Origin: Sulfuricurvum sp.
GTDB taxonomy: Bacteria; Campylobacterota; Campylobacteria; Campylobacterales; Sulfurimonadaceae
Reading direction: 5' to 3'
Assembly: GCA_030693335.1 (NCBI GenBank)
Contig: JAUYAU010000006.1
Location: forward strand, 1 to 64,000
DNA: 64,000 nucleotides
Shown here in pieces: positions 1 to 64,000 of this stretch. Both the position numbers and the translations under genes were made by a program. Positions within the stretch are counted from its first letter, which is position 1. Every line of letters starts with the position of its first letter. Below the pieces are notes generated by a model. That model had not been told where the DNA came from. It saw nothing but the letters and a program-made list of their open reading frames with translations, and ran no database searches.

Positions 1-1
1 G

Positions 2-133
2 AAACTAAACCATAGACCTCGAAAAATACTTGGCTATAAAACTCCGCATGAAGTGTTCTTTGCTAAAATTGCACAATGGATTGATGACTCGAAGCTACAC
101 TATAAAAATAACGTTGTTGCACTTGATTGTTGA
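2..133 (+). mobile_element. IS30-family transposase, C-terminal 43 residues
   Basis: The reading frame is open from the window edge and ends at TGA 131-133. It contains an N-H-R-P-R-K-x-L-G-Y-x-T-P-x-E-V-F segment. This is the C-terminal signature of IS30-type DDE transposases, where the catalytic Glu and the ends of the core domain lie. The rest of the gene lies outside the window, so it cannot be said whether the element is intact. No terminal inverted repeat is evident in the 25 bases between the stop codon and the first tRNA. It faces the tRNA cluster tail to tail. Confidence 0.75.
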
Positions 134-158
134 ATGGGCGGAAGAAGAGTGTTAAATG

Positions 159-235
159 TGGCGCAGCCGACGAGACTCGAACTCGCGACCTCCTGCGTGA
201 CAGGCAGGCGTTCTAACCAACTGAACTACGGCTGC
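159..235 (-). tRNA. tRNA-Asp (GTC), copy 2
   Basis: A full cloverleaf is readable on the minus strand. It has a 7-bp acceptor stem GCAGCCG/CGGCTGC, anticodon loop CTGTCAC giving anticodon GTC, a GTTCGAGTC T-loop region and an encoded CCA end. The 77 bases are identical to the copy at 346-422. This is the promoter-distal gene of the six-gene cluster. Confidence 0.95.
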
Positions 236-247
236 ACAACTAAACAA

Positions 248-323
248 TGGTGGGAATTACAAGACTCGAACTTGTGACATCTACCTTGTAAGGGTAGCGC
301 TCTACCAACTGAGCTAAACTCCC
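248..323 (-). tRNA. tRNA-Val (TAC), copy 2
   Basis: The minus strand folds into a 76-base tRNA with acceptor GGGAGTT, anticodon loop CTTACAA (anticodon TAC) and encoded CCA. It is identical to the gene at 436-511. It lies 12 bases from the neighbouring tRNA-Asp, so the two are probably processed from one transcript. Confidence 0.95.
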
Positions 324-345
324 GAAGAGTAATAAAAAAATAAAA

Positions 346-422
346 TGGCGCAGCCGACGAGACTCGAACTCGCGACCTCCTGCGTGACAGGCAGGCGTTC
401 TAACCAACTGAACTACGGCTGC
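346..422 (-). tRNA. tRNA-Asp (GTC), copy 1
   Basis: Same 77-base sequence as 159-235, with anticodon GTC and encoded CCA. It is the upstream member of a duplicated Val-Asp pair in the leftward transcript. Confidence 0.95.
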
Positions 423-435
423 ACATTTTGACTAA

Positions 436-511
436 TGGTGGGAATTACAAGACTCGAACTTGTGACATCTACCTTGTAAGGGTAGCGCTCTACCAACTGA
501 GCTAAACTCCC
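436..511 (-). tRNA. tRNA-Val (TAC), copy 1
   Basis: Same 76-base sequence as 248-323, with anticodon TAC and encoded CCA. It lies 19 bases downstream of tRNA-Glu in the direction of transcription. Confidence 0.95.
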
Positions 512-530
512 ATGTCTGTTTACGAACAAA

Positions 531-606
531 TGGCGACCCCTAAAGGATTTGAACCTCTGTTCCTACCATGAAGTGATAGTGTCCTTGGCCACTAGACGAA
601 AGGGTC
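531..606 (-). tRNA. tRNA-Glu (TTC) with an abnormal anticodon loop
   Basis: The minus strand folds into a 76-base tRNA with acceptor GACCCTT/AGGGGTC, D-arm GTC/GAC, T-arm AGAGG/CCTTT with loop TTCAAAT, and encoded CCA. The anticodon stem is CTATC/GGTAG and the loop is ACTTCAT, giving anticodon TTC. Position 33 is C where U is nearly universal. A32 and U38 could pair and shrink the loop to five bases. Identity as tRNA-Glu also rests on overall similarity to other bacterial tRNA-Glu genes. Whether this is the only tRNA-Glu gene cannot be seen here. Confidence 0.85.
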
Positions 607-619
607 AATCGACTACACA

Positions 620-695
620 TGGTGTCCCGTGATGGATTCGAACCATCGACCCCTTCATTAAAAGTGAAATGCTCTACCAGCTGAGCTAACGGGAC
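620..695 (-). tRNA. tRNA-Lys (TTT)
   Basis: The minus strand gives a 76-base tRNA with acceptor GTCCCGT/ACGGGAC, anticodon loop CTTTTAA (anticodon TTT), T-loop TTCGAAT and encoded CCA. It is the first gene of the cluster, about 40 bases downstream of the promoter. Confidence 0.95.
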
Positions 696-734
696 CTCTT
701 CAATCATCATATAAACGGTGATTGGGAGGGCGAA

Positions 735-763
735 ATTATAGGGGAAATGAGCTTTATTGTCAA
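735..763 (-). promoter_or_regulatory. Consensus sigma-70 promoter of the tRNA cluster
   Basis: On the minus strand TTGACA (763-758) and TATAAT (740-735) are separated by exactly 17 bases. Both hexamers match consensus fully, as expected for a stable-RNA promoter. The start would fall roughly 30 bases before tRNA-Lys, and the transcript would run leftward through all six tRNAs. Confidence 0.85.
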
Positions 764-774
764 GCTAAAATGTC

Positions 775-1869
775 TCAATGGGCAAAAAACAATTCTCTGT
801 CGCTGTTAATAAGCATCTTGACGGCCATTAAAACGCTTTGTTCTTGAATGTATCGACGGTCTCCATGAAACATAAACCGCTCTGTGTGGACGGCTGTTTT
901 AGAGCGTGCGCTGATATAAACGGTTCCTACCGGTTTCGTATCGGTTCCTCCTGACGGTCCTGCTATTCCGCTTATTGCGAGAGCATAATCGGCATAGCTT
1001 ACATTCATGGCTCCCTCTGACATTTGATTGACCACATCTGCACTCACGGCACCATGCGTTTCGAGCGATTCATCGTCTACAGCGAGCCAATTGGCTTTGA
1101 GGACGTTATCGTAGGTGATTAATGACCCCTCATATATTGATGAAGCACCGCTGTGGGACGTAAAATAATAGGCAAGTAAACCACCGCTGCAACTCTCTGC
1201 GAAAGAAACTTTTTTGTTATTTTTATGGAGGCGTTCAATGATGAAGGAGGCTATGTCTCCTGCTGTAATAACTTTATGGCTCATAAGCCCCTTGGTGGAA
1301 GCGATAAATTGAGCGAGGTTACCGTGTTTGCGTGTGTGTATTTTGAGTTTGAGCCATCCATCAACCAACTCGCTGAACTCTAATCGTACATCAAAGGTTT
1401 GGGATAAGGGTTCCAGCAGGGTCTGAGCACTGGAAATATCTTCGTTAAAAATATGAATGACGGCATTGCGATGTTCATCTTCGATCAAGATTTGTGGAAG
1501 CGGTTTACCCTCGTGTGCTTGAATAACATTGATATCCGAAGAATTGTAGTTGAGTAAATAACTGCCGTTTTCCAAGATACTGGCACGTGAGGGGATGAGC
1601 ATTTGGTCTTTTAGGATTTGATTGTCTGCTGTAACGGTGCTTAACAGTTTCCCGACGATCGTAAAAGTACTTTTAGTAGTGATGATGATAACTTTTGATT
1701 CGTGCTTGAGGAGTTCTTCAAGATGGAGGAATAGCCCCTTGTCTGATTCGTCAAAATAAGAAATAGAATCAATCGCAGCAAGAGTTGATTTAAGTGTTCG
1801 TAAGATGTAGCGTTCGTATGCCTCGTTGAGGGTGAGTCGATTGCCGACAAAAATGATATCCCGTTTCAT
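775..1869 (-). CDS. CinA C-terminal-type protein (NMN deamidase family)
   Basis: The C-terminal part (about residues 210-355) is a CinA C-terminal domain with the A-E-S-C-S-G-G-L motif, G-S-L-I-T-Y-D and the S-G-I-A-G-P-x-G-G loop. Proteins with this domain hydrolyse nicotinamide mononucleotide to nicotinate mononucleotide in pyridine nucleotide salvage. The N-terminal ~200 residues are in the place of the MoaB/MogA-like CinA domain but lack recognisable binding motifs, so that half looks degenerate. The start at 1869 (MKRDIIFVG) is preferred over an upstream in-frame ATG, because it leaves room for a TATACT -10 box (1901-1896 on the minus strand). Translation from there gives 364 residues. 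The gene is divergent from ileS. Confidence 0.75.
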   Translation of the reverse strand: MKRDIIFVGNRLTLNEAYERYILRTLKSTLAAIDSISYFDESDKGLFLHLEELLKHESKVIIITTKSTFTIVGKLLSTVTADNQILKDQMLIPSRASILENGSYLLNYNSSDINVIQAHEGKPLPQILIEDEHRNAVIHIFNEDISSAQTLLEPLSQTFDVRLEFSELVDGWLKLKIHTRKHGNLAQFIASTKGLMSHKVITAGDIASFIIERLHKNNKKVSFAESCSGGLLAYYFTSHSGASSIYEGSLITYDNVLKANWLAVDDESLETHGAVSADVVNQMSEGAMNVSYADYALAISGIAGPSGGTDTKPVGTVYISARSKTAVHTERFMFHGDRRYIQEQSVLMAVKMLINSDRELFFAH

Positions 1870-1944
1870 GCTTTTTCCGGTAATAAATTTGGAACAGTAT
1901 AGCATAGCTGTCCATATGACAGCAAAAATTAATCCCCAAACCGC

Positions 1945-1950
1945 TATAAT
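1945..1950 (+). promoter_or_regulatory. Likely -10 element of the ileS operon
   Basis: A TATAAT hexamer lies 35 bases before the ileS start, in the divergent gap with the CinA-like gene. No good -35 box is visible at the right distance, which is common for sigma-70 promoters in Campylobacterota. Confidence 0.5.
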
Positions 1951-1984
1951 CTGCCACTTTTATACGCATATTTTAAGGGATGAG

Positions 1985-4744
1985 ATGGATTATAAAGATA
2001 CCCTCCTACTACCTCAAACACAGTTTCCGATGCGCGGAAATTTGGTTAATAATGAGCCGCAGCGCTATGCTGCGTGGATCGCCAAAGATGTTTATGGCAA
2101 GATGAAGACAAATCGCAAAGGTGCACCGACCTTTACCCTGCATGACGGTCCCCCTTATGCAAACGGACATACCCATATAGGTCATGCACTCAATAAAATT
2201 CTCAAAGACATTATTGTCAAATATAATTATTTTAACGGTAAATCTGTCCGTTTTACTCCGGGCTGGGATTGCCACGGTTTGCCAATCGAGCAGCAAGTCG
2301 AAAAAAAGCTGGGCGGAAAGCAGAAAAAAGAGCTTTTGAGCAAGGCAGAAGTGCGTAAGCTTTGCCGTGCGCATGCGAGTGAATTTGTGGATATTCAGCG
2401 TGAAGAATTCAAAAAGCTCGGGGTGATCGCAGACTGGGATAAGCCTTATTTGACCATGGACTATAAATTTGAAGCCAATATTTATCGCACACTGTGTTCT
2501 GTAGCGAAAAAAGGGCTCTTGATTGAGCGATCCAAGCCGGTTTACTGGAGCTGGGCTGAGCGTACAGCACTGGCAGAAGCCGAAGTCGAATACGAAGACA
2601 AAGAAGACTATTCGATTTATGTCGCGTTTGAGCTTTCCGATGAAGCAAAAATACGTGCAGGGATTGAAGGCAAAGCAGCAATGGTTATCTGGACGACGAC
2701 TCCGTGGACGTTACCAGCGAATACAGGTATATCTCTCAATCCTGAAGAGATCTATGTTCGCACAGGCGATGGCTACATCGTTGCAGAAAAACGGTACGAA
2801 GCGATGCTGGAAGAGGGTGTTTTCACAGGCGCCGTCGTGCAGAAAATCGAAGCGAAAAAACTGGAAAACCTGTATGCGATCAATCCTCTTAACGGTCGAG
2901 GTTCTCATCTCGTACTTGGCGAGCACGTTTTGATGGAAAACGGTTCAGGTTGTGTTCACACGGCACCGGGCCATGGTGAAGACGACTATCGCATCGGTTT
3001 GGTTTACAATCTCGAAGTAGTTATGCCGGTTGATGAAACGGGATGTTATGATAATACGATCGTCACCGAAAGATTGCTTCCGAATCCTGAAACCTTTGTA
3101 GGAACCCATATTTTCAAAGCCAATGAGCCGATTATTGAACTCTTAGGCGAGAGTGCACTAAAAGTGTCCAAATTTCGCCACTCGTATCCACATTGCTGGC
3201 GTTCACATACGCCTTTGATTTTTCGTGCAACGAAACAATGGTTTATCAGTGTCGATGGTACTCCTGATGGTGAATCCAAGACGCTTCGTGAAATCGCATT
3301 GGGCGAAGTAGCCAAAACCGCTTTCTATCCTGAAACAGGTCGTAATCGTCTCAATGCAATGGTTGAAAACCGTCCGGATTGGTGTATCTCCCGTCAACGT
3401 GACTGGGGTGTTCCGATCGCGCTTTTCCGTGTCAAAGAGACAGGTGAAGTGATTTTGGATGAGAAAGTACTCAATTTTATCGCTATGATCTTTGAGATGC
3501 GTGGAAGTGATGCATGGTATTCTATGAGTATCGCTGAGCTTCTTTATCCTGGATGTCCTCATAAAGCGGACGACTTGGAAAAAGTAACCGACATTTTGGA
3601 TGTATGGTTTGACAGCGGTTCGACATGGAATGCGGTACTCAAATCACGTAATTACGATGCGGGAACGTATCCGGCTGATCTTTATGTTGAAGGTTCAGAC
3701 CAGCATCGCGGTTGGTTTCAGTCATCACTTTTTTTAAGTACGGCAGTTGAACACATTGCACCGTATAAAGCACTTTTGACCCACGGATTTACCGTCGATG
3801 AAAAGGGCGAAAAAATGTCCAAGTCAAAAGGCAACGTTGTTGCACCTGACAGTGTTTTAAAAGAATATGGTTCTGAAATTTTACGCCTTTGGGTTGCGAT
3901 GAGCGATTATCAAGGGGATCTTAAAATTTCAGGCAATATCCTGAAGCAGACATCAGAGCAGTATCGAAAACTGCGTAATACCTTCCGTATTATGTTGGCA
4001 AATATCGATGGACTAGAATCTATCGTACCGTACAGTGAAATGGGTGAAATCGATAAATGGATCGTAGCAAAAGCCAAAGAGGTTTTTGATGAAACGCATA
4101 GATTGTTTGGCGAATATAATTTTGTTCACGGGATGAGCGGTTTGAATTATTTCATTGTGAATGAACTCAGCGGTGTTTACATCGATATTACCAAAGACCG
4201 TATGTATTGTGATGCTAAAGAGTCGATCGAACGTCGTTCAAGTCAGAGTGCTATGGCAATCATCGCCCGCTCGATGCTGGGACTTATTGCACCGATTTTG
4301 ACTTACACGGCCGATGAGATTTTTGAGAATGCTCCTGCGGTTATCAAAGGGGATGCAATCGATATTTTTGACATTACCTACAGCTCTATTGACCCAGTAG
4401 AAAGTGACTGGGACTATGCAATAGTGAGTGTTGTCCGTGAAAAGTTCAATGAAATCGTTGATGGATTGAAAAAAGAGAAAGTCATTAAAAACACGCTTGA
4501 ATTGGTTATTTCAACAAAATCAACGTGTGCGGCATCTGCTAAAAAAGAAGATATCGAAGAGTTTTTGGTTATCTCTAAATGGTGTGCATGCGAATTAAAT
4601 GATGTTTTAGGAAGCTTTGAAATAGCGGGTGATGCGTTTAACATAGCGCGGGCAACCAAAGCAAAATGTCCGCGTTGTTGGAAATACCACAGCGTAGACG
4701 AAGAGACAGTCTGTGAGCGTTGTGCATCAGTGGTGGGTGTATGA
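1985..4744 (+). CDS. ileS: Isoleucyl-tRNA synthetase
   Basis: This class I aminoacyl-tRNA synthetase charges tRNA-Ile in the cytoplasm. The 919-residue product has the HIGH signature at residues 64-67, the editing domain following it, the K-M-S-K-S loop near residue 610, and a C-terminal zinc ribbon with C-P-R-C ... C-E-R-C. The start MDYKD at 1985 is preceded by TAAGGGATGAG and gives a normal family length; the frame is open further upstream but without family similarity. It heads the long rightward operon, and its stop overlaps the next small ORF (ATGA). Confidence 0.97.
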   Translation: MDYKDTLLLPQTQFPMRGNLVNNEPQRYAAWIAKDVYGKMKTNRKGAPTFTLHDGPPYANGHTHIGHALNKILKDIIVKYNYFNGKSVRFTPGWDCHGLPIEQQVEKKLGGKQKKELLSKAEVRKLCRAHASEFVDIQREEFKKLGVIADWDKPYLTMDYKFEANIYRTLCSVAKKGLLIERSKPVYWSWAERTALAEAEVEYEDKEDYSIYVAFELSDEAKIRAGIEGKAAMVIWTTTPWTLPANTGISLNPEEIYVRTGDGYIVAEKRYEAMLEEGVFTGAVVQKIEAKKLENLYAINPLNGRGSHLVLGEHVLMENGSGCVHTAPGHGEDDYRIGLVYNLEVVMPVDETGCYDNTIVTERLLPNPETFVGTHIFKANEPIIELLGESALKVSKFRHSYPHCWRSHTPLIFRATKQWFISVDGTPDGESKTLREIALGEVAKTAFYPETGRNRLNAMVENRPDWCISRQRDWGVPIALFRVKETGEVILDEKVLNFIAMIFEMRGSDAWYSMSIAELLYPGCPHKADDLEKVTDILDVWFDSGSTWNAVLKSRNYDAGTYPADLYVEGSDQHRGWFQSSLFLSTAVEHIAPYKALLTHGFTVDEKGEKMSKSKGNVVAPDSVLKEYGSEILRLWVAMSDYQGDLKISGNILKQTSEQYRKLRNTFRIMLANIDGLESIVPYSEMGEIDKWIVAKAKEVFDETHRLFGEYNFVHGMSGLNYFIVNELSGVYIDITKDRMYCDAKESIERRSSQSAMAIIARSMLGLIAPILTYTADEIFENAPAVIKGDAIDIFDITYSSIDPVESDWDYAIVSVVREKFNEIVDGLKKEKVIKNTLELVISTKSTCAASAKKEDIEEFLVISKWCACELNDVLGSFEIAGDAFNIARATKAKCPRCWKYHSVDEETVCERCASVVGV

Positions 4745-4866
4745 TCGACGTTACGCAAAGTGTGCCAATGAGTTTTATTATTGAAACGATTGGCGTTATT
4801 TTCGCAGTTATAGCGGTTGGTATTTTAATGGTCAGATATGCAAAACGAACAAAGGAGAACAGATGA
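4741..4866 (+). CDS. 41-residue single-pass membrane protein between ileS and gatA
   Basis: The ATG overlaps the ileS stop (ATGA at 4741-4744), and the TGA at 4864-4866 overlaps the gatA start, so the frame is locked between two essential genes. The product has a short polar N-terminus (MIDVTQSVP), a hydrophobic helix of about 22 residues ([16 protein letters not shown]) and a basic tail ([10 protein letters not shown]). That predicts a single-pass inner-membrane protein with a cytoplasmic C-terminus. A GGTGGG sequence just upstream can serve as ribosome binding site. From memory, a small gene also lies between ileS and gatA in C. jejuni. Its function is not known to me. Confidence 0.7.
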
Positions 4867-6203
4867 TTACCTTAAAAGAAGCGTTGAAGCTCTCTAAAGA
4901 GGAGATTGTTGCCCTCAAAGAAGAACTCAAAGAAAAAATTGCGGCGTATTCAGAGCTTAACGGTTACATTGATGTTGAAAACATCGGTGAGGGAATTCCC
5001 ATCGCGATCAAAGATAACATCCAAGTGCAGGGCTGGTCGGTAACGTCGGGATCGAACATTCTCAAAGGGTACATCGCACCCTATAATGCAACGGTTATTG
5101 AAAAACTTATTGAAAATGGATTGAGTCCCTTTGGCCGCACGAACATGGATGAATTTGCGATGGGTTCTACGACGGAGAGCAGCTGTTATGGTAAAACGCT
5201 TAACCCACGTAATCACAATTGTGTCCCAGGCGGAAGTTCAGGCGGATCGGCGGCGGTAGTTGCAGCAGGTTTGGCGATTGCGGCATTGGGAAGCGACACG
5301 GGCGGATCGATTCGTCAGCCTGCAGCGTTTTGCGGAATTGTCGGGATGAAACCGACTTATGGCCGTGTAAGCCGTTATGGTTTGGGTGCGTATGCAAGTT
5401 CTCTTGACCAAATCGGACCGATGACTCAAAATGTCGAAGATGCTGCGATTTTATATGACATGATTCAAGGGCACGATCCACGAGACTCTACCAGTGCCGA
5501 TCGTAATGACGGGATGGTTAGTGATAAATTGGATGCGAACGTCAAACTTAAAATTGCCATTGTTCCTGAATATGTCAAAGATGCTTCTTTGGATGTACGA
5601 AAAGCATATACAAAAGCAGTAGAAGCACTCAAAAACGCAGGGCACACGATCATCGAAAAAACACTGATGGATCCAAAGTACGATATTTCAGCCTATTATG
5701 TCACTGCAACGGCGGAAGCTACGACAAACCTTGCACGTTATGACGGTATTCGTTACGGAAACCGTGTTGAGGGTGATAATCTCAAAGATACTTTTTTACA
5801 AACGCGCTCACAGGGTTTTGGTCCTGAAGTACAGCGCCGTATTATGTTGGGGAACTTCGTTCTCTCCTCTGGATATTACGATGCGTATTATGTCAAGGCA
5901 CAAAAAGTACGCTCGTTGATCCAAGAAGAGTATAATAAGATTTTTGAAGAAGTAGATCTCATCTTGACTCCCGTAGCTCCTCGTACAGCGTATGAGTTTG
6001 GTGCTTTGAATGATCCTCTTGAGATGTATTTGAGCGATATTTATACAATTTCGGTCAACCTTGCTGGACTTCCGGCAATTTCGCTACCTGTCGATACGGC
6101 AGAAAATGGTATGCCTGTAGGGCTTCAGCTTATCGGTGCTGCGTATGCAGAACAAACTCTATTTAACGGGGCTTTGAGTCTCGAAAACCAATTGAAAGGA
6201 TAA
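4863..6203 (+). CDS. gatA: Aspartyl/glutamyl-tRNA amidotransferase subunit A
   Basis: GatA is the amidase subunit of GatCAB. It releases ammonia from glutamine to convert Glu-tRNA(Gln) and Asp-tRNA(Asn) to the amidated forms, which Campylobacterota need because they lack some direct synthetases. The 446-residue product carries the amidase-signature triad: Lys50 in G-I-P-I-A-I-K-D-N, the G-G-S-S-G-G-S loop, and the catalytic serine in [10 protein letters not shown] strong AAAGGAG lies eight bases before the ATG, inside the small upstream ORF. GatB and GatC are not in this window. Confidence 0.96.
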
Positions 6204-7652
<1,449 letters not shown>

Positions 7653-7664
7653 AAAAGGAACAAC

Positions 7665-8936
7665 ATGCAATTACAAACAGAAGCACTCCACGCTGGCTAT
7701 GAAAAAGACGGTCAAAGAACGATGGCAGTACCTATGTACATGAGTACGGCATTCGATTTTGGGAGTACCGATTTTGCGGCGAGTAGTTTTAACCTAGAAC
7801 AAGGGACTGATAATGTCTATACTCGAGTAGGCAACCCCACAACAGCAGTTTTGGAAAAACGATTTGCCGTTTTAGAAGGTGGAAGCGGTGCATTGGCTGT
7901 AAGTAGTGGAATGAGTGCGATATTTTATAGCATTCTCAACGTCGCACAAGCGGGTGATAATATTGTAGTTGCCAATCAACTCTATGGCGGAACGGTCACT
8001 CTTTTTTCTCAAACATTAAAACGATTAGGGATTGAAGCTCGTTTCTTTGATATTCATTCACCTGATACCGTTGAAGGATTGGTGGATGATCACACCAAAT
8101 GTCTATTTTTTGAGAGCATTACGAATCCAAGTATCGATGTTCCAAATTTTGATTTATTGATCGCAATAGCAAACAAACATAATATTCTTACGATCGTTGA
8201 TAACACCGTTGCGACACCTATGTTATGTCAACCGTTATTATTGGGAGTGGATGTTATCGTTCACAGTGCAAGTAAATATACTACAGGGCAAGGGCTTGCA
8301 ATTGGCGGATTGATTGTAGAGCGAAAGAATCTTGCGGAAAAAATCAAAGGCAACCTTCGTTATCCCGATTTTAACATACCTGAAGTAAGTTATCATGGAT
8401 TAGTTTTTGCTGATTCTGTTGTGAGCGGTGTATTGTTTACCTTTAGAGCCAGAATGATATTGATGCGTGATACGGGTGCAGTCTTAAGTCCTTTTAATGC
8501 GTGGTTATTTATTCAAGGGGTTGAGACGTTGTCATTACGAATGAAACAACACTCTCAAAGTGCGTTAAGTATTGCTCAATGGCTTGAAAATCATCCTCGT
8601 ATAAAGAAAGTGAACTATCCGTTGCTTAAAAGTGATAAAAGCCACACCAATGCACAGAAATATCTGAGCAAAGGGGCGAGTGGATTGTTGAGTTTTGAAG
8701 TAGAAAACTTTGAAATGGCAAAAAAAGTTCTGGATAATGTTAATATCTTCTCTATCGTAGCTAATATCGGAGACAGTAAATCGATCATCAACCATTCTGC
8801 CTCTACAACACATCAGCAACTAAGTCCAGATGAGTTAAAAAAAGCAGGTGTGAGTGAAGGTTTGATCCGTTTAAGTGTAGGATTAGAAGATTGTGACGAT
8901 TTAATTGCTGACTTGAAACAGGCATTGGACGCGTAA
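7665..8936 (+). CDS. metY: O-acetylhomoserine sulfhydrylase (PLP-dependent)
   Basis: This Cys/Met-metabolism PLP enzyme makes homocysteine from O-acetylhomoserine and sulfide. The 423-residue length and the pattern L-H-A-G-Y near the N-terminus fit MetY rather than the shorter cystathionine synthase. The PLP lysine is Lys204 in S-A-S-K-Y-T-T-G. The metX gene follows directly, and MetX makes its substrate, which strongly supports the assignment. An AAAGGAA ribosome binding site precedes the ATG. Confidence 0.93.
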   Translation: MQLQTEALHAGYEKDGQRTMAVPMYMSTAFDFGSTDFAASSFNLEQGTDNVYTRVGNPTTAVLEKRFAVLEGGSGALAVSSGMSAIFYSILNVAQAGDNIVVANQLYGGTVTLFSQTLKRLGIEARFFDIHSPDTVEGLVDDHTKCLFFESITNPSIDVPNFDLLIAIANKHNILTIVDNTVATPMLCQPLLLGVDVIVHSASKYTTGQGLAIGGLIVERKNLAEKIKGNLRYPDFNIPEVSYHGLVFADSVVSGVLFTFRARMILMRDTGAVLSPFNAWLFIQGVETLSLRMKQHSQSALSIAQWLENHPRIKKVNYPLLKSDKSHTNAQKYLSKGASGLLSFEVENFEMAKKVLDNVNIFSIVANIGDSKSIINHSASTTHQQLSPDELKKAGVSEGLIRLSVGLEDCDDLIADLKQALDA

Positions 8937-8944
8937 AGAGACCT

Positions 8945-10045
8945 ATGCTAAATCTCCAAACAAAAACGGAACATTTTACAAACCCTCTGTATTTGGAGAG
9001 CGGGCGTATTTTAGAACCTTACGATATTGTTTATGAAACGTACGGTGAGCTAAACGAAGCAAAAGACAACGTGATCGTTGTCTGTCATGCTCTGACGGGT
9101 TCGCATCATGCTGCAGGGACCTATGAAGGTGACAATAAGCACGGATGGTGGGATGGTTTGATAGGTCAGGGAAAAGCGATTGATACCGACCGTTTTTTCG
9201 TGATTTGTGCCAATGTCATCGGGAGCTGTTTTGGTTCAACAGGTCCTATGTCTGCGCATTACCCGTATAATGAACCGTATCGCTATAAATTTCCGGTAGT
9301 GAGTATTTTAGATATGGTTAAAGCACAACGAATACTGTTTGACCGTTTGGGTATTCATGAAGTGCACGCTATTATCGGAGGATCGATGGGAGGGATGCAG
9401 GCATTGGCCTTTGGTGTCTTTTTCCCTAATTTTGCAAAAAAAATCATTGCCATGGCGACCACACATGCTACACAAGCCTGGGCAATTGCTTTTAACAAAG
9501 TAGCCCAAGAAGCTATACTTAAAGATCCTGAGTTTAAAAATGGATACTATGATCCAAAATCCATCCAAGAAAATGGTCTCAGCGGGATGGCAATCGGACG
9601 TATGGCTGGACATATAAGCTTTCTATCGCCTCAGTCAATGGAACGAAAATTTGGACGTGAGTACAAGCGGACGGATGGTTTATTTGAATTGTTCGGAAAG
9701 TTTCAGGTGGAATCGTATTTAGAGTACAATGGATATAATTTTACAAAGTGGTTTGATCCGTTGTCGTATTTATACATTACCAAAGCCATTAACATACATG
9801 ATCTCTCCAGAGGGTTTGACTCGTTGGAAGAAGCTTTAGACAAAATTGTGTCTGAACTGTATTTGGTGGGATTTGAAAAAGATTTTCTCTTTTTGCCCTC
9901 AGAAATGGAGCATATTGCAACAACAATGAGAGCATGCGGAAAAGAAAATGTGGATTATGTTGAGATACAAAGTGATTATGGGCATGATGCTTTTTTAGTT
10001 GAAATTGATAAAATTGATCAGTATGTAAGGGATGCACTATGTTAG
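8945..10045 (+). CDS. metX: Homoserine O-acetyltransferase
   Basis: MetX transfers acetyl from acetyl-CoA to homoserine and feeds MetY. The 366-residue alpha/beta-hydrolase fold protein has the nucleophile elbow G-G-S-M-G-G-M-Q with Ser147, the early G-x-x-x-x-x-C-H-A-L-T-G-S-H-H segment, and the catalytic His347 in Y-G-H-D-A-F-L. The C-terminus overlaps xseB by seven bases. An acetyl rather than succinyl donor is inferred from family similarity only. Confidence 0.95.
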   Translation: MLNLQTKTEHFTNPLYLESGRILEPYDIVYETYGELNEAKDNVIVVCHALTGSHHAAGTYEGDNKHGWWDGLIGQGKAIDTDRFFVICANVIGSCFGSTGPMSAHYPYNEPYRYKFPVVSILDMVKAQRILFDRLGIHEVHAIIGGSMGGMQALAFGVFFPNFAKKIIAMATTHATQAWAIAFNKVAQEAILKDPEFKNGYYDPKSIQENGLSGMAIGRMAGHISFLSPQSMERKFGREYKRTDGLFELFGKFQVESYLEYNGYNFTKWFDPLSYLYITKAINIHDLSRGFDSLEEALDKIVSELYLVGFEKDFLFLPSEMEHIATTMRACGKENVDYVEIQSDYGHDAFLVEIDKIDQYVRDALC

Positions 10046-10233
10046 AAGAAGAAAGTTTTGAAGATAAAATTACCAATGCAAAAGCAATTTTAGAAAAACT
10101 TATGGATCCGGCACTTCCAATGAATGAAAGTGTCAAGGCATACGAAGCCGGAATGAATGAGCTCAAAATTGCTGAAAAGATGTTGGAGCAAGCGCAGTTG
10201 CAAATTCAAATCATTAAAAACCAGGATCAATAA
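10039..10233 (+). CDS. xseB: Exodeoxyribonuclease VII small subunit
   Basis: The 64-residue product is a helical hairpin with the XseB pattern S-F-E-D-K-I-x-x-A-K-x-I-L-E-K-L-M-D and a helical C-terminus ending in E-Q-A-Q-L-Q. Several copies assemble on XseA to form the ssDNA exonuclease. The large-subunit gene is not in this window. The ATG lies inside the metX end and the stop overlaps the next start (TAATG), so translation is coupled on both sides. Confidence 0.88.
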   Translation: MLEEESFEDKITNAKAILEKLMDPALPMNESVKAYEAGMNELKIAEKMLEQAQLQIQIIKNQDQ

Positions 10234-11033
10234 TGCGCTGCGCCATTTTACAGCTTCCTTCCATTGGTATGGGAAGCAGAACATTGGAAAATTACACAAA
10301 AGCAGCGCAGCAAAAAGGGGTCAAGCTGATGCTTTTGGGAGAATACCTTCTCAACCCTTTTTTTAAAGAGCTGGTGAATACTCCCATTTCAATGATCGCT
10401 GAACAAAGTGCTCATCAGATCGAAACACTCAAAGCGCTTGCGGCTAAATATGAAATGGTTTTCATAGCGCCTATTGTGACAGTTAAGAAAAAAGAGTGCT
10501 GCAAAATGATTGCTAAAATAAGCGGACGCAGTGTTACGTATTATCCGCAGCAATTTTTGATCAATTATCCTCATTGGAATGAAGAGGCATTTTTCTCCAA
10601 TCCAGTTGAACCCGTTAAGGCGCCAATGATGTTTTCTATTAATGGTTTTAAATTTGCTGTTATGGGTGGTTTTGAAATTCATTTTGATCCAATGTGGGAT
10701 ATGATTAACAGTAAAAGTGTTGATGTTGTTTTGTTGCCCAGTGCATCTACTTTTGAATCACATAACCGATGGCGTGAGCTGATTAAAACCAGAGCGTTTA
10801 CGCACAATTGTTACATACTGCGAGCAAACCGTGTGGGTGAATATCATGATGAGGCGCATGCATGGAAGTTCTACGGTGATTCGATGTTGGTTACTCCTGA
10901 TGGAGATGTAGAGAGTGATTTGGGTAATACGGAAGAGTTATTGATAGTCGATTTAGATCGAAAGATGCTTCGTGAAGCTCGAAAAGGATGGGGCTTTAAC
11001 GAAGCGCTTAAAAAACGGAGAATACTTTCATGA
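10233..11033 (+). CDS. Nitrilase-superfamily homologue lacking catalytic Lys and Cys
   Basis: The 266-residue protein follows the carbon-nitrogen hydrolase fold from end to end. Glu37 of the Glu-Lys-Cys triad is kept in L-L-G-E-Y. By motif alignment the Lys position is Gln106 (Y-Y-P-Q-Q-F-L-I-N-Y instead of Y-x-K-x-H-L-x-x-Y), and the nucleophile Cys is Gly146 (A-V-M-G-G-F-E for the usual C-Y-D/E). It is therefore probably not an amidase in the usual sense. From memory, C. jejuni has a nitrilase-like gene at the same place next to the xseB-like gene, so it may be a conserved pseudoenzyme. It overlaps both xseB and the adenylyltransferase gene. Confidence 0.8.
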   Translation: MRCAILQLPSIGMGSRTLENYTKAAQQKGVKLMLLGEYLLNPFFKELVNTPISMIAEQSAHQIETLKALAAKYEMVFIAPIVTVKKKECCKMIAKISGRSVTYYPQQFLINYPHWNEEAFFSNPVEPVKAPMMFSINGFKFAVMGGFEIHFDPMWDMINSKSVDVVLLPSASTFESHNRWRELIKTRAFTHNCYILRANRVGEYHDEAHAWKFYGDSMLVTPDGDVESDLGNTEELLIVDLDRKMLREARKGWGFNEALKKRRILS

Positions 11034-11707
11034 TGCACTATTTTCACAGACAAGTACAGTTATGGGGCGAGGAGACGCAAACTTTGCTGCAAAGTAAGCG
11101 TATTGTTATCATCGGTAGCGGCGGTTTAGGTTCTTCACTAGCATTTGCTTTGGGTGCATCTGGAATTGGTGAAATCCATATGGTAGATTTTGATACGGTA
11201 AGTTTGCATAATATTCATCGTCAAATCGCTTTTAAGATGGGTGATGAAAATAAATTTAAAGCAGACATAACGGCACAGCTCATCCAAGAGCGTTGCCCGT
11301 ATGTCAAAAGCTATGCGCATGTATGTAATTTTGAAGAGTTTGCACTTAAGGAGATTGAGGTTGATCTTATTATTGATGCGACAGACAATCTGCCTACACG
11401 CGGAGCTATTAATACCTATGCGAAGAAAATACAAAAACCATGGGTTTATGGGTCAGTAGAAGCATTTAACGGCCAAGTATGTTTTTTTGAGAAGGCTTCT
11501 TTTACGGAATTGTTTAAAATTACTCAAAAAACTCCAGCAGGTATTGCGGCACCTATCGTCATGCACATTGCTTCTCTTCAAGCCAATTTAGCGTTACGTT
11601 ATTTGGCTGGACTTTCGGTTAAAAAAGATCAGCTTTCGTATCTATTTTTCAATGAAGAGGGAGAACTGATGACTCAAAAGTTCATGCTTCCCCAATCAAA
11701 TGAATAA
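11030..11707 (+). CDS. ThiF/MoeB-type ubiquitin-like-protein adenylyltransferase
   Basis: The 225-residue protein has the E1-like Rossmann fold: R-Q-V-Q-L-W-G at the N-terminus, the nucleotide loop G-S-G-G-L-G-S, D-F-D-T-V-S-L-H-N-I-H-R-Q, and D-A-T-D-N-L-P-T-R. Such enzymes adenylate the C-terminal glycine of a sulfur carrier such as MoaD or ThiS. Neither the C-x-x-C zinc pairs nor a C-terminal rhodanese is seen, so it is a short form. Which carrier it serves is unclear, because no carrier gene lies nearby. It ends the operon and meets the next gene tail to tail with one base between. Confidence 0.82.
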   Translation: MMHYFHRQVQLWGEETQTLLQSKRIVIIGSGGLGSSLAFALGASGIGEIHMVDFDTVSLHNIHRQIAFKMGDENKFKADITAQLIQERCPYVKSYAHVCNFEEFALKEIEVDLIIDATDNLPTRGAINTYAKKIQKPWVYGSVEAFNGQVCFFEKASFTELFKITQKTPAGIAAPIVMHIASLQANLALRYLAGLSVKKDQLSYLFFNEEGELMTQKFMLPQSNE

Positions 11708-11708
11708 T

Positions 11709-12275
11709 TTACAGTGCTGAAATGTATTTGGCTAGAGATTTGATCTGTTCAGCACTCAATGATTTAGCTTGTCCTGCCATAAGGGCTTTCATCTCTTTTC
11801 CGTAGCTGCCTGATTGATATCCATGTAAAGCATCTTCGACCTGCGAAGCTGACCATCCTGCAATTACTTGTGACTTCCCTAAGGCAGGTTTGTCTGCTTT
11901 AGCACCATGACATGAGGCACATTTTTCTCCATAGAGAGCACTTGCATCTACTTGTACAAGTTTTTCTTTTACTTCTGCTTTTACTTCTTTCACTACTTTT
12001 GGAACAGAAGGTTTTTTAGGTTCGGTTTTAATCTTATCAACAGGTTTTTCAACAGGTTTTGATTCAACTATCGGGGTTGACTCTGCTTTAGTTGGGGCAG
12101 TTATGGATTGGGTTGTTTGTGGAACAACAACGGCTTGAGGTGCATCTGAAGAAGTTGTATTGACTTCTTGTGTTATTACCTTGGTATTGTCAACGGAAGG
12201 GGCTTTTTGAGCGGGTGCAGTATCGTTACATCCTACTAATAAAAGAGTACAGAGCAAGGGAATGAGCGTTTTCAT
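11709..12275 (-). CDS. Lipoprotein monohaem c-type cytochrome
   Basis: The 188-residue product has a lipobox L-V-G-C (Cys16) after a hydrophobic signal, so it should be a lipid-anchored envelope protein. A Pro/Lys/Val/Thr-rich linker of about 90 residues follows, then a class I cytochrome c domain with C-A-S-C-H haem site near residue 125 and a likely axial Met in E-M-K-A-L-M. It would carry electrons in the periplasm on a flexible tether. The partner is unknown. A good ribosome binding site (AGGAGATAAAC) precedes the ATG. Confidence 0.85.
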   Translation of the reverse strand: MKTLIPLLCTLLLVGCNDTAPAQKAPSVDNTKVITQEVNTTSSDAPQAVVVPQTTQSITAPTKAESTPIVESKPVEKPVDKIKTEPKKPSVPKVVKEVKAEVKEKLVQVDASALYGEKCASCHGAKADKPALGKSQVIAGWSASQVEDALHGYQSGSYGKEMKALMAGQAKSLSAEQIKSLAKYISAL

Positions 12276-12374
12276 GTTTATCTCCTAATTGTTTAGGATG
12301 ATTGTACACTATGTATTTTATATTTTAGATGATTTTATTTGATTGAGAAGAAAAAAAGTGGGAAAAGTGACTCA

Positions 12375-12394
12375 TTTTGCACCGAGGTGCAAAA
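12375..12394. terminator. Perfect hairpin between two lipoprotein genes
   Basis: TTTTGCACC (12375-12383) pairs with GGTGCAAAA (12386-12394) over nine bases with two bases between. It lies 17 bases after the Ala-rich lipoprotein stop, in its direction of transcription, and upstream of the cytochrome gene. There is no clear U-run beyond the A-T pairs of the stem, so termination is likely but not certain. It could also stabilise the mRNA end. Confidence 0.5.
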
Positions 12395-12411
12395 CTTATC
12401 GCTAAAGCTAA

Positions 12412-12621
12412 TTACTTAGCAGCTTCTTCAGTAGCAGGTGCTACTTCAGCAGCATCAGCAGCAGGTGCAGCAGCATCAACAGCAGCAGCATCAGCAGGCA
12501 TTGCTTCAGCAGCAGGTGCTACTTCCTCAGTTGCAGCAGGTGCTGCCTCAGTAGTAGCTTCTTCTTTACTACATCCAATAAACATTGCAGCTAAAAGCAT
12601 AGCAAGGGCGATTTTCATCAT
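12412..12621 (-). CDS. Small Ala/Glu-rich lipoprotein
   Basis: The 69-residue product has a lipobox F-I-G-C (Cys17) after a typical short signal. The mature part of about 50 residues is almost entirely Ala, Glu, Pro, Thr, Asp and Val. It is low-complexity and acidic, without a recognisable domain. AAGGAG lies seven bases before the ATG. On the opposite strand the same stretch makes a spurious Ala/Ser-rich frame. It looks like a highly expressed small envelope lipoprotein of unknown role. Confidence 0.75.
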   Translation of the reverse strand: MMKIALAMLLAAMFIGCSKEEATTEAAPAATEEVAPAAEAMPADAAAVDAAAPAADAAEVAPATEEAAK

Positions 12622-12985
12622 GTGTGACTCCTTAATAAAATATGGTGGAAGTATACACTCAGCCTATAATTTTGTCAAGAGATTTGTGTGTTTTCTTTAT
12701 GAATTCCTTGAGAATCCCTGTTCTTAGGGATTCTTGAGAGTTCTTTTTTCTATTTTTATGTGTAAAATGAGGTACTTTTATCAAATAATAGGTGGCTTTT
12801 TTTGCTTTTTTTTGAGTAGTTTACCAACTGTTGTCTTTTTTGAGGTTTGGTTTTGTGGTAATGATGAATGATGATCACTCTATTTTCTATCTTGTAATGC
12901 TATTCGCTTTTTTTTCTTAGAATTGAATACGCACTTTTATAGTATATAATCACGGTTTATTTTATTAAAGAATCGAGTATTTGTC
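12622..12985. other. 364-base gene-free stretch between divergent genes
   Basis: No convincing coding frame is seen. The left side must hold the leftward lipoprotein promoter. An 8-bp inverted repeat AGAATCCC ... GGGATTCT (12711-12718 / 12727-12734) is followed on the plus strand by a T-rich run about ten bases later. This could be a weak terminator or a binding site. The right end holds the deacetylase promoter. The middle is T-rich on the plus strand and otherwise featureless. Confidence 0.6.
12945..12950 (+). promoter_or_regulatory. Likely -10 element of the deacetylase gene
   Basis: TATAAT lies 35 bases before the GTG start of the deacetylase, preceded by T-rich tracts as in many Campylobacterota promoters. 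No consensus -35 box is visible. Confidence 0.5.
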
Positions 12986-13759
12986 GTGGCGTTTAAATTC
13001 TTAGTCTCTCCTCTAGTTTTGTTGGCAACCTTGTGGTTGTCTGTTCCTGTATCTGCGGCTCAAAGCATTCCTGTATTGTGTTATCACCGTTGCGGTGCTG
13101 AAGTTAAAGATTCAATGACCATTAAAACGAAAGATTTCGCTTCTCAACTGGATTGGCTCATCAAAAACGGTTATACCGTTATACCTCTTGATACCGCGGC
13201 ACGTTACCTTAATGGCCAGATAAAATCGATCCCTGCCAAATCAATTGTTATCACCGCAGATGATGGTCACAAAAGTGTCTACAGTGATATGGCTCCTATT
13301 ATTAAAAAGTACAAGGTTCCTGTTACCTTGTTTATTTATCCAAGTGCGATATCCAATGCCAAGTACGCCATGACATGGGATCAGTTACGAGAGCTCGAAG
13401 CTACAAAATTGTTTCATGTAGAGTCGCATACCTATTGGCATCCGAATTTCAAACGCGAAAAGAAGATGCTTTCAAAAGAAGAGTACGAAAAATCGGTCCA
13501 CGCGCAATTGTACAAATCAAAAGCGACGTTGGAGAAAAAAATGGGGCATGTGATCAAATATCTCGCATGGCCGTTTGGAATCTATGATGAGGATCTTTTA
13601 AAAAGAGCAAAAGAAGCTGGATACGAGATGGCGTTTTCAATCGATCATCATCATGCTAAGTCTACTGAACCTTTGATGGCAAAATCACGTTACATGATTA
13701 TCGACGGTTATAATCTAAAGAGATTTGAATCGATCAGTAGCGGGAAAGAAGATAAGTAA
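12986..13759 (+). CDS. Exported polysaccharide deacetylase (NodB fold)
   Basis: The 257-residue protein begins at GTG 12986 with a Sec signal peptide ending near V-S-A-A (about residue 25). The NodB homology region shows motif 1 as T-A-D-D-G (Asp92/Asp93), metal ligands in S-H-T-Y-W-H (His148, His152), and A-W-P-F-G. Such carbohydrate esterase family 4 proteins remove N- or O-acetyl groups from peptidoglycan or exopolysaccharide in the periplasm. The substrate cannot be told. It stands alone between two promoters. Confidence 0.85.
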   Translation: MAFKFLVSPLVLLATLWLSVPVSAAQSIPVLCYHRCGAEVKDSMTIKTKDFASQLDWLIKNGYTVIPLDTAARYLNGQIKSIPAKSIVITADDGHKSVYSDMAPIIKKYKVPVTLFIYPSAISNAKYAMTWDQLRELEATKLFHVESHTYWHPNFKREKKMLSKEEYEKSVHAQLYKSKATLEKKMGHVIKYLAWPFGIYDEDLLKRAKEAGYEMAFSIDHHHAKSTEPLMAKSRYMIIDGYNLKRFESISSGKEDK

Positions 13760-13767
13760 AAAATCGT

Positions 13768-13795
13768 TATAATATGGGACTATTTATCTCATATT
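13768..13795 (+). promoter_or_regulatory. -10 box and hairpin before dapC
   Basis: TATAAT (13768-13773) lies 35 bases before dapC. It overlaps a hairpin AATATGGGA/TCTCATATT (13771-13779 / 13787-13795, one G-T pair) with a seven-base loop. The overlap of a -10 box with a symmetrical element suggests an operator or a leader structure; this is inference. Confidence 0.4.
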
Positions 13796-13807
13796 AAAGA
13801 CCGTCCT

Positions 13808-14947
13808 TTGCACTTTGAACTGTACCCTTTTGAAAAATTGACCTCCCTTTTAGAGGGAATTACCCCTAACGTCGCTTATACGCCTATCGCGCTTACCATT
13901 GGTGAACCGCAGTTTGAAACACCGGCATTTATCCAAAAATCATTGGCTATGCACTCTGAAGAGCTGCGCCGTTATCCAAAAACGGCGGGTGAATCGTATC
14001 TCAATGAATCCATGCGCAGCTTTGTCAAGAGCCGTTTTGGCGTGGAACTTAAAAGCGATGAGCTGATCAGTTCATTCGGGACACGTGAAGTGCTCTTTAA
14101 TTTTCCGCAGTATTATCTGTTTGATAAAAAAGAGCCGGTGATGGCCTATACCAATCCGTTTTATCAGATTTATGAGGGGGCGGCGATTGCAACCCGATCC
14201 AAAGTGATTCATCTCAATTTAACTCAGAACAATGCCTTTAAACCTTTGATCAATGAAGAAGAACTGGCCGTTTGTGATTTGGTTATTCTCAATTTCCCCA
14301 ACAATCCGACTGCTTCGGTATTGTCGGTTGAAGAGTTGGGCGAATGGGTCAAACTTGCCCTTAAACATGATTTTTGTTTAATTAATGACGAATGTTACAG
14401 TGAAATTTATACGGCTCAAAAAGTTCCATCATTGCTCGAAGCATCGATACATGTAGGGAATGTCAGCTTTAAAAATGTTCTTGTCATTAACTCGATCTCC
14501 AAACGCTCTTCGGCTCCGGGATTGCGCAGCGGATTCATCGCCGGGGATGCAGAGATTTTAAAAGGGTATGCCCAATACCGTACCTATGTGGGATGCGCAT
14601 CACCTTTGCCTCTTCAAGCTGCTGCGGCAGTGGCGTGGTCGGATGATGAGCATGTGCAAGTGGCACGTAATGTGTATGCTGAGAATTTTAAAGCGGCACG
14701 CGAGATATTGGGTGTTGAGACATCGGATGCGACGTTTTACCTTTGGCTTAAAGTACCCGATGCATTAAAATTTACGCAACGTCTTTATCAAGATTACAAC
14801 GTCAAGGTTTTGCCAGGAGAGTTTTTGGCCCGTACAGATCACAGCGGTGAAAATCCGGGTATCGGGTATATTAGGATTGCATTGGTCGAAGAGACTGCGA
14901 AAACGATACAAGCGCTTATGCGACTAAAGGAGGCACTACATGGATGA
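13808..14947 (+). CDS. dapC: Succinyldiaminopimelate aminotransferase (class I/II)
   Basis: The 379-residue fold-type I aminotransferase shows L-N-F-P-N-N-P-T-A, N-D-E-C-Y-S-E-I-Y, the PLP-lysine region N-S-I-S-K-R-S-S-A-P-G-L-R-S-G, and a C-terminal Arg in Y-I-R-I-A-L-V. In Campylobacterota this subgroup is assigned to the N-succinyl-LL-diaminopimelate step of lysine and peptidoglycan synthesis; that is family knowledge. The start is TTG at 13808 with only a weak upstream AAAGA. Proximity to murC supports a cell-wall role. Confidence 0.8.
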   Translation: MHFELYPFEKLTSLLEGITPNVAYTPIALTIGEPQFETPAFIQKSLAMHSEELRRYPKTAGESYLNESMRSFVKSRFGVELKSDELISSFGTREVLFNFPQYYLFDKKEPVMAYTNPFYQIYEGAAIATRSKVIHLNLTQNNAFKPLINEEELAVCDLVILNFPNNPTASVLSVEELGEWVKLALKHDFCLINDECYSEIYTAQKVPSLLEASIHVGNVSFKNVLVINSISKRSSAPGLRSGFIAGDAEILKGYAQYRTYVGCASPLPLQAAAAVAWSDDEHVQVARNVYAENFKAAREILGVETSDATFYLWLKVPDALKFTQRLYQDYNVKVLPGEFLARTDHSGENPGIGYIRIALVEETAKTIQALMRLKEALHG

Positions 14948-15419
14948 ACTCAAGGGAAAGATTTATAATGCACAAGCGGCAGGTGACATAGCGGCATTGT
15001 ACGTACTCGAAGCGCAGGCGCATGAAGTATTTGATGACGATACGTTGATGGCCTATTATGCCAATATTTTAGATCTTGCATTGGAACGGATGACCAATGC
15101 GTTGGAAAACCTGGAGCGTTTGGACATGAATGAGGTTCAGGATTTTGCAACCCTTCGAGCCTTGTACGAATATGCGATCGAGCATTACAGTGCGGGAAGC
15201 GCGCATGATGCGAGTGCTCTTTTTGAAGTCATCGGCGGATTGAGCAAAGATGAGCCGTTTAACGAGGCGATGAAAATGCACCGCGCGGCATGCGATGCAA
15301 AAATCCCGTTTGACGATTTTATCGATGAATACGTGGATATGAAAGCGGTACAAGAGAGCGGAAAGTTCTACATCGGCGAGTTCAAAAAATGCATTGAAGA
15401 AGCAGGAGAAGAAGCATGA
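14940..15419 (+). CDS. Unknown acidic helical protein between dapC and murC
   Basis: The 159-residue product has no signal peptide or membrane segment, is acidic, and looks wholly alpha-helical. Repeated Ala/Glu/Leu/Tyr patterns such as A-L-Y-E-Y-A-I-E-H-Y-S-A-G-S-A-H-D-A suggest a TPR-like or helical-bundle protein. It overlaps dapC by eight bases and murC by four (ATGA), so it is translationally coupled to both. That makes a link to peptidoglycan precursor synthesis possible. I do not recognise the family. Confidence 0.75.
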   Translation: MDELKGKIYNAQAAGDIAALYVLEAQAHEVFDDDTLMAYYANILDLALERMTNALENLERLDMNEVQDFATLRALYEYAIEHYSAGSAHDASALFEVIGGLSKDEPFNEAMKMHRAACDAKIPFDDFIDEYVDMKAVQESGKFYIGEFKKCIEEAGEEA

Positions 15420-16726
15420 AAATTCATTTTATCGGCATAGGGGGAATCGGTATTTCAGGTCTTGCAAAATACATGCGTTTTAGCGGTCATGATGTGAGCG
15501 GATCGGACATGAAAGATACCCATATCACCGAGCTGTTGCGCAAGCGCGGGATTACGGTGTATATCGGCCATGATGCGGCGAATATTCCTGATGATTGTGA
15601 GTTGGTGATTCACTCCGCGATCATCAAGCCAACCAATTCTGAAATTGTTGAAGCCCATCGTCGGGGGATAGAAGTCCTCCATCGCCGTGATGCACTGTTG
15701 AAAATTTTGAGTGAGAAAAAAGTGTATGCCGTATGCGGTGCGCACGGAAAGAGTACAACGACAGCAATATTGGCGGCGATCATGGACGGCAGTGCGATTA
15801 TTGGTGCAGAATCCAAAGGGTTCGGCTCGAACGTCCGTTATGATGGCAGCACCGATGTATTACTGTTTGAAGCCGATGAGAGCGATGGAAGTTTTTTGAA
15901 CTCCAATCCGTACTGCTCGATTGTCACCAATGCCGAGCCTGAGCACATGGAGTATTACAACTACAACATTGACGAGTTTCACAATGCCTATAAACGTTTT
16001 ATCGAGATGGGAAGCGTACGGGTGATTAATGCCGAGGATCCGTTTATGGCGACATTGACCTGTGATGCGTTGCGCTTGTATCCAAGTACCGATATTACGA
16101 ATATTACCTATACGTTGATCGATGATGAGCCGTACACCCGTTTTCATCTCAAAGGATTTGGCGAGTTTGAAGTATGGGGCTTTGGGGAACACATCGCGAT
16201 GGATGCTTCACTGGCGATCATGGCGGCGGCACAAACGATGAGCATCGCTTCGATTCGGGTGCACATCCTTAACTTCCGTGGAATTAAAAAGCGTTTTGAT
16301 GTGATTTTCAAAGGATCGGATCGTGTGATCATCGATGATTATGCTCACCATCCCACCGAGATCAAAGCAACCATGCAATCGTTGACAACCTATGCAAAGC
16401 TCAAAGGCTTTAATCGTGTCATAGCGATCTGGCAACCGCATAAGTATTCACGTACGATTGATAATCTGCAAGCGTTTATAGAGTGCTTTGAAGGGGTGGA
16501 TGAGTTGGTCATCCTTCCTGTTTGGGCCGCGAGTGAAGAACACAGAGATATTGATTTTGCAGGCGAATTTTCCCGTTACAACCTCATTCTGGCGGATAAG
16601 CTTCACCGCCAGGGCGATACGATCCAAGTGATTATTGGAGATACGGTATACACAACGTATGATAAAGATTTGATCGTCGGATTTGGGGCAGGGGATTTGA
16701 CCTATCAATTACGGGGGATCAAATAA
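15416..16726 (+). CDS. murC: UDP-N-acetylmuramate--L-alanine ligase
   Basis: MurC adds the first amino acid to UDP-MurNAc in the cytoplasm. The 436-residue product has the N-terminal nucleotide-binding G-I-G-G-I-G-I-S-G-L-A, the ATP loop G-A-H-G-K-S-T-T (about residues 107-114), E-A-D-E-S-D-G-S, the central N-A-E-P-E-H-M-E-Y-Y, and the C-terminal D-D-Y-A-H-H-P-T-E-I with H-K-Y-S-R-T. The Asp/Glu pattern fits MurC rather than Mpl. From memory the same murC - small membrane protein - mutS2 order occurs in C. jejuni. Confidence 0.95.
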   Translation: MKIHFIGIGGIGISGLAKYMRFSGHDVSGSDMKDTHITELLRKRGITVYIGHDAANIPDDCELVIHSAIIKPTNSEIVEAHRRGIEVLHRRDALLKILSEKKVYAVCGAHGKSTTTAILAAIMDGSAIIGAESKGFGSNVRYDGSTDVLLFEADESDGSFLNSNPYCSIVTNAEPEHMEYYNYNIDEFHNAYKRFIEMGSVRVINAEDPFMATLTCDALRLYPSTDITNITYTLIDDEPYTRFHLKGFGEFEVWGFGEHIAMDASLAIMAAAQTMSIASIRVHILNFRGIKKRFDVIFKGSDRVIIDDYAHHPTEIKATMQSLTTYAKLKGFNRVIAIWQPHKYSRTIDNLQAFIECFEGVDELVILPVWAASEEHRDIDFAGEFSRYNLILADKLHRQGDTIQVIIGDTVYTTYDKDLIVGFGAGDLTYQLRGIK

Positions 16727-16729
16727 ACG

Positions 16730-17059
16730 ATGGGATATTTACTCTGGTTTAGTATCGTTATCATTGTCTTTGTTTGGATGCACTACTTTACCGAATTAAC
16801 ATGGCGTCAAAAGTGGATTACTCTTTTGCTCTTGAGCTTGATCATTGTTAATGCAGTTCTTTATAATATTATGAAAGACTTGGAAAGCAAACATATCAAT
16901 GAGATGCAGCTTAAATACACCAATGGCGAAACATTACGATGCAACGGAATAAACGTTGATAATAAATCATTTGGTTACAGTGTTGGAACGCAAAGTTTTA
17001 TCGGTAACAAAGATTCTCGTTATCCCAACCAAATCTTTAGTGCGTCAGAGTGTAAATGA
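16730..17059 (+). CDS. Small membrane protein upstream of mutS2
   Basis: The 109-residue protein has two N-terminal hydrophobic helices (about residues 3-21 and 29-46) with an aromatic, basic turn (T-W-R-Q-K-W). A soluble C-terminal part of about 60 residues follows, with two cysteines (in L-R-C-N-G and S-E-C-K at the very end). The topology would place the tail on one side of the inner membrane, and the cysteines could form a disulfide if periplasmic. It overlaps mutS2 by four bases. The role is unknown. Confidence 0.75.
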   Translation: MGYLLWFSIVIIVFVWMHYFTELTWRQKWITLLLLSLIIVNAVLYNIMKDLESKHINEMQLKYTNGETLRCNGINVDNKSFGYSVGTQSFIGNKDSRYPNQIFSASECK

Positions 17060-19275
17060 CCGCTCTTTCTCCTAATCTTGCCGAGCTTTTCGGAAAGCTC
17101 GATCTTCTGCCTCACCTCTATGAGCTAGAGCACTTTTTCTCACGTGCGCAAAACGTCGCTATTCCCGGAGATCAAGAACGCCACTATCGTTTTATCCAAG
17201 CTCTTGACTTGCTGGAATTCAAAGCTCCCTCAAAAAGTATCCCCTTTGAAACCATCATCAACCATCTCAAAAAGCAGGGTGTTTTACGCTTTGAAGATAT
17301 TTTTGAGCTTATCAAAGTAGTCCGCTATTTTCGCACCCTTCGTAACCGTGAGTTCACAGGGCTGATCGGGGAGTGGATGGAAACGATTCAGATTCCTGAA
17401 CCGTTTAATGAGATCGACGACTATTTTGATGAGACGGGTAAATTTATCGAATCACGCGATGAAGAGCTGCACCGTATTGCACAGCGTATCAAGGCGATCA
17501 AGACAGAGATAAACGAGTCGATGAAACGGCTTTTGTATACGCAAAAACTAGCTCCCTATCTCGTGGATACCCAAGTGCACTACATTAACGATGAAGAGTG
17601 TCTGTTGTTGCGCGGGGGATTTAACCATGTGTTCAAGGGAGCGGTGATAGGTCGTACCGCAGGGGGATTTTTCTACGTAGCTCCCGATGCGATACTGCGT
17701 TCCAAAGAACAGCTGCGCCATGTGATGCAGGACCGTGAGGCAAAGCTGTATGAATATGCCAAGCGCTTTTCATCCAAACTCTCACCTCTGACGCCGTTTA
17801 TTGGATTTATCGACCGTGAGTTTGAGCGGTTTGACCATTATCAAGCGCGCGTACTGTTTGCGAGGTCTAAAGGGTATGCAATCCTCAAACCGCAAAGTGA
17901 CAATAAAATCATCCTCGAAGAGTTCTCTCATCCTGCTTTGCACAAGCCAAAACCTGTCAGTGTCCAGTTTAAGGGTAATCTGTTGATGATCACAGGGGTC
18001 AATGCGGGCGGTAAGACGATGCTGCTCAAATCAATCCTCAGTGCCTGCGCGATGGCCAAATATCTCATCCCCATGAAGCTCAATGCACATAAATCTCATA
18101 TCGGCGGATTCAAACGTATCGAAGCGGTCATCGATGATCCTCAAAGCGTCAGTAATGATATCTCGACCTTTGCAGGACGGATGGTACAGTTTAGCCATCT
18201 GTTTGAGCATAAAAATGCCCTTGTCGGAGTCGATGAGATCGAGTTGGGTACGGACAGTGACGAGGCGGCAGCACTTTTTGCCGTGGTCTTGGATGATCTG
18301 ATCAAACGGGGGCAGAAGATCATCGTCACAACCCACCATAAACGTCTAGCGGCATTGATGGCGGATCGCGATGATGTGGAACTGCTTGCGGCCATCTATG
18401 ATGAAGAACACCGTGTTCCTACCTATGAGTTTTTAAACGGTGTAATCGGGAAAAGTTATGCATTTGAGACAGCTTCGCGCTACGGGATCAATCAAAACAT
18501 CATCAGCCGTGCTAAAGTGCTGTACGGTGAAAATCACGAAAAGCTCAATATCCTTATCGAGCGGGGAAGCGAACTCGAACGTGCCTTAAAAATAAAGAAC
18601 AAAGAGGTCGATGAGCGATTGGACTCGCTTAAGAGTCAAGAACTCGCACTCAAAGAGGCGCGTGAAAACCTGCGCAGTGAACTCGATACTGAAAAAAACC
18701 GTCTACGCGCTTTGTACGATGCAGCCACCAATGAAGCCAAAGAGGCAGCGCGCGGTATGGATATGGCCGCTATACACCGTCAGATGAATAAAGCGGCGTC
18801 AATGATCCCAAAAGATCAGCCTCTCAAAATTTCTGAACCTGAACCGATTGTTTTTACAGTCGGGCAAACGGTGAAATATCGAAATCAACGTGCAACCATT
18901 GTGAGTATTGGAAACAAAGATGCGATGATCGAGGTTGAAGGGATGCGCTTGCGGGTCAAACTCTTTGATCTTAAACCCTCAGGAAATCTCCCTAAAAAAG
19001 TCAAAACAACGCATACTGCGCAGATCGAACAAAAAAGCGGTCTCAAACTTGACCTGCATGGTTTACGTGGAGAAGAGGCGTGCGAGCGCATGGATAAATT
19101 TCTCTCCGATGCTCTTTTGCAAGGATTCGATGAGGTGATCATCTACCACGGTATCGGGACGGGCAAACTCTCTTATGCGGTCAAAGAGTTTTTAAAAGTC
19201 CATCCGAGTGTCAAAAGCTTCACCGATGCCCCTCAGCATCTTGGCGGGTTTGGGGCGAAAGTGGTGAGGTTGTAA
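17056..19275 (+). CDS. mutS2: MutS2-family ATPase with Smr nuclease domain
   Basis: The 739-residue protein has no mismatch-recognition domain. It shows the MutS core, the Walker A loop G-V-N-A-G-G-K-T near residue 315, G-V-D-E-I-E-L-G-T-D (Walker B region), a long coiled coil (about 485-580), and a C-terminal Smr domain with L-D-L-H-G-L-R and H-G-I-G-T-G-K-L. MutS2 proteins suppress recombination or act on collided ribosomes, depending on the organism. Which applies here is not decided by sequence. It ends the murC operon. Confidence 0.93.
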   Translation: MTALSPNLAELFGKLDLLPHLYELEHFFSRAQNVAIPGDQERHYRFIQALDLLEFKAPSKSIPFETIINHLKKQGVLRFEDIFELIKVVRYFRTLRNREFTGLIGEWMETIQIPEPFNEIDDYFDETGKFIESRDEELHRIAQRIKAIKTEINESMKRLLYTQKLAPYLVDTQVHYINDEECLLLRGGFNHVFKGAVIGRTAGGFFYVAPDAILRSKEQLRHVMQDREAKLYEYAKRFSSKLSPLTPFIGFIDREFERFDHYQARVLFARSKGYAILKPQSDNKIILEEFSHPALHKPKPVSVQFKGNLLMITGVNAGGKTMLLKSILSACAMAKYLIPMKLNAHKSHIGGFKRIEAVIDDPQSVSNDISTFAGRMVQFSHLFEHKNALVGVDEIELGTDSDEAAALFAVVLDDLIKRGQKIIVTTHHKRLAALMADRDDVELLAAIYDEEHRVPTYEFLNGVIGKSYAFETASRYGINQNIISRAKVLYGENHEKLNILIERGSELERALKIKNKEVDERLDSLKSQELALKEARENLRSELDTEKNRLRALYDAATNEAKEAARGMDMAAIHRQMNKAASMIPKDQPLKISEPEPIVFTVGQTVKYRNQRATIVSIGNKDAMIEVEGMRLRVKLFDLKPSGNLPKKVKTTHTAQIEQKSGLKLDLHGLRGEEACERMDKFLSDALLQGFDEVIIYHGIGTGKLSYAVKEFLKVHPSVKSFTDAPQHLGGFGAKVVRL

Positions 19276-19277
19276 AA

Positions 19278-20012
19278 TTGGAAAAAATCATTCTTCAATT
19301 AAAAAGGCTAGAAAAACATTATGAACATACAGTCAAAACATATGATGAGATTTCAATGCTTGACATGGCACATACCCTCAGAATTTGGACTGAACTAAAA
19401 TCGACTTTGACAACAGACTATGATAGTTTTAAAGAAACTATATTCTGGACTGCTACACCAATACGAAAAATAATGAAACATATTCATAATTCTCAGTATG
19501 TATTAGCTTATTTGCCTAAAGAAGGTGTAACTACATATGCTAGTAAAGGGCAATTTGCTGAGAGTACACATTTTGATAATGAAAATAAATTCTCTTTGGC
19601 TGTTAAAGTTAAAAACACTGGTCAAGCAATTTTGTTAAGTCAGTATGGTTTTGTTTCAAAAGCTTTAACACAAGAATATGTGAATGCAATTGGAAATGAA
19701 AAAGATACAAAATGCAGCTATATAAATTGGTTAGGTAGCGAAACAGTAAGACTGCAATACAAAAATGAAACGGGCGAACTTGAATCTTTTACACTATCAA
19801 GAGAAATGCTTATAAAACGCGTGGCAAATGTTTATGATGCTTCTCATACATCTTTAAATGATGAAGGTGGTGAAAATAGGTTTGATGCACCTATAAAATG
19901 GTTAATGGGCTTCAAATGTGGAGGATTGCCTTTACCATGTTTTTTATTACTTAAAGTGGCTCAAGACATTCTTGAAAATGTCCCTATATTACTAAGTAAA
20001 TCAAATAAATGA
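19278..20012 (+). CDS. Unknown 244-residue protein, accessory gene
   Basis: The frame begins with TTG two bases after the mutS2 stop, with GGTGAGG upstream inside mutS2. Base use is clearly more AT-rich than in mutS2, which suggests acquired DNA. The product has a helical N-terminus, a central mixed region (T-G-Q-A-I-L-L-S-Q-Y-G-F), and a C-terminus with C-G-G-L-P-L-P-C-F-L-L-L. No signal peptide or known motif is seen. It could be co-transcribed with mutS2. Confidence 0.6.
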   Translation: MEKIILQLKRLEKHYEHTVKTYDEISMLDMAHTLRIWTELKSTLTTDYDSFKETIFWTATPIRKIMKHIHNSQYVLAYLPKEGVTTYASKGQFAESTHFDNENKFSLAVKVKNTGQAILLSQYGFVSKALTQEYVNAIGNEKDTKCSYINWLGSETVRLQYKNETGELESFTLSREMLIKRVANVYDASHTSLNDEGGENRFDAPIKWLMGFKCGGLPLPCFLLLKVAQDILENVPILLSKSNK

Positions 20013-20087
20013 GGATAAGGGGGCGGGAGGTTACTATGACGTTTAGCCCTTATAATTTTCAACACCTGTTCCATAAGTCATTAATTA

Positions 20088-20093
20088 TATAAT
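20088..20093 (+). promoter_or_regulatory. -10-like element before the 151-residue gene
   Basis: TATAAT lies 19 bases before the ATG at 20113, and a second TATAAT is at 20051-20056. The first would leave a very short leader, while the second gives a more usual spacing. Neither has a good -35 box. Confidence 0.35.
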
Positions 20094-20112
20094 TCAAACA
20101 AAAAGAGAAACA

Positions 20113-20568
20113 ATGCACACATTTCAAATTGCAGAGTCCGTATTAGATGGTTATAGAAATGACAAATTAAGTGATGTAAGAATCAACTTTTTAATCACAC
20201 AAGCCAATGAACAGCTCTCAGAAATGGCTCAAAACAAAGAACTCTATGACAGTTTTTTAACCAAAGTGAAGGCACCTGAAAGAATAGATAACATCATACT
20301 TTGGATACTTCTCATGTCCAATGAAGCAATAGGCAGTAAATACATACGAGAGTTCAAAAAAGATTTTAGAAAATTTATTCCAGTGAGTGATCTAGCTGAT
20401 TTGTTGCTCTACGCTATTCATCTAAAAAAAGTTAAAAATGTAGAGTTAGACGGATTTGATTATTTATTGGAATACCAAGAAGAAGGGATAGAAGTGATGG
20501 ATCAATATGCTTTTACCAATGTCTTGCTTTACATTCAAACATCCAAAGAAGTCCAAATGGAATTTTGA
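20113..20568 (+). CDS. Unknown 151-residue helical protein, accessory gene
   Basis: The product is soluble, Lys/Glu/Leu-rich and predicted helical, with no recognised motif. AAAAAGAGAAAC precedes the ATG as a weak ribosome binding site. It is AT-rich like the preceding gene and unlike mutS2. It converges on the PQ-loop-like membrane gene with 15 bases between. Function is unknown. Confidence 0.65.
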   Translation: MHTFQIAESVLDGYRNDKLSDVRINFLITQANEQLSEMAQNKELYDSFLTKVKAPERIDNIILWILLMSNEAIGSKYIREFKKDFRKFIPVSDLADLLLYAIHLKKVKNVELDGFDYLLEYQEEGIEVMDQYAFTNVLLYIQTSKEVQMEF

Positions 20569-20583
20569 TAGAGATTAGCTGAA

Positions 20584-21192
20584 TCAGATGATCCAGTGTC
20601 GAATCGGAATCCTCATTCTGATTCGATAGTTTATTAATGGGAAAACGACCAAAGAGGACCCGATGGTCATATAAACGGGCAGTAACATACTCTCCAGCGT
20701 ATAGTGTTCGATCCCAAAAACGCCGATAAATGATCCCAGAAAAAAGCAAATCCATACCAGTGGTGTTTCCTCATCGGGAGCCGTAATCACAAAGCGCAGT
20801 GTCGGCAAGAGGGCGCAAAAATCTGCGGCTATGGCTATGACCGTAGGTAAGACTCCCGAACTGTTTTTAAAAATGAGCCAAACCACAATGGCAGTGAGTC
20901 CTACAAGTAAAGAGAACTTTTCAAGCGTATCCGGTTTGATATACTCACCCTTGAAGAGGGTCAATACAAAGATCGTCATCGGGTTAATCCAAAAAATAAG
21001 GGTGAGCATCCGGGTGACCTGATCGGCAGTAGATGGGGTGATGAGCCAAAAGGCAAAACCGATCACACTCCAGATGAACCAGGAAATGCGGTTGGGCTTG
21101 ACGGTACCGCGAAAAATACTGATCGTGTAAGGGACAATGGAGACGGCAAGAATAAATTGGGCTAATAGACCTAAATAGTAAGGTTCTAGCAT
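20584..21192 (-). CDS. Multi-pass membrane protein with PQ-loop-like duplicated halves
   Basis: The 202-residue product has about six or seven hydrophobic helices. The two halves look related: A-V-S-I-V-P-Y-T-I-S-I-F-R-G near the N-terminus with a W-F-I-W pair, and A-D-F-C-A-L-L-P-T-L-R-F-V later with P-L-V-W-I-C-F-F. This pattern resembles the PQ-loop/SWEET superfamily of small-solute carriers. The assignment is by pattern only, and no substrate can be given. Its base composition is closer to the core genes than its left neighbours. Confidence 0.6.
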   Translation of the reverse strand: MLEPYYLGLLAQFILAVSIVPYTISIFRGTVKPNRISWFIWSVIGFAFWLITPSTADQVTRMLTLIFWINPMTIFVLTLFKGEYIKPDTLEKFSLLVGLTAIVVWLIFKNSSGVLPTVIAIAADFCALLPTLRFVITAPDEETPLVWICFFLGSFIGVFGIEHYTLESMLLPVYMTIGSSLVVFPLINYRIRMRIPIRHWII

Positions 21193-21278
21193 CTTATTTG
21201 ATGAATACGGATGAATTTGATAGCCATGTACTGATCCTTTGTCGCATTATATATTTCCTCCGATTAATCTAGCAGCAG

Positions 21279-21284
21279 TATAAT
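21279..21284 (+). promoter_or_regulatory. Likely -10 element of the sirtuin gene
   Basis: TATAAT lies 19 bases before the ATG at 21304, and the ribosome binding site ATAGGAGAA lies between them. The gap at 21193-21303 is divergent, so it also holds the leftward promoter of the membrane protein gene. Confidence 0.45.
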
Positions 21285-21303
21285 TTCTATCATAGGAGAA
21301 TTA

Positions 21304-21996
21304 ATGAAAAAAGTTCTTATTTTAAGCGGTGCAGGTATCAGTGCCGAAAGTGGTATTCGTACCTTTCGCGATGCGGATGGTATGTGGGAAGAGTACAACG
21401 TCATGGATGTGTGTTCCGTTCAAGGCTTCGCGCGTAATCCAAAGCTGGTTGCTGATTTTTACGATGCACGTCGTCATGATCTGCGTGATAAACTTCCCAA
21501 TGCAGCCCATGAGATGGTGGCCCGTTTAAAAGCCAAATACCCGCATCAAATCGATATCTTGACTCAAAATGTTGATGATTTGTTTGAACGTGCGGGTTGT
21601 GATGAGGTGATCCATCTGCATGGGACGTTGACACAACTGCGATGCGAGGATTGCGGACGGGTATTTTCGATAGGGTATGAGTCCCAAATAGGGGTCGTGT
21701 GTCCGGGATGTGAGAGTGATCGGATACGTCATAACGTTGTGATGTTTGGGGAAGCGGCTCCGATGTACGTGAGGCTTCAAGAATCGGTTGATGAATGTGA
21801 TCTGCTAGTGGTCATCGGGACGAGCGGTCAAGTCATCAATGTAGCAGCAATCGCACAATGGTTTGATCATACAATCTTGAATAATTTTGATGCTGACCCG
21901 ATGCTCGATCGCCATTTTAAGATTCGATACATTGAAAAAGCAACGACTGCCGCAGAAAAGATCGAGGCGGATGTGGAGAAGTTTTTAAACGATTGA
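21304..21996 (+). CDS. cobB: NAD-dependent protein deacylase (sirtuin, class III type)
   Basis: The 230-residue sirtuin has G-A-G-I-S-A-E-S-G-I at the NAD site, T-Q-N-V-D-D-L, catalytic His106 in H-L-H-G-T, and a zinc site from Cys114, Cys117, Cys133 and Cys136. Tyr53 and Arg56 in F-Y-D-A-R-R match the Tyr-x-x-Arg pair that selects succinyl and malonyl lysine in class III sirtuins such as SIRT5 and E. coli CobB. Desuccinylation as well as deacetylation is therefore likely. It stands alone, next to the toxin-antitoxin operon. Confidence 0.9.
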   Translation: MKKVLILSGAGISAESGIRTFRDADGMWEEYNVMDVCSVQGFARNPKLVADFYDARRHDLRDKLPNAAHEMVARLKAKYPHQIDILTQNVDDLFERAGCDEVIHLHGTLTQLRCEDCGRVFSIGYESQIGVVCPGCESDRIRHNVVMFGEAAPMYVRLQESVDECDLLVVIGTSGQVINVAAIAQWFDHTILNNFDADPMLDRHFKIRYIEKATTAAEKIEADVEKFLND

Positions 21997-22038
21997 TTTT
22001 TTATAAGCAGTGTAGTATAATATTCCCACTTAAGTAGG
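21993..22038 (+). promoter_or_regulatory. Promoter and palindromic operator of the Phd/UPF0175 operon
   Basis: TTGATT (21993-21998) and TATAAT (22016-22021) are separated by 17 bases. Immediately downstream is the near-perfect palindrome CCCACTTAAGTAGG (22025-22038), with one mismatched pair. A symmetrical site between the -10 box and the start codon is the usual place for antitoxin autorepression. That reading is inference. Confidence 0.55.
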
Positions 22039-22049
22039 AAGGATTAATT

Positions 22050-22373
22050 ATGACCACTATTGGGATTAAAGAGCTCAAAGACAATCCTGCGATATTGACA
22101 CGTACACTTGAAGGACATGATGTGTCGCTTCTAACCAAGCGTGGACATCCTATTGGTATTGCTTTGCCTTGGAATGATGCTATGTTTGAAAATGGCTACA
22201 GACAAACCGTTTTAATAGATGGATATAAAGAAGGTAGTTTGAGTCTCTCACAGCTTGCACGTGCGTTAGAAATGACAACGGAAGATGCATTGGAGATGGT
22301 TGGAAAACTGGGTATATCCATGATAGATGGTGATCTAGAAGATGAAATTTTGATGGCTCATAGTCTCGTATGA
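22050..22373 (+). CDS. Antitoxin: Phd-like N-terminus fused to UPF0175-like C-terminus
   Basis: Residues 1-40 follow the Phd/YefM pattern (I-K-E-L-K-D-N-P, then T-K-R-G-H-P-I-G-I-A-L-P). Residues 54-100 follow UPF0175 (L-I-D-G-Y-K-E-G-S-L-S-L-S-Q-L-A-R-A-L-E-M-T). UPF0175 proteins are the usual partners of DUF3368 PIN toxins, and the next gene is one. The Phd part would bind DNA and the C-terminal part would bind the toxin. AGGAAGG precedes the ATG, and the stop overlaps the toxin start (ATGA). Confidence 0.8.
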   Translation: MTTIGIKELKDNPAILTRTLEGHDVSLLTKRGHPIGIALPWNDAMFENGYRQTVLIDGYKEGSLSLSQLARALEMTTEDALEMVGKLGISMIDGDLEDEILMAHSLV

Positions 22374-22846
22374 ATTCAACGATCGTCGTTTCCGATGCAA
22401 CCGCATTAATTGTTCTATCCAAAATCGGGCGTTATGATCTTTTGTCTAACCTCTGGGAAAGTGTTTTACTTCCTCGTGAAGTATGGGAGGAGATAAATGC
22501 CAAGACGTTTACGACCCATCCGATTTTAAGTGTGGTTGATGCCCCAGATAATACTACTCGAAAAGCATTGTCATTAATACTGGATGCTGGTGAGAGCGCG
22601 GCGATAGCTTTGGCGCATCAGGATAATTACGTTTTGATCATAGATGAGAAAAAAGGGCGTAAATGGGCGAAGAATATTGGTGTTCGAGTTATTGGTCTCA
22701 TTGGAATAATATTGATCAATCTGGAACGAGGTTTGATCAAATCAAATGACGCACGAGAAATAATTGTTCGATGTGATGAAATCGGATTTAGGGTATCGGC
22801 GGGTGTTAAAGAGCGATTTGAAATGGAGATCAGGCGATATGAGTAA
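22370..22846 (+). CDS. PIN-domain toxin, DUF3368 family
   Basis: The 158-residue protein shows the PIN-type acidic pattern: V-S-D-A-T-A-L-I-V-L at the N-terminus (first Asp), E-V-W-E-E-I in the middle, G-E-S-A-A-I-A-L-A (Glu), and V-L-I-I-D-E-K-K-G-R (last Asp). L-L-P-R-E-V and A-K-N-I-G-V-R-V-I-G-L-I-G are typical of DUF3368. It is probably a metal-dependent RNase held inactive by the upstream antitoxin. It overlaps the next gene by eight bases. Confidence 0.85.
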   Translation: MNSTIVVSDATALIVLSKIGRYDLLSNLWESVLLPREVWEEINAKTFTTHPILSVVDAPDNTTRKALSLILDAGESAAIALAHQDNYVLIIDEKKGRKWAKNIGVRVIGLIGIILINLERGLIKSNDAREIIVRCDEIGFRVSAGVKERFEMEIRRYE

Positions 22847-23315
22847 ATTACTTATTGAATGGAAAGAAGTCACCAGAGTAGAAAAGTTTATGGATGATGA
22901 GGATGAAATCAATGTTCTTCATCATGTCATATATGATGAGAGTGGTACAGAGATTTTTTGGGACGATTCAATCATTTATGAGGCTATTATGAGCCGATTT
23001 TTTCGACGTTATCCTGATGCTGTTTTGGACTTGAAAATTGATTTTAAAGCGGGTGTCCATTGGAGCAAACAAATTTCGAATGCGTTAATTTTGGCTCAGA
23101 TGGTTAAACATATATTTAACGAAGAAACGGACACACCATTTTCCCATGGTTACGCAGAAGAAGAGTGGGGGAAGTCATATCTCAATTTGGTATATGGTGA
23201 ATCGGAAAAACTTTTTTTTGATAATGTATGTCGTGTGATGGATCATTTAGAATTTGATTTGACAAAATTTAAAGCGTGGTTGATTCCTAATTTTGAGGAT
23301 GAAGATGATAAATAA
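22839..23315 (+). CDS. Third gene of the toxin-antitoxin operon, unknown
   Basis: The start at ATG 22839 lies inside the toxin gene end and is preceded by GGCGAT; an earlier in-frame start would overlap the toxin by over 80 bases. The 158-residue product is acidic and rich in aromatic residues (D-E-S-G-T-E-I-F-W-D-D, M-S-R-F-F-R-R-Y-P, G-V-H-W-S-K-Q). It ends in an acidic tail (F-E-D-E-D-D-K). No family is recognised. The overlap means it is made together with the toxin. Confidence 0.65.
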   Translation: MSKLLIEWKEVTRVEKFMDDEDEINVLHHVIYDESGTEIFWDDSIIYEAIMSRFFRRYPDAVLDLKIDFKAGVHWSKQISNALILAQMVKHIFNEETDTPFSHGYAEEEWGKSYLNLVYGESEKLFFDNVCRVMDHLEFDLTKFKAWLIPNFEDEDDK

Positions 23316-23428
23316 GGTTATCTAATGGCAAATAAATGGAACATACCTACTTTGATAGAAGGAACATTGGAAGATTAATTTTGCTTCTAAAATTCAGTTA
23401 TAATCATTAACAAAAACAAGGAGTTACA

Positions 23429-23923
23429 ATGCTAACCTTATTTATCCGATTTCTTTTAATTATTAGCCTTTTATCAGTCTTTTCTTTTGCAGAAGATTTA
23501 GAGGACGGATGGAAAGCTTATGAAAACAAAGATAACAAAACATTGGGTAGTGTGTTTTTAAAATCTGCACATCAAGGTAACACTGTGGCACAATGTAGAC
23601 TTGGATTTACATATGAGCATGGTGATGGAGTAGCTCAAGATTATACCATTGCAATTCACTGGTACAGTAAATCCGCAAAGCAAGGTAATGCTGAGGCACA
23701 ATTCCGGCTCGGAACTATGTATTATAATGGCAAAGGGGTAATGAAAAATAATATGATTGCCTATGCTCTTTATAGTCTAAATAATGATACAGGTAGCCTA
23801 AGAGATCTAACCGCTCAAGATCTCACGACTGAACAGATCAATCAAGCACAAGCTCTTACTCGAGAGCCTAAAAAATTGTGGGCTTTGATCGAAAAAACGC
23901 AAAAAATAAAAAATGAGCAGTAA
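23429..23923 (+). CDS. Exported Sel1-repeat protein
   Basis: The 164-residue product has a signal peptide (cleavage likely near S-F-A-E, residue 21), then about two complete Sel1-like repeats of 36 residues (A-H-Q-G-N-T-V-A-Q-C-R-L-G and A-K-Q-G-N-A-E-A-Q-F-R-L-G), then a helical tail. Sel1 repeats form solenoids for protein binding, so it is probably a periplasmic adaptor. An AAGGAG ribosome binding site lies six bases before ATG. A small partner or substrate cannot be inferred. Confidence 0.8.
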   Translation: MLTLFIRFLLIISLLSVFSFAEDLEDGWKAYENKDNKTLGSVFLKSAHQGNTVAQCRLGFTYEHGDGVAQDYTIAIHWYSKSAKQGNAEAQFRLGTMYYNGKGVMKNNMIAYALYSLNNDTGSLRDLTAQDLTTEQINQAQALTREPKKLWALIEKTQKIKNEQ

Positions 23924-23952
23924 ATAATAGATGAAAAAATTTGGTAGGTTAA

Positions 23953-26222
<2,270 letters not shown>

Positions 26223-26223
<1 letters not shown>

Positions 26224-26933
26224 TGCGTTTAGACAGTTATTTGGTTGAATTGGGATTAGTGGAAAGTAGGAATAAAGCGCAACAGTTGATAAAAGATCAT
26301 GCTGTGAGTGTGGATGGAAAAATCATCGATAAAACTTCATTTGAAGCAGATGAAACAATGACAGTCACAATGGCAGACAATACACAATACGTGAGTCGTG
26401 CCGCAATCAAACTCAAAGGTTTTTTACCGTTCATGGAGTGTGATTTGAGCGGATTGAATGCCCTTGATATCGGTTCAAGTACCGGTGGATTTACCCAAGT
26501 TCTTTTGGAAGAGGGAGTTGCACATGTGACGTGCGTCGATGTAGGCAGTGATCAGCTTCACCAAAGTTTGCGCAATGATGGTCGAGTATCTGTGTTCGAA
26601 AATACCGATATCCGTAATTTTAACCCTGAAAAAACATATGACATTGTGACGTGTGATGTTGCATTTATCCCTTTGGAACTCGTGCTTGAGTCCATTGACC
26701 GACTAAGTGTACGCTACATCGTAATCTTGTTCAAGCCACAGTTTCAAGTGGGTCGCGAAGTAAAACGGGATAAAAACGGGGTTGTCAAAGATAACAGTGC
26801 AATCGGTAAAGCGATGATTAAATTTGAAGACACCTGCTCACTTTTGGGATGGAAACTTATCGCTAAAGAGACAGCACACATCGCGGGTAAAGAGGGAAAT
26901 CAGGAAACGTGTTATGGCTTTATCAAAGATTAA
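26223..26933 (+). CDS. tlyA: TlyA-family rRNA 2'-O-methyltransferase
   Basis: Residues 1-60 form an S4 RNA-binding domain (R-L-D-S-Y-L-V-E-L-G ... V-S-V-D-G). The rest is an FtsJ-type methyltransferase with SAM loop D-I-G-S-S-T-G-G-F-T (about 82-91) and C-D-V-A-F-I-P. In C. jejuni the short form of TlyA methylates 16S rRNA, affecting capreomycin sensitivity and motility; that is established family knowledge. The start overlaps the ligA stop (TAATG) and the end overlaps ribF, so the three genes are coupled. Confidence 0.93.
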
Positions 26934-27741
26934 TTCCATCGCCATTGGCGGTTTTGACGGGATGCACATCGGGCACAGAGCGCTTTTTGAGCAATTGGGT
27001 GAGCATGGGGCGATTGTGGTTATCGAGACGGGGTATGCGAATCTGACTCCAGGCCGTGAGCGTGAAAAACATACTCATTATCCGATTGTCTATTATCCGC
27101 TTGATGAGATTCGCCATTTAGAGGGTAAAGAATTTGTAGCCTATTTGCTCATGCAATTTCCCAACTTAAAAAAGATTGTGGTGGGTTATGATTTTCATTT
27201 TGGAAAAGACCGCCGCTATTCCCATCAGGATTTGAAGGACTTTTTTGCTGGCGTTGTGTGCGTCATCGAACAAGTCACCATTGACAATGACTCGGTTCAT
27301 TCTCATAAGATCAGAGCGAAACTCCAAATCGGGGACATAGACGGGGCTAACCGATTTTTGGGGCACAATTATTGTATTAGTGGCAATGTTATAAAAGGTC
27401 AGGGGCTTGGGAAAAAAGAGTTCGTTCCTACGCTAAATCTGGAGTGCTATGGATTTTTAGTTCCTCAAGAGGGTGTGTATGTTACATTGACGCGAATTGA
27501 TGATGAAGAACATTACCATCCATCTGTTGCATTTATGGGACATCGGGTCTGTACCGATGGCTCGTATGCGATAGAAAGCCATATCTTGGACATGGATGTG
27601 CAGAGTGTTCAGAGGGCAACGATTTGCTTTGTCCGTTTTTTACGTAAAAATCAAAAATATGAGACTTTGGAACTGCTCAAAAAGGCCATTCAAACCGATA
27701 TATCAAACGCAAAAAAAGAGCTTTTCCATTTGAGTTTATAG
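26914..27741 (+). CDS. ribF: Riboflavin kinase / FAD synthetase
   Basis: The bifunctional enzyme makes FMN and then FAD. The chosen start at ATG 26914 gives 275 residues, and the adenylyltransferase motif G-G-F-D-G-M-H-I-G-H lies at residues 12-21. The C-terminal flavokinase part has the short motif P-T-L-N-L (usually P-T-A-N). An in-frame ATG 30 codons earlier is rejected because it lies deep inside tlyA and would precede the conserved fold by over 40 residues. The start overlaps the tlyA end by 20 bases. Confidence 0.92.
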   Translation: MALSKINSIAIGGFDGMHIGHRALFEQLGEHGAIVVIETGYANLTPGREREKHTHYPIVYYPLDEIRHLEGKEFVAYLLMQFPNLKKIVVGYDFHFGKDRRYSHQDLKDFFAGVVCVIEQVTIDNDSVHSHKIRAKLQIGDIDGANRFLGHNYCISGNVIKGQGLGKKEFVPTLNLECYGFLVPQEGVYVTLTRIDDEEHYHPSVAFMGHRVCTDGSYAIESHILDMDVQSVQRATICFVRFLRKNQKYETLELLKKAIQTDISNAKKELFHLSL

Positions 27742-27874
27742 AAAATTTTCTAAATTAATTTTTTTCTTAAGCAGTGTCTTAGTTATTGGAGTTTACATCA
27801 AAAAAGAGTTAGGTTTTATGTGCGAAAGTTGAGTAAACGTAAAATTTAAAAGCTCCCCTTTACTCTCTAAATAC

Positions 27875-27880
27875 TATAAT
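27875..27880 (+). promoter_or_regulatory. Likely -10 element of dnaE
   Basis: TATAAT lies 27 bases before the dnaE ATG in a 166-base gap, with AAGG just before the start codon. An AT-only 14-base palindrome (27739-27752) right after ribF, followed by a T-run, may act as a weak terminator for the ligA-tlyA-ribF transcript. Confidence 0.5.
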
Positions 27881-27907
27881 CTTTCTATATTTTTTCAAGG
27901 TTTTTTT

Positions 27908-30900
27908 ATGAGTATCCCTCCATTTACCCATCTGCATTTGCATACCGAATATTCCCTACTTGACGGCGCCAATAAAATTTCGGCATTGGCGGCGCGGGTC
28001 AAAGAGTTGGGGATGACGTCGGTGGCGATGAGCGATCATGGGAACATGTTCGGAGCGATCGATTTTTACCATCAGATGCGCGATGCGGGGATCAAACCGA
28101 TCATCGGAATGGAAGCGTATATCCATAACGGTGAAGAGCTGGGGGATAAGAGCATCAAACAGCGTTTTCACGTCTGTTTGTTTGCCAAAAACGAGGTCGG
28201 ATATAAAAATCTGATGTATCTCTCCTCTCAAGCCTATATCAACGGCTTCTATTACTTCCCCCGTATCAACAAACAACTCCTTCGTGAGAACAGCGAGGGG
28301 ATCATCTGCACCTCTGCGTGTTTGCAGGGTGAAGTCAACTGGCACCTCAATCTCAACAGTGAGCGCAATGTCAAAAATGGGGCGTTAGGATACGATGAGG
28401 CTAAGCGTATCGCGCTGGAGTATAAAGAAATGTTTGGGGATGATTTCTATCTGGAGATCATGCGTCACGGGATCGCGGATCAGCTCTTTATCGATGAACA
28501 GGTGATTCGTATCTCTCAAGAGGCTGGGATTAAACTCGTCGCGACCAACGACACCCACTACACCTTTCCGGGTGATGCACAGTATCATGAAGCATTTATG
28601 TGCATCGGGATGAATAAACTGTACGATGATCCCAAGCGTATGCGCCACTCGGTTCATGAATTTTACGTCAAATCGCCTGAGCAGATGGCACTGTTGTTTG
28701 CCGATATTCCTGAAGCGCTGTATCATACACAGGAGATTGTCGATAAGTGTCAGCTCGAGCTTAATCTAGGCAATCCTACTCCTCCCAATTTTAAATTCAC
28801 CACCGAATATGCCCTCGAAGAGGGATTGGTTATCGAAGAAGATTCTGAATACTTTATCCACCGTTGCCGTGTCGGTTTGGAAGAGCGACTCAAACATGTT
28901 CCGCAGGAACGATTCCAAGAGTATCGTGATCGCCTCGAGTTCGAAATTGGGGTCATCAATCAGATGAAATTTCCGGGCTACATGCTCATCGTTTGGGATT
29001 TCGTCCGTGAAGCCAAACGTATGGGGATTGCTGTAGGACCCGGGCGCGGATCGGCAGCGGGGAGTCTGGTAGCGTACAGTTTGGAAATCACCGACATTGA
29101 TCCGATGAAATACGATTTGCTCTTTGAGCGTTTTCTCAATCCTGAGCGTGTGTCGATGCCCGATATTGATATGGACTTCATGCAAGCACGCCGTGGTGAG
29201 ATTATCGACTATGTGGTGCGTAAATACGGACGGGAGCAGGTAGCGCAGATCATTACCTTTGGTTCGCTGTTGGCCAAAGGGGTTATACGTGACGTCGCGC
29301 GTGTTTTGGACATGCCGCTTTCTCAAGCGGATATTATGGCAAAATTGATCCCTGATGAGTTGGGGATCACCCTCAATGGGAAAACCAAAGGGGGCAAAAC
29401 AGAAGACGGTGCCTACCAAAAAGAGCCGAAGATTCGAGAACTCATTGAGGGTGACGCGAGCGCGATGCGCGTTTGGGAATTTGCTAAAAAACTCGAGGGT
29501 CTAAAGCGCAATGCGGGGATGCACGCGGCGGGTGTTGTTATCTCCAACGAGCCGCTGTGGAAAAAAACCCCTATTTATAAACCCTCGGGGGAAGAAAACT
29601 ACATAACGCAGTATTCGTTGAACTATCTCGAAGACGTTGATTTGATCAAATTCGACTTCTTGGGACTCAAAACCCTCGACGTTATCGACAGTGCTATCAA
29701 GCTGATTAAAAACCGCTATGAAAAAGAGGTCGATTGGCACGCCATCGATGAAAATGATCCTGAAGTGTACAAGGTGATCCAAAGCGGTGACACGATCGGA
29801 ATGTTCCAAATCGAGAGTTCGGGGATGCAAGACCTCAATAAACGCCTTAAGCCCAGTTCCTTTGAAGACTTGATTGCGGTCTTGGCACTGTATCGTCCGG
29901 GACCGATGGAATCTGGGATGCTGGATGACTTTATCGAGCGTAAACACGGACGTCAAGCGATCACCTATACGTTCCCTGCGATGGAAGCGATTCTCAAACC
30001 CACCTACGGGGTCATCGTTTACCAAGAGCAGGTTATGCAGATTGTTCAGACGATCGGCGGATTCAGTCTAGGCTACTCGGATATTATCCGTCGAGCCATG
30101 GGTAAGAAAAAAGATCTCTCGGCGTACAACGATGAGTTTAGCCAAGGGGCGGCTAAGCAGAACTTGGACTATAAAAAAGCCTCCGAACTCTTTGACCTGA
30201 TTGAAAAATTTGCAGGATACGGATTCAACAAATCCCACTCCGCTGCGTATGCGATGATCACGTTTCAAACAGCATGGCTCAAAACCTACTATCCGCAAGA
30301 GTTTATGGCGGCATTGTTAACGAGTGAAAAAGACAATACCGACAAAGTGGTGAAATACATCGATGAAGCCAAACGGATGAAGATCTTTTTGGGAGCACCC
30401 GATATCAACCACTCACAGCTAGAATTCTCTGCCATCAACAAAGACGGCCAAGATCAGATACTTTTTGGTCTAGGGGCGATCAAGGGGGTTGGAGAGGCGG
30501 CAGTCGAATCGATACTCGAAGCCAGAACTGAGGGTGAATTCAAAGACATACAGGATTTCATCAACCGCATAGAACCTCAAAAAGTAAACAAACGGGTGAT
30601 CGAATGCATTATCAAAGCGGGGGGATTGGACAGTTTTGGCTACTCACGCCGTGCACTCTTGGAGCAAGTAGAGATGATGGTGGAGACCGCTAAAAAAAGT
30701 TCTACACTTCAAAAAGATGCACAATTCAGTCTCTTTGGGGATGATGACGAGGTTATGACGGTTGAGTTAAGCCTCAAAAACTATGAGGAATACGATCTCA
30801 AAGCGCTCTTGGAGTTTGAAAAAGAAACGTTGGGCTTTTATGTCTCAGGTCACCCCCTTGATAATTTCCGAGAGGCGATTGACAGTATCAACTATACGTT

Positions 30901-31432
30901 GTCATCCGAATTGGAAAACATCGCGGATGGATCGAGTGCGATTTTCATTGGAAAAGTCGAAGAGATCAAGGTGAAAATGTCGAAAAAAGGGTCACAGTTT
31001 GGACTGGTCAGTCTCATGGACTTTCACGGCAATATCGAGATGATGCTCTTTACGGACAAGCTCGAACAGCTCGAAAAAATGGATCAAGATGAACCCATCG
31101 CATTCAAGGTCAAAGTAACCCATACCGAAATGTTCACCCGTATCAGCGTTACGAAGATCATGACGTTAGCCGAAGCGAAAAAAGAGGCGAAAAAAGTTGA
31201 AACCAAAATTGTCGAAGCACCGCAAGAGCCTCTTGTATTGCGCATCCGATTGAGTGACAATCTCGAACCGCTTGAAAAACTTTATACGCTTGTTCGCCGC
31301 AATCCCGGACGCCGCGCGATCAAACTGATCATTGTCTCAAAACTTGCCGATGTTCTGATTGATTCGGCGATACGGGTAGATAACAAGGTGCTTGAAGAAT
31401 TAAGCGGTTTAGAAAATGTGGATGTGATATGA
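27908..31432 (+). CDS. dnaE: DNA polymerase III alpha subunit
   Basis: This is the replicative polymerase subunit. The 1174-residue product starts with a PHP domain (H-L-H-T-E-Y-S-L-L-D-G-A). The family C polymerase core has the catalytic pair in P-D-I-D-M-D-F near residues 418-422 and a third Asp region in K-F-D-F-L-G-L. The helix-hairpin-helix part (G-L-G-A-I-K-G-V-G) and a C-terminal OB domain follow. Length and order fit DnaE1. It is followed directly by an accessory operon. Confidence 0.97.
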   Translation: MSIPPFTHLHLHTEYSLLDGANKISALAARVKELGMTSVAMSDHGNMFGAIDFYHQMRDAGIKPIIGMEAYIHNGEELGDKSIKQRFHVCLFAKNEVGYKNLMYLSSQAYINGFYYFPRINKQLLRENSEGIICTSACLQGEVNWHLNLNSERNVKNGALGYDEAKRIALEYKEMFGDDFYLEIMRHGIADQLFIDEQVIRISQEAGIKLVATNDTHYTFPGDAQYHEAFMCIGMNKLYDDPKRMRHSVHEFYVKSPEQMALLFADIPEALYHTQEIVDKCQLELNLGNPTPPNFKFTTEYALEEGLVIEEDSEYFIHRCRVGLEERLKHVPQERFQEYRDRLEFEIGVINQMKFPGYMLIVWDFVREAKRMGIAVGPGRGSAAGSLVAYSLEITDIDPMKYDLLFERFLNPERVSMPDIDMDFMQARRGEIIDYVVRKYGREQVAQIITFGSLLAKGVIRDVARVLDMPLSQADIMAKLIPDELGITLNGKTKGGKTEDGAYQKEPKIRELIEGDASAMRVWEFAKKLEGLKRNAGMHAAGVVISNEPLWKKTPIYKPSGEENYITQYSLNYLEDVDLIKFDFLGLKTLDVIDSAIKLIKNRYEKEVDWHAIDENDPEVYKVIQSGDTIGMFQIESSGMQDLNKRLKPSSFEDLIAVLALYRPGPMESGMLDDFIERKHGRQAITYTFPAMEAILKPTYGVIVYQEQVMQIVQTIGGFSLGYSDIIRRAMGKKKDLSAYNDEFSQGAAKQNLDYKKASELFDLIEKFAGYGFNKSHSAAYAMITFQTAWLKTYYPQEFMAALLTSEKDNTDKVVKYIDEAKRMKIFLGAPDINHSQLEFSAINKDGQDQILFGLGAIKGVGEAAVESILEARTEGEFKDIQDFINRIEPQKVNKRVIECIIKAGGLDSFGYSRRALLEQVEMMVETAKKSSTLQKDAQFSLFGDDDEVMTVELSLKNYEEYDLKALLEFEKETLGFYVSGHPLDNFREAIDSINYTLSSELENIADGSSAIFIGKVEEIKVKMSKKGSQFGLVSLMDFHGNIEMMLFTDKLEQLEKMDQDEPIAFKVKVTHTEMFTRISVTKIMTLAEAKKEAKKVETKIVEAPQEPLVLRIRLSDNLEPLEKLYTLVRRNPGRRAIKLIIVSKLADVLIDSAIRVDNKVLEELSGLENVDVI

Positions 31433-31439
31433 AGATTGC

Positions 31440-31445
31440 TATAAT
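31440..31445 (+). promoter_or_regulatory. -10-like element of the ATPase-DUF4276-Phd operon
   Basis: TATAAT lies eight bases after the dnaE stop and 47 bases before the ATPase ATG, with a strong GGAGG just before that start. The operon can thus be expressed apart from dnaE. No clear -35 box or palindrome is visible. Confidence 0.5.
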
Positions 31446-31492
31446 AGACTGAGTACTTTATAGTTTGTGAGAATATGAGAGTTGGAGGATAG

Positions 31493-32575
31493 ATGAAAAT
31501 CAATGCTATTACGATAAAAAACTATAAGTCGATTAGCGAGATAGATGAGCTCCCACTTACTGACTTAAATGTTCTTATCGGTGCAAATGGTGCTGGAAAA
31601 TCGAATTTTATTTCTTTTTTCAAAATGCTTAATATGATTATTGAAAAGCGTTTTCAAGAGTATGTAAAAGTTGGAGGTGGTGCGGATAGTATTTTGCATT
31701 TTGGTTCAAAACATTCATCTGAAATATATGCAAAAATAGATTTTCATAACAACGCCTATAGCTTTCATTTAAAACCAACAGATCAAGATACACTTTTTTT
31801 TGCTGAAGAAGCAACTCCGTATATCGGAGCAAATGTAATTGGTAGAGTGAATGATGAAACAAAGCTTTTTGAAACAAAAGGTTCAAAAGTTAGAGGTTCT
31901 AGTTATAAAGGTGTTTCTGATCACGTAATTGATGCTTTACAGTCTTGGCAAGTTTATCACTTTCACGATACGAGTTCAACAGCCGGAGTCAAAAAAACCT
32001 GCGAAGTTTCGGACAATAAAAAACTTCGTCCTGATGCTTCGAATCTTGCAGCTTTTTTATATTTGCTCAAAGAAAAATATCCTGATAGCTTTTTTATGAT
32101 AGAAGAAACAATTAAATTAATTGCTCCATATTTCGATCGATTTGTTTTAGGACCTGATGCTCTAAATACAGAAAAAATACGCTTGGAATGGCGTGAAGTT
32201 GGAAGTGATCATTATTTCAATGCTACGCATCTATCGGATGGAACGTTACGTATGATTTGTTTGGCAACATTGCTATTACAGCCAAATGCTCCTGATACAG
32301 TTATTATTGATGAACCTGAACTTGGGCTGCACCCTTATGCAATCACCGTTTTGGCAAGTTTGATGAAAAGTTTTGCGGTAGATAAGCAATTGATCGTTTC
32401 AACTCAATCTGTTACTCTGATAAATCATTTTGAATCGAAAGATATTATTGTCACTGATAAATCAAAGGGTGCCTCACATCTTAGGAGGCTCGAAATTGAT
32501 GAATTAAAGGATTGGATAGAAGAATATTCTTTAGGTGAAATTTGGGAGAAAAATATCATTGGTGGTACGCCATGA
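31493..32575 (+). CDS. SMC/OLD-like AAA ATPase, first gene of a putative defence operon
   Basis: The 360-residue protein begins with the AAA_15/AAA_21 pattern I-K-N-Y-K-S-I. It has Walker A G-A-N-G-A-G-K-S at residues 30-37, the ABC-like signature L-S-D-G-T-L near residue 247, and Walker B V-I-I-D-E-P-E-L-G-L-H-P near residue 270, then S-T-Q-S. There is no fused TOPRIM nuclease; the next gene may supply it. Such ATPases drive many two-gene phage-defence modules, but a role here is inference. It is more AT-rich than dnaE, and its stop overlaps the next start (ATGA). Confidence 0.85.
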   Translation: MKINAITIKNYKSISEIDELPLTDLNVLIGANGAGKSNFISFFKMLNMIIEKRFQEYVKVGGGADSILHFGSKHSSEIYAKIDFHNNAYSFHLKPTDQDTLFFAEEATPYIGANVIGRVNDETKLFETKGSKVRGSSYKGVSDHVIDALQSWQVYHFHDTSSTAGVKKTCEVSDNKKLRPDASNLAAFLYLLKEKYPDSFFMIEETIKLIAPYFDRFVLGPDALNTEKIRLEWREVGSDHYFNATHLSDGTLRMICLATLLLQPNAPDTVIIDEPELGLHPYAITVLASLMKSFAVDKQLIVSTQSVTLINHFESKDIIVTDKSKGASHLRRLEIDELKDWIEEYSLGEIWEKNIIGGTP

Positions 32576-33195
32576 AAAAAGTGTTGGTATTAGTCGAAGG
32601 ATTTACCGAAAAAAGATTTGTAGAAGATATTTTAAAGCCTTATTTCCAAGATAAAGGGATTTTTGTAATAGCACGAAATTTAAAAGGTGTTGGAAATTAT
32701 GGGATTATTAATAAAGAAGTTAACAATCTCCTAAAGGATCCGAGTGCTACGTTAGTGACGACGATGATAGATTATTATCGATTGCCCAGTGATTTTCCGC
32801 AAAAACAACATATAAATCAACAATTACATAGTTCTAAGAAAGTAGAAGTTTTAGAAAATGCTTTTGGGGTAGATATCCGGAATCCAAAGTTTCTACCATA
32901 TTTACAACTGCATGAATTCGAGGCATTACTTTTTAGTGAAGTTTCCCATTTTTCAAAAGTTTTATCGACAAAAAGTCATGTTTCCCATTTTGAAAAAATA
33001 GTTCAAAATTTAGAACCTGAAGAGATAAACGATCAACCGAACACGTCGCCAGCGAATCGTATAAAAAATATATTTCCTCAGTATCAAAAAGAATCGCATG
33101 GCGCAATTCTTGTGAAAGCAATTGGATTGGAGAAAATGAGAGAAAAATGTCCTCATTTTAACCAATGGATCGAAACGTTGGAAAATTTATTATGA
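32572..33195 (+). CDS. DUF4276 protein, TOPRIM-like partner of the ATPase
   Basis: The 207-residue protein has the DUF4276 landmarks: V-E-G-F-T-E-K-R-F-V-E near the N-terminus (the acidic first TOPRIM-like motif), T-M-I-D-Y-Y-R-L-P-S-D-F-P in the middle, and L-Q-L-H-E-F-E-A-L-L-F. The family usually lies next to an AAA ATPase and is thought to be TOPRIM-related, so a nuclease role is plausible though not shown. Start 32572 overlaps the ATPase stop, and the end overlaps the Phd-like gene by four bases. Confidence 0.82.
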   Translation: MKKVLVLVEGFTEKRFVEDILKPYFQDKGIFVIARNLKGVGNYGIINKEVNNLLKDPSATLVTTMIDYYRLPSDFPQKQHINQQLHSSKKVEVLENAFGVDIRNPKFLPYLQLHEFEALLFSEVSHFSKVLSTKSHVSHFEKIVQNLEPEEINDQPNTSPANRIKNIFPQYQKESHGAILVKAIGLEKMREKCPHFNQWIETLENLL

Positions 33196-33452
33196 CACTT
33201 TTGAGTGCTTCCGACCCACAACTTGATTTCGAAAACCTAATCGAGCAAGTCACACTGACAAATGAACCAATTTTTATCAGTGGGAATAACAACCAAACTG
33301 CTGTTTTGATCTCAGAGACAATGTGGGAAGAGATTCAAGAACGCATGGATACGATGATAGCCGATCAGCCTATAAATGAGCTTAAAAGCGGAAAGAGTGA
33401 GGTCTATACGCTTGAGGAAGTGATGCAAAAATTAAATTTAGACAAAGAGTAA
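33192..33452 (+). CDS. Phd/YefM-like antitoxin, third gene of the ATPase operon
   Basis: The 86-residue product resembles Phd/YefM antitoxins in N-E-P-I-F-I-S-G-N-N-N-Q-T-A-V-L-I-S-E-T-M-W-E-E and in its short C-terminal helix. The N-terminus is atypical (M-T-L-L-S-A-S-D-P-Q-L-D-F-E-N-L). No RelE, Doc or YoeB-like toxin follows; the next gene is the housekeeping apeB, four bases on. The ATG overlaps the DUF4276 stop (ATGA), so it is made as part of the ATPase-DUF4276 unit. Its partner is unknown. Confidence 0.7.
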   Translation: MTLLSASDPQLDFENLIEQVTLTNEPIFISGNNNQTAVLISETMWEEIQERMDTMIADQPINELKSGKSEVYTLEEVMQKLNLDKE

Positions 33453-33455
33453 ACA

Positions 33456-34694
33456 ATGCGTGAATTTAACGAAAAACTAATTCAATTTATCGATGCCTCT
33501 CCAACGCCGTTTCATGCTGTGGAACAAATGGTGATTGAGTTGGATACCGTTGGGTATCAAAGACTCAATGAATCGGAAAAATGGGATTTACATGATGGAA
33601 TGGGTTATTACGTCACACGCAATGATTCGTCAATCGTCGCATTTACCTATCCTCCCTATTTTGATAAAGGGTATACCATTGTTGGAGCGCATACCGATTC
33701 TCCTCATTTGCGTCTCAAACCCAATCCTGTGACTAAAAGTGCCGGTATGACACGTTTTGGGGTGGAAATGTATGGCGGGGTGTTGCTTAATCCTTGGTTT
33801 GATCGTGATTTGAGCCTCGCAGGTCGGATTGTCTATTTGGATGAAACGGGTACGCGGTGTGAAAAACTCATCGATATCAAACGTCCTATCGGTGTGGTTT
33901 CATCACTTGCGATACATTTGGATCGTGAGGCAAACTCAAATCGTTCTATTAACGCACAAACCGATATTGTTCCGATGATGGCGTGCGGGGAAGAATTTGA
34001 TTTTGAAGCCTGGATACTAAGTGAAGCGGGCGAGAACGAGGGAAAATTATTGGCCCATGAGCTGAGTTTTTACGATGTCCAAAAGGGGTCGTTTATCGGT
34101 ATCAATAATGAGTTTGTGACGTCTGCACGTCTGGATAATCTTTTGAGCTGTTATGTAGGATTGCAAGCCCTTATTCATACCAATGACCCGATGATGCTAG
34201 CATGTATGGATCATGAGGAAGTTGGTAGTGACTCACATGTAGGAGCAGGGGGAACCTTTGTCGAGGAGGTGCTTCGCCGTATTGCCGGTGAAGATTTTTC
34301 TACTCTTATGCGTCAATCGCTGATGGTATCGTGTGACAATGCCCATGCACAGCATCCAAATTTTCCCTCAAAACACGAGAGTGAGCATGCTCCGCTGTTG
34401 AACCGAGGCGTTGCTATCAAAATCAACTCCAATCAGCGCTATGCGACATCCGCACGGACGATGGGGCGGTTTGTTCAATGTGCCCAAGCGATCACTGTTG
34501 CAACGCAAACATTCGTAACGCGCAGTGATATGGGGTGCGGATCGACAATCGGCCCCATCAGCGCAACGCGTTTAGGGGTAGAAACGATCGATGTGGGTGT
34601 CCCGACACTGGCAATGCACTCGATACGAGAGTTGGCAGGGAGCGAAGATGCTTACGGTTTGTATCTAATTCTTCTGCATATTGGTGAAGTGTAA
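33456..34694 (+). CDS. apeB: M18-family aspartyl aminopeptidase
   Basis: The 412-residue cytoplasmic metallopeptidase removes acidic N-terminal residues from peptides. Zinc-site motifs are visible: G-A-H-T-D-S-P-H-L-R-L, D-H-E-E-V-G-S (with catalytic and metal Glu), and the C-terminal M-H-S-I-R-E. N-P-W-F-D-R-D-L-S is also typical of the family. It begins four bases after the accessory antitoxin gene and overlaps flgS by one base. Confidence 0.92.
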   Translation: MREFNEKLIQFIDASPTPFHAVEQMVIELDTVGYQRLNESEKWDLHDGMGYYVTRNDSSIVAFTYPPYFDKGYTIVGAHTDSPHLRLKPNPVTKSAGMTRFGVEMYGGVLLNPWFDRDLSLAGRIVYLDETGTRCEKLIDIKRPIGVVSSLAIHLDREANSNRSINAQTDIVPMMACGEEFDFEAWILSEAGENEGKLLAHELSFYDVQKGSFIGINNEFVTSARLDNLLSCYVGLQALIHTNDPMMLACMDHEEVGSDSHVGAGGTFVEEVLRRIAGEDFSTLMRQSLMVSCDNAHAQHPNFPSKHESEHAPLLNRGVAIKINSNQRYATSARTMGRFVQCAQAITVATQTFVTRSDMGCGSTIGPISATRLGVETIDVGVPTLAMHSIRELAGSEDAYGLYLILLHIGEV

Positions 34695-35680
34695 TGTCTG
34701 AAACGCTTTCGCCCGAAGAACTAAAAGCCTTTATTGACCAAACCTACAAAGCGGAAGAGGAATTTGTTGCCCTGCGTCAGTCATACGATCATTTGCAATC
34801 AACGATAGAGCAAGTCATCGAGTTTTTGCCTAACGCTATATGGATTGTCGAAGAAGACGGTTCCATCTTTTTGCAAAACTCTCAAGCAAAAGCATTGGGA
34901 AATTTGTTTGAGACATTACGTTGGGATGAACAGGATTATGAAGTAGCTTTTGGTGATAGGTCGTATTTGATCAAATCGGCACTGCATAATGAAAAACAGC
35001 TCTTTAGTGCTACCGATATTACCGATCAAAAACGTAAAGAAAACCTTGCCACCATGGGACAAATGGCGGCACATTTGAGTCATGAAATCCGTAATCCGAT
35101 CGGTTCGATTGCCCTTTTGGCGTCAACGCTCATGAAGCGGGTCAAAGAGGAGAATAAACCCATCGTCAGTGAGATTCAAAAATCGCTTTATCGTATCGAG
35201 CGCATTATCAAAGCGACGTTGATGTTTTCCAAGGGGATCAGTACCCAAAAAGCTCCCCTGCAATGGAGCGTGATTCGCAACGAGCTCAAAAATGCCATCG
35301 GTTATTACAGCTATGCCAAAGAGATTCAATTTATCTTTCCGCAAGAGGACTTTGAACTGCAAGGGGATTTGGATCTGTTGGGGATGCTTTTTTCAAATTT
35401 CATATTTAATGCCATCGATGCGATCGAGCTGGATGATGAACATGAAGAGGGAAGTGTAGAAATCGTCTATTCGAATACAGAGGGTTTACATCGTTTTGCC
35501 ATCTATGACAGCGGTATTGCAATCGTCAATGAGAAACTGCTGTTTGAAGCGTTTAAAAGTACCAAAGAAAAGGGAAATGGACTGGGATTGGTGTTGGCCA
35601 AAAACATCGCAAATGCCCACGGAGGGAATGTTGAACTGTGCACCAGTGGACGCAAAGGGTTTATTATCACGCTGGGCTAA
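34694..35680 (+). CDS. flgS: Flagellar two-component sensor kinase FlgS
   Basis: The 328-residue soluble histidine kinase has an N-terminal coiled-coil and PAS-like part (about 15-110), the H-box [11 protein letters not shown] with His130, and an HATPase with an N-box in N-F-I-F-N-A-I-D-A and G-N-G-L-G-L. In Campylobacter and Helicobacter, FlgS phosphorylates FlgR to switch on sigma-54 flagellar genes. Similarity around the H-box and the preceding [10 protein letters not shown] supports FlgS. The regulator gene is not adjacent. Confidence 0.82.
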
Positions 35681-38085
35681 AATCCCTTTTGGGCGTTTTC
35701 CAATTCCAAAACAAGTTTCCATGTTTTGACGATGGAATCGGGATTCAAAGAGATGGAGTCAATTCCCGATTCCACTAAAAACTGGGTAATCTCGGGATAG
35801 TCCGAGGGGGCTTGGCCGCAGATGCCGATGTATTTTTTCTCTTTTTTACACGCATCAATCGCCATTTTCAACATCCGTTTAACCGCTTCATTGCGCTCAT
35901 CGAAGATGGAGGCTACGAGGGTACTGTCACGGTCAACGCCCAAGGTAAGCTGTGTCAAATCATTGGAACCGATACTGTAGCCATCAAAAATTTTCAAAAA
36001 CTCATCGGCGAGGATGACGTTGCTGGGAATTTCACACATGGCGTAGATTTTTAAACCGTTAACCCCTTGTACCAGCCCTTGGGTATTCATAATCGCAATG
36101 GCATTTCGTCCCTCTTGCGGTGTACGGACAAAGGGAAGCATCAACTGCATGTTGGTCAATCCCATCTCATCACGTACCTTTAGCAACGCTTCACACTCCC
36201 ATTCAAAGGCTTTTTTGTAAATTTCGGAGTTATATCGGGACGCTCCTCTGAATCCTATCATCGGATTTTCTTCTTTTGATTCATACGCTTCACCGCCGAT
36301 CATATGGCGGTATTCATTGGATTTAAAATCACTGGTACGGACAATGACGGGTTTGGGATAAAAAGCGGCGCAGATCATACCGATTCCTTCCATAATCTTC
36401 TTTTGAAAGAAGTCCTTGGGATTGCCGTATCCTCGCATCAGGGTTTTGATTTCATCGGCGTTTGGAACGGTTTTATTTTCCATCATATCGATGAGTGCCA
36501 GGGGATGGGCTTTGATGGTATTGTTTATCACAAATTCCATACGTGCGAGTCCCACACCGTGATTGGGCAATCGGGCGTAGCGAAAAGCATTTTGGGGATC
36601 GCCGATGTTGAGATAGAGGTGTGTTCGAGGTTCTCCACAGTCACTTAGATCGAGGGTATGAGTATGATAGGGGATAAGCCCTTCATACACGTATCCAATT
36701 TCCCCCTGGGCACAGCTGATGGTCACTTCTTGTCCATCTTTCAACTGCGTCGTGGCATTATTTGCACCCACTATGGCACTCACCCCTATCTCACGGGCAA
36801 TGATCGCCGCATGACACGTTCGTCCCCCGCGGTTGGTGATGAGGGCAGAGGCTTTTTTCATCACCGGCTCCCAGTCGGGATCGGTGTTATCGGTCACGAG
36901 TACTTCGCCCTCTTGGAACAGGTGAAACTCACTGCTGTTATGGATGATACGGACTTTTCCGCTTCCGATTCGCTCACCGACAGCCGTACCGGACAGAAGC
37001 TCTTTTTTAGGTATATCGGTATCAAAGACATACGAGGAGAGGGTGAAGTTTTTTTCTTTTTGGCTTTGCACCGTTTCGGGACGTGCTTGAACGATGTAGA
37101 GTTTCCCATCCACTCCGTCTTTTGCCCATTCGATGTCCATAGGAGACTCTTGACCTGAGAGCTTTGAATAATGTTGTTCGATAACATACGCATTTTTCGC
37201 AAGATACATAATCTCATCATCCGAAAGAGAAAACTGATGTTGTAAAGTCTCGGGTGTCGTTATGTTGAGGGTTTTGGAGCTATCTTTGGGATCATAGATC
37301 ATCTGCAATCGTTTTGTTCCCATTTGACGTTTTAGAATCGTTGAATGGTGTGCCAAAGTTGGTTTGAAGACGATAAATTCATCGGGATTGATCTTACCGC
37401 CCACGATGTTTTCTCCCAGCCCCCATGTTGAGTTAATAATGATCAAAGAGTCCGATCCGGAATCAGGATCGATGGTAAACATGATACCGCTGCTGGCTTG
37501 ATCGCTGCGGACCATTTTTTGGACACCCACGCACAAGCTGATGCTCATGTGTTCGAATCCGTTGCGATGACGGTAGCTGATGGCGCGATCGGTAAAAAGA
37601 GAGGCATAGCATCGGCGAACATGCTCCAAAAGAGCTTCTTTTCCACAGATGTTTAAAAAACTTTCCTGTTGCCCTGCAAAACTGGCAGTAGGAAGGTCCT
37701 CAGCCGTTGCAGAAGAGCGAACGGCGACATCGATTACTGGTAGGTCATAGTGAGCGCATAGAGTGCTATAGGCGCTAATAATTGCATCTGTTAGAGATTT
37801 TGGAAAAGGGGTGTTGAGAATAAGCATGCGGATTTTTTGTCCAACGCTTGAGAGAGAATCGACATCATCGGGATCAAGCGTTGCAAGTAGCTGTATGAGC
37901 GGTTCTTTGATACCTGTCTCACTTAGAAAAGTACGGTAAGCCTCTGCCGTTGTTGAAAAGCCAAAAGGGACTTTTATTCCCTGTTCCGTGAGATTACGGT
38001 ACATTTCACCTAAACTGGCATTTTTACCGCCAACGGTACTCACATCCTTATTGGATATTTCATCAAAAAATCGGATAAATGGCAT
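35677..38085 (-). CDS. ppsA: Phosphoenolpyruvate synthase
   Basis: PpsA makes phosphoenolpyruvate from pyruvate and ATP, giving AMP and phosphate, for gluconeogenesis. The 802-residue protein has the ATP-grasp part ([11 protein letters not shown] near the N-terminus), the phospho-His site [12 protein letters not shown], and the C-terminal PEP-binding barrel with G-S-N-D-L-T-Q-L and catalytic Cys in G-I-C-G-Q-A-P-S-D. An AAAGGAAAAAAA sequence precedes the ATG. Its 3' end overlaps the convergent flgS end by four bases. Confidence 0.95.
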
Positions 38086-38095
38086 TTTTTTTCCT

Positions 38096-39511
38096 TTAAA
38101 AATCGTAATTGAGAATAAAATTTTGTTGGGTCAGACCATTTTTGCGAAAGATAAAGTTATATTCTGAAGATCCAGCTATTTGATAAGTTTTACCCCGTGC
38201 AACTTTTCGGGACATGAGATATTCAGCTCGCAGTCCTTTGAGTACACCGCTGAATCGATAAAAAATATCGATGTTCCATTGCGCATAGCTTGGAAGTCCG
38301 TATTTATTATATATCCAAGTTTTGGGATCATTTTTGACGTATTCGCCGTATCCCACCATCATATCCAATCCGTTCAAGCCCTGTTGGGCAAAATCGTGTT
38401 CGATGGTTGCCAGCCATGCATGGCAATTGCCGCTTCCATCACTGCGTTCACGTTTTTGAAACGTGTAAAGGGGCTCTTTTCCCCACTCTCTTGGAAATAA
38501 AAAGCGACCTTCGTCGGTTGTTTTCGTGTAGGCTAGGGTTAACTTTGATTTTTCATACTTTACAGCTGATTTGACACCATACGTGGTGCTTTTTTCCCCC
38601 TCTTGCATGTACGATTTTGCTTTGAGGGCATTGGTAGGTGAGGCAATGTTGTCCTCGCCATTGCCTCCATCGCCCGATTGACGTTGATGAATGTATTGTA
38701 AACCATAGGAAACTTCTACTTCTCCAAGAGGGTGAGAATACAGTGCTTCTGCATACCCTAGATTGAATATATTTTCCAAATAGTAATCCCAAAAATCCAA
38801 ATGGATACCCCCATTTTGCTTGTAGCGGAGATTGGCGATAAAAAGACCATTGGAAGAGGTATTGCCGTAATAATTTCCAGCAACAGTAGCCCCCTCAATC
38901 GCGCTGTTTCCCATTTCATATCCATATCCCAAAGAATCTTCGACACTTTTCCACTCGGGTGTATTTCGATTCCAAAAAGCGTTGATGTAGCCTGTTTGGA
39001 TACTCCATTGGGTCGATAAAGAGGATATTGCCCATATACCTTGCGCAAAAGTCGGGATCATTCGTCCGTCTTGAGGATTGACAAAGGGGGTATCGAGTTT
39101 CATTCGTCCTAGGGTAAGGGAGTTTTGCCCTTGTCGGTATCGAAGATAAGCTTCGCCGATATTGGTGACGCTGGATGCATCGAAATTGGTAGAATCGACT
39201 AATCCGACAACGTAGCGAGAATTTCTATTGGATGCCAGTGTCTCGATATTTTGAGAAGAGATATTATCGTTTACAAAGTGTGTCGTATAAGCACCTATGA
39301 CCGCTTGCCAATTATTCCAATGCGGTGTTAGGTACAGCAGTTTTCCACCCACTGCGGTTGCCTCATAATCGTGCAGTGGCTCTTGGTAATTTTCAATCAT
39401 CGCGAAAGCACGCATCTGCCCTTGCACTTTTCCAAAAGAACTTTCATAGCACTGTACTTGGAGTGGAAGTAACAATAACAAATTCAACAGTATGGGTACT
39501 GTTTTCATCAT
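38096..39511 (-). CDS. OprD-like outer-membrane porin
   Basis: The 471-residue protein has a signal peptide (cleavage near residue 20, V-Q-C-Y). The body shows alternating aromatic/polar beta strands and ends in a terminal Phe (L-N-Y-D-F), as expected of an outer-membrane barrel. The pattern [27 protein letters not shown] fits the OprD family, which takes up small molecules. The substrate is unknown. It starts ten bases before ppsA and may be co-transcribed with it. Confidence 0.8.
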
Positions 39512-39512
39512 T

Positions 39513-41753
39513 TTAATCCTGAGTATTAGATGCTAGAAAACCCATGGGCTTTGGTTCGCTGAGATGGTAACCTTGGAAATAATCCACATTTAGCTCAATG
39601 CACTTTTGATACACTGATTCGGTGTGGACAAATTCAGCAACTGTTTTAAGACCAAGCTGTTTTGAAAAGTGGACAATGGCTCGGACTACGGTCTGTGCAT
39701 TCGCATCGGTGTCAATATTTTTGATAAGCGAGCCATCAATTTTTAGTAAATCCACATTGAGACGCAAGATATGGGAAAAGTTAGAATATCCGGTTCCAAA
39801 ATCATCCACAGCAATACGAACGCCGTATTCTTTTACTTTTTTAATAAAGGAAGAAACTTCAGAGTAATTATCAATACCATCACTTTCCAACAGCTCGATA
39901 ATAATTTGATCTGAATAAGAAGAATGGCTAAGTTTGTAGAGGAAAAACTCTACGGTAGGGGCATCTAGGATATCATCAAGGGAGAAATTTACAGAGACGC
40001 TGGTTTCTGAAGATTCAACAAAAGAAAACGCTGTACTGATTACAAATTTTGTAATGTGATGGTAGAGATTTGAACGTTTGGCAGCTTCAAGGAAATAGTA
40101 GGGAGTGACCACCGTGCCATCATCTTCTATTATGCGAATAAGGGCCTCATATTCAACGATATTACTTCCAACATCATAAATAGGCTGATAATACAGAGCC
40201 AAACGATTTTCGTTAATCGCATCATTCACCTTTTTACTCCACAAAATATTTTGTTGATATTCTTGTTTTATATGCATATTTTCACTGTACACTAGGTAAC
40301 TTTTACGACGTTTTTTAGCTTCTTTGAGTGCCATATCGGCATTAATCAGTGGAGTAGAAAAATCATCGGAATTGGAAGTATGGATAAACATATTAATTCC
40401 CATAGTAAGGGTAATATGGATATGAATACCTGAAAAATCATAGTGCATTGTTTGAATATTGCTCAAAATTGATTGACTAATGCCTTCACATTCATGACCT
40501 GATATAGGTTTAAGAAGAACAATCGCATATTCATCTGAGGGCATTTTGTATAAACGCATTGGGTACTTTCTAATTTCCTCTTGGATAGTATTGCCAATAG
40601 AGAGAATAACTTTATCTCCAATTTCATGGCCATAAAAGTCATTAATCTCTTTAAAATTGTTTATGTTCAGCAAAATGATTGCATAAAATGATTCTTGCTG
40701 TAAGTCCCTTAAAAGAGCATGACGGTTTAGATAGCCGGTTAAGTGATCAACATAAAGCTGATGGGATAATCTTTCGTTTAGATCTTCTTTGATCTTGATG
40801 TCTTCATTGATTCGTCGAATGAGCATAGTGAACCCAATGGTAAGAATAAAAAACGAAATAAGCGTCAGTATGAGAGTAATGGCGCTTAGTTGAAAAATTT
40901 GTTTTTTGTAGTCTTCTTCATCTTTAGTGATATCAATAGAACAGATAATTTTTGCTAGAGACTTGTTGGCGTATGTTTTTATGTCTTTGGCAATAAATAC
41001 AAATGTTTTCTCTTCAACAGCATGCTTAAGTGATTTGGGAAAGGCATAAGTATAGGGTAAATATTCAAAGAGAGTATCATTGGAGGAGATGATAGCAAAT
41101 GAGTCATAGGTTCGAAATCTTTTTTCTGGCAACAGGGCAGCAATTTTTTTGGAATCAAAGGCAAGGGCACTTTTAATACCCGAACGAAGGTTCAGCCGAT
41201 TTTGCAATCGTTCGATTTTAGAGGAAGTTTGTAATATTCCCAAAAACTTCCCTTTTTTAAAAATCGGGACAATGTTCACGATAGAAATGTTGTAAAGCGT
41301 AACATCCATGGAGGTAATTGGTTTTTGTTCTTTAAGTGCAAGTGCAATCATCGGACGTTTATTAGCTATGTTGTCTCCAAATTTATTTGGATCAGTAAGG
41401 CGTAAAAAATGATGACCGTCACTTTGGATGAATCCTGCGAGATCAACATCTCCTTGAGCATTGGCTTTGTTGAAATAGGGGATAGCCAGGGTTAAAAGTT
41501 TATTTCGGTCACGTGCAGAAAATGCATCCAGTATAGCACTGTCGGACATCAGATTAAAGGCAAATTGAGTTAGTTTTTTTTCGGTATCCGCAACTGCAAG
41601 CTCATAGGAATTGTCGACGAGTTGACGATGGGAGTTTATTTTTTGGTTTAATATATCCTGTTTGTCTTGCACAATAACACTGAAAAAAAAAGCAATTAAA
41701 AAGGTGAGCAGCGTTAAGGTAAGCAATAACGCTTTTGTACGTATTTGTTCCAT
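39513..41753 (-). CDS. GGDEF-EAL signalling protein with periplasmic sensor, paralogue 1
   Basis: The 746-residue protein has a membrane helix at about 8-28, a periplasmic sensor of about 240 residues, a second helix near 280-300, then GGDEF and EAL domains. The GGDEF signature is replaced by P-S-D-E-Y, so diguanylate cyclase activity is doubtful. The EAL domain keeps Y-E-A-L-I-R and V-D-D-F-G-T-G-Y-S-N, so c-di-GMP hydrolysis is likely. It is the closest visible paralogue of the gene at 41821-44019. A TATAAT (minus strand, 41787-41782) lies upstream. Confidence 0.85.
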   Translation of the reverse strand: MEQIRTKALLLTLTLLTFLIAFFFSVIVQDKQDILNQKINSHRQLVDNSYELAVADTEKKLTQFAFNLMSDSAILDAFSARDRNKLLTLAIPYFNKANAQGDVDLAGFIQSDGHHFLRLTDPNKFGDNIANKRPMIALALKEQKPITSMDVTLYNISIVNIVPIFKKGKFLGILQTSSKIERLQNRLNLRSGIKSALAFDSKKIAALLPEKRFRTYDSFAIISSNDTLFEYLPYTYAFPKSLKHAVEEKTFVFIAKDIKTYANKSLAKIICSIDITKDEEDYKKQIFQLSAITLILTLISFFILTIGFTMLIRRINEDIKIKEDLNERLSHQLYVDHLTGYLNRHALLRDLQQESFYAIILLNINNFKEINDFYGHEIGDKVILSIGNTIQEEIRKYPMRLYKMPSDEYAIVLLKPISGHECEGISQSILSNIQTMHYDFSGIHIHITLTMGINMFIHTSNSDDFSTPLINADMALKEAKKRRKSYLVYSENMHIKQEYQQNILWSKKVNDAINENRLALYYQPIYDVGSNIVEYEALIRIIEDDGTVVTPYYFLEAAKRSNLYHHITKFVISTAFSFVESSETSVSVNFSLDDILDAPTVEFFLYKLSHSSYSDQIIIELLESDGIDNYSEVSSFIKKVKEYGVRIAVDDFGTGYSNFSHILRLNVDLLKIDGSLIKNIDTDANAQTVVRAIVHFSKQLGLKTVAEFVHTESVYQKCIELNVDYFQGYHLSEPKPMGFLASNTQD

Positions 41754-41820
41754 TTTAATACCTACTATAGGGTTAAAAAATATTATAACCTAAAATACGA
41801 TAAAAAGCGATGTAAATAAA

Positions 41821-44019
41821 CTATAGGGGGATTGATTCGGGTTTGCTTAGGTAATATCCCTGTATATAGTCGATACCAAGCTCGATACACTCGTCATAAA
41901 TATCTTGGGTAGAAACGAATTCAGCAACGGTTTTGATATTTAAACGATGAGCAAACTCAACGATTGTACGAACAATATCTTGTGCGCTAAGATCGAGATC
42001 AAGACGTTTGATAAGGGACCCGTCAATTTTTATAAAATCTACATTTAGCTTCATAATATGGGCAAAATTGGAGTAGCCTGTTCCAAAATCATCAATGGCT
42101 ATTGAACATCCATACTCTTTTACCCGTAAAATAAATGCCAAAACTTCTTGATAGTTTTCAATCCCTTCACCTTCGAGAAGTTCGAAAATAAGTCGATCAC
42201 CAACAGGATGTTCGGCCAGATGTTCATAAAGCAAAGTTTGGATTTTTGGATCGAGTATATCATCTATGGAAAGATTGATCGAATAGCGGTGCGGTGTCGC
42301 AATGAGCTGTTTGAATATTTGGCGGATTACAAATTCAGTGATATGAGAATAAAGACGTGACTTTTTAGCAATATCCAAAAATAAACCGGGCACAATCACC
42401 GTCCCATCTTCGTCAATGATTCGTATGAGGGCTTCATATTCAAAGATGTCCTGAGTGGAAGCTTCATGAATCCCTTGAAAATAAAGGGCAAAGCGGTTGT
42501 GGTTAATGGCATCTTTAAGCTTTTTACTCCACAAAATATTATTCTGATACTCTTCTTTAATATGCAGCGAATCGTGATACTTAACAAAGGTTAAGCTTTT
42601 CTTTTTCGCTGTTTTAAGTGCCATATCCGCACGTCCGAGCAAATTGCATCCCTCATCAAAGCAGATATCTGCTCCCATGCTAAACGTGATAAAAATGGTA
42701 ATAGAATCAACTTCACAATTGATGGCATGAAGACGAGTTAAAATTGTTTGGCACATGGTATCAAACTGTTCAACATTAATGTATTCATTAAGCGCCAGTG
42801 CATATTCATCCGAATGCATTTTATACAACTTTAGAGAATATTCTTGGATAATGACTTGAATGGAATTTGCCATTTCTTGGAGTATCTTATCACCAATTTC
42901 ATGACCATACAAATCATTAATCTCTTTGAAATTGTTAATGTTGAGGAGCAAGATGGCAATGTGCTTTTTTTCTTGGATGTTTTCAAGAAGCGCTTTTCGA
43001 TTTGGAAGGGCTGTAAGGTTGTCCGTATGGAGCTGATCATCTAATTGTTGTGTCATTTGAGTGGATAGGGTACGTATGCGATTAATAAGAGCTTTGAAGC
43101 CGATATGCAATATGATCCACAACAGTGATAATAATAGAAAACTGATAAGCAAAACGTTTTTAATTTCTTTTTCATACGCCAGCTCATCATCGGTGATGTC
43201 CAGTGCACAGATCATTTTGGCTAAAGGTTTGTGAGCATAAGTCATTAATTCTCGAGAGGCAATGATATAGGTTTTATTTCCTATCTTATAACTTAAAGAA
43301 TCAATAAATGAATAATCAGCAGGTAATTGCTCAAATAATGGATCATTGGAAGAAATAAGTGAATAAGAACCATACGTTTTTGATTGATGATTCGGTAACA
43401 TTTGATGGAGAGCTTTGGTGTCAAAAGCAAGAGCGCTTCTGATCGCTGAATGGGCATTTAGGCGATCTTGTATTCGTTGAATTTTTGCGGCTACTTGGAT
43501 TATGCCTATGAATTTATCTTCTTTAAATACAGGAATAATACTGACAAGAGAAATATTGTATTTGGTGACATCCAAAGAGGTTAGAGGTTCACGTGTACGT
43601 ATAGCCTTTGCGAGCATGGGCCGTTTTTTGGTGATATTGTCGCCGAATTTTTTTGGATCAGTTAGACGGAGAAAATGAAAACCGTCCTTGTGAATAAAGC
43701 CGGTCAAATCAACATCACCCCGAACATGGGCATCGTTAAAATACGGAACAGCAAGGGCATAGAGAGCATGGCGATCGTGTGCTTCAAAAGCATCCACGAT
43801 ACGATGATCGGCCATCAGTTTACACGCAAAATGGTTGAGCCCTTTTTCAGTATCTAAGACAGAAAGTTCGTAGGCATTTCGCAAAAGTTGACGGTGAGCT
43901 TGAGTTTTTTCGTCGAGTACCCGCTTTTTGTCTTGTAAAATAGAGTAAACAAAGTAGCCCACGAGGCTAAGGACAACCAGCATAGAGAACAATGTTGCCC
44001 TAATTCTTATTTTATCCAC
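41821..44019 (-). CDS. GGDEF-EAL signalling protein with periplasmic sensor, paralogue 2
   Basis: The 732-residue protein has the same order as its downstream neighbour: N-terminal helix, periplasmic sensor (shared patterns F-A-x-K/N-L-M, Y-F-N-x-A, D-V-D-L-x-G-F-I, H-F-L-R-L-T-D-P-x-K-F-G-D-N-I), second helix, GGDEF and EAL. Its GGDEF signature is H-S-D-E-Y. The EAL domain keeps E-A-L-I-R-I and I-D-D-F-G-T-G-Y-S-N. It is probably a c-di-GMP phosphodiesterase. The shared sensor core suggests related ligands. Both genes are on the same strand 67 bases apart. Confidence 0.85.
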   Translation of the reverse strand: MDKIRIRATLFSMLVVLSLVGYFVYSILQDKKRVLDEKTQAHRQLLRNAYELSVLDTEKGLNHFACKLMADHRIVDAFEAHDRHALYALAVPYFNDAHVRGDVDLTGFIHKDGFHFLRLTDPKKFGDNITKKRPMLAKAIRTREPLTSLDVTKYNISLVSIIPVFKEDKFIGIIQVAAKIQRIQDRLNAHSAIRSALAFDTKALHQMLPNHQSKTYGSYSLISSNDPLFEQLPADYSFIDSLSYKIGNKTYIIASRELMTYAHKPLAKMICALDITDDELAYEKEIKNVLLISFLLLSLLWIILHIGFKALINRIRTLSTQMTQQLDDQLHTDNLTALPNRKALLENIQEKKHIAILLLNINNFKEINDLYGHEIGDKILQEMANSIQVIIQEYSLKLYKMHSDEYALALNEYINVEQFDTMCQTILTRLHAINCEVDSITIFITFSMGADICFDEGCNLLGRADMALKTAKKKSLTFVKYHDSLHIKEEYQNNILWSKKLKDAINHNRFALYFQGIHEASTQDIFEYEALIRIIDEDGTVIVPGLFLDIAKKSRLYSHITEFVIRQIFKQLIATPHRYSINLSIDDILDPKIQTLLYEHLAEHPVGDRLIFELLEGEGIENYQEVLAFILRVKEYGCSIAIDDFGTGYSNFAHIMKLNVDFIKIDGSLIKRLDLDLSAQDIVRTIVEFAHRLNIKTVAEFVSTQDIYDECIELGIDYIQGYYLSKPESIPL

Positions 44020-44094
44020 TCATTTTCCTATTAAAAACATTACGTATATCATAGCATAAAAATGGAGAGTTCTTAACTAAACCTTAATTAACTA

Positions 44095-44769
44095 TTATTG
44101 TTTAAAAAGGATAGACCCAAGACGCACTAAATTGGAGCCGCACTCTATTGCAAGCTCAAAATCATTGCTCATCCCCATAGAACACGTTGTGGCGTTGGAA
44201 AGTTTATCAAACAAAGAACGGGTAGTTTCAAAACTTTTTTTGACGACGTTACGGTCATCGGTATGGGCTCCGATACTCATGATTCCCTGAAGATGAAGAT
44301 TGGGACACTCACTCGTGATTTGTGCGTAACGATCCAAAAACTCTTCGGGAGTGAAGCCTGATTTGCTCTCTTCATAGGCAGAGTTGACCTGAACCAGCGC
44401 GCGCAGTGTTTGCTTCTCTCTAAACAAGCGCTCTTGAAGTGCAAGCGCCAGATCAAGAGAATCAATAGAGTGGATCATATGAGGACGTACCGTCAAAAGC
44501 TGATTGATCTTATTTTTTTGCAGTGTCCCGATGAAATGCCATTCCAATGGGAGCTCGTTCAGTAAATCTGCTTTTAATTTTAAATCTTGAACTTTATTCT
44601 CACCAAAAGCACGCTGCCCGATAGCGTACAAATCACGTATAGCATCTGCCTCCACATATTTACTCGCGGCAACGATTTTAACAATATGATGTTCGCTTAC
44701 ACGAATACGTGCACGTTCAATTTTCTCAATGATTGCATCAAAATGACGTTTTTGTTCCAGTGTATTCAT
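44095..44769 (-). CDS. yggS: YggS-family PLP homeostasis protein
   Basis: The product binds pyridoxal phosphate and controls its free level; it has no proven enzymatic reaction. The start at 44769 (MNTLEQK) gives 224 residues and overlaps the rseP stop (ATGA). The PLP lysine is Lys37 in V-A-A-S-K-Y, and H-F-I-G-T-L-Q-K-N-K, S-M-G-M-S-N-D and the C-terminal E-C-G-S-N-L-V-R-L-G-S are family signatures. An upstream in-frame ATG is rejected because it lies well inside rseP. Confidence 0.92.
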   Translation of the reverse strand: MNTLEQKRHFDAIIEKIERARIRVSEHHIVKIVAASKYVEADAIRDLYAIGQRAFGENKVQDLKLKADLLNELPLEWHFIGTLQKNKINQLLTVRPHMIHSIDSLDLALALQERLFREKQTLRALVQVNSAYEESKSGFTPEEFLDRYAQITSECPNLHLQGIMSIGAHTDDRNVVKKSFETTRSLFDKLSNATTCSMGMSNDFELAIECGSNLVRLGSILFKQ

Positions 44770-45818
44770 TGCATTAATCTCGTTATATCGTTGTATAAAC
44801 CCAAAGTCATAAGTCCTAGTAAGATAACCCATCCGCCTATGGTGAGTTGGGTAATGACTGCCTCGCTTGGTGCTTTTTTACGGATTATTTCATAAAGGTT
44901 GAACATGATATGCCCTCCATCCAAAGCAGGGATAGGAAGTAGATTCAAAACCCCTAGATTGACCGAAATAAGTGCCGCAAAGAAAAAGAGACTCATCCAT
45001 CCGTATTGGGTAGCATCGGCAGTGATTTGAACGATGCTGACCACTCCACCCAACTCTTTGGTAGGAACAACGCCGGTGATCAGTTTTTGAACACTTTGAA
45101 AAATCATCAAAGAAGCATTGAGCGTCTCTTTTGAGGCATATCCAATGGCTTCTAAAGGGTTTAAGTGCAGAATATGAGTATCACCCGATGGCGCAATTCC
45201 AACCATTCTTTTATGAATCTTTTCTTTAAACATATTAGTGGATTCACTCATGCGAGGAGAGAGTGTGACAAACACAAGTGCATTTTTACGTTGCACTTGC
45301 AAGGTCAACTCCCCGTTCGAGGAGACAATTGCTTCTGATATTTCTTCCCATTTGGAAATGGAACTGCCATTGATGGCTAAAATACGGTCGTTTTTTTGCA
45401 GACCCGCAACACTTGCCGGTGAATTGACAGAAACCATACCGATAACCGGAGAGAGTGCTTTTGGCCCGCCAAGAGCAATGGAATACAATAAAAACCAAGC
45501 AAGTAAGAAGTTTGCAAGAGGTCCCGCAAGCAGGATGATGATCCGCTGCCAAGGCTTTTTTGAATTGTAGCTGTCATTATCACTGCTGATGAGTGTCGGG
45601 TCCAGATCATCCTGCCCTTTCATTTTGACATAACCGCCCAAAGGGATCGCGCAGATTTGCCATTGCGTTCCAAGCCAGTGGAATGAAAAAAGTTTTTTAC
45701 CAAATCCAATACTGAATACTTCCACGAAGACACCAAAAAATTTAGCGGCAGAGTAATGCCCTAATTCATGAAAAAAGATAAGGGCAGATAAAACGGCGAG
45801 GGAAACAATCCAACTCAT
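44766..45818 (-). CDS. rseP: RseP-like site-2 membrane metalloprotease (M50)
   Basis: The 350-residue inner-membrane protein has H-E-L-G-H at residues 17-21 in the first membrane helix, a PDZ domain (about 110-190, N-D-R-I-L-A-I-N-G), and the second metal site N-L-L-P-I-P-A-L-D-G-G-H near the C-terminus. It cleaves membrane segments of anti-sigma factors or signal-peptide remnants. It overlaps pgsA by four bases and yggS by three, so pgsA-rseP-yggS are one operon. Confidence 0.94.
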   Translation of the reverse strand: MSWIVSLAVLSALIFFHELGHYSAAKFFGVFVEVFSIGFGKKLFSFHWLGTQWQICAIPLGGYVKMKGQDDLDPTLISSDNDSYNSKKPWQRIIILLAGPLANFLLAWFLLYSIALGGPKALSPVIGMVSVNSPASVAGLQKNDRILAINGSSISKWEEISEAIVSSNGELTLQVQRKNALVFVTLSPRMSESTNMFKEKIHKRMVGIAPSGDTHILHLNPLEAIGYASKETLNASLMIFQSVQKLITGVVPTKELGGVVSIVQITADATQYGWMSLFFFAALISVNLGVLNLLPIPALDGGHIMFNLYEIIRKKAPSEAVITQLTIGGWVILLGLMTLGLYNDITRLMQ

Positions 45819-46369
45819 GCGATTTCCTTGCTACGGTATGCTTTTGCAAAACCTGAGAGATATTCATAGCCGGAATAGACCGTAACAGCAACTGCCATCC
45901 ACAAAAGAACATTTCCCCCATCCCAATGCATGAGTAAAAACCCAATAGCGATCATTTGGATAACGGTTTTAACTTTACCCATGAATGAAGCACTTACATC
46001 AATTCCGATTGAGATAGAGAGGGTACGCAGACTTGTGATAAACAACTCACGTCCGATAATGATATAAATTGCCCATGCCGAAGCAACACCAGCCATCATA
46101 AGACCTAAAAAAGCAGCCAAAGTGAGCATTTTATCGGCCAAAGGATCGAGAATTTGCCCGACGATGGTAATTTGATCCAGCTCGCGTGCGATGTAACCGT
46201 CAAAAAAATCGGTAACGCTGGCAAGGACAAACAGCAACGATGCGGTGTAATAGCTCCAGCTGATATGCCAGCCGTTATCGGTAAAAACTTGCGGATTGAG
46301 AATCACCCAAAACATCACCGGAGCGATGAGCAGGCGAGAGAGTGCGAGGAGATTGGGGAGATTAAACAC
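45815..46369 (-). CDS. pgsA: CDP-diacylglycerol--glycerol-3-phosphate 3-phosphatidyltransferase
   Basis: PgsA makes phosphatidylglycerol phosphate in the inner membrane. The 184-residue product has the CDP-alcohol phosphatidyltransferase motif D-F-F-D-G-Y-I-A-R ... G-Q-I-L-D-P-L-A-D-K and several membrane helices. The start is GTG at 46369 (MFNLPNLLALSR), which fits the conserved N-terminus. That codon shares one base with the hepT stop (TAGTG), so pgsA has no intergenic leader of its own here. Confidence 0.93.
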   Translation of the reverse strand: MFNLPNLLALSRLLIAPVMFWVILNPQVFTDNGWHISWSYYTASLLFVLASVTDFFDGYIARELDQITIVGQILDPLADKMLTLAAFLGLMMAGVASAWAIYIIIGRELFITSLRTLSISIGIDVSASFMGKVKTVIQMIAIGFLLMHWDGGNVLLWMAVAVTVYSGYEYLSGFAKAYRSKEIA

Positions 46370-46833
46370 TAATGGTTTCCTTTGTTTTTTATGCTTTTTT
46401 CTACATATTGCTCTATATTTTTTAATATTTGTTCAATGTCACTAAAAACATCTATGGCTATATGTATTCCTTCAATGACTTCATCTTCATTATTTGGGTA
46501 TTCATGCGTTAATTTATTTCTGAGTTTGCGATATTCCATCCATTTTGATGCATCGCCAATAATCTCAAATTTTTCTAGCTTGTCTAACACATCGAGCAAA
46601 GACATCGTATCATTGTATTCACCCAACTCATCTAAAAAGAATTTAAATAATTTCTCACCCATCATATCTTGAAGCTTAATAAATCGGTAGATAAAAGTAT
46701 CAATGGTTTTGATTTTTTCAAAATCTTCAAACAGTTCACAATCCAAACCATTTGGCCAGTTCTTGATTTCACTACGTGCAGATTTTGCACGGTTCAAATG
46801 GAGCTTTGTTTTTTCAATAATATCATTTATCAT
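46369..46833 (-). CDS. hepT: HepT-like HEPN toxin
   Basis: The 154-residue helical protein carries the HEPN RNase motif R-N-K-L-T-H-E-Y (Arg105, His110, Tyr112), the exact R-x4-H-x-Y form known from HepT. In studied HepT/MntA pairs the antitoxin inactivates the toxin by adding AMP to this tyrosine. The gene overlaps mntA by four bases and reaches the pgsA start codon downstream. It is AT-rich compared with pgsA. Confidence 0.88.
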   Translation of the reverse strand: MINDIIEKTKLHLNRAKSARSEIKNWPNGLDCELFEDFEKIKTIDTFIYRFIKLQDMMGEKLFKFFLDELGEYNDTMSLLDVLDKLEKFEIIGDASKWMEYRKLRNKLTHEYPNNEDEVIEGIHIAIDVFSDIEQILKNIEQYVEKSIKNKGNH

Positions 46834-47120
46834 AAAGCCACCTTAGTCTTTGATATGGTTTCATAAATGTTTTGATGCGCTTTAAAGGGTGTTTTTACGA
46901 TTAAATCTACTTTTCGAAGTATCCCGTTTAATTCGAGTTTTGTTAATATTTTAATTTCGTCTTTAATTGTTAGATTGTGATTCGTTTCTACATAAATATC
47001 GATGTCGCCACCTTTTTTTGTATCATCGGTACGACTACCAAAAAGATAAATTTTTGCATCATCGATATAGTTCGAGATTATTATTTTGATAGTATTTTGA
47101 TCCTCTATTGATAATCTCAT
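46830..47120 (-). CDS. mntA: MntA-like minimal nucleotidyltransferase antitoxin
   Basis: The 96-residue protein has the polymerase-beta-type motif G-S-R (28-30) and G-G-D-I-D-I (37-42) with metal ligands Asp39 and Asp41, plus a later acidic position in K-V-D-L-I-V-K. It is the adenylyltransferase antitoxin of the HEPN/MNT family and is translated just before hepT. No strong promoter is visible between it and the Phd-like gene upstream, so both may share one transcript. Confidence 0.88.
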   Translation of the reverse strand: MRLSIEDQNTIKIIISNYIDDAKIYLFGSRTDDTKKGGDIDIYVETNHNLTIKDEIKILTKLELNGILRKVDLIVKTPFKAHQNIYETISKTKVAL

Positions 47121-47168
47121 ACAATATCCTGATTGATTTTAGTGATTATAGCTAAATTGGGCCATAGC

Positions 47169-47417
47169 TTAGACATTTAGTTTGTCATTCAGCGAAACTT
47201 TGATCGGACTAAAGCTCTCTTCCATTCTGTTCTGTACCTCTTTGGAGAGGAGATAATCATCTAACATTTCCATGAGTTTTTCATAGGTTTTAGAGGGGAC
47301 GAGATAGGCACTGGCGACGTTGTGATTGAGAATTGCCACTACTTCTTCTCCCGCATTTTCGAGAATTTGAGTGGGTGATTTTTTGAGTTCGGTGATGCTT
47401 GCCGTGTAGTTCGCCAT
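47169..47417 (-). CDS. Orphan Phd/YefM-like antitoxin
   Basis: From ATG 47417 (MANYTASITELKKSP) the product has 82 residues; an ATG four codons earlier is also possible. T-E-L-K-K-S-P-T-Q-I-L and V-A-I-L-N-H-N-V-A-S-A-Y-L-V-P are typical of the Phd/YefM DNA-binding part. The C-terminal helix (D-D-Y-L-L-S-K-E-V-Q-N-R) would bind a toxin, yet none of the RelE, YafQ or Doc type lies next to it. The next genes downstream are mntA and hepT, 49 bases on. Confidence 0.8.
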   Translation of the reverse strand: MANYTASITELKKSPTQILENAGEEVVAILNHNVASAYLVPSKTYEKLMEMLDDYLLSKEVQNRMEESFSPIKVSLNDKLNV

Positions 47418-47430
47418 TATCGGTTGCATA

Positions 47431-47455
47431 TTAAGTACCTTATTAAGTGTCTTAT
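47431..47455 (-). promoter_or_regulatory. Direct-repeat operator before the Phd-like gene
   Basis: TTAAGTACCTTAT (47431-47443) and TTAAGTGTCTTAT (47443-47455) recur with a 12-base period, differing at two positions. They lie between the -10 box and the start codon, where an autorepressing antitoxin would bind. The binding role is inferred from position and repetition. Confidence 0.5.
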
Positions 47456-47465
47456 TTGATGCACT

Positions 47466-47494
47466 ATTATACTATGATGGAGTGATAATGTCAA
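47466..47494 (-). promoter_or_regulatory. Consensus sigma-70 promoter of the Phd-like gene
   Basis: On the minus strand TTGACA (47494-47489) and TATAAT (47471-47466) are separated by 17 bases, both perfect hexamers. A strong promoter followed at once by repeats suggests tight repression. It may drive the Phd-like gene, mntA, hepT, and by read-through pgsA-rseP-yggS. Confidence 0.75.
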
Positions 47495-47627
47495 AAAGAT
47501 ATTATTTTCTTGTCATATTTGTATAAGATAATTGAAATAGATGCTTCAAAAACAATCTGTCAAAAATTTTAAAGGTTACACTGGTTTTTGGATGATTTGA
47601 GGTTTAGATTTGCAATTGGCTCATAAT

Positions 47628-48095
47628 TTAACTAAGTTTTGTGAAGTCTAGATACTTTTTAAAATATTTTTCGTCAGTTTCTTTTAATAGTTTGTAAAAG
47701 TATTTTAATATTTCAGCCGAGTTATTTGCATATTCGCTTCTTTGGGATTGTTCAAGTTCACTATTTTCTTTTAGTTCAGTTTTATAAAATTGAATATCGA
47801 GGAATTTTTTATATACTTCATCTAAATGCATAATTATATTTTTATCAAATAAATAAGTTGCTTCTTTGGTAGATATTATAAAGTCTCTTAATTCATCCTG
47901 CGTTAGATTCCCATGTTTAACAAGTGAAGCAATCGCACTTTTATAACCTTGTACAACTTTATATCTTTTTTCATATAAGTCTAGCTGAATCTTATAATGA
48001 TTTATTTTATATTGTTGATAAGTAATATACATACCAAAAATAGTTAGTACAAAAGTTAGGTATTTTATCCATTCAATTTGAGAAGAGCATTCCAT
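47628..48095 (-). CDS. Membrane-anchored helical protein of unknown function
   Basis: The 155-residue protein has one N-terminal membrane helix (I-K-Y-L-T-F-V-L-T-I-F-G-M-Y-I-T-Y) followed by a Lys/Tyr/Glu-rich, probably coiled-coil body. The topology would leave the body in the cytoplasm or periplasm with a single anchor. It is AT-rich and lies between the toxin-antitoxin genes and the MORN-variant gene. No family is recognised. Confidence 0.65.
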   Translation of the reverse strand: MECSSQIEWIKYLTFVLTIFGMYITYQQYKINHYKIQLDLYEKRYKVVQGYKSAIASLVKHGNLTQDELRDFIISTKEATYLFDKNIIMHLDEVYKKFLDIQFYKTELKENSELEQSQRSEYANNSAEILKYFYKLLKETDEKYFKKYLDFTKLS

Positions 48096-48149
48096 TACAT
48101 CTCTTTTTGTTTTATATTAATCATATGTATAAATATAATAATATTTAAT

Positions 48150-49259
48150 TCAGTAAAATAATATTCTGTTTTTTATTGAATTAGTATAATTATGTAGTTG
48201 GGCTTGATTAAGTTTGATTTTTTGACCATTTTCATATGAATATCCATCAACTGCGATTCGCCCGTCAAAGTGGTATTCATTAATTAGATTGCCATTGTTG
48301 TCATATAGATATTCAGAGCTATACTTAGGATAATCGTGATTATTTTCTTTAAAGCTTTTTCTAATTAAAAGACCATTAGCGTCATATAACCTATCTTCTC
48401 CCTTCTCTATTCCATCACTATAGTTTAATATTCTTCGAAGTTGACCATTTTCATGATAACATTTATATTCTCCATGGGGTGTATACTTGTCTATTTCAGA
48501 GTAACCTTCAACTAATATTAACTTTTCTTGATGTAGACAATGTAAATTTCCATTTTTATAAAATGACTCACATGTCAGTATATTATCTTTTGGGGTACAT
48601 ATGTCTTGTAAATTTCCATTTTCATAAAAATTTTTAGTAGGACTTATTTGTCTAGCATTTTCATAATTTGATATATGATAAATATTTCCGTTTTCTCGAA
48701 TACCAACAGTCGCTCCATGACGTTTACCACTTTTGTATCCTCTTGTCATTGTTCCATATGATGTGTGGTAAATCCATTCACCATCCAATTTATTGTCTTT
48801 ATATGTAGAAATACTCTCTACTTTTGAATCTTTATCATACTCAATTTGTTTACCATCTAGTTTATTTTCTTTATAGATAGAAATGCGCTTTACTTTTGAA
48901 TCTATATAGTATTCAATTTCTTTACCATATTTTTTATTATTTTTATAATAAACTATTGTTTTTATTTTATTTGTATTCCAAAAATATTGTTTCTGAGCAC
49001 CATTTTTTACCCCATTTTTATATTGAATGGTAGCTACTAGATAATCATAAGTAGTTTCGGAATGATGATTCTTGGTATATATATTTGCCATCCCATGCAT
49101 CTTGTTATCCATACATTCAGAAACAATTTTTACATTTCTAAAGATATAAAAATCCTGATCATTCTCTGTATTTTCATAAAAAGTACAAGGCTTTGCAAAT
49201 AAACTGAGTGGTAAGACAACCAATAAAATATAAAAGTATAACTTTTTCATTGTCATCAT
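48150..49259 (-). CDS. Exported MORN-variant repeat protein
   Basis: The 369-residue product has a signal peptide ending near L-F-A-K (about residue 22). It then has more than ten short repeats of the form Y-x-x-G-x-x-x-G/E with N-G-x-L and D-G-x-x patterns (K-N-G-V-K-N-G-A, N-K-L-D-G-K-Q, E-N-G-Q-L-R-R, N-N-G-N-L-I-N-E). This is the MORN-repeat-variant pattern, found in envelope proteins and in some toxin immunity proteins. Its codon use is AT-rich. Nearby repeats at residues 120-160 look recently duplicated (N-K-L-D-G twice). Confidence 0.75.
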   Translation of the reverse strand: MMTMKKLYFYILLVVLPLSLFAKPCTFYENTENDQDFYIFRNVKIVSECMDNKMHGMANIYTKNHHSETTYDYLVATIQYKNGVKNGAQKQYFWNTNKIKTIVYYKNNKKYGKEIEYYIDSKVKRISIYKENKLDGKQIEYDKDSKVESISTYKDNKLDGEWIYHTSYGTMTRGYKSGKRHGATVGIRENGNIYHISNYENARQISPTKNFYENGNLQDICTPKDNILTCESFYKNGNLHCLHQEKLILVEGYSEIDKYTPHGEYKCYHENGQLRRILNYSDGIEKGEDRLYDANGLLIRKSFKENNHDYPKYSSEYLYDNNGNLINEYHFDGRIAVDGYSYENGQKIKLNQAQLHNYTNSIKNRILFY

Positions 49260-49370
49260 ACCTACTTAATAAGATTAAAAGAATCATTTTAGCAGAAAAT
49301 TAATTTTTAATGTATATTTTTGTTTATTAGAATCTGGATCCAAAATTAAGCCGGAAATGACAAGGGTTAA

Positions 49371-50147
49371 TCATCTAAAGGTAGTTCCACCATCAACAAC
49401 GATCGTTTGACCTGTAATCCAGCCAGCTTCCTCAGTACAGAGGAAATAGACAGCACCTGCAATATCATTAGGTGATCCCATACGGTTCATAGCGGAGCGT
49501 CGGATAGTTTCAGCTTTTACTTCTTCATAGTTGGTAAATGCTTTTAGGGCATCAGTATCGATCGGACCACCTGAAACGGCGTTAACACGGATGTTCATCT
49601 CGCCCAGCTCTACTGCGGCATAACGGCTCATTGCTTCTACTGCCGCTTTGTTGGTTCCGTGACCCGCATAGTTTTCGATGTAGATGAGATTACCCGTACT
49701 GGACATGGTGACGACTGCTCCGCCGCCTACTTTTTCCATACGTTTTGCCGCTTCTTGAGTTCCCACGACAAATGCGTTTACTGTTGCAGTATAGATGTTG
49801 TTAAGACCACGCGGTTTTAGGCGCATAAACTTACCGTATCCGCCAACAACGGGACGGCCATAAATCATTGCATTGCTGACAAAAAAGTCAACACGGTCAA
49901 AATCAGCATCGATCGCTTCAAAAAGAGGTTTGAATTCATCTGTTTCTAAAATATTAAGCGGATAGGCGCGTGCTTTGATCCCGTATTTTTCTTCGAGCCC
50001 TTGTGCCAATACAGCGGCAGTTTCGGCGTTCGAATTGTAGGTAAATGCGATGTTGACACCATTTTGTGCAAATTTTTCAGCGATGGCTTGACCGATTCCT
50101 TTGGTGGCTCCGGTAATTACCAGTGTTTTGCCTTTCATGTTCGTCAT
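49371..50147 (-). CDS. SDR oxidoreductase, probable enoyl-ACP reductase (FabL type)
   Basis: The 258-residue SDR has T-G-A-T-K-G-I-G (12-19) and a catalytic Tyr160 and Lys167 with six residues between (Y-A-G-H-G-T-N-K). That Y-x6-K spacing marks enoyl-ACP reductases, whereas ordinary SDRs such as FabG have Y-x3-K. Overall similarity is to FabL rather than FabI, because the standard G-x-x-x-G-x-G site is kept. It would reduce enoyl-ACP in fatty-acid elongation. It ends the operon, one base after the dapA stop region. Substrate is inferred. Confidence 0.75.
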   Translation of the reverse strand: MTNMKGKTLVITGATKGIGQAIAEKFAQNGVNIAFTYNSNAETAAVLAQGLEEKYGIKARAYPLNILETDEFKPLFEAIDADFDRVDFFVSNAMIYGRPVVGGYGKFMRLKPRGLNNIYTATVNAFVVGTQEAAKRMEKVGGGAVVTMSSTGNLIYIENYAGHGTNKAAVEAMSRYAAVELGEMNIRVNAVSGGPIDTDALKAFTNYEEVKAETIRRSAMNRMGSPNDIAGAVYFLCTEEAGWITGQTIVVDGGTTFR

Positions 50148-51041
50148 TTATGCTCCTTGAATCGTGTAATTTTGCATGACTTCTTCAATCATTTTTAGGT
50201 TGGCTGCGCTTGGTGCAACGAGGGGAAGGCGATATTCCAATGTATCGATAAGACCTGCGATGTACATAGCGGCTTTGATCATAACCGGATTGGACTCTAA
50301 AAAGAGAGCCTTGTTAATCGGATACAGCGTATCGTTGATTGCTTTTGAACCCGCAAAATCACCTGCCAATGCTTTGGCAACCAACTGATTTTTCATATCA
50401 GGCAAGAGGTTGGAAGTCACAGAGGTGATTCCAGCACCGCCACATGCTAAAATAGCGTAGTCAATCGCATCATCGCCTGAAAAAACTTTGAGTTCTGGTC
50501 TTCTAGATAAAAGCTCGATAGTACGCTCAATACTCCCCGTGGCCTCTTTGATACCGTAAATATTTTCTACATCATCAAAGAGTCGAATAACAGTATCGGC
50601 ACTGATATCCACAACGGTACGTCCCGGAACATTGTAGAGCATAAACGGTAGATCACTGACCGATTGTGCAATCGCTTTGTAGTGCTGATAAAGTCCTTCT
50701 TGAGAAGGTTTATTGTAATAGGGAGCTACAGAGAATATTGCATCAACACCGCATTTTTGGGCAACTTTTGCAGCTTCGATCGCTTCGGCTGTCGAGTTGC
50801 TCCCTGCGCCTGCGAGAACCTTGGTGCTTGTTCCTTTGCACACTGCTACGGCGATTTCCATACAAATGCGGTCTTCATCATAGCTAAGCGTTGCACTCTC
50901 ACCCGTAGTACCCACAGGACAAACGGCATTGATCCCGTTGGCAATTTGTCTGCGTATGAGATCAGCGTACTTTTGCTCATCCAGTTTTCCGTTTTTGAAT
51001 GGAGTGATAAGTGCGGTTGTCGAGCCTGTGACTAGATTCAT
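50148..51041 (-). CDS. dapA: 4-Hydroxy-tetrahydrodipicolinate synthase
   Basis: DapA condenses pyruvate with aspartate semialdehyde in lysine and diaminopimelate synthesis. The 297-residue TIM-barrel enzyme has the Schiff-base lysine Lys165 in Y-G-I-K-E-A-T-G, Tyr136 in Y-N-V-P-G-R-T, and V-G-T-T-G-E-S-A. Together with dapC it supplies the cell-wall precursor. It overlaps the M16 protease gene by four bases. Confidence 0.96.
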   Translation of the reverse strand: MNLVTGSTTALITPFKNGKLDEQKYADLIRRQIANGINAVCPVGTTGESATLSYDEDRICMEIAVAVCKGTSTKVLAGAGSNSTAEAIEAAKVAQKCGVDAIFSVAPYYNKPSQEGLYQHYKAIAQSVSDLPFMLYNVPGRTVVDISADTVIRLFDDVENIYGIKEATGSIERTIELLSRRPELKVFSGDDAIDYAILACGGAGITSVTSNLLPDMKNQLVAKALAGDFAGSKAINDTLYPINKALFLESNPVMIKAAMYIAGLIDTLEYRLPLVAPSAANLKMIEEVMQNYTIQGA

Positions 51042-52339
51042 TTTTGACCTTTACGTAAAATGATGGTGGTTGATTTATCCATGTCAAAATACTGTTTTGC
51101 TGTTTCTTGGATATCAGAGGGTGTCAGTGCATTGATCGAAGATTCATAACGCTCGAGAGGTGAAATATCGCCGCGTGCGAGGTAGCTTCCAAACAGTTCC
51201 GCTACTGAGGTAGAACTCTCTAATGAATAGATGAAATCAGCACGGGTATTGATCTTTATTTTGTCCAATTCTGCTTTTTTGATCGGTTTTGATTGGAGTG
51301 CTTTGATCTCTTTCCAAAGCTCTTTTTCAATCGCCTCAGCGGTAACGCCTTTGTTGGCAATGGCTAAAAACAAAAAGACGCCCGGATCGATGGTTTCCAT
51401 ATTGTAGGCATGTATTTGGTTTACAAGGCGTTTTTCATCGACGAGTTTGCGGTAAAGACGTGAACTCTTGCCGGAGCTTAGAAGCTCACTGATTGCTGAA
51501 AGTTTAGGTTGATCGGCGTGTTGAAAATTGGGAATAGGAAAAGAGATAGCGAGCATCTCTACTTCACTTTCTTTGTGAACAATGACACGGCGTGCTCCGT
51601 CTTGTTCCGGTTCAACGATTTTTGAAGTTGGAATTTCAACCGTATTCGGAACACTTTCAAAATATTTTTTGGCTTGTTCAAAAACAGTTTGCGGTTTGAT
51701 GTCACCCGTTACGACGAGAATGGCATTTTTTGGCTGATAATAGGTTTTATGAAAGTCTTGGATATCTTGAAGCGTCCATGTCTGTATATCGTTCATAAAT
51801 CCGATCGGAGTCCAGTGATACGAGTGGTAGACATACGCGCTGTTAAAGAGGCGAAAATAGAGGTAGCCCATCGGGTTGTTATCGGTTCTCCATCGGCGCT
51901 CTTCAGCCACTACATTACGCTCGGGCTGGAACTCCTCGTCTTTGAGATTGAGATTTTGCATTAACTCGGCAAAGAGTGTGAGCGATTTTCCCAAATTGTC
52001 GCTGCTGGATTTGATGTAGTAGTGCGTATGGTCAAATCCCGTAGATGCGTTGTTGAGTCCGCCGATGCTTTTGACCTCTTCGTCAAACTCACCCGCTTTG
52101 AGATTTTTAGTGGATTTGAAGTTCATGTGCTCGAGCATGTGAGCGATACCGCTTTTGCCCATGACCTCGTTGCGGCTTCCTACTTTATAAAAAATATCGG
52201 TAGAAATAACACCTGAATGGTTGTCCATAGGAATGGCAACAACTTGCAATCCATTGGAAAGCGTTTGGGTTTCGTAGTGAGGCAGAGATGTGGCCATTAA
52301 AGTTCCTAGCGTAAAAAATAGTATCGTAAGGGTTTTCAT
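51038..52339 (-). CDS. Exported M16-family zinc protease (PqqL-like)
   Basis: The 433-residue protein has a short signal peptide (cleavage near residue 16) and the inverted zinc motif H-M-L-E-H at residues 67-71. A downstream Glu lies in the V-V-A-E-E-R-R-W-R segment. It has the length of one half of a classic two-domain M16 enzyme, usual for Campylobacterota. It probably degrades peptides in the periplasm. It overlaps pyrD and dapA. Confidence 0.88.
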   Translation of the reverse strand: MKTLTILFFTLGTLMATSLPHYETQTLSNGLQVVAIPMDNHSGVISTDIFYKVGSRNEVMGKSGIAHMLEHMNFKSTKNLKAGEFDEEVKSIGGLNNASTGFDHTHYYIKSSSDNLGKSLTLFAELMQNLNLKDEEFQPERNVVAEERRWRTDNNPMGYLYFRLFNSAYVYHSYHWTPIGFMNDIQTWTLQDIQDFHKTYYQPKNAILVVTGDIKPQTVFEQAKKYFESVPNTVEIPTSKIVEPEQDGARRVIVHKESEVEMLAISFPIPNFQHADQPKLSAISELLSSGKSSRLYRKLVDEKRLVNQIHAYNMETIDPGVFLFLAIANKGVTAEAIEKELWKEIKALQSKPIKKAELDKIKINTRADFIYSLESSTSVAELFGSYLARGDISPLERYESSINALTPSDIQETAKQYFDMDKSTTIILRKGQK

Positions 52340-53394
52340 TGACGATCGGCGCCAATGGCTTGTGTGATAGAGGTGTAACCGTCTTGAGCGAGTAAATCGA
52401 TAAGACCGCTGTTGATCTCTTCAACCACTTCAGGCCCTTTGAAAATCAGAGAACTGTAAAGCTGAACCAGTGAGGCTCCCGCACGAATACGACGATACGC
52501 TTCTTCGGGAGTCGATATACCTCCTACGCTGATGAGGATCGTTTTCCCAAACAGCTCTCGTGCGATAGCGTCAAAGATGTAAAAACTGCGTTCACGTAAC
52601 ACTTCACCGCTGATTCCGCCAATGTCTTCAGGATCGCTAAGGAGGGAATAATCAACGGTGGTATTGGTTGCAATGATCCCATCTGCCCCACTTGCTACGG
52701 CATGGACACACAATGCTACAGCTTGGTCCTCAGACATATCGGGAGCGATTTTGAGAAGGATCGGTTTAGAGGTGAGTGTTTTAGCGGTTTGAAACAGTTG
52801 AGCTATAAACTCTTCATTTTGCAAGTCACGTAAACCCGGTGTGTTGGGTGAGGAGATATTGATAACCATGTAATCGGCGTATGGATGCAATGCCTTGATG
52901 AGCGTTGTGTAGTCTTTGAGGGTATTTTCTTCGGAGGTAAGTTTGTTTTTTCCGATATTGACACCGATTGGGCTGCTAAAGGGGTAAATGTTTTTCAGAC
53001 GATGAGAAATACGGAACAATCCGTCGTTATTGAATCCCATCGCGTTTTGCAAGCTCTCTTCTTCGATATGGCGCCAAAGCCGTGGGCGGGGATTTCCTTC
53101 TTGAGGTTTTGGAGTAAGGGTACCGATTTCGGTAAATCCAAATCCCATTGCTAGCGTCCCCTCGATCATGGTGGCGTTTTTGTCAAAACCTGCGGCAAGG
53201 CCTACGGGATTGAGAAAAGTACGTCCAAAGATTTCTTGGGTCAAAGAAGGATGAGTGACAAAATATTTAGTGATAAAGTGGTTTAATAGAGGCGGACATA
53301 GGCCGGCACCGCGTAAAGCAATAGCCCCTAATGTATGTGCATTTTCGGGCTGAAGCTTGAATAACCACGGTTTTAATGATTCGTAATCGATCAT
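52336..53394 (-). CDS. pyrD: Dihydroorotate dehydrogenase, class 2 (quinone)
   Basis: PyrD oxidises dihydroorotate in pyrimidine synthesis and passes electrons to the quinone pool at the inner membrane. The 352-residue length with an N-terminal helical extension (Y-E-S-L-K-P-W-L-F-K-L) marks class 2. V-G-L-A-A-G-F-D-K, N-I-S-S-P-N-T-P-G-L-R (base serine) and S-V-G-G-I are visible. It overlaps the M16 gene by four bases. Confidence 0.95.
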   Translation of the reverse strand: MIDYESLKPWLFKLQPENAHTLGAIALRGAGLCPPLLNHFITKYFVTHPSLTQEIFGRTFLNPVGLAAGFDKNATMIEGTLAMGFGFTEIGTLTPKPQEGNPRPRLWRHIEEESLQNAMGFNNDGLFRISHRLKNIYPFSSPIGVNIGKNKLTSEENTLKDYTTLIKALHPYADYMVINISSPNTPGLRDLQNEEFIAQLFQTAKTLTSKPILLKIAPDMSEDQAVALCVHAVASGADGIIATNTTVDYSLLSDPEDIGGISGEVLRERSFYIFDAIARELFGKTILISVGGISTPEEAYRRIRAGASLVQLYSSLIFKGPEVVEEINSGLIDLLAQDGYTSITQAIGADRQ

Positions 53395-53457
53395 AGGTAC
53401 TTGCCTTCTTGTGATAAATTGGTGCGATTATACTCTAAAATGGTTTAAGGGTAAAAA

Positions 53458-55164
53458 TTAAACCATTTCACCCGCTAAGCGGCGGTAGGCATCGGAGGTT
53501 TCCAAAAGCTCTTGATGCGTGCCTCGAGCAATGATTTTACCCGCTTCAAAATACAAAATAGCATCGGCATGGGTGATGGTACTCAGACGGTGAGCGATGG
53601 TAACCGTTATCTTGTCTTTAGAATATTCATGAAGGGCATTTTGAATCCGTTTTTCACTCTCATTGTCCAATGCGCTGGTCGCTTCATCCAAAATAAGCAG
53701 AGAAGCGTGTTTGTAAATAGCCCGGGCAATGGCAATGCGCTGACGCTGACCGCCTGAGAGATTGGCTCCAAACTCTTGCATCATCGTGTAGATCCCCTCA
53801 GGCAGATTCATTGCAAACTCGATTGCATCTGCCATTTTCAACGCCTCGATGACTTTTTCTTCATCGACATCATTTCCATAGGCAACGTTGGCGGCAAGGG
53901 TGTCTTGGAAGATGTAGACCCGTTGGGATACACTGGCGATTTGGTGGCGCAGGGAGTTTTGGGTGTACTCTTTGATGCTATGATTGTTGATCATGACAGA
54001 ACCATCATCGGCATCGTAAAAGCGAAGCAGCAGGTTAACCAGCGAACTTTTTCCACCGCCGCTTTGCCCTACAAGAGCAATGTTTTGTCCTGCGTGAATG
54101 GTGAGATTTAATGCTTCAAGCGCTTTTTTATCCCCAAATTTGAGAGTGACGTTCTCAAATTGGATGCTTTCAATCGGTTCGGTGAGCTCTTTTAGTCCGT
54201 CTTGGATTGCATTGTCGATATCGAAAATATGAAAAACCCGCTCGCTTGCGGCAAGGGCATCTTGAATTTTTCCGTAAATGGTACTGACACGGCGAAGCGG
54301 CTGAAATACAAGACCTACTGCGGTTAAAAAAGCGGTAAATTCTCCAACACTCATTTTGCCTGCATACACTTCACGCCCACCGACATAGATAACCGCTGCC
54401 AAACCGATGGCAGCAATGATTTCCATGAGGGGAGAAACAAGCTCATTGGTGTAGGTGGATTTCATGTTGATTTTGAAAAAGTGCTCGTTGTCCTGTTTGA
54501 AACGTGCCAGTTCATACGATTCGGTTGCATTGGCTTTGATGATTTCACTGTTGTTGAACACTTCGGTGAGACGGGTCATAACGTCGGCATTTTTTTCTTG
54601 GGAACGGTGTGATAATTTTTTGAGCCGTTTGGTAATGGAGATAAGGGGGACAATAATGACGGGCATAACGATAAGGGACCAAAATGCCAACACAGGGTTC
54701 AGCCAAATAACATAGCCGACCAATGCCACAACGGTAATGCTCTCTCGGATAAGCTCAGGAAGCATCGAAGAAACGAAATACTGGACACGGGCAAGATCAT
54801 TGGTAACACGTGAGATCAGTTCCCCGCTGCGGTTTATATAGAGAAACTGCATATCCATATGCATGATCTTCTCTAGCAGGTCTTCACGTAGACGTGAAAT
54901 AATATGCAATCCGATGTAGTTGGTGTAAACCGATTGGAGATATCGGCCCAATGATTTTAGGATATAGATTCCAATAAGCAGCAGGGGGATAAAAATGAGC
55001 ATTTCCGGCTCTTTTTTGATAAACATATTGTCCATAATCGGCTGCATGATGTGGGCTGTTCCTGCAGTTGCGGTAACCGTGAGCAATATCCCGATGAGTA
55101 CCATTGCATAATGAAATTTATACCCTTTGATGTAGGGCCAGTAGCGTTGATAAACCTCTTTCAA
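53458..55164 (-). CDS. msbA: Lipid A flippase-type ABC exporter (MsbA-like)
   Basis: The 568-residue half-transporter has six N-terminal membrane helices (to about residue 310) and an ATPase domain with Walker A G-Q-S-G-G-G-K-S-S, Q-loop, signature L-S-G-G-Q-R-Q-R, Walker B L-L-I-L-D-E-A-T-S-A-L-D, and the H-loop A-H-R-L-S. Homologues in this gene cluster are taken as MsbA, the lipid A-core flippase; the substrate is inferred from family and context. It overlaps cysS by four bases. Confidence 0.88.
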   Translation of the reverse strand: MKEVYQRYWPYIKGYKFHYAMVLIGILLTVTATAGTAHIMQPIMDNMFIKKEPEMLIFIPLLLIGIYILKSLGRYLQSVYTNYIGLHIISRLREDLLEKIMHMDMQFLYINRSGELISRVTNDLARVQYFVSSMLPELIRESITVVALVGYVIWLNPVLAFWSLIVMPVIIVPLISITKRLKKLSHRSQEKNADVMTRLTEVFNNSEIIKANATESYELARFKQDNEHFFKINMKSTYTNELVSPLMEIIAAIGLAAVIYVGGREVYAGKMSVGEFTAFLTAVGLVFQPLRRVSTIYGKIQDALAASERVFHIFDIDNAIQDGLKELTEPIESIQFENVTLKFGDKKALEALNLTIHAGQNIALVGQSGGGKSSLVNLLLRFYDADDGSVMINNHSIKEYTQNSLRHQIASVSQRVYIFQDTLAANVAYGNDVDEEKVIEALKMADAIEFAMNLPEGIYTMMQEFGANLSGGQRQRIAIARAIYKHASLLILDEATSALDNESEKRIQNALHEYSKDKITVTIAHRLSTITHADAILYFEAGKIIARGTHQELLETSDAYRRLAGEMV

Positions 55165-56558
55165 TTACTGATCTCCCAAAACGTACCGTTTGCCGTATCC
55201 ATGATCGAGACATTCATACTGACCAGTTCATCTCGAATCGCATCGGAAGCTGCGAAATCTTTGAGTACTTTGGCTTGCGAGCGTTTTTCGATTAGATCGT
55301 TGATTTTGGCTTTGGTTGCCTCATCCAGACCGAATTGAAAATACTCATACGGATTTTGACTTCCGAAGCCTAATACGGTTTCGATGAAAGTAAGTGAAGA
55401 GATGAGTTTTTGGCGATACATTTTATCTTTTGCATTGGCATCGAGGGCATCATTCGCGTGGGAAATAAGCTCATCGATGAGGGCGTAGGCTTTGGAGACA
55501 TTTAGGTCATCGCTAAGTACCTCAAGCAGTGCCGCTTTAAATTCGGTATCGACTACGTCCGCCGTGAGCCCAAAAATACGTTTTTTAAGGCGATAAAGGC
55601 GATCGAGTCGTTTTTTAGAAGCAATCAGATCCTCTTCATTAAAATTAAAATCCCCACGGTAGTGGGTGCTTAGAAGATAAAACCTCAATACTTCACCATG
55701 GTAGGCTTTGAGGGCATCTTTGAGAAAAAAACTGTTCCCAAGGCTTTTGGACATTTTTTCGCCATCTACATTGATAAAACCGTTATGCATCCAATAGCGG
55801 GCTAATTCGTGATTGGTCGCACAGCGTGTTTGTGCGGCTTCATTTTCGTGGTGAGGGAACAACAGGTCTGCCCCTCCGCCATGGATGTCTATGGCATAGG
55901 TCATCCCTTGATTGGGAAAATATTTATCAATCATGGCAGAACATTCCAAATGCCATCCGGGACGTCCGGGACCAAAAGGGGAGTCAAACGAAACCGAGTC
56001 ATCATGGACTGCTTTCCAAAGAGCAAAATCGGCGTCATTTTTTTTCTCAGAAACTTTTTCAACGCGGCTGATGTTTTCGCTGCTTTGACGGTTTGAGAGG
56101 CTCAAATAGTTTTTATCACTGGCGGTATCAAAATAAATATCGTCGTTGCTGATCGTATAGGCGTGTTTTTTGTCCAAAAGTTTTTGAATCATTGTCACCA
56201 TGGCGTCAATAGATTCGGTTGCTTTGGGTTCAAGGGTTGGAGGATGTACCCCGATTGCGCTCATATCACGATGATAGGCATCGGTATAACGTGAAGCGAT
56301 TTGGCTTGGAGCAATTCCAAGTTCTGTAGCTTTGTTGATGATTTTGTCATCAATATCGGTGATGTTGCGTGCAAAAGTCACTTGATAGCCATTGGCTTCC
56401 AAAACACGACGTAATAGATCAAAAGCCAATGCGCTCTTGGCATGCCCCAAATGAGCATCATCATAGACGGTCGGTCCGCAGACGTAGAGGGAAACTTTTC
56501 CCTCGATAAGCGGTTCAAATTTGCATTTTGTTTTTTGTACACTGTCGTATAGGAACAT
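55161..56558 (-). CDS. cysS: Cysteinyl-tRNA synthetase
   Basis: The 465-residue class I synthetase has the zinc Cys27 in V-C-G-P-T-V-Y-D, the HIGH variant H-L-G-H at residues 36-39, W-H-L-E-C-S-A-M, H-G-G-G-A-D-L-L-F-P-H-H-E-N-E, and the K-M-S-K-S loop G-E-K-M-S-K-S-L-G-N. It charges tRNA-Cys with cysteine. It starts ten bases after murJ. Confidence 0.97.
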   Translation of the reverse strand: MFLYDSVQKTKCKFEPLIEGKVSLYVCGPTVYDDAHLGHAKSALAFDLLRRVLEANGYQVTFARNITDIDDKIINKATELGIAPSQIASRYTDAYHRDMSAIGVHPPTLEPKATESIDAMVTMIQKLLDKKHAYTISNDDIYFDTASDKNYLSLSNRQSSENISRVEKVSEKKNDADFALWKAVHDDSVSFDSPFGPGRPGWHLECSAMIDKYFPNQGMTYAIDIHGGGADLLFPHHENEAAQTRCATNHELARYWMHNGFINVDGEKMSKSLGNSFFLKDALKAYHGEVLRFYLLSTHYRGDFNFNEEDLIASKKRLDRLYRLKKRIFGLTADVVDTEFKAALLEVLSDDLNVSKAYALIDELISHANDALDANAKDKMYRQKLISSLTFIETVLGFGSQNPYEYFQFGLDEATKAKINDLIEKRSQAKVLKDFAASDAIRDELVSMNVSIMDTANGTFWEISN

Positions 56559-56568
56559 CGTTTCTCTT

Positions 56569-57972
56569 TTATCGTATTAAATTGAGTAAAAAATGGTTTA
56601 GAGTATAAAATAATACTCCAAAAAACCCAACACCGAGGATAAAGTAGAAACTGTATTTGGTTTTGAGAAGATTCCAAACGATTCCAAACCCTATCTCTCT
56701 GGCAGTTAGAATGAGCTGAGCAACCCCTCCGATACTTCCGGCTAGCGCTAATCCCGCAGCTCCCATCGGTTTCATAAGTAAGAGTGAAAAGATAAGATTG
56801 ATGATGAGCGATATTCCTGCTATTTTGGCGGCTTTCATGTGTTTGTGCATGGCGTATAAATAGAGCGAAAAAAGTTTTGCAAGCCCAAAAGGGATGAGTC
56901 CCACCATGTACATCATCAAGACATCAGCAGTGTTGTGGGTGTCTTGTATCGTGAAATTTCCTCGCTCAAATAACAGCCAGATAATAGGCTCAGACAAGAG
57001 AACACCACCCAAAACCGATAAACCCAACAATGCGCTCAGCAGCCAAAATGATTTATGGAGGTTTTTGTAGGCAAGAACATGGTTTTCGTTTTTGATTGCT
57101 TTGGCGATAGAGGGAAAGAGTGCCGTCGTAATAGCCAGGGCAATAATGGCAAAAGGGAGTTGGAAAATACGGTTGGCGTAAAAAAGGTACGAAACCGAAC
57201 CTGCGGCCAAAAAGGAAGCCAAACTCGTATCGATAAAAGAAGCGACTTGCGCCGTAGAATTACCTAGCAATGAGGGAAAAAAGAGGGATGCGAATTTAGA
57301 TTCTTCCTCTTTTACATCCTTTGTTTTACGGTATTTCCATCCCCCTACAAGAAGTTTTAAAAGACCTTGTTCTCGAATTGAGTAAAGATGGGTAAGTACT
57401 TGTAACAAGCCGCCTATGAGAATCGAAAAGCTGAGCGCATAAACGATGGTTTTGGGATCACTGTGACTAAAGAGTAGGAGTGCGGTAACCATAGCGATAT
57501 TGAGCCATACGGTGGAGAATGCGGTGGTGAAAAAATGCTCTTTGTGTTGCAGTAACGTCCCTAAAAATGTGACGATGAAGATGAGGTCCAAATACCAAAA
57601 GTTGATCATCGTGAGCGGTGCTGTTTTGGCAATCAGATCCGCGTTCCAGTCCCAGGCCAGTAATTTGGTCGAAAATTCGGGAAAAAGGGTCACTAATAAC
57701 GATAAAAAGACGATAAAAGCCATAAATCGGATGAAGATGGCGACCGCGAAAACACTTTTTTGTTTAGAGGCGATGTAGGAGGGCATAAAACTTTGTGTAA
57801 ATGACCCTTCTGCAAAAATACGGCGAAAAAGGTTGGGAAACTTAAATGCCATTAAAAAAATATCACTCCACATATTGGCACCCAATACAGAGGTCATGAG
57901 TATGTCTCGTACTAAACCGCTAATGCGTGAAATAAGGATGCCAAATGAGTTGGAAAAAATCGATTTAAACAT
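56569..57972 (-). CDS. murJ: Lipid II flippase MurJ
   Basis: The 467-residue protein is almost wholly hydrophobic, with about 13 membrane helices. Its N-terminus G-I-L-I-S-R-I-S-G-L-V-R-D-I-L and the stretch F-P-N-L-F-R-R-I-F-A-E-G-S-F-T-Q-S-F are MurJ/MviN signatures. It flips lipid II across the inner membrane for wall assembly. It is the first gene of the leftward operon that runs to the enoyl reductase gene, and is divergent from the DUF342 gene. Confidence 0.94.
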   Translation of the reverse strand: MFKSIFSNSFGILISRISGLVRDILMTSVLGANMWSDIFLMAFKFPNLFRRIFAEGSFTQSFMPSYIASKQKSVFAVAIFIRFMAFIVFLSLLVTLFPEFSTKLLAWDWNADLIAKTAPLTMINFWYLDLIFIVTFLGTLLQHKEHFFTTAFSTVWLNIAMVTALLLFSHSDPKTIVYALSFSILIGGLLQVLTHLYSIREQGLLKLLVGGWKYRKTKDVKEEESKFASLFFPSLLGNSTAQVASFIDTSLASFLAAGSVSYLFYANRIFQLPFAIIALAITTALFPSIAKAIKNENHVLAYKNLHKSFWLLSALLGLSVLGGVLLSEPIIWLLFERGNFTIQDTHNTADVLMMYMVGLIPFGLAKLFSLYLYAMHKHMKAAKIAGISLIINLIFSLLLMKPMGAAGLALAGSIGGVAQLILTAREIGFGIVWNLLKTKYSFYFILGVGFFGVLFYTLNHFLLNLIR

Positions 57973-58065
57973 AGATTAATAGGACCATTGTTAAATTTTA
58001 CGTGAGTTTAACCGATATGTGATTAAAATAGCCAAATAGTATACATATAAAGAAAGGGGATTACA

Positions 58066-59973
58066 ATGGTGGATTTACCGCATGTCAGAGTTATTTCTGA
58101 GAGTTCATCCGCTATTGTTCCTTTTGTTGTCCGTACCAATAACATTGCAAAAGAGCTAATGCAAGCAGCATCTATGCACAAAGTGTCTGTTCACTCACTT
58201 GACTTTAGACTCTTGGAAGTTCAAACGCTTAGTCTGATGGCTAGTGAAGTTAAAGCTGATTCAGATGAGTGGAATGAACTTTCCCCAGCGGATATTAATG
58301 CGCTTGGGAATGAACTTTATCTAAATCCCAAGTTTGAGCTTAAACAAATGTACGAGGCAGAAATTTTCTCTATTACTGAAGTTGGAAAACTCGATCATAT
58401 CGAATTGTCCATTGCCGGCAATGCAACTCTTTGTAAAATTTATTTAACGATTAAATCGGGCAGTGAGCTGATTTATGATGATACCTTTGAGGAAGACTTT
58501 TTTGAACTCATTATGAAGAAAAAGCTTCGGGCAAACCTCATGATCGGGATTTTTGATTCTATGATGCACAGCAACCTGTCAGAGTTTCTAGCCAAAGTAA
58601 AAGTTAATGGTTTGTATCGTGTTAAAGAGCAAGAACGTTTTGTTGTAGGGGAGGGCATAGAACCTATGCCTACTGTTGACGATGCATTGATAATGCATTA
58701 TGATAAAAAGCAAAATGGTCTTGATGAAGCAGGACGTATTGATTATGCAAAACGCGGGTATATTATCAGCGTGGTAGCCAATGATTTGCTTATAGAATAC
58801 ATTAAGCCAAGAAAAGGGACGAGCGGTCGCAATTGCAGGGGGGAATTCATCACCACAAAAGAGCCGCTTATTCGTTATGAACCCACCTTTACTATAGGTG
58901 AAAACATCCAACGTGACGAAAATGATGTCAGAATTGAATTCCGTGCTAAAACAGGTGGTTATGTTACCTTTGAGGGTGGCATGTATGACATTAAAACCCA
59001 GATGGACGTTACTGAAATCAGTTTTCGCTCCACGGGTTCGATTGAAACCCAATTGGATGCAGATGTATCGATTAATGTCAAAGAAAAAGATCCGCTCAAA
59101 GATGCCATAGGTACGGGTATGGAAGTGACTGTGAATGTCATAAACATTGACGGAAATATTGGCCCCGATGCAAAAGTAACGGCACACAAAGCTGTTGTAG
59201 AAGGACAGGTTCATAACAGTGCAACGATTACGGCGGATGATTTAACGATCAATGTTCACAAAGGCAAAGCTTATGGAAAAGAAATCCATGTGACACGTCT
59301 AGAGCATGGAAGCGTGGAAGGTGATCATGTCAGTGTCGCTCAGGCAACAGGCGGAATAGTACATGCAAAAGAGATTGATGTAGAGTTATTGGGATCTCAT
59401 ACGAAATTGACAGCATCAAAACGTATTGAAATTCAAAAATTACAAGGCGGCGAAAATATTTTAACGATTGACCCTTTGCTCAATGAATCACGAGAATTTT
59501 TAGACGAAGAACAAAGTCTCATGATTGAAGTTAAAAAAGTGATCCATGATGTGGCTAAAGAGCTTTCCGCTTATGAAGAAACGATGACAAAAAATCAACC
59601 TGTCTATGAAGATATTAAACGAAAATTGATTAACTACAAAAATAACGGGATAAAAATTCCCATTGCCTATGCACAAAAATATAAGCAGTTTCAAGAATTT
59701 AAATTTAAGCTTGATGCATTAAGAAAAGAGTATCAAGATAAATTGGACCATTATGCTTTTATCAGCGGACGGCACAGGGCATTGCAAGATGAGATATTTG
59801 AAGCACGCGTTATTAATCATGATCGCTGGCACAATTACAATGAAATTATTTTTAAATTGATAGACCCCCCTATTGATATTACGTTTTTTCCTCCAGATAA
59901 CAGTGTCGGCGGTATATATGGGTTGCATATGAGTGATGAGGGAATTTTTTCAATTAAGGTACTGTCAAAATGA
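58066..59973 (+). CDS. DUF342/FapA-type protein
   Basis: The 635-residue protein has a variable N-terminal part (about 1-190). A DUF342 core follows (R-G-Y-I, I-K-P-R-K-G-T-S-G-R-N-C-R-G), then a repetitive strand region (about 300-470, such as I-D-G-N-I-G-P-D-A-K-V) that should form a beta-helix. A C-terminal coiled coil spans about 480-590. Related proteins carry polymer or cell-polarity roles in other bacteria, but no function is settled. AAAGGGG precedes the ATG, and it overlaps ruvA by four bases. C. jejuni has a like gene at this place (from memory). Confidence 0.82.
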   Translation: MVDLPHVRVISESSSAIVPFVVRTNNIAKELMQAASMHKVSVHSLDFRLLEVQTLSLMASEVKADSDEWNELSPADINALGNELYLNPKFELKQMYEAEIFSITEVGKLDHIELSIAGNATLCKIYLTIKSGSELIYDDTFEEDFFELIMKKKLRANLMIGIFDSMMHSNLSEFLAKVKVNGLYRVKEQERFVVGEGIEPMPTVDDALIMHYDKKQNGLDEAGRIDYAKRGYIISVVANDLLIEYIKPRKGTSGRNCRGEFITTKEPLIRYEPTFTIGENIQRDENDVRIEFRAKTGGYVTFEGGMYDIKTQMDVTEISFRSTGSIETQLDADVSINVKEKDPLKDAIGTGMEVTVNVINIDGNIGPDAKVTAHKAVVEGQVHNSATITADDLTINVHKGKAYGKEIHVTRLEHGSVEGDHVSVAQATGGIVHAKEIDVELLGSHTKLTASKRIEIQKLQGGENILTIDPLLNESREFLDEEQSLMIEVKKVIHDVAKELSAYEETMTKNQPVYEDIKRKLINYKNNGIKIPIAYAQKYKQFQEFKFKLDALRKEYQDKLDHYAFISGRHRALQDEIFEARVINHDRWHNYNEIIFKLIDPPIDITFFPPDNSVGGIYGLHMSDEGIFSIKVLSK

Positions 59974-60533
59974 TAATAGGATTAGAAGGCAATATTGTTT
60001 ATAAAGAGCCGTCGGCAATGCATTTGGATGTTAATGGGGTAGTTTATGAGGTTTTTATTTCCTTGCATACTTACAGTGCATTGAGCAGTGAGCGCATTAG
60101 GGTACATACAACGCACATCATTCGCGAAGATGCGCAGCAGCTATACGGTTTTATCCAAAAAGGTGAAAAAACACTCTTTGAGGGGATGCTCAAAATCAAC
60201 GGAATCGGTCCCAAAGCAGCGCTTGCAATCTGCAGCACCTTTACGCCGGAGCAGTTTGCAGGTATTATTACGTCTAAAGATGTCAATGCGCTCAAAAAAG
60301 TTCCCGGAATAGGACCTAAAAGTGCAGGGCGTATCATGGTGGAGCTGGCAGGCTTTGATGCCGTACTGCTGCAAGGTGATACCGTTATCAGCAGTGCCGC
60401 AATCGAGGCTTCTATGGCGCTTGAATCGCTTGGATTTAAACGAGAGCAAATTGCCAAAGCATTGAGTGCTTCCAGTGCAACCGATACGGCCTCTTTGGTA
60501 CGGGAAGCATTGAAACAATTACAAAAACTTTAA
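59970..60533 (+). CDS. ruvA: Holliday junction helicase subunit RuvA
   Basis: RuvA binds four-way junctions and loads the RuvB motor. The 187-residue product has the N-terminal OB fold (M-I-I-G-L-E-G-N-I-V-Y-K), two helix-hairpin-helix motifs (I-N-G-I-G-P-K-A-A-L-A and V-P-G-I-G-P-K-S-A-G-R), and the C-terminal RuvB-binding helices (A-L-E-S-L-G-F-K). Start and end follow the DUF342 and ddl genes closely. RuvB is elsewhere. Confidence 0.95.
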   Translation: MIIGLEGNIVYKEPSAMHLDVNGVVYEVFISLHTYSALSSERIRVHTTHIIREDAQQLYGFIQKGEKTLFEGMLKINGIGPKAALAICSTFTPEQFAGIITSKDVNALKKVPGIGPKSAGRIMVELAGFDAVLLQGDTVISSAAIEASMALESLGFKREQIAKALSASSATDTASLVREALKQLQKL

Positions 60534-60544
60534 CAAGGAAGACA

Positions 60545-61582
60545 GTGAAATTAGCAATTTTATTCGGCGGAGCCAGTTACGAACATGAAATCAGTATTGT
60601 CAGTGCGATTACGGTTAAAGGAAAACTCTCCAATTTTGATTTGAGCTTTATTTTTTGCGATCAGGATCATCGTTTTTATCTTATTGATGATGCGCATATG
60701 AAAGCCATTACGTTTTCGAGAGCAAAACATCTCAAAATGCCACAACTTGCATTGGTAAAAGGTGGATTTGAACAGCGCGGACTTTTTGGCTCAAAGTTAC
60801 ACGACATGCCTGTTCTTAATCTCATTCACGGCGGCGATGGTGAAGACGGTTCGATAGCGGCACTGTTTGATTTTTATGGAGTTTCATTTATTGGACCGCG
60901 TAAAGAGGCGTCGATGCTCAGTTTCGACAAACACTACACCAAATGGTTTGCACAGTCGATGGGTGTTAAAACACTTCCATACGAAGTGATTACGAGAGAG
61001 AGCAGTAAAACGATTACGACACCCTATCCGTTTATTATCAAACCATCCTGTCTTGGCAGCTCTATAGGAGTAAGCATTGTACGTGAAGCAAGTGAATTGG
61101 CATATGCGCTGGATGTAGCGTTTGAATTTGACAATACTCTTTTGATTGAGCCGTTTATTTCCGGAGTTAAAGAATACAATCTTGCAGGCTACAGTGCACA
61201 TGGAGAGATTACCTACTCGATCGTCGAAGAGCCGCAAAAAGTGGAATTTTTGGATTTTGAAAAAAAATACCTCGACTTTTCACGATCTGCAAAAGTGGCC
61301 GAAGCAGCCGTTAGCGATACGCTCGTAACTCAATTGAGAGAAGCATTTGAAACTCTCTACTCTCCGTTATTTGAGGGTGCATTAATCCGATGCGACTTTT
61401 TTGAGATTGAGGGTGTTGTGTATCTCAATGAGATCAATCCGATACCGGGTTCCATGGCAAATTATCTCTTTGAAGATTTCAGCGGTGCGATCAATTCCCT
61501 TTTAGGGTCATTGCCTGTCAAAAAAGAGATTCGCATCCAGTACGATTATATCCACTCCATTTCTCAAGCCAAAGGGAAATAA
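60545..61582 (+). CDS. ddl: D-alanine--D-alanine ligase
   Basis: Ddl joins two D-alanines for the peptidoglycan stem. The 345-residue ATP-grasp enzyme begins at GTG 60545 after AAGGAAG, with L-F-G-G-A-S-Y-E-H-E-I-S, H-G-G-D-G-E-D-G-S (usually H-G-x-x-G-E-D-G), P-S-C-L-G-S-S-I-G-V and the C-terminal N-E-I-N-P-I-P-G-S. It lies between ruvA and the hydrolase gene and before murF, its natural partner in precursor synthesis. Confidence 0.95.
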   Translation: MKLAILFGGASYEHEISIVSAITVKGKLSNFDLSFIFCDQDHRFYLIDDAHMKAITFSRAKHLKMPQLALVKGGFEQRGLFGSKLHDMPVLNLIHGGDGEDGSIAALFDFYGVSFIGPRKEASMLSFDKHYTKWFAQSMGVKTLPYEVITRESSKTITTPYPFIIKPSCLGSSIGVSIVREASELAYALDVAFEFDNTLLIEPFISGVKEYNLAGYSAHGEITYSIVEEPQKVEFLDFEKKYLDFSRSAKVAEAAVSDTLVTQLREAFETLYSPLFEGALIRCDFFEIEGVVYLNEINPIPGSMANYLFEDFSGAINSLLGSLPVKKEIRIQYDYIHSISQAKGK

Positions 61583-61584
61583 GA

Positions 61585-62316
61585 GTGGCAGTAAAAACGG
61601 TTCATTATAAGGGCGCTACGTTTTCTATCAGTTACGAAATTCTTAACCCCAATCAGCCCTCTGATGTTATTTTTTTACATGGATGGGGTTCGAATAAAAA
61701 TCTGATGAAACAGGCATTTGGTAAAACATTGTCTACTTTTCGCCATATTTACATCGATATGCCTGGATTTGGAGGTAGTAATTGCGATGTAGCACTCCAA
61801 ACGACCGATTATATCCAAATTATGGAACTTTTTTTGACGCAAATCGATGCTCGTAAAAATGTTATCTTAGGACATTCATTTGGCGGAAAAGTAGCCACCT
61901 TGTTAAACCCAGAACTTCTGGTATTGGTGGCTTCGGCGGGAATTTTGGTTCCTAAAGCGTTAAAAATCCGTACGAAAATAGCCCTTTTCAAGATGCTAAA
62001 ATTTACAGGGCTTACCTCGCTGCGATCGTTCTTTGTCGCACCCGATGCGCAAGGCATGTCTGAAGTAATGTATCAAACATTTAAAAATGTGGTTAATGAA
62101 GATTTTACGGATTATTTTAAAGCGTTTAAAAATAAAGCTTTGTTATGTTTCGGCAAGCAAGATACGGCAACCCCTTTGTGGAGTGGAGAAGTGATTCAAG
62201 GACTTATCATCGACTCGCGTCTGGTTGCGTATGAGGGAGATCATTATTTTCTCTTGAAAGAGGGCGCTTCGATAGCTGGAGAAATAGAAAAAAGTATGGA
62301 TAAAAAGGAAGAGTAA
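61585..62316 (+). CDS. Alpha/beta-hydrolase of unknown substrate
   Basis: The 243-residue protein begins at GTG 61585, right after ddl. It has the oxyanion-hole pattern L-H-G-W-G-S-N, the nucleophile elbow G-H-S-F-G-G with Ser98, and a likely catalytic His in E-G-D-H-Y-F near residue 227. No signal peptide is seen. Placement between ddl and murF is conserved in C. jejuni (from memory) and suggests a link to envelope work. The substrate is unknown. Confidence 0.85.
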   Translation: MAVKTVHYKGATFSISYEILNPNQPSDVIFLHGWGSNKNLMKQAFGKTLSTFRHIYIDMPGFGGSNCDVALQTTDYIQIMELFLTQIDARKNVILGHSFGGKVATLLNPELLVLVASAGILVPKALKIRTKIALFKMLKFTGLTSLRSFFVAPDAQGMSEVMYQTFKNVVNEDFTDYFKAFKNKALLCFGKQDTATPLWSGEVIQGLIIDSRLVAYEGDHYFLLKEGASIAGEIEKSMDKKEE

Positions 62317-63756
62317 ATGGAACCAACACAGATGATCGCTCTTGGAGCTAATTTTCTTTTTGTTTTTGCCTTGGGCTGGTATCTTATTACCAATTTGCAG
62401 TGGTACGATTACCGTATAGAGCGTGTTGTATTGCGTCACCATAAGACGTGGTGGCATGTTTTGTATTTTGTACTTCCTTTTATCCTTTACTACGTACTTG
62501 GTACGTATGGGCCGTTTGTGTTGGTTGCCTATATCCCCTTTTTGTATCTTTGGCATGCCAAACTCGATAAAAAACTGGTTTTGACATGGCGTGTAAAGCG
62601 TTTTTTGATTCTTTTGCTTTTTATTACCGTCATTTTGAATACTCTTTGGACCCTTAGAAGTATCAGCGATACCTACAGTGTCTTTTTACCGCTGGCTCTT
62701 GCGTATTTGGCTTCATGGGGAGTAGAAAAGTTTTTATTTTTAATGTACAAAAAAGAGGCAAAGCGCAAGATTGAATCCATGAGTGATTTGACAATTATTT
62801 GTATTACGGGAAGCTATGGCAAAACGTCGATGAAAAATTTTATCGCCCAAACACTCTCGTCGAAGTTTAATGTCTATGCAACACCCCGCAGTGTCAATAC
62901 GATTGGCGGTATTATTCGCGATGTCAATGAATCGCTTCCTGTAAATACGCAAGTGTATGTTTGTGAAGCAGGGGCCCGTGAGTTTGGAGACATTTATGCG
63001 ATCACACAGCTTCTAAACCCTCAAATCGTCGTGGTTGGTAAAGTGGGGCCTCAGCATCTGGAGTACTTTAAAACTGTGGAACGTATCAAGCAAACCAAAC
63101 TAGAGATTATCCATTCCAATCGTCTCAAAAAAGCGTTCATTCATACTTCCGTGACAGATGTTCCGCATGAAAAAGTGACATTTTTTGGGAACGATATTCA
63201 CAATCTCAATGCGACCTTGGAAGGGACCGATTTTGATCTTGCTTTGAATGCAGATGTGCACCATTTCCATACATCCGTACTGGGTGGTTTTCAAACGATG
63301 AACATGAATGCCGCTATTTTAATAGCGTATGAAATGGGAATGAGTGCGGAAGAGATCGAGTCAGCAGTGTACCATCTCAAAAGTGTTGAACACCGTCTTG
63401 AGCGTATTGATTCCGGTGGGAAAATCATACTGGATGATGGCTACAACGGCAATATAGATGGAATGCTGGAAGGGGTACGATTGTGTTCTTTGCATACTGG
63501 GCGTAAAGTGATCGTAACGCCTGGATTGGTAGAAAGCACGGCAGAATTAAACCGTGAACTTATTAACGCTATCAATGGTGTATTTGATATCGCCATCATT
63601 ACAGGACAGCTCAATGCCGCACAGTTTGAATCCGAACTCAAGGTTAATGAAGTGGTGATGCTCGCAGATAAAGCGCAGTTGGTCAAGACGCTGGGTGAGG
63701 TGACAAGGGCTGGGGATATAATCCTTTTCGCCAATGATGCACCGAATTTTATTTGA
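62317..63756 (+). CDS. murF: MurF-type ligase with an N-terminal membrane domain
   Basis: MurF adds D-Ala-D-Ala to the UDP-MurNAc tripeptide. The 479-residue protein has the Mur ligase ATP loop T-G-S-Y-G-K-T at 164-170, N-T-I-G-G, E-A-G-A-R-E-F-G-D-I, Q-H-L-E-Y-F and D-D-G-Y-N-G-N. Residues 1-145 are not the usual N-terminal substrate domain. They form about four to six membrane helices (A-N-F-L-F-V-F-A-L-G-W, F-V-L-P-F-I-L-Y-Y-V, F-L-I-L-L-L-F-I-T-V). The enzyme is therefore predicted to be anchored. It starts right at the hydrolase stop. Confidence 0.9.
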   Translation: MEPTQMIALGANFLFVFALGWYLITNLQWYDYRIERVVLRHHKTWWHVLYFVLPFILYYVLGTYGPFVLVAYIPFLYLWHAKLDKKLVLTWRVKRFLILLLFITVILNTLWTLRSISDTYSVFLPLALAYLASWGVEKFLFLMYKKEAKRKIESMSDLTIICITGSYGKTSMKNFIAQTLSSKFNVYATPRSVNTIGGIIRDVNESLPVNTQVYVCEAGAREFGDIYAITQLLNPQIVVVGKVGPQHLEYFKTVERIKQTKLEIIHSNRLKKAFIHTSVTDVPHEKVTFFGNDIHNLNATLEGTDFDLALNADVHHFHTSVLGGFQTMNMNAAILIAYEMGMSAEEIESAVYHLKSVEHRLERIDSGGKIILDDGYNGNIDGMLEGVRLCSLHTGRKVIVTPGLVESTAELNRELINAINGVFDIAIITGQLNAAQFESELKVNEVVMLADKAQLVKTLGEVTRAGDIILFANDAPNFI

Positions 63757-64000
63757 TGAATAATATCCTTTACGCTCCATGGCGCAATGAGTACGTAGCG
63801 GGAGCAAAATGCGAAGGGTGTGTATTTTGCCATATTAGTGAGAATGAAGCTTTGGATGAAGAACATCATGTTTTGTATCGTGACGAGCATTGCTTTGTCG
63901 TCATGAACCGTTATCCCTATACACCGGGTCATTTTATGATCATTCCCCATTTCCACACCGATGCACTGGAAGCTCTTGATCCATTGACATGGCTGCACAT
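63756..64000 (+). CDS. HIT-family nucleotide-binding protein, 5' part
   Basis: The start overlaps the murF stop (TGATG), and the frame is open to the window edge. The visible ~81 residues match HIT proteins: N-E-Y-V-A-G, a C-x-x-C pair (C-E-G-C-V-F-C), V-V-M-N-R-Y-P-Y-T-P-G-H-F-M-I-I-P and H-F-H-T-D-A. The catalytic H-x-H-x-H triad would lie beyond the edge. HIT proteins hydrolyse or transfer nucleotides. The product is cut here by the window only. Confidence 0.85.
   Translation, partial: MNNILYAPWRNEYVAGAKCEGCVFCHISENEALDEEHHVLYRDEHCFVVMNRYPYTPGHFMIIPHFHTDALEALDPLTWLH

Follow-up and report, generated by a model that had tools for sequence, protein, structure and literature searches.

Three overlapping genes between dnaE and apeB in Sulfuricurvum sp. 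probably represent a two-gene candidate defence module, HEC-01, in a cargo site, followed by a leftover orphan antitoxin that forms an accidental third cistron. According to this scenario, the HEC-01 pair would have been acquired into the dnaE-apeB site just upstream of the remnant of an earlier toxin-antitoxin cargo, and the junction would have fused the stop of the DUF4276 gene to the start of the antitoxin gene, leaving the latter as the third cistron of an operon to which it does not belong. The gene content, the predicted fold, the conserved residues, the lack of the Phd-like gene at other HEC-01 loci and its mosaic origin are observed directly, and the direction of this acquisition, like the nuclease activity and the role in defence discussed below, is what we infer. 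The DNA analysed (the window) is a stretch of 64,000 nucleotides from contig JAUYAU010000006.1.

The initial annotation had singled out the ATPase and its DUF4276 partner, with the third gene, as the best candidate in the window for an undescribed system, but the pair is already catalogued in PADLOC. The ATPase (Pfam AAA_21, E = 8.8e-29) matches HEC-01A (PDLC04175) over its full length (residues 2-360, E = 5.6e-147), and the DUF4276 protein encoded immediately downstream (Pfam PF14103, E = 1.3e-52) matches HEC-01B (PDLC04188), again over its full length (E = 4.2e-74). Judged by these matches, the pair is the candidate defence system HEC-01. The ATPase is of the OLD/ABC type rather than AAA+, because it combines a Walker A motif (GANGAGKS, residue 30) with an ABC signature (LSDG, 247) and a Walker B motif (DEPELGLHP, 273). 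Models of AriA from PARIS match it as well (1e-27, PADLOC); among PADLOC families at E <= 1, the DUF4276 protein is matched by HEC-01B models alone and not by those of AriB. HEC stands for Hma-embedded candidate, and HEC-06 has been named as having antiviral activity (PMC12988326). Literature searches found no paper or experiment on HEC-01 itself, and no paper on DUF4276.

The architecture of the operon was as first described, since a re-reading of the open reading frames and of the sequence returned the same three genes, strand and coordinates (Table 1), coupled by two ATGA overlaps (32572-32575 and 33192-33195). The first gene is preceded by a GGAGG ribosome site. The operon had also been credited with its own -10 box after dnaE. 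The extended -10-like word TGCTATAAT is indeed present there and is a plausible promoter judging by its sequence, but about 3.5 words of this type are expected by chance in the whole window (pattern count), and no good -35 element was found. The G+C content falls from about 0.45 in dnaE and apeB to 0.31-0.38 over the three genes, which fits the expectation for acquired DNA.

Table 1. Features of the dnaE-apeB site and antitoxin genes at the corresponding site of related genomes (positions refer to the window unless a locus is named).
Feature	Position	Strand	Remarks
dnaE	27908-31432	+	Left border of the cargo site; 84-99% identical to its counterparts in the genus (tblastn)
Extended -10-like word TGCTATAAT	31437-31445	+	5 bp past the dnaE stop; candidate operon promoter
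OLD-type ATPase gene (HEC-01A)	31493-32575	+	360 aa
DUF4276 gene (HEC-01B)	32572-33195	+	207 aa
Phd-like gene, orphan chimeric antitoxin	33192-33452	+	86 aa
apeB (M18 aminopeptidase)	33456-34694	+	Right border of the cargo site; present in 37/41 genus genomes
Chimeric antitoxin upstream of apeB	L089 2934-3368		DUF433 + Phd + another tail
Chimeric antitoxin upstream of apeB	L090 9524-9733		Another head + RelB tail
Truncated Phd upstream of apeB	L043 209-396		

An idea of the role of the DUF4276 protein came from its predicted structure. A single-sequence AlphaFold (AF2) model was uninformative (pLDDT 46), hence an alignment of 77 sequences was used, which yielded a model with a mean pLDDT of 94.2. 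Foldseek returned a single match at E < 0.001, the C-terminal region of OLD (6njw), while the top VIA-align matches were OLD 6nk8 (Z 9.3, 4.5 Å over 176), OLD 6njx (Z 8.9) and PH0156 (Z 8.8), with PARIS 8ux9 at Z 8.1 and GajA 8x5i at Z 7.2. The OLD C-terminal region spans Z 8.5-9.3, and these are moderate matches (Z 8-9 at 10-12% identity) in a comparison in which unrelated folds attain Z 6-7 (at most 6.8). On the strength of this model, the DUF4276 protein is predicted to be a Toprim-like protein with a fold resembling the Toprim domains of OLD, PARIS AriB and Gabija GajA. A profile search of solved structures brought up weak hits only (Lpg2149, E = 0.5), which were taken as chance.

The residues conserved in this family point in the same direction. 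E9, E13, D67, E115, E117 and K173 are found in 76-77 of the 77 sequences, so that the DUF4276 protein does possess the acidic site on which the initial reading depended. Nevertheless, this site appears from the alignment to be no textbook Toprim copy: of the Toprim signature (an invariant E, a G after beta2 and DxD), E9 occurs in 76/77 sequences and G39 and D67 in 77/77, but the second D of the DxD motif is Y or F in all members, and catalysis is for this reason not assured. The metal ligands in B. pseudomallei OLD are E400, E404, D455, D457, T506 and E508, with K562 in addition (PMC6755086), and E9, E13, D67, E115-x-E117 and K173 of the DUF4276 protein are spaced like E400, E404, D455, T506-x-E508 and K562. 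Both proteins have an E followed by another four residues later, a D 55-58 residues on, an x-E pair about 50 further and a K 54-56 beyond it, and it is from this spacing that we infer a residue-by-residue pairing. The suggestion that an ATPase with a Toprim-like partner recalls OLD and PARIS is thus well founded, in view of the PADLOC matches, the fold and the acidic residues. The locus adds to HEC-01 an example with a well-modelled Toprim partner, in which there are named residues to mutate.

The locus resembles HEC-01 elsewhere in that both proteins match over their full length and gene order and the -4 overlap are alike, but none of the 100 other loci studied carries an overlapping orphan antitoxin downstream. 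PARIS likewise consists of two genes, for an OLD-type ATPase (AriA) and a separate Toprim protein (AriB), but the DUF4276 protein is not matched by models of AriB, which is of the DUF4435 type, and lacks the second D of DxD. OLD and GajA share with the pair the ATPase type, the Toprim fold and similarly spaced conserved residues (PMC6755086), but are single fused proteins, whereas the pair is split and has no helicase partner. AriB of PARIS cuts tRNA (PMC12409363), and by analogy with the restraint of cutting by the ATPase in PARIS (PMC12409363, PMC12839542), the HEC-01 pair may be a nucleic-acid-cutting system held in check by its ATPase. As in PARIS and OLD, the ATPase would keep the Toprim protein inactive and sense infection; once triggered, the Toprim protein would cut DNA or RNA and halt phage growth, the metal ions for cutting possibly being held by E9/E13, D67 and E115/E117, with K173. 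In this model HEC-01 would need no antitoxin, because self-protection is proposed to be supplied by the ATPase.

The place where the pair is found is, by the gene content of relatives, a cargo site whose modules differ by genome and are often toxin-antitoxin systems. In the 21 genomes in which both dnaE and apeB were seen, the site is empty in six, apeB directly following dnaE after a gap of 8-9 bp. Filled sites contain RelBE, YefM-YoeB, DUF433-DUF5615, an unnamed antitoxin with a ParE-like toxin, a long SIR2-like protein, a RhuM-like protein and others (names without a Pfam match were assigned by sequence reading). HEC-01 was seen at the site in the window's genome only, and a search for repeats at the insertion borders returned none that were convincing. 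The SIR2-like protein, named by sequence reading, has 986 aa and is encoded at this site in another species (L079 5655-8615, minus strand).

The third gene bears the marks of this site rather than those of HEC-01. Its product matches PhdYeFM_antitox (PF02604) at residues 1-54, barely over the Pfam cut-off (E = 6.7e-8), DUF6290 at 34-81 and the RelB-like NF048017 at 39-84, which corresponds to a Phd/YefM head (approximately residues 1-53), a RelB tail (approximately 54-82) and last residues that read through the spacer preceding apeB. It has the parts of type II Phd/YefM and RelB antitoxins, but joins a head of one family to a tail of another and is not accompanied by a toxin gene, the upstream neighbour being DUF4276 and the stop falling 3 bp from apeB, a gap that rules out a toxin hidden in between. 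Within the genus, close relatives of the head (residues 1-54) were found only in G025 (locus L089) and G013 (L043), both directly upstream of apeB. Thus, it is to apeB that the Phd-like gene is linked in sister species, the linkage that the initial annotation itself had named as refuting its reading. The tail matches antitoxins beside apeB in G020, G005 and G015, where a RelE gene is next, and in G009. In an order-wide search of 399 genomes, relatives beyond the genus were of the tail only; the two with listed surroundings are both RHH-type RelB genes, one of them followed by RelE.

At the DNA level, positions 33213-33356 are 93.75% identical to L089 over 144 nt, the identity ending at both sides, and in L089 this Phd fragment sits between a DUF433 antitoxin, to whose end it is fused, and a tail unlike that of the window's gene. 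L043 is 80% identical to the head over 124 nt and then truncated. The tail, MIADQPINELKSGKSEVYTLEEVMQKLNL, is similar to the RelB tail MIADKRIDELKAGKTEVYSLEEVAQRLGL of L237. The gene ends in AAATTAAATTTAGACAAAGAGTAA, and its last 25 nt match the non-coding spacer preceding apeB in L088 and L084 as well as the antitoxin end in L090, where a similar end goes with yet another head; the matching bases look as if a RelE gene had been deleted into this spacer. Recombination between antitoxin heads and tails is visible at DNA resolution among close relatives at the dnaE-apeB site. The third gene is unlikely to be dead, because its overlap with DUF4276 is exact and its head is under purifying selection: seven of eight codon changes relative to L089 are synonymous (P about 8e-5), and 10 of 17 relative to L043. 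These changes indicate that the head has been kept as a protein for at least part of its history, although the selection may predate the chimera.

An intact reading frame with a head under purifying selection would also be expected of an orphan antitoxin that is selected, independently of HEC-01, against the RelE/YoeB-type toxins of incoming elements. Orphan antitoxins have been discussed as such anti-addiction modules (PMC7354431). The tail is like that of widespread RHH-RelB antitoxins paired with RelE, and a distant RelE with its own RelB is encoded elsewhere in the window's genome. However, this relative, only 40% identical, is the sole candidate for a cognate toxin found in that genome, and of the remaining orphan copies L043 is truncated and L089 fused, which resembles decay. 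Such a role is possible, if somewhat doubtful, and would be compatible with the gene being a leftover of earlier cargo. At most, the orphan antitoxin would bind DNA through its head or neutralize a RelE-type toxin through its tail. A second Phd/YefM-like antitoxin is encoded in the window on the minus strand (47169-47429), where it precedes a nucleotidyltransferase gene (46830-47120) and a HEPN/HepT-like gene (46369-46833), so that an MntA/HepT-like pair is joined there by an additional Phd gene (46369-47429).

The initial annotation had gone further and cast the Phd-like protein as a third member of the system, controlling DUF4276 or the operon. In its strongest form, this would mean that the protein was recruited in the window's lineage as an antitoxin or repressor of HEC-01, acting on DUF4276 or on the operon promoter. 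Phd heads are known DNA-binding autoregulators, and the exact ATGA coupling in the same direction and the selection on the head are in accord with this proposal. It is nevertheless unlikely, since the tail is a RelB tail of the RelE-binding type with nothing new to it, every part of the gene traces to the apeB site, and tblastn with the Phd protein against 100 other HEC-01 loci (L122 and L147 among them being one and the same contig) returned no relative. These loci include the nearest HEC-01 relatives, L146 (78%/63% identical) and L147 (71%/58%), in which DUF4276 comes last, with no third gene on the same strand within 120 bp. A Pfam scan of 28 of the 34 small same-strand reading frames just downstream of DUF4276 found no antitoxin, two of them being FolB and ribosomal protein L31. 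As a general third component of HEC-01 the Phd-like protein is thus rejected, and the translational coupling is real in the window's genome alone. It is similarly improbable that the junction, which would recombine several antitoxin heads (Phd, RHH, DUF433 and another) with two tail types, has had one of its chimeras captured as a working third gene of HEC-01, as a repressor or safety gene. Even with the gene taken as a leftover, there is a modest chance that it now has a role in the window's lineage, given that its overlap is exact and its head has been under selection. The locus is a caution for operon-based discovery, as what looks like a third gene of a defence operon can be an insertion-site leftover even when it overlaps perfectly.

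The pair itself is widespread but patchy. Within the phylum, 23 of the 397 genomes searched carry HEC-01A (E <= 1e-30), and relatives of DUF4276 occur across many phyla (at least 556 among 588 candidate stretches). The ATPase gene lies directly upstream of DUF4276 in 98 of the 100 other loci, with a four-base overlap in 44; the remaining two are cut by the contig end or begin inside DUF4276. A LELTWIGKDKRP protein comes right after DUF4276 in seven genome loci and on an Aeromonas plasmid. The plasmid copy has the annotation 'site-specific DNA methyltransferase', and SNF2 and WYL proteins are encoded upstream, a neighbourhood that is a defence setting. That the pair serves housekeeping repair, or is a toxin-antitoxin-like pair, rather than phage defence would agree with its scarcity on viral contigs (two loci, both distant), but has little to recommend it, given that the pair is patchily distributed, travels on plasmids, is low in G+C, lies in a variable cargo site and is found next to DNA methyltransferase and SNF2 genes. 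A link of the window's locus to a prophage or plasmid was also considered and set aside, the two viral loci being distant and the plasmid homologues (DUF4276 relatives occur in 12 plasmid records) only 31-40% identical, with no Phd in the four inspected. Decaying copies exist, HEC-01A being broken by several stop codons in L140 (G254, 5400-7134) and L113 (G232). Downstream of the pair in L146, positions 4640-5000 contain decayed scraps that by eye resemble DUF2442, a restriction enzyme and an antitoxin interrupted by a stop codon. Finally, one chromosome carries two same-score copies of HEC-01 about 18 kb apart (L128 and L120, G145:C1 926154 and 943938), the first of them set among repeated small-gene arrays.
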